Source: a virus
Length of the DNA stretch: 32,978 nt
IMG/VR virus record: IMGVR_UViG_3300003885_000851
Span: 1 to 32,978 of that record
Strand: one strand, 5' to 3'
How positions within the stretch are numbered: the first letter of the stretch is position 1; each line of letters starts with the position of its first letter. Below, one piece after another: positions 1-32,978 of the stretch. Position numbers and translations under genes: made by a program. The notes beneath the pieces are model-generated. The model worked only from the letters and a program-made list of their open reading frames with translations, had not been told where the DNA came from and did no database searches.

Positions 1-1
1 A

Positions 2-214
2 AATTTAATAGATGAACTATATAAAATATTGTTAGAAAAATTTCCAGAGGAAGATCTGGAATTAACATTAGAAAAACTAGGCAAAGACATAAACAAACAT
101 TATAAAAAAATGTATAAATACATAGATAACACTGACGGAAAGATTACTGCTAGAGATTTTCTCAAAATAGCAGAGCTTATAAAACGAATATGGAAAGTTA
201 TAAATGAAAATTAA
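2..214 (+). CDS. 3' end of an unknown gene, cut by the window edge
   Basis: This frame is open from the first bases of the window, so the 5' end probably lies outside. A TTG at 29 is the only start-like codon near the edge and has no clear ribosome binding site. The visible 70 residues are charged and probably helical, rich in Lys, Glu, Leu and Ile, ending in RIWKVINEN. No family was recognised. The stop overlaps the next gene by 11 nt, which suggests translational coupling. Confidence 0.5.
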   Translation, partial: NLIDELYKILLEKFPEEDLELTLEKLGKDINKHYKKMYKYIDNTDGKITARDFLKIAELIKRIWKVINEN

Positions 215-773
215 ATATATAGATGTTGAAGATTTAGGCAGGTATCATGCTAATTTTCTTGTGGATCACAAGCATTGGATGAATGATCCCGAAGTTACCA
301 AGTATAATACCCATGGTATTTATACATACTTTTATAAAGATTTTGAAGATTTCAAACAAGTTATACTTAACAAAGAAATATTTTTCTGGGCTATTATTGT
401 CGATGATAAATATATTGGTAATGTTTGTTTACAGTCGCTAGACCTGATAAACAGGAAGGCCGAGATTGCCATTTTAATTGGAGATAGAGAGTATTGGAAT
501 AAAGGAATTGCAACAGAAGCTTTCATGTTTGTTATTCGGCATGGATTTGAAAAAATGAATTTGAATAAACTTTACATAGGGACGCCTGAAAATAATACTG
601 GCATGATTAAAGTTGCTAAAAAGCTTGGTATGCAAAAAGAGGGCCAGTTAAGATCTGAAATGTATTTTGATTTTGAGTATCAAGATGTTGTGAGATATTC
701 TATGTTAAAAGGTGAATATAAAAGTGTAAGGTTTCTTAAGGCAATAAAAGATATGGAGTTTATTGAAAAATAA
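204..773 (+). CDS. GNAT acetyltransferase, RimJ/RimL type
   Basis: A 189-aa single-domain protein of normal length for GNAT N-acetyltransferases, which move an acetyl group from acetyl-CoA to an amine. The acetyl-CoA pyrophosphate-binding signature is the YWNKGIATEA stretch near residues 96-105. It is followed by the usual pattern of NLNKLYIG, ENNTGMIKVAKKLGM and a C-terminal strand, typical of the RimJ/RimL branch. The substrate cannot be read from sequence: small molecules, protein N-termini and sugar-nucleotide intermediates are all known in this branch. It lies two genes before a DUF115 protein, a family linked to surface glycan work, so sugar acetylation is one option. It is distinct from the Mom-like GNAT downstream. 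Confidence 0.85.
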   Translation: MKIKYIDVEDLGRYHANFLVDHKHWMNDPEVTKYNTHGIYTYFYKDFEDFKQVILNKEIFFWAIIVDDKYIGNVCLQSLDLINRKAEIAILIGDREYWNKGIATEAFMFVIRHGFEKMNLNKLYIGTPENNTGMIKVAKKLGMQKEGQLRSEMYFDFEYQDVVRYSMLKGEYKSVRFLKAIKDMEFIEK

Positions 774-794
774 ATAAAAATTTGAGGTAAGATT

Positions 795-1034
795 ATGTTT
801 TTTGTATATTATGGTTCCGTTGGGCCAGATAATTATGATGCTACCGAAGGGCCTATTTATCAAATAAGAGAATTTGCAACAGAAAAAGAAGTGTTGGAAT
901 TTAGAAAAGAATTTTATGAAGATTATGAAAATTACGAAAATGATGACTATTCAAATGAAATATTTAGGATTTTTGAAGGTAAAGAGAGACTTGTTCAGCC
1001 AAAAGAAATTATTGAAACTTTTGAATTAAAATAA
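795..1034 (+). CDS. Small acidic protein of unknown function
   Basis: A 79-aa protein starting at ATG 795 behind a GAGG at 784-787. It is very acidic and tyrosine-rich in the middle (EDYENYENDDYS) and has no signal peptide, membrane segment or recognised domain. Its stop directly abuts the ATG of the DUF115 gene, so the two are probably translated from one message. Function unknown. Confidence 0.7.
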   Translation: MFFVYYGSVGPDNYDATEGPIYQIREFATEKEVLEFRKEFYEDYENYENDDYSNEIFRIFEGKERLVQPKEIIETFELK

Positions 1035-3683
1035 ATGAAAAAAGGAAATAAAAATTTAGAAATATTAAAAGAAGTTAATCCTAATCTTTTAAAATGGATT
1101 AAAGAATCTAAGCAACCAGAATGGTTTAATTTAATTACCAGCAGGAATAATAAATTTAACATGCTAGTAAAGATTGGAACAACACAGCAACCGGCTTATG
1201 ATTTAGACGACCCGGAAAAGACAGTTAAATTAGTTGTTGACCAATGGGAATTTTTCAGAGATGATATAACCGTTATAGTAGGAATGGGTTTAGGATATTT
1301 AGCTCATAAGATATTAAAGAAAAAAGAAAAAGGTCATCATGTTGTAGTTGTAGAGCCGAATGGATATTTAATAAAAAAGTCTCTTGAATTATTTGATTTT
1401 TCAAAATGGCTTAAGAATAATACTTTGATATTTGCCAGTCCTGGTAAAAGTGAAATTTCTTTTATTGTTAGTATTATGGAGACAATAAAAGTTGTAAATA
1501 ATTGGAACATGATGATTGAGCCATATTCTTTAAAATGTATGGAATACTCCGACTTGACTCTATACACAACAGACTTGATAAATCAAATTCGATGCAATAC
1601 GGGAACGGTTTGCGGGGCCGGTGCTGTGATAGCCGAGAATGATATAAAGAATCTCCCCTATGTAGTTCGACACAGGGGAGTCGAGGAGCTAACAAACATC
1701 TATAAAGATAAACCTGCAGTACTGGTTAGCACTGGGCCAAGTTTACAAAAAAATATTCATTTACTTAAGGACATTCGGGACAAAGTTATTATAATTGCAG
1801 TTGCCCAGGCGCTGCGAATATTAAAAGGTTATGGAATAGATCCGGATTTTATCACAACGGTCGATTATGGAGATGTAAATTATGGTCATTTTCGCGGTTT
1901 GTTTGATAGCATGGTGCCTCTTGTGTGCCTTAATCGTTCGTACTTTAAGATTATTAAAAATTGGCAGGGGCCAAAATTTATAGTTGGAACTCCTGTCCCC
2001 GGGCATGAAGATACAATATCCGGTATAATCGAAAAGAAAGGATACATAGAGCAGGGTGGGAGCGTGTCTCACATGAATTTGGGTTTAGCATTAAAACTTG
2101 GTTGTAATCCGATTGCAATCATAGGTCAAGACCTTTCCTATGTAACCGAGAAAAGTCATATTAACGATGTTGATGAAGGTGGCAAGATCAAGGTTGAGAA
2201 TGGGATTATAAAATGGAAAGTTACTGATCATAGGAGTAATTTGCATAAACATAAGGAGATCAGTATGGGTGTTGCTCACTATGTGCCTGGATATTTCGGA
2301 GGTAATGTTTTAACTAATTTAGGTTTGGCATCATTTATCACTTCATTCGAAAATATCATTGAAAGATATAAAGGTTTTGATATATTCAATTGCACCCAAG
2401 GCGGTGTTAAGATGAAAGGTATGAAACAATTAGTTTTGGCTGAGTTCATTAAACGATATTGCAAGAATATAATCAAAAAGAAAGAAATTAAAAAATTATA
2501 TCCTTTGATTGACAACGTTAAAGAATACACTTTTAATACAATAAAAGTTCTTGAATCTGATTTGGAAGTTTTGAAAAATGTGATATATTATTGTAAAGAG
2601 GCTTTAGAAACCGCCAAGCAAATGAAGGAATGCCCTAAGTCTGAATTAAAGGGCTGGATACAAAAGAATAAAACATTGAGTAATAAGGCCCATGAATATG
2701 CCAAGAAAAATTCTCTTGTTGGAGTTGCTATATTTCAAGCAAGCCGTGAGATTCATTCCAGGGAACTAAAGATAAAGGCCAGGCCGATAGACCTAATAAA
2801 CGATAAAAAACTTCTCTTGATTCGGGTAAAGCGAAATGAGTTGATATTAAATGCAGCTAATAAAGCATCGGAGAAATTAAAAAAGCATTATTTAGAAGCG
2901 TTAAGAATATTAAAAGAATATCAAACGACACAGGATGAAAGCTTATTACAGGGAAGCGATGACGAGAAAATTGACATGAGCGATGCAGAAAAATTCTTAA
3001 GTGAAAATAACTTTGCACGCCCTTTGATAATAGTAGAAAAAATATTGAAAAGCGTTAATAATGGACATGATCTAGATAGGGCTAGGGAGATTCAAAAAAT
3101 ATGTTTAGAGAAGCGGGCTGATAATATTGAAAAAGCAAAAGGCGTCGATTCTAAATATGAACAGAATTTAATTGATTATAATGATTTAATCGACAATGCT
3201 CAAACCGTAGGTAGAGAAAAAAAGGACTGGAAGACGTCTTTAGGATATTTAAGAAAAGCAATCAAAATCATTCCTGATAAAATTGAAGCGCGCTGGGGCT
3301 GCGCAACAACCTATAATCACATAGGAGACATAGACAAAGCAATAACAGAGTATAAAAAGTTAATAAAAGATTTTCCTGATAATTTAAGATTTCAATTTGA
3401 ATATGGTCAGGTTTTAATCAGGAAAGATTTGAAGGCCGGCTTAAAGCAGATCGGTGAGGTAATGGATAAGACTAAAGAGTTTGATTCATTCCTGGGTATT
3501 ATAGGTGACATGCACAAAAATGCTAAAATGTATAATGAGGCTATAGATATATATAAAGAATATTTAGATTTATTTCCTCTTGATTTGAAAGCAATGGAGA
3601 ACCTTGAGTGGTGTTATAAAGAAGTGGGGAAAAAAGAAGAAGCTAGTTTGATAAATAAAAAATTAGTTGAAATAAAGGTATAA
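1035..3683 (+). CDS. DUF115/MptE-like protein with TPR-like C-terminus
   Basis: This 882-aa protein has an N-terminal Rossmann-like segment (IVGMGLGYLA, residues 81-90, then VVVVEP). The DUF115 core runs from about residue 205 to 400, with PAVLVSTGPSLQKN near 227-240, a VDYGD motif at 276-280 and GGSVSHMNLGLALKLG further on. The middle is a long helical Lys/Glu-rich stretch. About residues 735-880 look like TPR repeats (AITEYKKLIKDFPDN, AIDIYKEYLDLFPLD). Known DUF115 proteins include archaeal MptE, a hydroxymethyldihydropterin diphosphokinase, and Maf flagellin-glycosylation proteins that transfer nonulosonic acids. The phage role is unknown; modifying a virion protein or host surface is a guess. 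It is much longer than MptE. Confidence 0.85.
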   Translation: MKKGNKNLEILKEVNPNLLKWIKESKQPEWFNLITSRNNKFNMLVKIGTTQQPAYDLDDPEKTVKLVVDQWEFFRDDITVIVGMGLGYLAHKILKKKEKGHHVVVVEPNGYLIKKSLELFDFSKWLKNNTLIFASPGKSEISFIVSIMETIKVVNNWNMMIEPYSLKCMEYSDLTLYTTDLINQIRCNTGTVCGAGAVIAENDIKNLPYVVRHRGVEELTNIYKDKPAVLVSTGPSLQKNIHLLKDIRDKVIIIAVAQALRILKGYGIDPDFITTVDYGDVNYGHFRGLFDSMVPLVCLNRSYFKIIKNWQGPKFIVGTPVPGHEDTISGIIEKKGYIEQGGSVSHMNLGLALKLGCNPIAIIGQDLSYVTEKSHINDVDEGGKIKVENGIIKWKVTDHRSNLHKHKEISMGVAHYVPGYFGGNVLTNLGLASFITSFENIIERYKGFDIFNCTQGGVKMKGMKQLVLAEFIKRYCKNIIKKKEIKKLYPLIDNVKEYTFNTIKVLESDLEVLKNVIYYCKEALETAKQMKECPKSELKGWIQKNKTLSNKAHEYAKKNSLVGVAIFQASREIHSRELKIKARPIDLINDKKLLLIRVKRNELILNAANKASEKLKKHYLEALRILKEYQTTQDESLLQGSDDEKIDMSDAEKFLSENNFARPLIIVEKILKSVNNGHDLDRAREIQKICLEKRADNIEKAKGVDSKYEQNLIDYNDLIDNAQTVGREKKDWKTSLGYLRKAIKIIPDKIEARWGCATTYNHIGDIDKAITEYKKLIKDFPDNLRFQFEYGQVLIRKDLKAGLKQIGEVMDKTKEFDSFLGIIGDMHKNAKMYNEAIDIYKEYLDLFPLDLKAMENLEWCYKEVGKKEEASLINKKLVEIKV

Positions 3684-4273
3684 TGAAAAAAGAAATAATA
3701 ATGTCATATAATACTACAATAAAAAAATTGCAATTAAAGTCACTTATGGAATTTCCTGATAATCCTCAAGTAGTATCAGAAGATAAAATGATTTTAATGG
3801 TAAATGATATGAGAAAGTTTGGCTGGTATGGAGAGCTTTCAACAATCGCCATATTGGATAAAAAGTTTTATGTTATATCAGGTAATCATAGAGTTCAGGC
3901 AGCAATTAGAGCAGGAATTTTGGATCAAGATTGCATTGTGATTGATGATTCGAATTATAACTGGCTACAAGCAAAAAAAGATTGTGTTAAATTTAATACT
4001 ATACATGGCGATCCGGATGATCAATTATTAGGTAAATTTATAAATAATATAACAGATGAATTTGATATAAATATTGATGAGATAGTTGATGATTTAGGGA
4101 TGAATCAAGATGAAATGAATAAATTATTTCAGAATAAAGATGCAAAAGATTTGAGTAATAAACTTAAAAGTGAATTTGAAATAATTATTGAATGTGAAAA
4201 TGAAAATGAAATGGAAGAAAGATATAATAGATTAAGAAAATTAGGATATAAATGCAGACTTTTAACATTTTAA
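3683..4273 (+). CDS. ParB/sulfiredoxin-fold domain protein
   Basis: A 196-aa protein whose first half has the ParB N-terminal layout: an LKSLMEFPDNPQ strand-turn, then a strand and the nucleotide-binding box VISGNHRVQAAIRAG (GNHR at 67-70), matching the GERR/GNHR box of the ParB/Srx superfamily. Members bind or hydrolyse nucleotides (CTP in chromosomal ParB) and some are nucleases. The second half is acidic and helical with no ParB DNA-binding HTH seen, so plasmid partition is unlikely. The start overlaps the DUF115 stop (TAATG); a second ATG at 3701 is possible. Its end overlaps the ABC ATPase start by 22 nt, so the two are probably coupled. Confidence 0.8.
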   Translation: MKKEIIMSYNTTIKKLQLKSLMEFPDNPQVVSEDKMILMVNDMRKFGWYGELSTIAILDKKFYVISGNHRVQAAIRAGILDQDCIVIDDSNYNWLQAKKDCVKFNTIHGDPDDQLLGKFINNITDEFDINIDEIVDDLGMNQDEMNKLFQNKDAKDLSNKLKSEFEIIIECENENEMEERYNRLRKLGYKCRLLTF

Positions 4274-4932
4274 AAAAAAGTAAAATAAAAGATTCATTTA
4301 GAAATAATCTTGTTATAAATAAATTTGATTTACAGATAAAAAATATAGAGGAGGAATTTAGTGGACAAATAGACATTCCGGAAAACTGGAATATCGGTGT
4401 TATTGTTGGGAATTCAGGTACCGGAAAAAGTATAATTGCAAAACAACTATTTAAAAACAATTATATAAATAAATTTGATTATGATAATAATTCAATTATT
4501 GATAATATATCAAAAGATATAAAAATTGATGAAATTTTGAAAGTTTTAGGTTCTGTCGGTTTTTCTACTCCAAAAAGCTGGCTAAAATCATATCACGTTT
4601 TAAGTAACGGTGAGTGTATGAGAGTTGATTTAGCCAGGGCAATATTAGAAAAAAATGATTTAATTGTATTTGATGAATATACTTCTGTGATAGACAGAAA
4701 TGTTGCCAAATTTGGATCGTTGGCAATTCAAAAATCAATCAGGAAATTAAACAAACAATTTATTGCTGTATCATGTCATTTTGATATACTTGAATGGTTA
4801 CAACCGGATTGGATATTTGATACAAATAAAATGGACATGATTAAGGTAAAAAAAAACCACAAATACGAATTGAAATATTTGAATATAGAGATAAATCAAT
4901 TTGGAAATACTTTAGCAAATATCATTATTTAA
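4252..4932 (+). CDS. Soluble ABC-type ATPase, zero-frame part of an ABC-GNAT product
   Basis: An ABC ATPase domain with a full motif set: Walker A GNSGTGKS at 53-60, signature LSNGE at 117-121 (variant of LSGGQ), Walker B LIVFDE at 137-142 followed by YTSVID, and the switch His in VSCHFD at 176. No membrane segments are present and no permease is nearby, so it is not a transporter in the usual sense. The homologous-looking region ends around DWIFDTNKMDM. The last 30 or so residues of this frame after the A9 run are low-complexity and look like out-of-frame reading. The natural product is probably the fusion with the GNAT frame at 4857-5309, about 352 aa in all. Confidence 0.85.
   Translation: MQTFNILKKSKIKDSFRNNLVINKFDLQIKNIEEEFSGQIDIPENWNIGVIVGNSGTGKSIIAKQLFKNNYINKFDYDNNSIIDNISKDIKIDEILKVLGSVGFSTPKSWLKSYHVLSNGECMRVDLARAILEKNDLIVFDEYTSVIDRNVAKFGSLAIQKSIRKLNKQFIAVSCHFDILEWLQPDWIFDTNKMDMIKVKKNHKYELKYLNIEINQFGNTLANIII
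4848..4857 (+). other. A9 slippery run, candidate -1 frameshift or transcriptional slippage site
   Basis: Nine A residues (4848-4856) followed by C. In the ABC frame the heptamer A AAA AAC falls at 4851-4857 in the correct phase for tandem -1 slippage, and A AAA AAA at 4848-4854 also fits. After -1 slippage the next codon is CCA at 4857 and the frame stays open to 5309. Insertion of one A by RNA polymerase would give the same result; runs of nine A or T are known to be slippery. A miscounted homopolymer (A10 in the real genome) is the main alternative. Confidence 0.6.
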
Positions 4933-5309
4933 GTCATAGTCATAATAATGCTGCACGGATATTTTTGTTAACTACAAGTAATAATTTAGTAGGATTTATT
5001 TCAGTTTTATTCCAACCGAATCCGCATGCTAGAATGTGGCGAGTACATAGATTAGTTGTTTTGCCTGATTTTCAAGGAATTGGGCTTGGTAAAATATTAT
5101 TAAATAATATAGCAAAGTATTACAAAAATAAGTATAAAAATGAGAAATTTTTTATTAAAACATCGAGTCCAGCTTTATTACTATCATTAAAAAATCAAGA
5201 TAAATGGAAGTTAAGATATCTTGGTAGGACGACGGGACATAAAAATTTGAGCAGTTATAATAAAACTATAAGCAGTAAAAGGAAAACATACTCATGGGAA
5301 TATGTATAG
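4857..5309 (+). CDS. Mom-like GNAT domain in the -1 frame, no start codon of its own
   Basis: This frame is open from 4845 and has no ATG, GTG or TTG before TTG 4965, which is already inside the domain. The sequence before that TTG is not random: it reads IWKYFSKYHYLSHSHNNAAR, a His/Tyr-rich box I associate from memory with ABC-linked GNAT proteins of phages. It then continues through VGFISVLFQPNPHARMWRVH and the acetyl-CoA motif LPDFQGIGLGKILL, with SSPALLLSLK near the end. Translation is therefore probably by -1 slippage from the ABC gene. Phage Mu Mom is a GNAT-fold enzyme that modifies adenine, so a DNA-base substrate is the leading idea. An ordinary protein or small-molecule acetyltransferase is not excluded. 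Confidence 0.7.
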   Translation, partial: PQIRIEIFEYRDKSIWKYFSKYHYLSHSHNNAARIFLLTTSNNLVGFISVLFQPNPHARMWRVHRLVVLPDFQGIGLGKILLNNIAKYYKNKYKNEKFFIKTSSPALLLSLKNQDKWKLRYLGRTTGHKNLSSYNKTISSKRKTYSWEYV

Positions 5310-5349
5310 GCACTTGTATCTAGAAAGGTTATAAAAATTATAAAAAAGC

Positions 5350-5379
5350 TTGACTTTTATTTAGCTTATGTTCTATTAC
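5350..5379 (+). promoter_or_regulatory. Sigma70-like promoter before the ASCH gene
   Basis: TTGACT (-35) at 5350-5355, an 18-nt spacer, then TATTAC (-10) at 5374-5379. It lies in the 96-nt gap between the GNAT frame and the ASCH gene, the first sizeable gap since the left edge of the window. An AAAGAGGA ribosome binding site follows at 5393-5400. It could start the message for ASCH and the terminase genes. No hairpin terminator was seen just upstream, so read-through is likely. Confidence 0.5.
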
Positions 5380-5405
5380 ATATAGAAACATTAAAGAGGA
5401 ATAAA

Positions 5406-5741
5406 ATGAAAAATATGAGTTTTGCTTTGACTGTTGAACAATTCAGAAACGAAACAAAAACTGTTACAAGGAGAATCGGTTGGAATTCTTTAAAACCAGG
5501 TGATATTTTATATGGAGTTAAGAAAGCGATGGGATTAAAAAAGGGTGAAAAGATAGAAAAAATGGGTAAAATTAAAATATTATCAGTAAGAAAAGAATCA
5601 ATATTAGCTATCTCGAAAAGTGATGTGGCTAAAGAAGGATTTCCCGAATGGTCACGTAAAAAATTTATAGCTTTAATAATGAATTGCTATAAATTGAATC
5701 TTAATTCTACAATAAATAGAATAGAATTTGAGTATATTTAA
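5406..5741 (+). CDS. ASCH-domain protein
   Basis: A 111-aa protein with the ASCH/PUA-like pattern: SFALTVEQFRNETKTVTRR near the N-terminus (the TKTxTRR box), then GWNSLKPGDILYGV, MGLKKGEKI, GKIKILSVRKE and a final strand RIEFEYI. ASCH domains bind nucleic acids or modified nucleosides, and E. coli YqfB, an ASCH protein, hydrolyses N4-acetylcytidine. Phage copies are usually this short. Position directly after the ParB/ABC/GNAT genes suggests a reader or eraser of an acylated base; that is inference. It has its own promoter and a good ribosome binding site, so it may be expressed apart from the cassette. It ends just before the small terminase. Confidence 0.8.
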   Translation: MKNMSFALTVEQFRNETKTVTRRIGWNSLKPGDILYGVKKAMGLKKGEKIEKMGKIKILSVRKESILAISKSDVAKEGFPEWSRKKFIALIMNCYKLNLNSTINRIEFEYI

Positions 5742-5742
5742 T

Positions 5743-6255
5743 ATGAAAATTGGTAGAAAATTAAAACTCACTAAAGAACTCATAAAAGAATTTGAGGATC
5801 TTATTAAAACTGGTCAATATGCTAATACTGTTTGTGACTATTTAAATATATCAGAGGAATCATTTTATAGATGGATTAGAGAAGGAAACCCGGATATAAA
5901 TGAGAATATAGATGAAAGATCCGAGGAAGATCATGAACTCAAGACTGAATTTTATGAGGCTATAAAAAGAGCAAAGGCCCAAGCCGAAATAAGAAATGTT
6001 TCAGTAATCCAAAAAGCTAGTATTCAGAATTGGACAGCAGCCGCCTGGTGGTTAGAAAGAACCAACTGGAAGAAATGGGGGCGTAAGGATAAAATTGAAG
6101 CTAATATATCCGGTGAAATAAAAAATAAAATAAACATAGGTGATGAAACAATTGACCACTTCGCAGACGTTCTCAAAATCCTACTTGATGCAGGCCTTGT
6201 CAAACAAGGCGACACAGGAAGCCCTGAAGAAAAGCCTGACCCCGAAATGGAATAA
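5743..6255 (+). CDS. terS: Terminase small subunit
   Basis: A protein of about 170 aa with an N-terminal helix-turn-helix (KLTKELIKEFEDLIKTGQYA, then VCDYLNISEESFYRWIREG), then a helical oligomerisation region (AIKRAKAQAEIRNVSVIQKA) and a WWLERTNWKKWGRK segment typical of small terminases. It binds the packaging site and hands DNA to the large subunit. I chose ATG 5743 because it sits just after the ASCH stop; TTG 5728 in the same frame would add five residues. It overlaps the large subunit gene, as usual for this pair. Confidence 0.8.
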   Translation: MKIGRKLKLTKELIKEFEDLIKTGQYANTVCDYLNISEESFYRWIREGNPDINENIDERSEEDHELKTEFYEAIKRAKAQAEIRNVSVIQKASIQNWTAAAWWLERTNWKKWGRKDKIEANISGEIKNKINIGDETIDHFADVLKILLDAGLVKQGDTGSPEEKPDPEME

Positions 6256-7489
6256 GTACATATCATTTAAGCCCACCGCAAAGCAGAGAGCATTTTTATT
6301 ATTAGACCATGTTCGAGATCTTTTTTACGGCGGCGCAGCGGGAGGCGGGAAAACTAGTACTCTTTTAATAGCTGCTTTGCAATATGTAGACGTACCCGGT
6401 TACGCAGCATTATTATTAAGAGATACATTTAAAAATTTATCAATGCCAGGTTCTCTAATGGATTTAGCAGAGGACTGGCTAGCGGGGACTGATGCTGTTT
6501 GGAAGGGGGAAATAAAAAAATGGGAGTTTTCTTCCGGATCATCATTGTCTTTTGGATACCTAGACGGGCCTAGAGACCATTTGAATTTTAAGAGCGCGGA
6601 GTTTCAATTTATTGGTATCGATGAGGCTTCGGATTTGCGCTGGTCACAGATTATATATATGTGGTCACGGTTAAGGAAAAAAAAAGAATCTAACATCCCA
6701 CTTAGATTTCGTTTGACCTCCAACCCCGGGGGCATAAGTCATCAAGAATTAAAAGACAGATATATAGATAAAAAGACAAGGAAAAAAGGTTCTGTATTTA
6801 TACCTGCCGGATTAAATGATAATCCACATTTGAATAAAGAACAATATATAGAAAGTCTTAATCAGCTTGATCCAATTACCAGGGCTCAGCTTTTAGATGG
6901 CGACTGGGATGTTAGGTCGTCGGGCCGAATGTTCAAAAGAGAATGGTTTAAATTTGTTGATGAAGTTCCTCAAGATGCAATTCGAGTTCGATACTGGGAT
7001 ATGGCAGCAACCGAGCCGTCAAAGAAAAATCGTGATCCTGATTATACCGTAGGTTGCAAAATTGCAATGACAAAGGAAGGATTATTTTATATTGAATCTA
7101 TTATCAGGCATCAAAAAACACCCAGGGAGACAGAGCAGATAATCAGGCAAACAGCGGAGTTGGATGGAAAAGAAGTTGCTGTTTGGCTTGAGCAGGAACC
7201 AGGCAGCTCAGGAAAGGCAATCATTGATCATTATCATAGGAATATACTTCCTCAATATAATTTTCATGGTGATAAGGTAACAGGATCAAAGCAGCAACGG
7301 GCTGCTCCATTTAGTTCCAAGTGTGAAGCTGGTTACATTTATTTAGTCAAAGCAGAATGGAACGCAAAATTTTTAGATGAGATGGAACTTTTCCCGGACG
7401 GGAATCATGATGACCAAACTGACTCAGTTAGCGGGTCATTTTCTAAACTTGCCGGTACACTTTCAACCCCACGAATTAGAGTAGTTTAA
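6140..7489 (+). CDS. terL: Terminase large subunit
   Basis: A 449-aa DNA-packaging motor with an N-terminal ATPase and C-terminal nuclease. Walker A is GGAAGGGKT at 64-72 and Walker B FIGIDE at 157-162, followed by ASDLRW. The coupling motif is probably in RLTSNPGG. The RNase H-like nuclease has acidic residues in RYWDMA (D287), EQEPGSSGKA and DGNHDDQTDS (424-428). The start is uncertain: ATG 6140 gives 116 nt of overlap with terS, and ATG 6188 is the next choice. Conserved sequence begins near LTPKWNKY (residue 33), which both starts keep. Complete and apparently intact. Confidence 0.95.
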   Translation: MMKQLTTSQTFSKSYLMQALSNKATQEALKKSLTPKWNKYISFKPTAKQRAFLLLDHVRDLFYGGAAGGGKTSTLLIAALQYVDVPGYAALLLRDTFKNLSMPGSLMDLAEDWLAGTDAVWKGEIKKWEFSSGSSLSFGYLDGPRDHLNFKSAEFQFIGIDEASDLRWSQIIYMWSRLRKKKESNIPLRFRLTSNPGGISHQELKDRYIDKKTRKKGSVFIPAGLNDNPHLNKEQYIESLNQLDPITRAQLLDGDWDVRSSGRMFKREWFKFVDEVPQDAIRVRYWDMAATEPSKKNRDPDYTVGCKIAMTKEGLFYIESIIRHQKTPRETEQIIRQTAELDGKEVAVWLEQEPGSSGKAIIDHYHRNILPQYNFHGDKVTGSKQQRAAPFSSKCEAGYIYLVKAEWNAKFLDEMELFPDGNHDDQTDSVSGSFSKLAGTLSTPRIRVV

Positions 7490-7517
7490 TCAATTTATTT
7501 ACGCAAAATAAGCGACC

Positions 7518-7548
7518 TTGACAGTTTTTGTATCTATGTTATTATAAT
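7518..7548 (+). promoter_or_regulatory. Strong sigma70-like promoter before the head genes
   Basis: A perfect TTGACA at 7518-7523, followed by either TATTAT at 7540 (16-nt spacer) or a perfect TATAAT at 7543 (19-nt spacer). It sits in the 77-nt gap after terL and before a gene with an AGAGGTG ribosome binding site. It is the best promoter match in the window and probably drives the structural operon that runs without obvious breaks to the fibre genes. Confidence 0.65.
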
Positions 7549-7566
7549 ATATAGAGGTGTATTATA

Positions 7567-7965
7567 ATGGCATGGGCAAGCAAAGAATTAACTGATAACA
7601 AGAGATGGTGGCATTTTTCTTTTTATCATACCAATGGAGCTAATGGAAAGATCTCAGAAAGCATTATACCAGGGACAGATTTCGCGGCGCGTGTTTTTGA
7701 GTTAGCTGAATTAAGATTAAAATTTTCTATAGCGTTTGTTAGTATTGAATATTTAAAAGTTTATCTTAGTTCTGTGAAGGGCTCCGCTTATAATTTTGTT
7801 CTTGTTTCTCGGCTCATGTCCGGCTCAACCGATTACCGATTTAACCCAGCCAATTCAATTCCAATGCGTTTTTTATCAGATGATCATTTAGTTTTAGAAT
7901 TTAGCAATGTTTCCGGTACGAACGTTATTGGTTTGGAAGTTCAAGGCTGGGCCGCGGTAGGTTGA
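7567..7965 (+). CDS. Beta-rich protein of unknown function, first gene after the promoter
   Basis: A 132-aa soluble protein with alternating hydrophobic strands (FVSIEYLKVYLSS, YNFVLVSRL, HLVLEFSNVSGTNVIGLEVQGWA) that suggest a jelly-roll or immunoglobulin-like fold. No recognised family. Its place between terL and portal and behind a strong promoter suggests an abundant virion protein, such as a head decoration or fibre protein. There is no signal peptide or membrane segment. It ends one base before the next ATG. Confidence 0.75.
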   Translation: MAWASKELTDNKRWWHFSFYHTNGANGKISESIIPGTDFAARVFELAELRLKFSIAFVSIEYLKVYLSSVKGSAYNFVLVSRLMSGSTDYRFNPANSIPMRFLSDDHLVLEFSNVSGTNVIGLEVQGWAAVG

Positions 7966-7966
7966 T

Positions 7967-8311
7967 ATGGCAGCGGCAGATATAACGATTAAAAAAGGTG
8001 AAGGCAAGACATTAACTTTCACAATTTCCAGGGCCGGGGCCATATTGGATGTTTCAAGCTCGACGGCCAGGTTTGTAATTAAAAATGAATATGACGATAC
8101 AACTTATTTACTCGATAAAGCTGATAGTGATTTTGACAAAACTGATGGGGCATTAGGAATCTTGAAAGTTAATTTGACGGCTACCAATACAGACACGGTA
8201 GGGGCGGGAACGTTCAAGGCTGAGTTAAGAGTAATTGTCACAGCGGATACGGACGTGGATAAAAGCGAAACCTGGAAGCTAAAAATTGAGGATACACTTT
8301 ATCATAATTAA
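7967..8311 (+). CDS. Ig-like/BppU-N-like virion protein
   Basis: A 114-aa protein opening with ADITIKKGEGKTLTFTISRAG and a GTFKAELRV strand, the layout of short Ig-like domains at the start of phage baseplate upper proteins and fibres. It resembles in plan the N-terminus of the 630-aa tail protein at 29185 (LNIKKGTTSKLIEVFIS). No catalytic motif. Probably a small decoration or adaptor protein. It abuts its upstream neighbour, with the portal gene starting 2 nt after its stop. Confidence 0.7.
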   Translation: MAAADITIKKGEGKTLTFTISRAGAILDVSSSTARFVIKNEYDDTTYLLDKADSDFDKTDGALGILKVNLTATNTDTVGAGTFKAELRVIVTADTDVDKSETWKLKIEDTLYHN

Positions 8312-8313
8312 GC

Positions 8314-9609
8314 ATGAGATTTTTTGGTAAGATAAAAGATATTTTCAAAAAAGCATCAAGGACTGTAAGCATTGTAATTGATTCGGTTGGCGGGAATTCA
8401 ATAAGCCCGGATAGAAATTATGAAAATTTCTGCAAAGAAACGTATATGAAAAATGTCATAGCGTTTCGGTGTATAGACGAAATAGCCAAGGCAGTTGCAA
8501 GTGTGTCATGGAAATTATTTCAGAAAGAAGCGAATGGAGAAAATAAAGAAATTGATGATCACCCTATTATAGATTTAATCAAACGGCCAAATCAAGATGA
8601 AAGCTGGGCATTCATCTTGATTCAGCTCATGGCATATTTATTGATATCCGGTAATTCATACTTGGAGCGGATTAAAGTTGAGACCGGGCCAAACACTGAA
8701 TATCCTAAGGAAGTCTTTGTGCATCGTCCGGATAGGATAGAAATTCTTTTAGACAATGATAGGGTTTTTGGATATAAATATTCATTAGGTAGTCAAGAGG
8801 TAATTTGGGAAAAAGATATTATAACAGGTCAAGCGGATTTATTACAGTTCAAATTATTTAATCCGCTTAATGATTTTTATGGAATGGGAATAACAGAACC
8901 GGCTTCCTACGAAATTGATACGAGCAATGCTTCAAATAAATGGAATAAAAAACTTTTGGATAATGAAGCTCGGCCAGGAATGATATTTTCTTTTTCTGGA
9001 AATCTTACGGATAAACAGTATGACAAACTAGAAAAGAGTTTGAAAGATAAATATAGTGGTGCTAATAATGCAGGAAAGAATTTAATATTGGAGGGCATGA
9101 ACGCTGATAATAAAATGAGCGTAACTCCTTACGGTTGGTCTCCCAAGGAAATGGATTTTATCGAAAGTAATCGAGAGATGGCTAGGCGCATATCAACAGG
9201 ATTTGGAGTACCGGCGCAATTAGTTGGCATTCCTGATGCAACGTATGCAAATTATAAAGAGGCACGGTTAGCATTTTGGGAAGACACGATATTTTACTAT
9301 TTAAATCTTTTGAAAGGTGAGCTTAATAACTGGTTAACTAACAATGATGATAATATATTTCTTGAATATGATCTCAATAATATTCCGGCTTTGGCGCACA
9401 AACGTGAGATGTTATGGACGCGCGCGCAGGAAAGCACATTCTTGACGATAAACGAAAAGCGTGAGATGGTTGGTATTGAAGCTGTTGATGGTGGTGATGT
9501 AGTTTTTGTTCCTGTCAACCAGATACCGCTTGGAACCGAAGAGCCAACCGAAGATAATTTGGGCGACGAAGATCAAGAAGAAGAGCAAGATGATAAATCT
9601 AAAGTCTAA
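8314..9609 (+). CDS. Portal protein, HK97 family
   Basis: A 431-aa portal with the usual N-terminal pattern (MKNVIAFRCIDEIAKAVASV, then SWKLF), DHPIIDLIKRPNQDESWAF, AYLLISGNSYLER, the wing and stem region, and RRISTGFGVPAQLVGIPD. The C-terminus is acidic and low-complexity (EDNLGDEDQEEEQDD), common in portals and probably disordered. It forms the dodecameric ring at the capsid vertex through which DNA is packaged. It overlaps the MuF-like gene by 20 nt. Confidence 0.95.
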   Translation: MRFFGKIKDIFKKASRTVSIVIDSVGGNSISPDRNYENFCKETYMKNVIAFRCIDEIAKAVASVSWKLFQKEANGENKEIDDHPIIDLIKRPNQDESWAFILIQLMAYLLISGNSYLERIKVETGPNTEYPKEVFVHRPDRIEILLDNDRVFGYKYSLGSQEVIWEKDIITGQADLLQFKLFNPLNDFYGMGITEPASYEIDTSNASNKWNKKLLDNEARPGMIFSFSGNLTDKQYDKLEKSLKDKYSGANNAGKNLILEGMNADNKMSVTPYGWSPKEMDFIESNREMARRISTGFGVPAQLVGIPDATYANYKEARLAFWEDTIFYYLNLLKGELNNWLTNNDDNIFLEYDLNNIPALAHKREMLWTRAQESTFLTINEKREMVGIEAVDGGDVVFVPVNQIPLGTEEPTEDNLGDEDQEEEQDDKSKV

Positions 9610-10351
9610 AACAGCAAAGCGCAGATATTTCAGGTTTGCAAATAGGCAATTAACTGTTTTGGAGAATGCTTTTTACAGGGACCTTAAGCCAACAATTTTG
9701 CTAAGATATTTAGCAGCGGCAAAGAGTATAGACTCAAGGTCTGTAAATAAATACTCAAGTAGAATGAGAGCCATTTTTATTAAACATTATACTAAAGCAT
9801 TTCGGATTTTCGGTGCAATGTTAAACAGTGCTTTGGAAAAGAATGGGCTTGTACCTGAAATAAAAAAATCCGATGAATTTATATTTAGTCAAGATATAGA
9901 ATCTACAATGGCAAGGTTTATTAAGATTCATGCGGCAGCTCAAATCATAAAAATAAATCTAAGCACAATTAAGAAGATAAAAAAGATAATTCTTAAATTA
10001 ACTTTGCTTGGCAGAACGCGAAAGGAAATAGCAGAAAAGATAATGAAAACCGGAACAATAAATACACCCTCAGAGGCAATGCGGATAGCCAGGACGGAAA
10101 CACATTCAATGTCGATGATTTCTCAACAGAGGATAGCAAGTGCTTCCGGAAGGGTAAAGAAAAAGGAATGGATGAGTGCATTAGATAGCAGGGTAAGAAG
10201 GAAATTATTTAATCATTTTATATATGAGATTGTCGGCATCAATGATTATTTTGAAAAGACAGGCGGTTTGTTAGAATTTCCAGGAGACCCAGGTGGAGCG
10301 GCTGGAAATGTTGTTAATTGCAGATGCGTTCAAAATTTCTTAACAACATAG
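9590..10351 (+). CDS. MuF/SPP1 gp7-like minor head protein
   Basis: A 253-aa head morphogenesis protein, mostly helical and very basic. The family box is at the C-terminus: MRIARTETHSMSMISQQRIA, then WMSALDSRVRR and the ending GDPGGAAGNVVNCRC, in which the NCRC is diagnostic. I use ATG 9590, next to a GAAGAAGAG stretch that can act as ribosome binding site; a TTG at 9506 would add 28 residues that only shadow the portal tail. These proteins sit inside the head near the portal and may be injected. No C-terminal toxin domain is fused here. Confidence 0.9.
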   Translation: MINLKSKTAKRRYFRFANRQLTVLENAFYRDLKPTILLRYLAAAKSIDSRSVNKYSSRMRAIFIKHYTKAFRIFGAMLNSALEKNGLVPEIKKSDEFIFSQDIESTMARFIKIHAAAQIIKINLSTIKKIKKIILKLTLLGRTRKEIAEKIMKTGTINTPSEAMRIARTETHSMSMISQQRIASASGRVKKKEWMSALDSRVRRKLFNHFIYEIVGINDYFEKTGGLLEFPGDPGGAAGNVVNCRCVQNFLTT

Positions 10352-10363
10352 TGGAGTAAAAAA

Positions 10364-11068
10364 GTGGAGCATAAAGATTTTGATTTTGAGATAGATACTA
10401 AAAGCATAACAGAAGATGGAATGTTTGAAGGCTATGCTTCCACGTTTGGAGGTAAGCCTGATTCAGGTGGTGATGTAGTACACAGGGGAGCATTTCTGGA
10501 AACGATTGAAAAGCGAGGCCGTAACGGGACAGGAGTTCCAATCCTTTGGCAACATAATTCACAAATGCCAATCGGAAAATATACATCATTATTAGAAAAT
10601 GATAAAGGGTTAAAAGTCCAGGGTAAATTAACTCTTGGTACTACCCAGGGCAAAGATGCTTATGAGCTTCTAAAGGATGGAGTTATAAAAGCAATGTCAA
10701 TTGGATATGACGCAATTGATCATGAACGCGATAAGCGCGGGATAAGGCATCTTAGAAAATTAGACTTATGGGAAATATCTTTAGTAACTTTTCCTATGAA
10801 TACAAGGGCGCATATAACAGCGATTAAAGAAGCAACGAATGAGAGACAGTTTGAAAAAGCCTTGCGTGAAGCCGGGCTTTCTATTCAAGCAAGCAAATGG
10901 TTAATATCTAATTGCAAGAATTCCTTACGTGATGTTTGGAATCGAGATAATGAAGGCTTAGATTCGATCATTGATTCTTTAAGAAGTGTTAATAAGTCCA
11001 TAGCGGTTAATTCAATGTTAGCTGAAATAAAACAGGTAAACGAAAATTTAAGGGGGCAATATGTCTGA
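10364..11068 (+). CDS. Prohead protease, HK97/U35 family
   Basis: A 234-aa maturation protease starting at GTG 10364 behind GGAG at 10352-10355. The catalytic set is visible: His64 in WQHNSQMPIG, Ser112 in MSIGYD, and Glu137 in WEISLVTFPMN. The core FEGYASTFGGKPDSGGDVV at the start is typical. The last 80 residues are beyond the catalytic core and may serve as a scaffold-like tail. It cleaves the N-terminal delta domain of the capsid protein, whose gene overlaps this one by 8 nt. Confidence 0.95.
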   Translation: MEHKDFDFEIDTKSITEDGMFEGYASTFGGKPDSGGDVVHRGAFLETIEKRGRNGTGVPILWQHNSQMPIGKYTSLLENDKGLKVQGKLTLGTTQGKDAYELLKDGVIKAMSIGYDAIDHERDKRGIRHLRKLDLWEISLVTFPMNTRAHITAIKEATNERQFEKALREAGLSIQASKWLISNCKNSLRDVWNRDNEGLDSIIDSLRSVNKSIAVNSMLAEIKQVNENLRGQYV

Positions 11069-12437
11069 CGAAAACAAAGATATAGTTGAGGCGGTCAAAA
11101 AAGAAATTGAAAGTCTTGGCGACAATATGACAAAAAATTATGATACATTGAGAACTAATTATGAAGAGTTAAAACACTCTCTTGATGAGAAAGTCACAGA
11201 TGTGTTATTGACAGAAAAGATTGATAAATTCTCGACTGATATAACAGTACGTCAAGAAGAGATTGACAAACAAACAGCCAAGCAAAAGACCGAAATCAAT
11301 GAGCGCATGGATAAGATTGAGGTTGTTTTGAAGCGCACTCCAAGGGGCGAAAATAAAGGTGCTGAAATTTCTGAGCATGAAGTCAAGGATTTCGGTCTTG
11401 CGGTTTTGGCCGGTCAAGCGGGCGATAACGGGGTGAACATAGAAAAGGTAAAAGACTTTTCTGTGACACAAGATGAATACGGGAAATATTGTACTGCTTT
11501 TCAAAAGTGGGCAAGGCGCTACGGTGGAGAGAAGGTTCGTTCTCTTGATCCTGAAAGTCAAAAAGATCTGCAAGTTGGGATTGATGTTGATGGTGGAATC
11601 ACTGTCACAGATGCAATGTCAAAAACAATCATTAAAAGACTTTTTGAGACTGATCCGATTCGGGAATTGGCCGACAGTGAAACCATTACAACCGGAGCAT
11701 TGACCTGGTTGGCAGAGTGGGACGATAATTTTGGTTTTGGTTGGGAAGGTGAAACGCTTTCAGGAACAAAGACCACAACTCCAACATTCAAGGAAAAAAG
11801 AATTCCGACACATGTTATGTATGCAAAGACACATGCTTCTCAAACATTGCTTGAAGATTCAGGGATAAATATTGAGAGATGGCTGGCGAAAAGGGCTGCT
11901 GATAAATTTGCAAGGGGTGAAGCGGTAACTTTTGTAACAGGGAGCGGTGTACAAAAACCGAGGGGTTTTACAACTTATCCTAACGGAACCGATTATGGAA
12001 CTGTGGAGCAGGTGAATATGGGAGCTGCTGCTGCTTTAACGGCAGATGGATTTTACGATTTACTTTACTCGCTTAAAGAATTCTATTTAAATTCTTGCAC
12101 TTTCCTAATGAATAGGACAACCGTTCAGGCAGCCTTGAAACTAAAAGATGGAGTTGGTAATTATATTTGGCAGCCATCTTTTCAAAAGGGAGAGCCTGCA
12201 TCATTGTTAAATCGTCCAGTCAGAATGAGTACAACCATGCCGGTCGTAGCAGCTAATGCGCTTTCAGTCGCTTTGGCAGATTGGAAGCAGGCGTATATGA
12301 TAGTTGATAGACTGGGACTAACGTTGCAACGAGATCCATTCACGGTCAAACCTATGATAGAATTTTATTTCAGGAAAAGATTGGGTGCAGACGTGATCGG
12401 TTGGGATGCGATTAAGCTTGGAAAAATAGCGGTATAA
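11061..12437 (+). CDS. Major capsid protein, HK97 fold
   Basis: A 458-aa capsid protein. Residues 1 to about 110 are a coiled coil rich in Lys, Glu and Asp, the delta scaffold domain normally removed by the protease. The HK97 core follows: GIDVDGGITVTDAMSKTI, FGWEGETL, KTHASQTLLEDSGINIERWL, FLMNRTTVQAALKLKD, PASLLNRPVRMSTTMP and LGADVIGWDAIKLGKIAV at the end. The exact cleavage site is not clear but should lie between about residues 110 and 170. Good spacing and a following AAGGAGG suggest high expression of the next gene as well. Confidence 0.95.
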   Translation: MSDENKDIVEAVKKEIESLGDNMTKNYDTLRTNYEELKHSLDEKVTDVLLTEKIDKFSTDITVRQEEIDKQTAKQKTEINERMDKIEVVLKRTPRGENKGAEISEHEVKDFGLAVLAGQAGDNGVNIEKVKDFSVTQDEYGKYCTAFQKWARRYGGEKVRSLDPESQKDLQVGIDVDGGITVTDAMSKTIIKRLFETDPIRELADSETITTGALTWLAEWDDNFGFGWEGETLSGTKTTTPTFKEKRIPTHVMYAKTHASQTLLEDSGINIERWLAKRAADKFARGEAVTFVTGSGVQKPRGFTTYPNGTDYGTVEQVNMGAAAALTADGFYDLLYSLKEFYLNSCTFLMNRTTVQAALKLKDGVGNYIWQPSFQKGEPASLLNRPVRMSTTMPVVAANALSVALADWKQAYMIVDRLGLTLQRDPFTVKPMIEFYFRKRLGADVIGWDAIKLGKIAV

Positions 12438-12456
12438 GGTAAGGAGGATAAATAAT

Positions 12457-12951
12457 ATGGCTACTAGAGACGGATACTCAGGATTTGCATTTTATAATGC
12501 AATTACACCTCAAGATATAGCAACTGGTGTTGCACTTGATGGTGAGACAATAGATACAAGAGGTTATGAAACTTGTGTTTTTATTCTTAATCATGATACG
12601 ATGGCATCGGCCAGCTTGGCAACCAGTGTGGCTCAATTGATTTTACAAAATGGATTGGCGTCTGATAACGGGGTTTCTGTTTGGTCAGATGCGCACCCGC
12701 GCGATATAATTCATAGTGTCATTGGACTTGATGGAGCTTATTCAACAAGCGCAGAATTGGGCATAGTACAAAGCATGGGCGATGTTGACAGTTCGCGGGT
12801 TTCTGGTCAATACATTGTTGGTTATAAAGGCTCACACCGGTATGTCAGATTGAGGGTTTCTCAAAGTGCAGGCGCAGCGCATGGTTTTTCAGCGGCAGCG
12901 ATTTGTATTTTAGGACTTCCAAACAACTGGCCTGTTAATATACCAGTTTAA
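12457..12951 (+). CDS. Probable capsid decoration protein
   Basis: A 164-aa protein with a strong ribosome binding site (AAGGAGGA at 12440-12447), directly after the capsid gene. It is beta-rich and small-residue-rich, with GYETCVFILNHDTM, SAELGIVQSMGDVD and HRYVRLRVSQSAG. No family recognised with certainty. Position and likely abundance argue for a head decoration or cement protein. It is followed at once by a tight hairpin, which may protect the end of this abundant message segment. Confidence 0.75.
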   Translation: MATRDGYSGFAFYNAITPQDIATGVALDGETIDTRGYETCVFILNHDTMASASLATSVAQLILQNGLASDNGVSVWSDAHPRDIIHSVIGLDGAYSTSAELGIVQSMGDVDSSRVSGQYIVGYKGSHRYVRLRVSQSAGAAHGFSAAAICILGLPNNWPVNIPV

Positions 12952-12954
12952 AAA

Positions 12955-12972
12955 TAGGGGCTTCGGCCCCTA
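12955..12972 (+). terminator. UUCG-capped hairpin after the capsid block
   Basis: A perfect 7-bp stem from TAGGGGC and GCCCCTA around a TTCG loop closed by C-G, the exceptionally stable C(UUCG)G tetraloop. No T run follows; instead AAAGGAG, the next ribosome binding site, comes straight after the stem. It is therefore more likely an mRNA-stabilising element or a partial attenuator than a complete intrinsic terminator. Confidence 0.5.
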
Positions 12973-12984
12973 AAGGAGAATGAT

Positions 12985-13152
12985 ATGAGTTATCAATCAA
13001 AAATATATCATAAACAGGGCGGAGATACGTTAGTTGTCCAGAGCGGAGGTTTTTTTGATCTGCAAGCTGGCGCGGAAACATACCTGACAAGTTCAAGCAA
13101 TAATCTTTCTGCGGCTCAATTACGTGCTTTGCTGTGGAATCAGGTTCAATGA
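12985..13152 (+). CDS. Small 55-aa protein after the decoration gene
   Basis: ATG 12985 follows a good ribosome binding site (AAAGGAG at 12972-12978) and the frame runs for 55 codons to TGA 13150. The product has GGDTLVVQSGGFFDLQAGAE, a short beta-repeat pattern like those in phage head-fibre proteins, then a helical end LSAAQLRALLWNQ. The gene fits neatly between the hairpin and the next gene, with 8 nt to the following ATG, which supports it as real. Probably a virion surface protein; function unknown. Confidence 0.65.
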   Translation: MSYQSKIYHKQGGDTLVVQSGGFFDLQAGAETYLTSSSNNLSAAQLRALLWNQVQ

Positions 13153-13160
13153 GGTAAATC

Positions 13161-13424
13161 ATGAAAATTAAAATGACTAAAACAAAGCAAGGCAGTAATA
13201 ACGGGATTAGCGTTTCAACATATAAAAAAGGATGCGAATATGATATTGGTGAAGACTTGGCAAGTGTCTTTGTGAAAGATTTATGTTGTGCTGAATATGT
13301 CGAAGAAGTTGAGATAAAGCAAACAAAAGAAAAGACTGAAATTAAGATGGAAGACAAAAAAGCTGAAAACAAAATGGAGAATAAAGCTCCTGAGAATAAA
13401 GGTTTTCTTAGTAGAGATAAATGA
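13161..13424 (+). CDS. Small unknown protein with charged tail
   Basis: An 87-aa protein with GAGG at 13151-13154 before its ATG. The first half (MKIKMTKTKQGSNNG, then YKKGCEYDIGEDLASVFV and AEYVE) matches a pattern common to small genes between capsid and connector genes in many phages. The second half is a low-complexity Lys/Glu/Asn tail and probably disordered. Its stop overlaps the connector start by 4 nt. Function unknown; likely a head accessory. Confidence 0.7.
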   Translation: MKIKMTKTKQGSNNGISVSTYKKGCEYDIGEDLASVFVKDLCCAEYVEEVEIKQTKEKTEIKMEDKKAENKMENKAPENKGFLSRDK

Positions 13425-14014
13425 GCTTAATTTCAACTATCGCGGATCAAAAGGCAAATCGGAGGTGGGTTGTTGTAACAGCTCCCACCGAGGAGCCTAT
13501 CACCAAGGCTGAGTTAAAAACTTTTGCCAGGATTGATGGAAGCGATGAAGATACATTATTAGAGGAGTTTATCAAGGCCGCAAGATTACAGGTTGAAAAT
13601 TATTTGAATAAATCTTTAATACAAAAAACAATAGATTTATTTTTTGATTATTGGCCTGAAAATCCAATCACGCTACCTAGAGGACCAATAATAAGCATAA
13701 CTGGAATTTATACATTAGACGAAGACGATACAGAAACAACTTATAGTTCCAGTTCATATTATTTAGGAACAAATTCAGATCAACTTATTATTAAGCGGAG
13801 TACGACACCGCCTATAAATAATAATCGGTCTTTTGGTGGTTTTAAGATAAAATATAAAGCCGGGTATGGAAATAATGCAAGTGATGTGCCTGAAATTATT
13901 AGACAGGCAATAAGTTTGTGCGCAACTAATATATATGAGAATCGGGTTATTGGTGAAGAGCCAACACCTGAGTCATTATTATTATTGAAATCATATAAGC
14001 TATATAATATATGA
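13421..14014 (+). CDS. Head-tail connector, gp6-like
   Basis: A 197-aa protein of the gp6-like connector family: EPITKAELKTFARIDGSDEDTLLEEFIKAARLQVENYLNKSL is the typical helical start, followed by LPRGPIISITGIY and later FKIKYKAGYG with IRQAISLCATNIYENR. These proteins form a ring under the portal and extend the DNA channel to the tail. Length is normal for the family. ATGA overlap with the next gene. Confidence 0.9.
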   Translation: MSLISTIADQKANRRWVVVTAPTEEPITKAELKTFARIDGSDEDTLLEEFIKAARLQVENYLNKSLIQKTIDLFFDYWPENPITLPRGPIISITGIYTLDEDDTETTYSSSSYYLGTNSDQLIIKRSTTPPINNNRSFGGFKIKYKAGYGNNASDVPEIIRQAISLCATNIYENRVIGEEPTPESLLLLKSYKLYNI

Positions 14015-14463
14015 CTTGGTTAGCATCAAAACTAAAACATAAGATACAGATACAAGAGCCATTGGATACAGCAAATGCAACCGGAGGGTTCACAAGAGGA
14101 TATAAAACTATAGCGACAATATGGGCGGTAGTTGGAACTGCATCGACAAGATCCATGTTAGATTATGTTGAGTCAATCAAAGGTGAAAACGTTAGAGGTA
14201 GGCCGGCTCATGAGTTTACTGTTAGAATGTCTGCGATTAAAAATTTGGGTAAATCATTTACGAATGGATTTGATACAGGATTTGATACTGTATCGGACAT
14301 AAATCCCATAAAAAAAGATATGTTTATTTTTCTACAAAAATCAAGCGCTGATGTTGGTAGAAGATTTCAAATAGTTGGTGCTAGACATGATGATAACAAT
14401 TCTGAATTTTCAAAAATTAGAGCAAGGGAAATGGAAGAGATTGGAACAGGGTGGCCTGAATGA
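14011..14463 (+). CDS. Head-tail adaptor (head closure), SPP1 gp16-like
   Basis: A 150-aa protein with the closure-protein pattern: LKHKIQIQEPLDTANATGGFTRGY, then TIWAVVGTAS, HEFTVRMSAI and RRFQIVGARHDDNN. An extra segment NGFDTGFDTVSDINP sits where relatives usually have a short turn; the same GFDTGFD motif appears in the gp48-like baseplate protein. It joins the connector to the tail terminator. ATGA overlaps on both sides with its neighbours. Confidence 0.85.
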   Translation: MTWLASKLKHKIQIQEPLDTANATGGFTRGYKTIATIWAVVGTASTRSMLDYVESIKGENVRGRPAHEFTVRMSAIKNLGKSFTNGFDTGFDTVSDINPIKKDMFIFLQKSSADVGRRFQIVGARHDDNNSEFSKIRAREMEEIGTGWPE

Positions 14464-14903
14464 TTAAAATTGAAGTCAGTGTAAAAGGATTAAGGACAGT
14501 TGTGAAAAATATTGAAACGCTTGGTGTTCGAAAGACAGCAAAGATAAGAAATATTCTTGAAGACACAGCGTGGGCAATACAAAGAGAATCAAGGCGCTCA
14601 ATGCAAATGACAAAAAAGGGAGAAGCTCAAGTTAGGTATGAGCCTAAAAGGACAGTTTATCCTTCGCTTCCTGGTAATCCACCTGCAATTGATAAAGGGT
14701 CATTGATTGATAATGTTGTGGTTGATCTTAAGAAAATGAATTCAGTTGAAGTTGGGTTGAGAGATACAAAAGATGCAATACATGGATTACGTTTAGAAAG
14801 AGGGACAAAGAAAATTGAAAAGCGGCCTTGGTTTGAGCCTGCAATAAATAAAATGAAACCAATTATGGAAAAATCTATTGATAATATGATGAAAAACAAA
14901 TGA
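14460..14903 (+). CDS. HK97 gp10-like head-tail/tail completion protein
   Basis: A 147-aa protein of the gp10 morphogenesis family: IEVSVKGLRTVVKNIETLG, a long helix (RNILEDTAWAIQRESRRSM), then the Pro-rich YPSLPGNPPAIDKGSL turn and RPWFEPAINKMKPIMEKSI at the C-terminus. Members take part in tail completion or head-tail joining. Length is typical. Overlaps the next gene by 4 nt. Confidence 0.85.
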   Translation: MIKIEVSVKGLRTVVKNIETLGVRKTAKIRNILEDTAWAIQRESRRSMQMTKKGEAQVRYEPKRTVYPSLPGNPPAIDKGSLIDNVVVDLKKMNSVEVGLRDTKDAIHGLRLERGTKKIEKRPWFEPAINKMKPIMEKSIDNMMKNK

Positions 14904-15619
14904 AGATTGGGCCTTTAGTTTTAAAGTTACGGACAGCACAGACAATGTTTGGTAATTATATTGCCGGTGCTGCTGAGTTAAGCATTGCTCTTGAAAATAC
15001 TTTGCTGCAAGAAATGGCTTTTGTTATTCAATTGGCCGAGGATGCAGGGCCTAATTTGCATGATACTGGTTTGAATCAGAATCTAACTGAAAGATTTGGA
15101 GTTATAGTAGCGTTAAAAAACGACACAGGTGACAGAGACAAAACAGGCTTGGCGGCTTATGATAAACTATTTAATGTTAGAAAAGAAATTTTCAAAGGGA
15201 TTCTCGATCTTGATTATGGATACGTAACTGGTAATGATAGAATAAACAGTAATATTTATTACCGGGGTGGTCGGCTTTTAGGAATTGACCAGGCTTGGCT
15301 ATGGTATCAATTTGAGTTTGAATTTGAAACTAAACTTGTCAATTTCTTTGATTCGGTCTCAGATGATACGGATGGCGTTGATATTGATAGGGAGACAATA
15401 GATTCATTTAATACTATTTATGTAAATTATATGCAATCTCCTGATCCTAAAGACAGGCTACCATACAAAGGAGATTTACCACTTGTGGACGGATACCCTG
15501 ATGTAGTGCTGCCCGACATGGCACAATGGATTGATTTAACAAAAGATCCAAGGGCCGGGGCCTATAATAAAGGCTTTGGCCAAGGATTTGAAATATATAA
15601 ATTTAATTATAAGGAGTAG
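14900..15619 (+). CDS. Tail terminator, Gp37-like
   Basis: A 239-aa protein. The N-terminal pattern (VLKLRTAQTMFGNYIAGAAELSIAL, then MAFVIQLAEDAG and RFGVIVALKNDTGDR) and the YYRGGRLLGIDQAWLWYQFEFEFETK block fit the phage tail terminator family that caps the tail tube at the head end. Its C-terminus, after VDGYPDVVLPDM, carries GAYNKGFGQGFEIYKFN, related to the GFxxGF motif found in two other structural proteins here. The position between gp10 and DUF2635/sheath matches Mu-like tails. Confidence 0.8.
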   Translation: MKIGPLVLKLRTAQTMFGNYIAGAAELSIALENTLLQEMAFVIQLAEDAGPNLHDTGLNQNLTERFGVIVALKNDTGDRDKTGLAAYDKLFNVRKEIFKGILDLDYGYVTGNDRINSNIYYRGGRLLGIDQAWLWYQFEFEFETKLVNFFDSVSDDTDGVDIDRETIDSFNTIYVNYMQSPDPKDRLPYKGDLPLVDGYPDVVLPDMAQWIDLTKDPRAGAYNKGFGQGFEIYKFNYKE

Positions 15620-15623
15620 AGAT

Positions 15624-15854
15624 ATGGACATAGGTATGAAATTTTTTCTTCCCAGGGAAGGGCAACTTGTTAGACACCCGGTTACAAAAGCAATTATACC
15701 GGAAGGCGGTGGCATGATTGACTGGACTGGCCCGATTGGAAGGTTTTTCAGAAAACGTGTTAAAGATGGGGACGGCACAGTTTCAGATAGTCGAACGGGA
15801 AAAGTAATCGTAGAAGAAAAAAAAGTAAAAAAGGAGAATAACAAATGGCAATAA
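15624..15854 (+). CDS. DUF2635 protein, Mu gp38-like
   Basis: A 76-aa protein starting at ATG 15624 behind AAGGAG at 15611-15616; a longer TTG start in the same frame has no such site. FFLPREGQLVRHPVTKAIIPEGG and the basic FFRKRVKDGDGTV match DUF2635, a small protein found just before the sheath gene in Mu-like tails. Its role is not known. It ends 7 nt inside the sheath gene, whose own ribosome binding site lies within this gene. Confidence 0.85.
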   Translation: MDIGMKFFLPREGQLVRHPVTKAIIPEGGGMIDWTGPIGRFFRKRVKDGDGTVSDSRTGKVIVEEKKVKKENNKWQ

Positions 15855-17344
15855 GTTTTAACAATATACCAACTTCAACAAGGACGCCAGGAGTTTTTAT
15901 CGAGACGGATAACTCGAGGGCGCTTCAAGGATTAACGCAGAATCCGCACACAGTTTTGATTGTAGGCACACAGGGAAGCGATGGGACAACCGAGGTTGAA
16001 ACGATAAAAGCAATTACACGCGAAAATCTCGCCGCTGGATTTTACGGGCCTGGCAGTATTTTGACAAGGATGTGCGAACGCTTTAAAAAGGTGAATCCCA
16101 ATACTGAACTACACGCCATGGCTTTGAGTGCAAACGGCGGAGTCCAGGCGTCAGGCATGATGAAATTTGATTCTGGTCTCCTTGTATCAGGAACACACAA
16201 TTTATATATGTTAATAAACGGAGTAAAGATAAATCCTACATTAGCAAGTGGTTGGAGTGTAACTGATGTAAACAGTGCTGTTAAAACAGCAATTAACGCA
16301 GATTCAACATTACCAATTTTTGTTTCAGTTTCTGCGTCGGTAGCCGGCAGTGATCATGTTGTTCTGATTGCTCAACAAAGCGGCACTGTAGGAAATTATA
16401 TTGATGTCCGTTTGAATTATTATGCCGGTGAAAGTAATCCTTGGCCATGGTCAAATTCAGGAATTGCAATCACCTCATTAGTAGGCGGGACAGTTGATCC
16501 AGATTTGAGTGATGTATGGGCCGTGGTGGATGGCGAACAGTATCAATATGTTATTTCGCCGTATATTGACGCAGCAAATTTGGCTAATGTCGAGAATGAA
16601 TTTGCAGACAGGTTCAAGCCCTTAGAAGGAATTCCTGGTAATCACTGGACAGCGGTTAGGGGTACTCAAGCAAGTTGTACAACGCTTGGAAACTCCAGAA
16701 ATTCTCCACACGGCACGATAATGGGATGTCACGGAAGTCCATCCGGGCCTGAGGAATGGGCAGCCGCCTTGGGTGGAATTGCAGCGGCAAAGTTGAATGC
16801 TGATCCTGCAAGACCTTTACACTATTTGAAACTAACCGGAATATTACCACCTGCGGTCGAACACAGATTTACCAGAACGGAACGTGATATTTTGCTTTAT
16901 GACGGTATTGCGACTTATGTTGTTGATAATGGAGGAAACGTTTTGATAGAACGTGCAATTACGACTTATCAGACAAACGCGGCTGGGACGGTAGACGTTT
17001 CTTATCTCGATGTTCAAACATTGTACACATTGTACGAGATTGCTTTTCAATACAAAACGCGGATGGTTAATAGATTTATAATTCCGCGATTCAAATTGGC
17101 GGATGATGGCGCTCCGATTCAACCGGGCAGTAAAATTGCAACTCCGAGCATTGTTAAATTGGAAACAATTTCATTATTTACTGAGCTGAGGGATCAAGGC
17201 TTAATTGAGAACTTGGACGAATTTGTTACAAATCTTGTAGTAGAGCGAAATGCAAGTAATGTTAATCGCGTTGATGTTTTACTACCGCCTGATTTGATAA
17301 ATCAGTTCAGAATGTTTGCAGCAAATTTACAATTTCTGCTTTAA
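15845..17344 (+). CDS. Tail sheath protein, Mu gpL-like
   Basis: A 499-aa sheath protein with AAGGAG at 15831-15836. It begins ISFNNIPTSTRTPGVFIETDNSRA, the typical N-terminal handle, and has a central variable domain, the PARPLHYLKLTGILPPAVEHRFT segment, RTERDILLYDGIATYVVD and a conserved C-terminus (RNASNVNRVDVLLPPDLINQFRMFAANLQF). Sheath subunits wrap the tube and contract to drive it through the envelope. This establishes the phage as contractile-tailed. Confidence 0.95.
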   Translation: MAISFNNIPTSTRTPGVFIETDNSRALQGLTQNPHTVLIVGTQGSDGTTEVETIKAITRENLAAGFYGPGSILTRMCERFKKVNPNTELHAMALSANGGVQASGMMKFDSGLLVSGTHNLYMLINGVKINPTLASGWSVTDVNSAVKTAINADSTLPIFVSVSASVAGSDHVVLIAQQSGTVGNYIDVRLNYYAGESNPWPWSNSGIAITSLVGGTVDPDLSDVWAVVDGEQYQYVISPYIDAANLANVENEFADRFKPLEGIPGNHWTAVRGTQASCTTLGNSRNSPHGTIMGCHGSPSGPEEWAAALGGIAAAKLNADPARPLHYLKLTGILPPAVEHRFTRTERDILLYDGIATYVVDNGGNVLIERAITTYQTNAAGTVDVSYLDVQTLYTLYEIAFQYKTRMVNRFIIPRFKLADDGAPIQPGSKIATPSIVKLETISLFTELRDQGLIENLDEFVTNLVVERNASNVNRVDVLLPPDLINQFRMFAANLQFLL

Positions 17345-17367
17345 AAATTAACTAAGGAGAAAAAAAA

Positions 17368-17748
17368 ATGGCAAAAATAACAGGACGTGTAGAGGTCTGG
17401 GTAAACGGTAATCTCATGTTAAATAAATCGGGGGCGGTTGCATCTGGTGTTGGATTAAGCGGACAGCCTAACTTTGAACGAAAACCGGTTAATGGAGATA
17501 CCGGGTTGCATGGTTTTGTCGAGGAGCCAATTAACGCGCAATTGGAAGTCACAATCACCGATCGTGACGATATTCCGTTAAAGGATATTGCAGCAATAAA
17601 CGGAGATGGGACAGTAATCTTCAAAAGTGCAAACGGCGGGAAATCGTATACTATGGGACAGGCAACGTGTACAAGTAATATGAGTGTAACAGCCGGAGAA
17701 GGTGAAGTTCCCGTAGTCTTCATTGGCCCTTTTTGGACTGAATCGTAA
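17368..17748 (+). CDS. Tail tube protein, Mu gpM-like
   Basis: A 126-aa protein with a strong AAGGAG ribosome binding site directly after the sheath gene. ITGRVEVWVNGNLMLNKSGA at the start, then GDTGLHGFVEEPINAQLEVTITDRDDI and the ending VTAGEGEVPVVFIGPFW match Mu-type tube proteins, which stack as hexameric rings. Overlaps the chaperone start by one base (TAATG). Confidence 0.9.
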   Translation: MAKITGRVEVWVNGNLMLNKSGAVASGVGLSGQPNFERKPVNGDTGLHGFVEEPINAQLEVTITDRDDIPLKDIAAINGDGTVIFKSANGGKSYTMGQATCTSNMSVTAGEGEVPVVFIGPFWTES

Positions 17749-18074
17749 TGGACGAGATAAAGAAAAAAATTAAACTTAAGCATGGTATTCCTGTTCCCAC
17801 GAGTGACGGTGGGAGTGTCACTGTGCATGAAATTTCTTTAGGCAGGTTAAAGGGTAAACATATTAAAAATTTATCGGAAGATTTCTTTACAAAGGCGGCT
17901 GAGGGTAAATTAAGGCCAAGCGAAATGCTTTCTTTGATTAGCGGTCTTGCAGATTTGCCTGATAGTGCAATTGATGAAATTGATGTAGTTGACGATTTGC
18001 CTAATATTACTAAGGAGCTGGAAAGTTTTTTAGCAGAATCCCCAGAGACGGAAAAGAACTCCTCTGGGGGTTAG
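17748..18074 (+). CDS. Tail assembly chaperone, short form (Mu gp41-like)
   Basis: A 108-aa protein in the tube/tape-measure gap, where phages place their tail assembly chaperones. It reads IKLKHGIPVPTSDGGSVTVHEISLGRLKGKHI, a family-typical start, then a helical middle and an acidic end before TAG at 18072. The chaperone coats the tape measure during tube assembly. A second open frame (-1) continues past the stop to 18184, so a longer frameshifted form is likely. Confidence 0.85.
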   Translation: MDEIKKKIKLKHGIPVPTSDGGSVTVHEISLGRLKGKHIKNLSEDFFTKAAEGKLRPSEMLSLISGLADLPDSAIDEIDVVDDLPNITKELESFLAESPETEKNSSGG

Positions 18075-18184
18075 CATATACTTATCATTTTCAGCCAAGC
18101 GAAATTGATGATATGGGTATTGATGATATTTTATTTTGGATGGAAGGGATTGATTTTATAAACGAAGAGATGAAAAATGGCTGA
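18053..18184 (+). CDS. -1 frame extension of the tail chaperone
   Basis: The -1 frame is open from 18014 to TGA 18182 and reads ELLWGLAYTYHFQPSEIDDM, then ILFWMEGIDFINEEMKNG, which looks like the second part of the phage chaperone pair. It has no good start of its own. GGAAAAG at 18050-18056 lets the AAG codon re-pair as AAA one base back, like the G GGA AAG site of lambda G/GT. With slippage there the long form is about 145 aa. The frame ends 8 nt into the tape measure gene. Programmed frameshifting here is well known across tailed phages. Confidence 0.7.
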   Translation, partial: KELLWGLAYTYHFQPSEIDDMGIDDILFWMEGIDFINEEMKNG

Positions 18185-20072
18185 AACATATTCATTATCA
18201 ATAAAATTAGGTGTTCTTGATAAATCATCCGGCCCGTTACGGAAGGTAGCTCAAAATCTATCTAATATTGGCAGGCGTGTAGAACGTTTGAAAGGCCGCA
18301 TGGCTGCGATGAGTGCAACTATGAAGGCGACTGGCAATAAGATGGCTGGCATTGGCAAGAAAATGTCAATGACATTGACTGCGCCTATCGTTGCGTTTGG
18401 AGCATTGGCAATTAAGTCTATCGTTGGTTTTGATGATGCAATGAATAAACTTGGTGCCGTTTCTTTGACAACGGAAGGTAAGTTAGCGCAAATGAGGGAG
18501 ACGGCAAAACATTTAGGAGCTACGACCAGATTTTCTGCATCCGAGGCAGCCCAAGGAATGACGTTTTTAAAAATGGCGGGACTTGAAGTCAACGAAGTAA
18601 TAAGCGTTATCCCTGGAACATTGAAACTTGCAACCGCCGGTAATTTGGATTTAGCAACGGCAGCTGATATAGCAACAAATGTATTGCTTAGTTTTAGTAT
18701 GAGATCAAAAGATGCTGCTCAAACCGCGACAAATTTGGCACGTGTTAATGATGTTTTAGCATTAGCACAATCAAAAGCAAACACGAATATCTTACAATTA
18801 TCTGAGGCATTTCAAACCGTAGGCGGTACTGCTGACTCCTTGGGATTTAGTCTTGAGGAGACAACTGCTTTGTTGGGAAAAATGGCAGACGTTGGGTCAA
18901 AAGGAGGCATAGCAGGAACATTATTAAGAAATGCAATGATGCGATTAGTAAATATAACACCGAAGGCTGCAAATGCATTTAAAAAAATGGGGATTGATGT
19001 TAGTAAATTTATAACGGAATCAGGAAAGATACAAAATTTTACCGGTTTAATAACGGAGATGAAAGAAAAAGGCGCAAAGACTGGCGATATCATGAAAGCA
19101 TTCGGCGAGCGTGGTGGTCGGGCAATGATTAGTTTATTAAAAAGTGGTGGGCCAGCAATTGATAAATTGAAAGAAAAGCTAGATAACGCCGGTGGTAGTA
19201 CAGATAAAATGACAGAAATTATGGAGCGCGGATTACCAGGAGCACTGCGGGCTTTGAAATCTGCTTTTGAAGCTTTTCAAATTGCCTTGGGTGAAGCTGG
19301 TTTTACAGGAATGGTGAGGACTGCTGCAAAAGCATTGACTGGATTTTTTAGGAACATGTCTACAGCACAAAAAAGTATGTTGAAATGGGGAATAATAATA
19401 GCAGGTGTAATTGCGGTTATCGGACCTTTAGTAATGGCGATTGGAGGGATTACTATCGCACTTGGATTTTTAGCAGCTAATCCGATTGTTTTGATTATAG
19501 CTGCGATTGTTATTGCAATTGGTATATTAACAATTGCAATTTATAAAAATAGAGAAATAATTATTGGCTGGGCTAAATCATTAGGAGATTTTTTTATAAA
19601 TAAGATAAATACTGCAATCAGGGGCATATATAAGATGTTGAATGCAATGATAAAGGTCAGAAATAAAATAGCTGGATTCATGGGTTTTGGTGAAAAAGAA
19701 TTATTGATAGTCCCACAATTCAAGACTTTTGAGTTAAAAGCAAAGCAAGCTAAGTTTGCGGCAATTAGAACAGCTGCTAGTGAAGGAGAATTTGGGAGAG
19801 ACTTGGCAAAAATGAATATACGAGCAAAATCACTTGATCGGCTTGAGGAAGAACAAAAACTAAAAAGAGAAGAAGATGCAAGGATTGATAAAGAAATTAA
19901 TTCACTAATGTTCGTAAAACAAAAATCTGAAACACTAATTGAGTTAACCATGCCTGAGGGGATGACAGGTGAAGTTAAAAGTCAAAAAGGTGACAAAGGA
20001 ACAAAAGTTAAAATTCCTTCGGTTTCATCGAGAGGAAGAAATTTAGTGAGCGCACATGCACACTCACATTAA
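18177..20072 (+). CDS. Tape measure protein, TP901-like
   Basis: A 631-aa protein with an N-terminal coiled-coil start, a TP901-type region (VGFDDAMNKLGAVSLTTEGK, GATTRFSASEAAQGMTFLKMAG, QSKANTNILQLSEAFQ, TALLGKMADVGSKGGIAGTLLRNAM) and hydrophobic segments between about 400 and 460 (WGIIIAGVIAVIGPLVMAIGG, NPIVLIIAAIVIAIGILTIAI). These may insert in the host inner membrane at DNA entry. The tail is charged and ends SAHAHSH. At about 1.5 A per residue it predicts a tail near 95 nm; that is an estimate from family behaviour. Confidence 0.95.
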   Translation: MAETYSLSIKLGVLDKSSGPLRKVAQNLSNIGRRVERLKGRMAAMSATMKATGNKMAGIGKKMSMTLTAPIVAFGALAIKSIVGFDDAMNKLGAVSLTTEGKLAQMRETAKHLGATTRFSASEAAQGMTFLKMAGLEVNEVISVIPGTLKLATAGNLDLATAADIATNVLLSFSMRSKDAAQTATNLARVNDVLALAQSKANTNILQLSEAFQTVGGTADSLGFSLEETTALLGKMADVGSKGGIAGTLLRNAMMRLVNITPKAANAFKKMGIDVSKFITESGKIQNFTGLITEMKEKGAKTGDIMKAFGERGGRAMISLLKSGGPAIDKLKEKLDNAGGSTDKMTEIMERGLPGALRALKSAFEAFQIALGEAGFTGMVRTAAKALTGFFRNMSTAQKSMLKWGIIIAGVIAVIGPLVMAIGGITIALGFLAANPIVLIIAAIVIAIGILTIAIYKNREIIIGWAKSLGDFFINKINTAIRGIYKMLNAMIKVRNKIAGFMGFGEKELLIVPQFKTFELKAKQAKFAAIRTAASEGEFGRDLAKMNIRAKSLDRLEEEQKLKREEDARIDKEINSLMFVKQKSETLIELTMPEGMTGEVKSQKGDKGTKVKIPSVSSRGRNLVSAHAHSH

Positions 20073-20081
20073 GGGATAAAT

Positions 20082-21566
20082 ATGTACAGATGGCATAGTA
20101 AAAATCCACCAAGACGAGATGATTTTTCCTGGCGAGCTGATCTTAAGGATGCTTCTTTTCGAGGAGTTAGATTTAAGGTTAATAGTGTTGAAACTGGTAT
20201 TAAAACAGGTACTAAATTTTATGCAAAGCTTGGAGGTGGAGGTCATGGTGGAGGTCATGGTGGAGGTCATGGCAAAAAGGCTATAAGTAATGTCGGGACG
20301 ATTGATACTGAGTTTACATTTAATGCTTATGTTATTGCGAATATTGATAATGAATTTAATCATTTTGATGAAAGAGATAATCTTATCGCAGCATTGAAGT
20401 ACAAGAAAGAAAAAGCACATAAACATAATCACAACAAGGATAAATATTTCGTAAAAAATAAACTTTATAAAAAGGCAAAGGTCGCGGATGATTCAGGCGA
20501 GTTGATTCATCCATTTATAAATGACGGATCGCCATTCTCGGTTGCTGTAAAAGAATGGTCTCGTGTAAGTGAATCATTTTCAGAAGGGGGCATAGCAAAG
20601 TTCACAATGACATTTGTTGTTGTTGATGGGCCAGGTTTAAGTACTAGAATAACCGGTAATTTTTCAATGTTAAATGATTCATTAGTAGATGATTCATTAT
20701 TAAAATCATTATCTAATTTTATTGATCAATTTAATTCTGCAATGACAAAGATAAGAGGATTAGGTAAAATAGTAAAGGACTCCTTGTATCAAGTTCAATC
20801 TGGTATTGCAAGCGTAAAGAATGGGATAGCAAGTATGATCAATGATGCTGTCGGTATAGTGTCTGCCGCTGTGTCTTTGATAGATTCTGTGATGTCAACA
20901 CCTTGTGATTTAGCAGCACAAATAAAAAATGTTTCTTTATCGTTCAATACTTTGATCGGATTGAACAGAAATTCAGTTGAAGGTGGTTTCTTTAATTCTT
21001 GCACAGGTGAAAGAGAAGGTGGCTTGGCTGGTATAATATTAGACGGGACAATAGCTCCTGTTGATATGGGCGAAGGAATAATTGATGGCATTATTGATGA
21101 ATTAGGAAATGATGAAAGTTCTCTTGATGCGGTTGGATCAGAGCAGGCAGATAATTTAGCTTTATGTTTGAATTATAAAAAAGCAAATCTTCTAGGTAGC
21201 TGTTCAAAGGTTGCGATGAGAATTGATTTTGAAAATCAAGACCAGGCCGATGAGATACGAAAAAAAATTGTAAACGGGTTTGGTGACATGCTTGATAGGC
21301 TTGGCAGCCAAACAGTTATAAACACAGATACATATATCGCTGTTGACGACATGAGGAAAGGGTTTATTAAATATTTTGATGCAAAGAATTTTAATTTAGC
21401 AAAAGTAATAAATTATCAAGTTCCGTTCGGTGTTGAATCTGCTTTGAAAATTGCTTACGATAAATTTGAAGATTTAGACAGGATGGATGAAATAGTCAGC
21501 ATAAATAATATAAGACACCCTGGATTTTTGCCAGCCGGTGATAAAATAAAGGTTTTAAGTGAGTAG
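20082..21566 (+). CDS. Mu gpN-like (DNA circularisation N-domain) baseplate protein
   Basis: A 494-aa protein. FSWRADLKDASFRGVRFKVNSVETG is the classic start of the DNA_circ_N/Mu gpN family, and YVIANIDNEFNHFDERDNLIAALK and LIHPF continue the pattern. The protein is part of the baseplate hub. Two insertions stand out: three Gly/His repeats (GGGH) at about residues 52-63 where relatives have a short His-containing turn, and a Lys/His-rich segment (KAHKHNHNKDK) before LIHP. The rest has hydrophobic helices and no enzyme motif. It starts 9 nt after the tape measure gene behind AAGGGA. Confidence 0.85.
   Translation: MYRWHSKNPPRRDDFSWRADLKDASFRGVRFKVNSVETGIKTGTKFYAKLGGGGHGGGHGGGHGKKAISNVGTIDTEFTFNAYVIANIDNEFNHFDERDNLIAALKYKKEKAHKHNHNKDKYFVKNKLYKKAKVADDSGELIHPFINDGSPFSVAVKEWSRVSESFSEGGIAKFTMTFVVVDGPGLSTRITGNFSMLNDSLVDDSLLKSLSNFIDQFNSAMTKIRGLGKIVKDSLYQVQSGIASVKNGIASMINDAVGIVSAAVSLIDSVMSTPCDLAAQIKNVSLSFNTLIGLNRNSVEGGFFNSCTGEREGGLAGIILDGTIAPVDMGEGIIDGIIDELGNDESSLDAVGSEQADNLALCLNYKKANLLGSCSKVAMRIDFENQDQADEIRKKIVNGFGDMLDRLGSQTVINTDTYIAVDDMRKGFIKYFDAKNFNLAKVINYQVPFGVESALKIAYDKFEDLDRMDEIVSINNIRHPGFLPAGDKIKVLSE
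20235..20270 (+). repeat. Three perfect 12-bp tandem repeats in the gpN-like gene
   Basis: The unit GGTGGAGGTCAT occurs three times without mismatch at 20235, 20247 and 20259, coding Gly-Gly-Gly-His each time. In-frame and slip-prone, so copy number could vary between isolates without breaking the gene. Perfect identity suggests recent expansion. Confidence 0.9.
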
Positions 21567-22611
21567 CGAACTAACAATAGTAATAAATAATAAAAACTAT
21601 GCAGGAATCGAGAGTGCATATATTCATAAATCAATGAATAGTATCACGGGTTGGTTTATTTTGACAATGGAAAATATATTTAATAATGACGCGGATGCTT
21701 TTGATATTAAAATAGGTGATATAATAGAAATAAGAATAGAGGATCAATCTGTCATAAATGGATATATAGATAAATTGCACTTTAGTTATGACGATGGTTC
21801 AAATGATTTGACAATAACGGGTAGAGATAAAACAGGAGATTTGATTGATTGCAGCTATGATAACAAAATAAACGAATGGTTGAATCAATCAGCATTAAAT
21901 TTATTAAAGAATTTATGTGCACCGTTTGGCATTGATGTATTTGTTGACAAATCGGCAACAACACAGGCAAATATAAAATTTGATAGATTCAAAGTAAATG
22001 AAGGTGAGTTTGTTTTTGATATAATATTTGAAATTTGTAATAAGATTGGAGTGCTCCCCATATCAATGGGCGATGGGAAATTAACATTAACACAATCATC
22101 AAGTTCAGTAACGGATGAAGTAATTGAAGAAAGACTCAAGGCAGATTTAATCTTGTCGAATGAAAATAGATTTAGCGATTACATAATAAAAGGAATTGAC
22201 GGCAGCACAAATGACAAGAATTCCGCTGATTATATTTCACCGTATGGTACTTTCCAGGATCCTGTTATTAGCAGGACTCGGCCATTGGTTATTTTGGCAG
22301 ACCAGCCCGTCAGTTCGAAACGTTGTCAGGAAATGGCTAGATGGGAAGCAAAAACAAGAGCTGGATTATCAAGGGTTTATTTATGCACAGTTGCCGGATG
22401 GGTGCGAAACGACGACACAATTTGGGATATAAATTCTTTAGTAAATATTATAGATTCTATTTTAGACATAGATGATAGACTTTTAATTTCTGATATAAAT
22501 TACATCTTAAATGAAGATGATGGTGAAATAACAGAATTAACATTTATAGATAAGGATGCTTATTCTGTTAATGACGAATCAATAAAAATTAAAACCAGGT
22601 ATGACAGATAA
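21559..22611 (+). CDS. Baseplate hub protein, Mu gpP/gpD-like
   Basis: A 350-aa protein starting with GTG, overlapping gpN by 8 nt. LTIVINNKNYAGIESAYIHKSMNSITGWFILTM opens the protein, then IKIGDIIEIRIEDQSVINGYID and a GRDKTGDLIDC motif match the gpP/gp44 or late-control-D family of hub proteins. The hub joins the tube to the central spike encoded next. Length and order match Mu. Confidence 0.9.
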   Translation: MSSELTIVINNKNYAGIESAYIHKSMNSITGWFILTMENIFNNDADAFDIKIGDIIEIRIEDQSVINGYIDKLHFSYDDGSNDLTITGRDKTGDLIDCSYDNKINEWLNQSALNLLKNLCAPFGIDVFVDKSATTQANIKFDRFKVNEGEFVFDIIFEICNKIGVLPISMGDGKLTLTQSSSSVTDEVIEERLKADLILSNENRFSDYIIKGIDGSTNDKNSADYISPYGTFQDPVISRTRPLVILADQPVSSKRCQEMARWEAKTRAGLSRVYLCTVAGWVRNDDTIWDINSLVNIIDSILDIDDRLLISDINYILNEDDGEITELTFIDKDAYSVNDESIKIKTRYDR

Positions 22612-23186
22612 TGGCATTGAATTTATTTGATTTCAAAAAACTTATAAACCCGATAAAGAGGAAAATATTTTTACTAATAGGCAGGGCAATTTTGACAACA
22701 GTAACAAATTCCGGGAAAACACAGTTGATACAGGTAAAAGGTTTGAAAGATGAAACTATTTCTGATGTAGAGAGAATGCAGCCTTATGGATTTGATACAT
22801 ACCCAAAGAAAGATATGGAAGCAATAATATTATTTCCTAATGGTAATAGAGGTTTAGGGTTGGGAATAATGGTTTCTGATAGAGATAACCGGCCAACTGA
22901 TTTGGCTGAGGGTGATGTAAGAATGTGGGATGTGAATGGAAATAAAATAACATTTAAGAGCGATCAAATAAAAGTAGAAGGTGACAAATTAAATATTTTT
23001 TCCGCTAATAAATCCTACGTTTTGGGGGAAGACCTGAATACATTTTTAACAACGTTTGTGACATGGGCAAATACACATACACATTTATATGCACCTGGCC
23101 CTGGCGCACTCGTTCCAACTGCTGCCGGATTACCGGCAGCAACAAACCCAAGCGGAATTCTTAGCACAAAGATAAAGGGTGAATAA
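22611..23186 (+). CDS. Central spike/baseplate assembly protein, Mu gp45-like
   Basis: A 191-aa protein with an OB-like beta domain (TQLIQVKGLKDETISDVERMQPYGF, then EAIILFPNGNRGLGLGIMVSDRDNRP) and a beta-helical needle region (GDVRMWDVNGNKITFKSDQIKVEGDKLNI). A THTHLYAPGPGA motif near the end resembles the His motif binding metal at the spike tip of this family. It forms the trimeric puncturing tip. One-base overlaps with both neighbours. Confidence 0.9.
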   Translation: MALNLFDFKKLINPIKRKIFLLIGRAILTTVTNSGKTQLIQVKGLKDETISDVERMQPYGFDTYPKKDMEAIILFPNGNRGLGLGIMVSDRDNRPTDLAEGDVRMWDVNGNKITFKSDQIKVEGDKLNIFSANKSYVLGEDLNTFLTTFVTWANTHTHLYAPGPGALVPTAAGLPAATNPSGILSTKIKGE

Positions 23187-23665
23187 TGGCTAGGGACATA
23201 AAAATTTTCTGGGACAATGATACTCAGGAAGGTGACATTAAAATGGGTGTTTCCGATCTCGAGCGTGATGGTGGATTGGAAACGGCTGTTATGTTATCTT
23301 TGTATTCAGATCGTCGGGCTCTGGATAGTGATGATTATGACAATGATAATAAACGCGGCTGGTGGGGTGATGAATTAAATATTGATAATGATCAAACTGG
23401 ATCAAGACTTTGGCTTTTAGAAAGATCAAAGACGACACAACAAAGTTTGAATCTTGCAAAAGGATATGTTCGTGAAGCACTGCAATGGATGATTGATGAT
23501 GGAGTGTGCATGAAAATTGATATAGTTGCACAGCGTTATAACAGACAAAATCCTGCACGACCAGAGATAGGTGATACTTTAGCAATGCAAATAAAAATAA
23601 GAAAATTTGATGGAACTGAGACGGTAATGAAATTTAATGATATTTGGGAGGCGCAGTTTTCATAA
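23186..23665 (+). CDS. Baseplate protein, Mu gp46-like
   Basis: A 159-aa GP46-family protein: DIKIFWDNDTQEGDIKM, DLERDGGLETAVMLSLYSDRRA, then KRGWWGDEL and ARPEIGDTLAMQIKIRKFDGTE. Its role is like gp25-type wedge proteins at the baseplate. Length as expected. TAATG overlap with the gp47-like gene. Confidence 0.9.
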   Translation: MARDIKIFWDNDTQEGDIKMGVSDLERDGGLETAVMLSLYSDRRALDSDDYDNDNKRGWWGDELNIDNDQTGSRLWLLERSKTTQQSLNLAKGYVREALQWMIDDGVCMKIDIVAQRYNRQNPARPEIGDTLAMQIKIRKFDGTETVMKFNDIWEAQFS

Positions 23666-24768
23666 TGGCCTGGACACGTCCCACACTTGCAACAATAGAC
23701 ACTCGGATTCAATCTGATCTGGAAAGCCGCCTTGACGATTCTCAGACTTTTTTGCGGAGAGCGATAACAAAAGTTTTGGCTCGGATTTATGCCGGTGCTA
23801 TTCATTTACTGTATGGATTTTTAGAATACATGCAAAGACAGCTTTTTATCACAACCGCCGAGAATGAATTTCTTGATAAACATGGAATTGAATTTGGATT
23901 ACCCCGGACAGCAGCGGTAAAGGGGACAGGATCAGGAACGGCAACCGGAACAACAGGAACCGTAATCCCCGTTAATACAGAATTGCAATCAGCAGCCGGA
24001 GTTGTTTACCTGACCGATGCAGCGGCGACTATTGTTGCCGGCGTGGCGACAATAGCGATAACAGCAAAAGTGGCTAGCTCGGATGGAAATGAAAGTGGTG
24101 GTGTTATCCTGACTTTCGTTTCACCCATAACAGATATAAATACAAGCTTTACTTTAGATTCGAATGGAATTAGCAATGGAGCTGACGAAGAACTTAAAGC
24201 AGCCTATAGTTCAAGAATCTTGACGCGGAAACGGAAACCGCCTCATGGAGGGGCAGACACAGATTATGAAATGTGGGCAAAAGAAATTTCAGGAGTAACC
24301 AGGGCATGGACTATACAGGCTTGGCAAGGGATCGGAACTATAGGACTTGCTTTTGTGCGAGATGATGATTCAGGAATAATTTTTCCTGACTTGACTGAAA
24401 GGACAGCGGTTTATGATTATATAATTAGTCATACTGATCCTGGAAGTGGGGAGATGATAGGAATACCGGTTACGGCAATACCTGGGTTTAAAATAATTGA
24501 ATTAACAGCAAAAACAATAAACATGACAATTGCAATATATCCCAATACGGTGACAGTACAAACAAACATAATAACACAATTAAAAAATCTATTTTATGAT
24601 AAAGGCGGGTCAGGACAAACAATATACCGATCCTGGGTACAAGAAGCAATTTCAGCCGCAACTGCAGAGGACAGAAATAGAGTAATAATACCAACTATTG
24701 ATTCAGAATTGACAGCATCGACAAGCGAATTGCAAGTTTTAGGTGTGATTACCTGGCAGAATTATTGA
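23665..24768 (+). CDS. Baseplate J-like protein, Mu gp47-like
   Basis: A 367-aa wedge protein. I use ATG 23665 (TAATG overlap with gp46) rather than the TTG 21 nt upstream. RPTLATIDTRIQSDLESRL opens the family pattern, followed by GIEFGLPRTAAVKGTGSGTATG (repetitive Gly/Thr strand), DEELKAAYSSRILTRKRKPPHGG and the AWTIQAWQGIGTIGLAFVRDD region of baseplate J. It forms the baseplate periphery with gp48. Intact. Confidence 0.9.
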   Translation: MAWTRPTLATIDTRIQSDLESRLDDSQTFLRRAITKVLARIYAGAIHLLYGFLEYMQRQLFITTAENEFLDKHGIEFGLPRTAAVKGTGSGTATGTTGTVIPVNTELQSAAGVVYLTDAAATIVAGVATIAITAKVASSDGNESGGVILTFVSPITDINTSFTLDSNGISNGADEELKAAYSSRILTRKRKPPHGGADTDYEMWAKEISGVTRAWTIQAWQGIGTIGLAFVRDDDSGIIFPDLTERTAVYDYIISHTDPGSGEMIGIPVTAIPGFKIIELTAKTINMTIAIYPNTVTVQTNIITQLKNLFYDKGGSGQTIYRSWVQEAISAATAEDRNRVIIPTIDSELTASTSELQVLGVITWQNY

Positions 24769-25553
24769 TGGGAAGGACGGTAGAGGAATATCAAAAATTA
24801 TTTATTAACTTATTGCCTCCTGGTAAGATTTGGAACACGCTCATAACTTCCGTGCTGGGGAAATTATTAAAGGGGATGGGTGATGAGTTTGTTAGGATAG
24901 AGGGGCGAAGTGAAGATTTAATTAACATTGAAAGAGATGTTCAAACAACGGATGAACTTTTAGAAGACCATGAAAATGATTGGGGGTTGCCGGAAGAAAA
25001 TGAAGAATTAGAACCCACAATAGCACTAAGAAGAAATAAATTATATGCTAAATTCATAACAGTTGGCAGATCAAATGCACAATATTTTATTGACATTGCA
25101 AAAGAGTACGGTTATACTGTTACAATAGAAGAGTTTACACCGTTTTGGGTTGGGACGGGAACGGTAAATCAACCAATCGGGGCGCAAACTAATATTTTTT
25201 ATTGGCGTGTTATGATTGAAATTCTTGACGGTGTTTCAATGAACATAGACGTGTTGAAAAATGCTATATTTCGCTTGAAACAATCCCAGACTCAAGTATT
25301 ATTTGGTTTTTCCGGCATTGCTTATGACAGGGGTTTTGACACAGGCTTTGATTCACTTCCATTTTGGGATGATTCCGGGCCGAACAAAAATGGGTATAAT
25401 GTTGGATATTCTTCTGGGTATGAAAGTACATATAATTATGATGGAGTTTTCTTGACAGGTGCTTATCATCCTGGGTTTAGTTTGGGTTATGAGCGGCATT
25501 CAGGAGGAGGGTTTACAAGAGCGTATACAAATGGATATAGTAGAATGGAATAA
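24768..25553 (+). CDS. Baseplate protein, Mu gp48/DUF2313-like, with Gly-Tyr repeats
   Basis: A 261-aa protein starting at ATG 24768 (TGATG overlap). EEYQKLFINLLPPGKIWN is the DUF2313 start, with ERDVQTTDELLEDHENDWGLPE and RRNKLYAKFITVGRSNAQYF following. The last 80 residues differ from the family: DRGFDTGFDSLPFWDD, then GYNVGYSSGYES, GAYHPGFSLGYERH and RAYTNGYSRM. This gives at least five Gly-aromatic turns with about 10-15 residues spacing, probably a small beta structure for fibre attachment. It ends the baseplate operon before an extended -10 promoter. Confidence 0.85.
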   Translation: MGRTVEEYQKLFINLLPPGKIWNTLITSVLGKLLKGMGDEFVRIEGRSEDLINIERDVQTTDELLEDHENDWGLPEENEELEPTIALRRNKLYAKFITVGRSNAQYFIDIAKEYGYTVTIEEFTPFWVGTGTVNQPIGAQTNIFYWRVMIEILDGVSMNIDVLKNAIFRLKQSQTQVLFGFSGIAYDRGFDTGFDSLPFWDDSGPNKNGYNVGYSSGYESTYNYDGVFLTGAYHPGFSLGYERHSGGGFTRAYTNGYSRME

Positions 25554-25557
25554 ATTT

Positions 25558-25566
25558 TGATATAAT
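25558..25566 (+). promoter_or_regulatory. Extended -10 promoter before the fibre genes
   Basis: TG at 25558-25559 followed by A and a perfect TATAAT at 25561-25566. There is no clear -35 box 17 nt upstream, as expected for extended -10 promoters. It lies in the 42-nt gap between gp48 and the first fibre gene, whose ribosome binding site AAGGAG follows. It may give the fibre genes extra transcription. Confidence 0.4.
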
Positions 25567-25595
25567 ATTTTATTAGAAAATTTAAGGAGAATAAT

Positions 25596-26183
25596 ATGGC
25601 GGACACAATTAGGACAAGAGCAGCAATTTTGGCACTTTTGGCGGATAATACAACGGCTCAGATAAGCCCTCAAGATCACAGGGATGCGGTCGTTTCAATT
25701 ATGCCGAACGATCTCATATCAGAGGAAGATTTCTTTTGGGTCAAGCCTACGGTACAGAACTTAACAACAGATAAAACAGCCAAGGGCTGGAAGTTAAGGA
25801 GTCAATATCTTGGCTCGGCTTGTAGCTGGATGAATGTAATGTTTAGAGAGGCATCAACCGGATATTGGATGAAAGCGGACGTGAATGATTCAGCCTTGAA
25901 TGGTTTTCTAGGCGTTGCAATGGACAGTTACGCTTCTGATTATTCGACCGGTGTGATTTTGGTTGAAGGCATGATTTATGACTCGACATTTTCAACCGTT
26001 TTTTCTGAATTGTTGGGACGACCAATTTACCTGGACAGCGGAATTCCCGGAAGTATTAGTGCAGGCATAACAGGGAATAGTGTAAAGGTGATCGGTGTTG
26101 TTATGGCATCGGACGATTTCGGGGGAAGCGCGATTGGTAAATGGTATTTCAAGCCTGAAAGTTGGGGAGTGACGGGAGCTTAA
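25596..26183 (+). CDS. Tail fibre-associated protein
   Basis: A 195-aa protein with a strong AAGGAG ribosome binding site. The start IRTRAAILALLADNTTAQISPQDHRDAVVSI is a common N-terminal helix-turn in phage fibre genes. The body is beta-rich with LNGFLGVAMDSYASDYSTGVILVEGMI and NSVKVIGVVMASDDF, resembling small head or tail beta-roll domains. No enzyme motif. Probably a fibre base or attachment protein. Confidence 0.7.
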   Translation: MADTIRTRAAILALLADNTTAQISPQDHRDAVVSIMPNDLISEEDFFWVKPTVQNLTTDKTAKGWKLRSQYLGSACSWMNVMFREASTGYWMKADVNDSALNGFLGVAMDSYASDYSTGVILVEGMIYDSTFSTVFSELLGRPIYLDSGIPGSISAGITGNSVKVIGVVMASDDFGGSAIGKWYFKPESWGVTGA

Positions 26184-26184
26184 A

Positions 26185-27150
26185 ATGCACAGAATAGAGG
26201 GACTGAATAATATAGAGGACATAAACGGTAATAAGATATTTACCGATGGTCCTCCGGCAACTACACTACCGGCTGTTTTTATGAACGCTTTGCAGGAAGA
26301 GATTGCAAACGTAATAGAAACGGCCGGTTTAGCCTTGAAGTCTGCTGGGAGTGATACAAAAACACAGCTTCGAGATGCCCTGGCATTAGATTTCATAACA
26401 GCCGGTGAAGATCCTTTGTATGTAGATAAGGTTAATGACAGGGTTGGAATAATGGACTCCACTCCGAGCTATGAACTAGACGTAAATGGCGATGTAAGAA
26501 TAACCGGTTCATTGATAACACAAGTTAGTTGGATACGTGCGGCTCAGATCGGAAATGACTTGAACATAGCCGGAGTAAGCGACCTCGCGTTAGCAGCGTT
26601 AAACGGAACCGATGTGGCATTTATTGATTCGGGCAATAATGATCTCCGTGTTTATAGGTTTGACGGCACGAACTGGGCCCAGATCGGAAATGACTTGAAC
26701 ATAGCCGGAGTAGGCTTTCCCGCGTTAGCAGCGTTAAACGGAACCGATGTGGCATTTATTGACAGCACAAATATTGATCTCCGTGTTTATAGGTTTGACG
26801 GCACGAACTGCACCCGCGTTAGCAGCGTTAAACGGAACCGATGTGGCATTTATTGACAGCGCAAATATTGATCTCCGTGTTTATAGGTTTGACGGCACGA
26901 ACTGGGCTCAGGTCGGAAATGATCTAAACATAGCCGGAGTAGGCGTATCCGCGTTAGCAGCGTTAAACGGAACCGATGTGGCATTTATTGACAGCACAAA
27001 TATTGATCTCCGTGTTTATAGGTTTGACGGCACGAACTGAACGGAACCGATGTGGCATTTATTGATTCGGGCAATGATGATCTCCGTGTATATAGGTTTG
27101 CATACAGTATCTCCGGCCTGGCTCATAGTCCCATCAACCCGGATTTTTAA
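26185..27150 (+). pseudogene. Repeat-built tail fibre, frame broken twice
   Basis: The gene starts at ATG 26185 with a fibre N-terminus (DGPPATTLPAVFMNALQEEIANVIETAGLALKSAG), then VNDRVGIMDSTPSYELDVNGDVRI, a peptidase-type chaperone-less fibre body. From 26545 it consists of 45-residue repeats with IDSTNIDLRVYRFDGTNWAQ and GNDLNIAGV, resembling beta-propeller blades. The frame is lost at 26811 and stops at 26856 (223 aa). Repeats 3 and 4 read in another frame to TGA 27038, and repeat 5 returns to the first frame and ends at TAA 27148, just before the next gene's ribosome binding site. The whole span was probably one gene; what is made now is a 223-aa truncated protein. An assembly error in the repeats is possible. 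Confidence 0.7.
26545..27100 (+). repeat. Five near-identical 135-bp repeats with 41-bp and 61-bp deletions
   Basis: Repeat starts: 26545, 26680, 26811 (first part missing), 26909 and 27040 (first part missing). Full units are 135 bp. Aligning CCCGCG between repeats 2 and 3 gives 94 bp instead of 135, a loss of 41; aligning AACGGAACC between repeats 4 and 5 gives 74, a loss of 61. Together 102 bp, or 34 codons, so the first frame is restored. Differences between copies are few (CAAATATTG versus GCAATAATG, GGCTTTC versus GGCGTAT), so duplication is recent or copies are kept alike by recombination. Confidence 0.9.
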
Positions 27151-27166
27151 CATAAAGGAGCATAGA

Positions 27167-27367
27167 ATGAAATTCACAAAAGAAGAGATAGAGTTTTTGA
27201 AGAGTTTAGTTGGCTCGTTACAATTCAAAATGGAGCAAGTAGACAGCCACTTAATGGCAATAAGTATTTTGAAAAAATTAACCTTGCCGGAAGATAATGT
27301 AAAAGATTTTCCAAGGCAAATGGTAGGGTCAGTTAAAAAATCAGTTGAACAACCGGTTGAAAAATGA
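27167..27367 (+). CDS. Small helical protein after the fibre gene
   Basis: A 66-aa protein with ATG 27167 behind AAAGGAG at 27154-27160. KFTKEEIEFLKSLVGSLQFKMEQVDSHLM suggests a coiled coil, followed by a basic Pro/Val/Lys tail. No family recognised. Short coiled-coil genes here are often fibre chaperones or holin partners. Ends 4 nt before the next likely start. Confidence 0.65.
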   Translation: MKFTKEEIEFLKSLVGSLQFKMEQVDSHLMAISILKKLTLPEDNVKDFPRQMVGSVKKSVEQPVEK

Positions 27368-27371
27368 GACG

Positions 27372-27683
27372 ATGGATTTTAAAGATTTCCTTAAAGCGAT
27401 TGCACATATTTACCCAGCTTTTCTTATCCTTGGTAGTATTATTGTCAGCCTGGGCGCTTATATATGGAAAAACAAGCTTAGAGAAATCGACGGGAAACTT
27501 AAGGGACTTGAAAGCTCTATCAACTATGAATCAAAGTTCAGGAACCAAATTGATTTCAAGATAGAAACCAGCATTGGAATTTTATTTGCAAAGAACGCGG
27601 ACAATGAAAAAGACATTTCCAAGCTGGCAGAGAAAATAAGAGGCGTTATAAAAGTGTGTGAAGTAAAACACAAAAACGGTTAA
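27372..27683 (+). CDS. Single-span membrane protein, holin-like or spanin-like candidate
   Basis: A 103-aa protein with one hydrophobic span near residues 11-30 (IYPAFLILGSIIVSLGAYIW), then a Lys/Glu-rich coiled-coil region (REIDGKLKGLESSIN, DISKLAEKIRG). A short N-terminus, one span and a cytoplasmic or periplasmic coil are seen in phage holin-like and inner-membrane spanin proteins. I prefer ATG 27372; TTG 27345 would add nine residues overlapping the previous gene. Function is inferred from layout only. Confidence 0.6.
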   Translation: MDFKDFLKAIAHIYPAFLILGSIIVSLGAYIWKNKLREIDGKLKGLESSINYESKFRNQIDFKIETSIGILFAKNADNEKDISKLAEKIRGVIKVCEVKHKNG

Positions 27684-27688
27684 TAAAT

Positions 27689-28126
27689 ATGGCAGAATTT
27701 TTAATTTACGACAAGGCACACTGGATGGATGCATTAACAGATCAAGAAGTTGCTGATCGGGAAATTGCGTCACCTGGTTTTATGAATAAATATAATTCTC
27801 GTTATCAAAGAGGGGATATTGTCGAATCGAGACCGGATGGGTATTGGACAGGGGTTTTTAGAAAGGGGTTTAACAAAAATGCTTTTGCATTGTTAATAAT
27901 TCCTGATAAAGATTTATCGATAAGTAAGGAAGAATTGATGACACCTCTTGAAGAGGTAACTAACCCGAACACAGAAAATGAAATTCGAGTAATGAAAAAG
28001 CGTAGAAAGTATGATATAAATATAGATTCTCTCACCATAAATGCAGATAAGAAAATAGAATATGTGTCTGTGGGAGATGTTATTTTTAGTGAAAAAGTAA
28101 TTACAGCAGGTAAATATATAAATTAA
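27689..28126 (+). CDS. Unknown 145-aa tail-region protein
   Basis: AEFLIYDKAHWMDALTDQEV opens the protein, followed by RYQRGDIVESRPDGYWTGVFRKG, then NKNAFALLIIPDKDLSI and a C-terminal beta stretch. The RGDIVEVRPDGYWT pattern is common in small phage proteins of unknown role near tail fibres. No membrane span or catalytic motif. Abuts the beta-helix spike gene directly (TAA-ATG). Confidence 0.7.
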   Translation: MAEFLIYDKAHWMDALTDQEVADREIASPGFMNKYNSRYQRGDIVESRPDGYWTGVFRKGFNKNAFALLIIPDKDLSISKEELMTPLEEVTNPNTENEIRVMKKRRKYDINIDSLTINADKKIEYVSVGDVIFSEKVITAGKYIN

Positions 28127-29182
28127 ATGCTACAAACAAGATATGTTGACACGGATGTGATTGGAGGTCTCGGCGATGGAACAAGTTGGGCTAATGCCTA
28201 CAGTTCACTAAATTCCTGGGAGGCGGCCGAGCAAGTTGACTTAGTCGCAGCCGGTGATGAACATATCGTATATTGTAAAGCCGCTTCTGGCTCGGCGGAC
28301 ACAGCGCAAGTAATTATTCTCGGATGGACGACCGGCGCAAGTAATAGAATAACATGTGAAGTACAGCAAGCAGACAGGCATGACGGGAAATATAATACAT
28401 CTAAATACAGGTTAGAAATGTCGGGCGGGAATCCGATCTTGAGCTTGGAGGAAGACTATACAAATATAGTAGGATTCCAGATAAAAAATTCAAGGACAGG
28501 GCATTGGCAAAGAACTGTAAATATAATTGCAACATATACAACAAACGATACTCAAAATAAAATTGCAGAGTCGATAATTTGGACAACCGGCAATTACACC
28601 GATTACGCACTTGCGGTTGCGGATGCAAGGGTGATAGTTGTAATAGTAAATAATTTAATTATAAACGACTCGACATATAATAATGGGACAGTCCTTTGCT
28701 TATATGGACATGGAGACCAAACGTATGGTAAATGTTGTTATTACAATAATACTTGCATCGGTGGTATATATGCAATTGACGGTGGTGGAGCAAATCAAGT
28801 ATTCAAAAATAATATAGGGAGTAATGCGGTAACATCAAATTTTAACGGGACTTTTGATGCTGCAAGTGACTACAACTCCTCCGATGATGCGACCTCTTCC
28901 GGGGGTGCAAATGATAAGGTTAGTCAAACATTTACTTTTGTTGATTCGGCGAACGATGATTTTCATCTTGCATCCGGGGACACTGGAGCGAAAGACTCAG
29001 GGACAGATTTAAGCGCTGATGCGGATTATGCTTTTTCGGTAGACATTGATGGAGATACAAGATCAGGCACGTGGGACATTGGGGCTGATGAATTTATTTC
29101 AGTTGGCGCAGGTAGAATTTCAAGATATAATAATTTGAATGGACTTGGGGGACAGGGTCAACAAATGTTTAACCCTCTTTAA
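28127..29182 (+). CDS. Beta-helix tail spike, possible glycan depolymerase
   Basis: A 351-aa protein with YVDTDVIGGLGDGTSWANAY at the start, the opening of many right-handed parallel beta-helix proteins, then rungs such as VVIVNNLIINDSTYNNGTVL and NNTCIGGIYAIDGGG with VFKNNIGSN. A Gly/Ser/Asp-rich end (DIDGDTRSGTWDIGADEF) resembles the C-terminal box of such proteins. Catalytic acids cannot be assigned. It may bind or cut host surface polysaccharide. The start directly follows the previous stop. Confidence 0.75.
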   Translation: MLQTRYVDTDVIGGLGDGTSWANAYSSLNSWEAAEQVDLVAAGDEHIVYCKAASGSADTAQVIILGWTTGASNRITCEVQQADRHDGKYNTSKYRLEMSGGNPILSLEEDYTNIVGFQIKNSRTGHWQRTVNIIATYTTNDTQNKIAESIIWTTGNYTDYALAVADARVIVVIVNNLIINDSTYNNGTVLCLYGHGDQTYGKCCYYNNTCIGGIYAIDGGGANQVFKNNIGSNAVTSNFNGTFDAASDYNSSDDATSSGGANDKVSQTFTFVDSANDDFHLASGDTGAKDSGTDLSADADYAFSVDIDGDTRSGTWDIGADEFISVGAGRISRYNNLNGLGGQGQQMFNPL

Positions 29183-29184
29183 TC

Positions 29185-31077
29185 ATGAAACTAAATATAA
29201 AAAAAGGCACAACATCAAAACTTATAGAAGTATTTATTTCGGACAGTTCGTCAACAACCGGGGCAGGCTTAACAGGGATACTTTTCAACTCGGCAGGGCT
29301 AACAGCATATTATTTTAGGAACGGCGTTGCAAGCTCAACGGCAATAACGCTTGTGACAATGACACTCGGAACCTGGGCAAGTAGCGGGTTCATAGAGATG
29401 GATTCAGCGAACATGCCCGGCTGGTATCAAATAGGTTTGCCGGATGCGGTGATTGCAACCGGAGTTGATTCAGTAGGCATACATTTTAAGGGAGCTACGA
29501 ACATGGCCCCATTGCCGATAGAAATACAACTTATTGATAACACAAATAAAGATATTTATGATAGGATCGGTGCGCCGGCAGCGGCAAGCATAGCAGCGGA
29601 TTTGGTTGTGATTGATAATTTTGTTGATGAACTGGAATCGAGATTAACAGCTTTGCGTGCCGGATATCTTGATAATCTTTCCGCAGGTGCGGTCGCACAA
29701 TCGGCAACGGCACTATCGACAGCGGATTGGACAGGAGCCCGGGCGGGATATCTTGATGAATTAGCGGCGGCAAATATTCCGGCAGACATAGATGATATAA
29801 AGGGAGCGACTTTTGACACTGCGACAGACTCCCTTGAAGCAATTCGAGACAGGGGCGATGCAGCTTGGACAACCGGTGCCGGTGGATCTGATAGATTGCT
29901 CATGGTCGATACTACAATCGCAACCCTTGCAAGCCAAACAAGTTTCACAATCAATGCAGGAAGCGCGGACGATAATGCGTATAATAATTGTACGATTGTA
30001 ATAGAAGACACAGCGACAGCAACACAAAAAGCTGTGGGTCTTGTATCAAATTATGTTGGTGCGACAAAAACAGTCACATTAAAATACGATCCTGCCATTT
30101 TCACAATTGCCGTGACCGACAAGGTTTATATTTTAGCAGAAAATGCTTTGAAGTCTACGGATGCAAATAGGCAGCTTGATGTTACCGCAACCGGTGCGGC
30201 TGGATTTGACTGGTCTAATATAGAAAATCCTGCCACGGCGGTTGACCTGTCCGGAACCGATATACAGCTTTGCGATACAGTCACAACCTTGACAGGACAT
30301 ACAAATCAAACCGGGGACACATTCGCGCAGCTACCAACAAATTTCTCATCTTTATCAATTTCCGCTGGTGGGTTAATTGACATTTTACAAAGCGCAGCCG
30401 ATAAAGTTTGGAGTACGGCAATAAGACTTCTGACGGCAGGAACAAATATTGTTTTGGCGAAGGGTGTTGGGCTAACCGGATTAAACGATCTCTCCGCAGC
30501 ACAGGTGAACACAGAAGTTGATAACGCTCTTAATACGGCCATTCCCGGTGTGCCTACCGTTGACAGCATGAATGAACGTATTGCAGCGATTGACGACAAG
30601 TTGCCAACGGGTACAATTTCGGATTTTGATGAAGCAACAGACACAGTTGCAAATGTGACAACTTGCGCGACAAATACGGACATGAGGGGAACGGACGGAG
30701 CAAATACAACTACACCCCCAACCGTTGTTGCGATTAGAACAGAAATTGACAGCAACTCGACACAGCTATCAGCGATCAAGGCAAAGACAGATAATCAGCC
30801 TGAGGGCTTGCAAAAAAATATTGCGTTCAGTAATTTTTATTTCACTATGATTGATTCGACTGATAATATTTCCCCAAAAACCGGCTTGACAATAACAGCG
30901 CAAAGATCCCTAGATGGCGGTGCTTATGCAGCAATGGCAAGTTCGGCAACTGAAATAGGGAACGGAACGTATGTTATTAACCTGGCAGCGGCAGACACAA
31001 ACGGGGATTCAGTACGTTATAGATTTTCGGCCATAGGAGCCTTGGCAACCGAGGTCACTTTTAAGACGGTGACATGA
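29185..31077 (+). CDS. Large tail/receptor-binding protein with Ig-like N-domain
   Basis: A 630-aa protein. Residues 1-115 (LNIKKGTTSKLIEVFISDSS, GLTAYYFRNG, MPGWYQIGLPDAVIATG, PLPIEIQLI) form a beta-domain widespread in phage tail proteins. Next comes an Ala/Asp-rich region with two related segments (RAGYLDNLSAG and RAGYLDELAAAN), then a beta stretch (TQKAVGLVSNYVGATKTVTLKY), another Ala/Thr-rich section, and a C-terminal beta-domain (GLTITAQRSLDGGAYAAMASSA). Probably a multi-domain fibre. High GC and Ala/Thr content differ from the AT-rich left part of the window. Confidence 0.8.
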   Translation: MKLNIKKGTTSKLIEVFISDSSSTTGAGLTGILFNSAGLTAYYFRNGVASSTAITLVTMTLGTWASSGFIEMDSANMPGWYQIGLPDAVIATGVDSVGIHFKGATNMAPLPIEIQLIDNTNKDIYDRIGAPAAASIAADLVVIDNFVDELESRLTALRAGYLDNLSAGAVAQSATALSTADWTGARAGYLDELAAANIPADIDDIKGATFDTATDSLEAIRDRGDAAWTTGAGGSDRLLMVDTTIATLASQTSFTINAGSADDNAYNNCTIVIEDTATATQKAVGLVSNYVGATKTVTLKYDPAIFTIAVTDKVYILAENALKSTDANRQLDVTATGAAGFDWSNIENPATAVDLSGTDIQLCDTVTTLTGHTNQTGDTFAQLPTNFSSLSISAGGLIDILQSAADKVWSTAIRLLTAGTNIVLAKGVGLTGLNDLSAAQVNTEVDNALNTAIPGVPTVDSMNERIAAIDDKLPTGTISDFDEATDTVANVTTCATNTDMRGTDGANTTTPPTVVAIRTEIDSNSTQLSAIKAKTDNQPEGLQKNIAFSNFYFTMIDSTDNISPKTGLTITAQRSLDGGAYAAMASSATEIGNGTYVINLAAADTNGDSVRYRFSAIGALATEVTFKTVT

Positions 31078-31328
31078 TATATTACAGCGGGCATAAGGCT
31101 GATTATGCAAAACGCTCACATTTTTTTAATACTAATTTGTTTGGAGTTTCTTATGTAGCTTATACGGCACCTAAAGAAATATTTACAGCTGGAGAAATTT
31201 TGATAGGAATAAAAATTGACACCATTGACACAGTTACAATTTCACAGTCTACAGTAGGATTGGTGACAGCTACAAATGATAGTGTAATAAATATATCAAG
31301 AAGTGCGGAAGCAATCACAATCAAATAG
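31074..31328 (+). CDS. Small unknown protein, beta-rich
   Basis: An 84-aa protein overlapping the previous stop (ATGA). FNTNLFGVSYVAYTAPKEIFTAGEILIGIKIDTIDTVTI looks like strands of a small beta-sandwich. No family recognised. Position suggests a fibre-tip or attachment accessory. Confidence 0.65.
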   Translation: MIYYSGHKADYAKRSHFFNTNLFGVSYVAYTAPKEIFTAGEILIGIKIDTIDTVTISQSTVGLVTATNDSVINISRSAEAITIK

Positions 31329-31336
31329 GAGGGAAT

Positions 31337-31945
31337 ATGAAATCAGTATTTGACATGATAGATAAGGTTAAAAATAGTATTAAAAGATCTAATCCATTAA
31401 CCCCAAAGGTTAATGCTATGATAAAATATGTCGGCAGTAAAAAACGTTTCATAAAATTCAAATCAGGCGGCAGGGCGAATGATATTTCAGGTGATATATA
31501 TATCGTCCAGGGGAACTTCAAAAGAGACAAAAAGCAATGGGTTGAGATGAAAGATTTTTCTGACAAACAGCACTATAAAGGAAAGGATAACAGACAGAAA
31601 GTTGATTTGAATAATTCCCATTCTGAAAAATATTTATGGTTCGGCCCGAATGCCAGGTTTAGAGTCAATTCAATAACAGCCCCCGCGCCATGGCACGGAA
31701 GCAGAATAAACATTTCTATCCTTGACAAACAAGGCGATGAAGTTTGTAAAGTACTCTTTGTCCATTGTTGTGATATAAATTCTATCATGTTTGAAGAGGA
31801 CAGAATATTCAAACCGGGGACATATATAGGTAGGACAAATAGGAAGATAGGCGTTTCAACCGGACCGCATCTACATATTACGATCTTGACTTTAGGATTG
31901 AAGAGGAATGATTTGTACAAGATAATGAAAGGAGAAGAATCATGA
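31337..31945 (+). CDS. M23-like peptidase domain, catalytic set incomplete
   Basis: A 202-aa protein with a strong AGGAGGG ribosome binding site. The C-terminal half resembles M23 (lysostaphin-type) cell-wall endopeptidases: PWHGSRINISI, KVLFVHCCDIN, FKPGTYIGRTNRKIG and STGPHLHITI with HLH at 178-180. The first zinc ligand pair, normally HxxxD, is not present in standard form: after His120 there is no Asp at +4 and Asn125 follows at +5. It may be a divergent or inactive relative. No signal peptide. The N-terminal half is basic and unassigned. It could be the endolysin or a virion-associated hydrolase; no other lysin was seen. Confidence 0.65.
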   Translation: MKSVFDMIDKVKNSIKRSNPLTPKVNAMIKYVGSKKRFIKFKSGGRANDISGDIYIVQGNFKRDKKQWVEMKDFSDKQHYKGKDNRQKVDLNNSHSEKYLWFGPNARFRVNSITAPAPWHGSRINISILDKQGDEVCKVLFVHCCDINSIMFEEDRIFKPGTYIGRTNRKIGVSTGPHLHITILTLGLKRNDLYKIMKGEES

Positions 31946-31985
31946 TTCAGAAAGGGCGGGTATTAGACAGGATGGAATGGTTTAT

Positions 31986-32150
31986 ATGAATAATGCAATA
32001 AATTTTTATACTTTGGACATTCAAGATAATTATCAAAAAACTTACGTTTATGAAGCGCCGGTTTGCAAAATAGTTAATCCCTTAATAACCATAATAGCAT
32101 CCGGGGCAATACACGAAAAAAAAGAATTTAATCCGGGGGAAATGGAATGA
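31986..32150 (+). CDS. Short 54-aa ORF
   Basis: Starts at ATG 31986 and ends TGA 32148. The product (ITIIASGAIHEKKEFNPGEME at the end, with TLDIQDNYQKTYVYEAP earlier) is beta-like and has no membrane span. It lies in the path of tightly packed genes and its ATGGAATGA end overlaps the next ATG, supporting it as real. AGGATGGA lies upstream at 31969 as a possible weak ribosome binding site. Function unknown. Confidence 0.45.
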   Translation: MNNAINFYTLDIQDNYQKTYVYEAPVCKIVNPLITIIASGAIHEKKEFNPGEME

Positions 32151-32323
32151 CAGAGCAAAGAGGACGAATATTAAGAATCTTAAATCACATTATGAACCAT
32201 TTTTGGAAGTATCTTACCTTGATAGTTATTTCAGCGGTTGGCTGGTCCGGGTATAGTTGCGACACAAAATATTTCAAATTCAAGAAAGAGCAGGTTAATA
32301 TTAAAGGTGACAAACATGAATAA
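32147..32323 (+). CDS. Small single-span membrane protein
   Basis: A 58-aa protein: basic amphipathic start (TEQRGRILRILNHIMNHFWK), one hydrophobic span (YLTLIVISAVGWSGYS) and a Lys-rich end. GGGGGA lies upstream at 32135. It overlaps the next gene by 8 nt, the tight pairing usual for spanin or holin pairs; no function proven. Confidence 0.5.
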   Translation: MTEQRGRILRILNHIMNHFWKYLTLIVISAVGWSGYSCDTKYFKFKKEQVNIKGDKHE

Positions 32324-32612
32324 ATTTTTAGTAAAAATATTTCCGTACATAAATATTGTAGTTATGATTATACTGGCAGTGATTTTGATTTTTGTATCAT
32401 GTAATTCCATGCCCAAAAAAATGGATGGCGAATTGCCGGCCTGCTATGATAGTCGATATTGCATCTGGGCTTTTAAGAAAACAAAGGATAAATCGTTTTG
32501 CGTAGACTCGAAACAAAGCTGTGCTAATTATCGCAGACATGAGTACTGCAAGAAAGAAGCGAACCGGGCCGAGAAACAAAATTATTCCGGATGCTGGGAT
32601 AAACTCAAATAG
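32316..32612 (+). CDS. Cys-rich lipoprotein-like secreted protein
   Basis: A 98-aa protein with AAAGGTGA at 32303-32310 and ATG 32316. An N-terminal hydrophobic stretch (INIVVMIILAVILIFVSC) ends in a Cys that fits a lipobox loosely (FVSC; Phe at -3 is unusual). The mature part has seven more Cys (PACYDSRYC, SFCVD, QSCANY, EYCKK, GCWDK), suggesting a disulfide-rich periplasmic or outer-membrane domain. Candidates are an outer-membrane spanin partner or a superinfection-exclusion lipoprotein; neither is shown. The longer frame start at 32238 is a shadow of the upstream gene. Confidence 0.6.
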   Translation: MNKFLVKIFPYINIVVMIILAVILIFVSCNSMPKKMDGELPACYDSRYCIWAFKKTKDKSFCVDSKQSCANYRRHEYCKKEANRAEKQNYSGCWDKLK

Positions 32613-32751
32613 CTTTTATTAGTTTCCTCACATTGCCCTCCCTGACCGGATGGTTTTTTTGCTTAAAATAATCGCCAGGATACACACTCATCTTGCCCCT
32701 AAGACACGCACAGCAATTCAGACATAATATCAGGCAAATATTTACCGTCAT
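32605..32751 (-). CDS. Possible small 48-aa minus-strand ORF
   Basis: On the reverse strand an ATG at 32751 opens 48 codons to TGA at 32605. The product starts with a short hydrophobic Cys-rich stretch (ICLILCLNCCACLRGKMS) followed by YPGDYFKQKNHPVREGNVRK. This looks more protein-like than chance and overlaps the last + gene by 8 nt tail to tail. No clear ribosome binding site. It would be the only minus-strand gene in the window. Confidence 0.2.
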   Translation of the reverse strand: MTVNICLILCLNCCACLRGKMSVYPGDYFKQKNHPVREGNVRKLIKAI

Positions 32752-32978
32752 TTTGAACGCCCCCACAGAGCCCTAAACGCGCCCTATGCTATGCCCTATT
32801 ATATTTTATAGACACCCCTACAAAGTGCTTAGGAGCGTTCTCAGAGCATATCTAAAACCCATGCAATGACACACAGATAAAATTAAAACGTCTCTACGTG
32901 GTTTATATGCATGATTTCTAAAGAAAAAAATACAAAAAAAATTAAAAAAAGTAGTATTTTTAATAAAAATGCTTGACT
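32613..32978. other. Mostly non-coding right end with GCCCTA repeats
   Basis: 366 bp without a confident gene. The hexamer GCCCTA occurs at 32770, 32781 and 32793, spacing 11 and 12 bp, close to one helical turn, which could be a protein-binding array. The last 80 bp are extremely A/T-rich, and the final TTGACT (32973-32978) could be a -35 box cut by the window edge. A T7 run at 32654-32660 has only a 3-bp stem before it. Probably a regulatory boundary between operons. Confidence 0.4.

Follow-up and report, generated by a model that had tools for sequence, protein, structure and literature searches.

The analyzed window, a virus record of 32,978 bases, encodes terminase, portal, capsid and tail proteins on its plus strand. 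To the left of the gene for the small terminase subunit lies a cassette consisting, in this order, of a gene for a ParB-fold protein, an ABC ATPase gene, a GNAT reading frame and a small ORF with a TKTVTRR box (Table 1). The true start of the large terminase subunit is probably near position 6230. In an earlier note, made from the sequence alone, the region was described as a run of consecutive genes or domains more AT-rich than the structural genes; the three ORFs and the GNAT reading were confirmed, as was the composition (GC content of 22–29% versus 33–48% in the structural genes). Positions 1–1500 of the window are mostly as AT-rich as the cassette.

Table 1. Features of the cassette and of the adjoining terminase genes in the window (aa, amino acids; nt, nucleotides).
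Feature	Position	Strand	Evidence or remark
ParB-fold protein, 196 aa, GNHR box	3683–4273	+	PHROG_620, E = 3.6e-15
AGGA, likely ribosome-binding site of the ABC gene	4243–4246	+	within the ParB gene, 5 nt before ATG 4252
ABC ATPase, zero-frame product of 226 aa	4252–4932	+	Pfam ABC_tran, E = 4.8e-10; PHROG_11143, E = 1e-61
A9 run, slippery site	4848–4856	+	A_AAA_AAC at 4851–4857, in the phase of the ABC frame
GNAT domain, −1 frame	4857–5309	+	Pfam, E = 7e-9; ABC-GNAT product of ~352 aa
Zero-frame tail of the ABC-only product	4858–4932	+	stop overlaps the HYL motif
Predicted RNA hairpin	4866–4903	+	−9.2 kcal/mol, 8 nt 3' of the slippery heptamer
Probable ASCH/PUA-like protein, 111 aa, TKTVTRR	5406–5741	+	relatives 39–44% identical
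Terminase small subunit	5743–6255	+	PHROG_4102, E = 2.8e-31
Terminase large subunit ORF	6140–7489	+	PHROG_979, E = 4.9e-113

The ParB, ABC and GNAT assignments were upheld by Pfam or PHROG matches, whereas the ASCH label of the small ORF proved weak, with no Pfam match to PF04266. A relative of this ORF from an archaeal virus, 42% identical to it, matched PF04266 weakly (E = 0.009). The ParB protein of the window had no Pfam match of its own but matched PHROG_498 (ParB-DNA methyltransferase; E = 1.1e-15) and resembles the N-terminus of ParB-methyltransferase proteins; the ParB proteins of related loci matched PF02195 (best E = 4e-11). A tblastn search with the window ParB in phages yielded no match, its kinship being visible by profiles only. 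A PADLOC search returned only partial matches, generic for the most part.

The joint between the ABC and GNAT frames

The zero-frame product comprises an ABC domain of about 194 aa followed by an out-of-frame tail. The GNAT frame, which is open from position 4845 and lies at −1 relative to the ABC ORF, overlaps it by 88 nt and contains no ATG, GTG or TTG before position 4965; the TTG ORF at 4965–5309 corresponds to a truncated GNAT that lacks 40 residues. An AlphaFold model of 4845–5306 had a pLDDT of 89.8 and was matched to GNAT structures by Foldseek (E = 3e-7). In this model the first strand and helix are built from residues whose codons begin at about 4869, and the invariant W and HYL are likewise encoded upstream of 4965, so a start at 4965 would break the domain. 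PHROG_11143 is a single profile of 357 residues, to which the ABC ORF aligned at 3–199 and the GNAT at 238–349, and the model of a fused relative showed an ABC domain (Z of about 15 against ABC cassettes) followed by a GNAT domain. With no start before its first 40 residues and one profile spanning both parts, the GNAT is the C-terminal domain of the ABC protein and not the stand-alone gene it had been taken for. Meanwhile, the overlaps reported among the first three genes are both present, but that between the ABC and GNAT frames joins two domains of one protein. Codon-position counts in this overlap suggest constraint in both frames.

The sequence of the joint at 4846–4858 is GTAAAAAAAAACC, and the hairpin downstream of it had a z-score of −4.4 relative to dinucleotide shuffles. 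An overlapping −1 frame devoid of its own start, a heptamer in phase and a downstream structure were thus all found in the window. Judging from the sequence, the A9 run and the hairpin are arranged as in genes with a programmed −1 frameshift; the A9 run could equally act through RNA-polymerase slippage.

Related loci and their signals

The collection of 177 loci drew on phage isolates, 81 viral contigs and 80 genome contigs besides the window itself. The viral loci were supplied by alignment searches, a single-sequence search of the viral contigs having given one locus, and home-made profiles were used to locate ParB beside ABC. A ParB gene lay directly upstream of the ABC gene in 167 of the 177 loci and in 77 of 80 viral contigs of a held-out set, although the loci are mutually related and the counts are not independent; the overlap of 22 nt between the two genes was retained in 89 loci. 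The expected co-occurrence of the cassette genes was therefore borne out for ParB and ABC-GNAT, but the ASCH partner was confined to a minority: ASCH-like genes, on either strand, adjoined the cassette in about 19 loci, and ASCH is a recurrent, optional partner. The location beside packaging genes is shared by most viral loci, which adjoin terminase genes, with TerL at most four genes away in 45 of the 54 viral loci with enough sequence. In Streptococcus phage MismyG, for example, the order is ParB, ABC, GNAT, ASCH, a gene in the TerS position and TerL.

The GNAT was out of frame in 60 of the 177 loci, and in 56 of these 60 the shift was −1 (binomial p = 9e-13 against equal directions). Phages, bacteria and Bathyarchaeota all have loci with the −1 split, some of them in isolate or complete genomes. 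A run of at least seven A or T was present at the joint in 50 of the 60 split loci versus 27 of 596 control tiles cut from those genes; the other ten split loci, which had no run of at least seven, included loci of Streptococcus, Lactococcus and Oenococcus phages. When structures were scored at a constant offset from each slip site, hairpin z-scores below −2 were obtained for 13 of 46 loci of the −1 class versus 1 of 43 and 0 of 55 in the other classes; the mean z-score of the −1 class was −0.93, the hairpin being significant in a minority of its members.

ABC and GNAT were fused in one frame in 111 loci. Fifty-five of these formed a group with an A10 run at the joint (CAA AAA AAA AAT AGA CC, near-invariant; A10TAGA exactly in 52 loci), where a −1 shift or one additional A in the mRNA runs directly into the TAG; an A11 run in three loci places this TAG in frame. 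The enrichment of A runs in this class was modest in synonymous shuffles (55 observed, 32.6 expected), which control for codon use and not for descent, and the case therefore leans on how little A10-TAG varies and on the split class. No enrichment of downstream hairpins was found in the A10 class.

A different signal, with no homopolymer run, was found in the remaining in-frame relatives. It consists of GGRGG (GGAGG or GGGGG), 3 nt and CTT or GTT, as in the +1 site of prfB, and was detected in 43 of 54 scored loci versus 0.36 expected from synonymous codon shuffles, and in 57 of 74 loci of the held-out set versus 0.84 expected. The CTT version accounted for 34 of the 54 scored and 41 of the 74 held-out loci; CTT stood at a spacing of 3 nt in 33 loci and of 2 or 4 nt in two. 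Leptospira phage LE4 and Pseudoalteromonas phage SL25 are among the relatives with this type of site. In the remainder of the same genes (53.7 kb), the pattern matched once. It should be noted that about one-fifth of the in-frame loci outside the A10 group had no exact Shine-Dalgarno-(C/G)TT pattern. The A site of the prfB-type relatives is occupied by sense codons (CGG, CAA, AGG, TGG and others) and not by UGA. A +1 shift in the relatives leads to a short tail whose stop overlaps the HYL motif, and this tail was open in 54 of 54, 55 of 55 and 74 of 74 loci (expected 34.7, 26.3 and 35.4, respectively), whereas openness of the −1 control frame matched the chance expectation.

In a tree built by a quick method and rooted at the midpoint, the slippage-run loci formed one clade (97% SH-aLRT) within the wider prfB-type family, and several switches of the default frame were seen inside it. 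Homopolymer slippage appears to lead to the same pair of products in this sister clade. Taken together, the joints point to a programmed frame transition between ABC and GNAT, and members of the family probably produce the ABC protein in two forms, with GNAT and without it.

Proposed mechanism and alternatives

The reading proposed here is that a recoded ABC-GNAT protein and its ParB partner act on phage DNA, to which a probability of roughly 0.6 is assigned as a whole. The recoded fusion itself is very likely on the sequences compared, and it is likely, though slightly less so, that the two products are made on purpose. In the window, a −1 slip on the A9 run, aided by the hairpin, would be the sole route to the GNAT domain: ribosomes that do not slip would yield ABC alone (226 aa) and those that slip ABC-GNAT (~352 aa). 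ABC domains act as dimers, and a mixture of the two forms could therefore fix the number of GNAT arms per ATPase pair, both forms presumably assembling into one such dimer. ParB would bind DNA or a nucleotide and bring the complex to the phage DNA before packaging, the GNAT would move an acyl group onto a base, and the ASCH protein, where present, would read or remove the mark.

The most substantial alternative for the joint is transcriptional slippage, in which RNA polymerase copies the A9 or A10 run with one A too many or too few and mixed mRNAs give both products. Runs of 9–11 A or 7–9 T would suit it, as would the A11 run in another frame in three loci and the lack of a downstream hairpin in the A10 class, which may indeed work in this way. 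However, A7, as found in the archaeal class, is a short run for polymerase slippage, the hairpin of the window is well placed, and the prfB-type class has no run at all; polymerase slippage is regarded as possible but somewhat doubtful. That the GNAT is instead a second protein, translated from its own initiation or reinitiation site with the overlap serving translational coupling, is very improbable. Split loci are annotated as two genes, coupling is common among ABC genes (PMC3711429) and in Oenococcus and Lactococcus phages the stop codon of ABC shares bases with a TTG; against this, the first usable start in the window drops 40 residues of the fold together with the invariant W, H, Y and L, the two domains share one frame in 111 loci, and the slip signals sit exactly at the joint. 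Decay or sequencing error would be an obvious thought for frames that differ by one base at an error-prone homopolymer, yet it is hardly credible for a split that takes the same direction in 56 of 60 loci across phages, bacteria and archaea, isolate and complete genomes included, with the GNAT residues conserved and the tail frame kept open. Recoding of one ABC-GNAT protein is the preferred account of the joint.

For the substrate the balance is closer, and DNA as the acceptor of the putative acyl transfer is an even matter. The DNA reading rests on the neighbor resembling ParB-methyltransferases, the terminase setting, the ASCH partner and a published prediction: DNA-base acylation by ABC-GNAT proteins was predicted by Iyer et al. 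(2013), as cited in PMC7824862, which names phage pT24 for it. The pT24 protein belongs to the same family as the one described here (tblastn, 38% identity, E = 3e-31). That the cassette acylates a protein or tRNA, such as a host defense or packaging factor, is rather unlikely: the closest GNAT folds in the PDB are protein or small-molecule acetyltransferases and the window GNAT matches RimI-type models weakly, but a substrate is not readable from the fold alone, and the ParB, ASCH and terminase context together with the published prediction favors DNA. The lack of kinship to Mom also counts against DNA. Sequence searches of solved structures returned only generic GNAT and ABC cassette matches, and the paper on Leptospira phage LE4 contained no restriction-digest data. 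In a distant branch of the family, a formyltransferase-like gene follows ABC-GNAT, a hint that the transferred group may vary.

Comparison with known systems

The GNAT had been called Mom-like, and the proposal shares with Mom of phage Mu the GNAT fold and the ideas of DNA acylation and anti-restriction. However, profile comparison revealed no kinship (hhalign probability of 0.1%, E = 0.49 against Mu Mom), and Mom has neither an ABC domain nor a ParB partner. The closest system is that of Iyer et al. (2013) and PMC7824862, which concerns the same family, with GNAT and ABC ATPase in one protein; the accessible passages contain no frameshift, two-product design or ParB and ASCH statistics. ABC-GNAT offers a concrete protein on which the 2013 prediction of an unknown acyl base in phage DNA can be tested. 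Fusions of the ParB-CTPase fold to DNA methyltransferases or to acetyltransferases (PMC12704722), of which a ParB-acetyltransferase fusion binds GTP, likewise place a ParB-fold partner beside a modification enzyme; there ParB is fused, whereas here it has a gene of its own and its partner enzyme is ABC-GNAT.

No earlier report of ABC-GNAT recoding was found in the open-licence literature. The recoding corrects an annotation error, one protein having been entered as two genes, and the family lends itself as a natural experiment on what an enzyme gains from existing in two lengths. The chances are about equal for and against the broadest version of the proposal, namely, a DNA-marking machine of phages and archaeal viruses in which recoding would, in most lineages, set the ratio of ABC-only to ABC-GNAT through interchangeable signals at a single joint, a sense-codon prfB-type +1 site and, in one clade, slippage on A or T runs that replaces it.

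Among recoded genes, the −1 frameshift of dnaX resembles the window joint in its A-rich slippery site with a hairpin and in its short and long ATPase forms; it belongs to another protein, and in the cassette the long form gains a catalytic domain. The combination of a Shine-Dalgarno box and CUU in +1 frameshifting is taught as the case of prfB. Its site reads AGGGGG, 3 nt and CTTT (PMC12421855), and according to one source prfB accounts for every RECODE entry that has a CUU-stop +1 site (PMC10885494). The relatives of the window gene share with it a Shine-Dalgarno-like purine box, exactly 3 nt and CTT, but differ in two respects: the A site holds UGA in prfB and a sense codon in the relatives, and the +1 shift in the relatives yields the short product and is not autoregulation. 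The A-run signals may, as a guess, suit hosts with little Shine-Dalgarno pairing, in view of a few Bacteroidota loci in the slippage-run part of the tree and a remark on Flavobacterium in PMC12421855. Beside prfB there stands a second, large gene family with the prfB geometry and with no stop codon in it.

Frameshift signals and copy number among relatives

Loci from Bacteroidota (L097, L098, L100 and the A10 clade, with its near-invariant A10-TAG run at the ABC/GNAT joint) grouped with the A-run loci, apart from the Shine-Dalgarno type, and this switch of signal may be driven by the ribosome habits of the host. The ABC-GNAT gene of Tenacibaculum phage pT24, which carried no prfB-type signal, was broken by an in-frame TGA within the GNAT domain. 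In Bathyarchaeota MAGs (L105, L108-L114, L117, L118, L122, L124-L127, L129, L131, L132, L136, L137, L165, L166), A-runs (A7-A9) were the split point in all listed loci. Since ParB-ABC-GNAT occurred there in several copies per genome, with TerL near some of them, these MAGs are suggested to hold many proviruses.

Genes flanking the cassette and repeats in the window

Immediately 3' of ABC-GNAT, Gordonia, Pseudomonas and Porphyromonas phages encoded a formyltransferase-like protein. A Treponema MAG had a second GNAT copy in a different frame directly after the fused gene.

Positions of the features
Locus	Feature	Position
L008	formyltransferase-like gene (PF00551)	1805-2452
L009	formyltransferase-like gene (PF00551)	5077-5694
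L015	formyltransferase-like gene (PF00551)	5122-5595
L106	Treponema ABC-GNAT and second GNAT	3322-4870
L259	pT24 ABC-GNAT	3067-4239
Window	RimJ-type GNAT	204-773
Window	MptE-like/Maf protein	1035-3683
Window	tandem repeats	26541-27039
Window	repeat ORFs	26185-26856; 26747-27040

The tandem repeats (unit lengths of 135, 94 and 229 bases) encoded LAALNGTDVAFID..LRVYRFDGTNWAQ units, and the reading frame changed between copies. A large protein encoded immediately 5' of the cassette had TPRs at its C-terminus in addition to an MptE-like/Maf domain (Pfam E 2e-45); this protein and the RimJ-type GNAT are unusual phage cargo.
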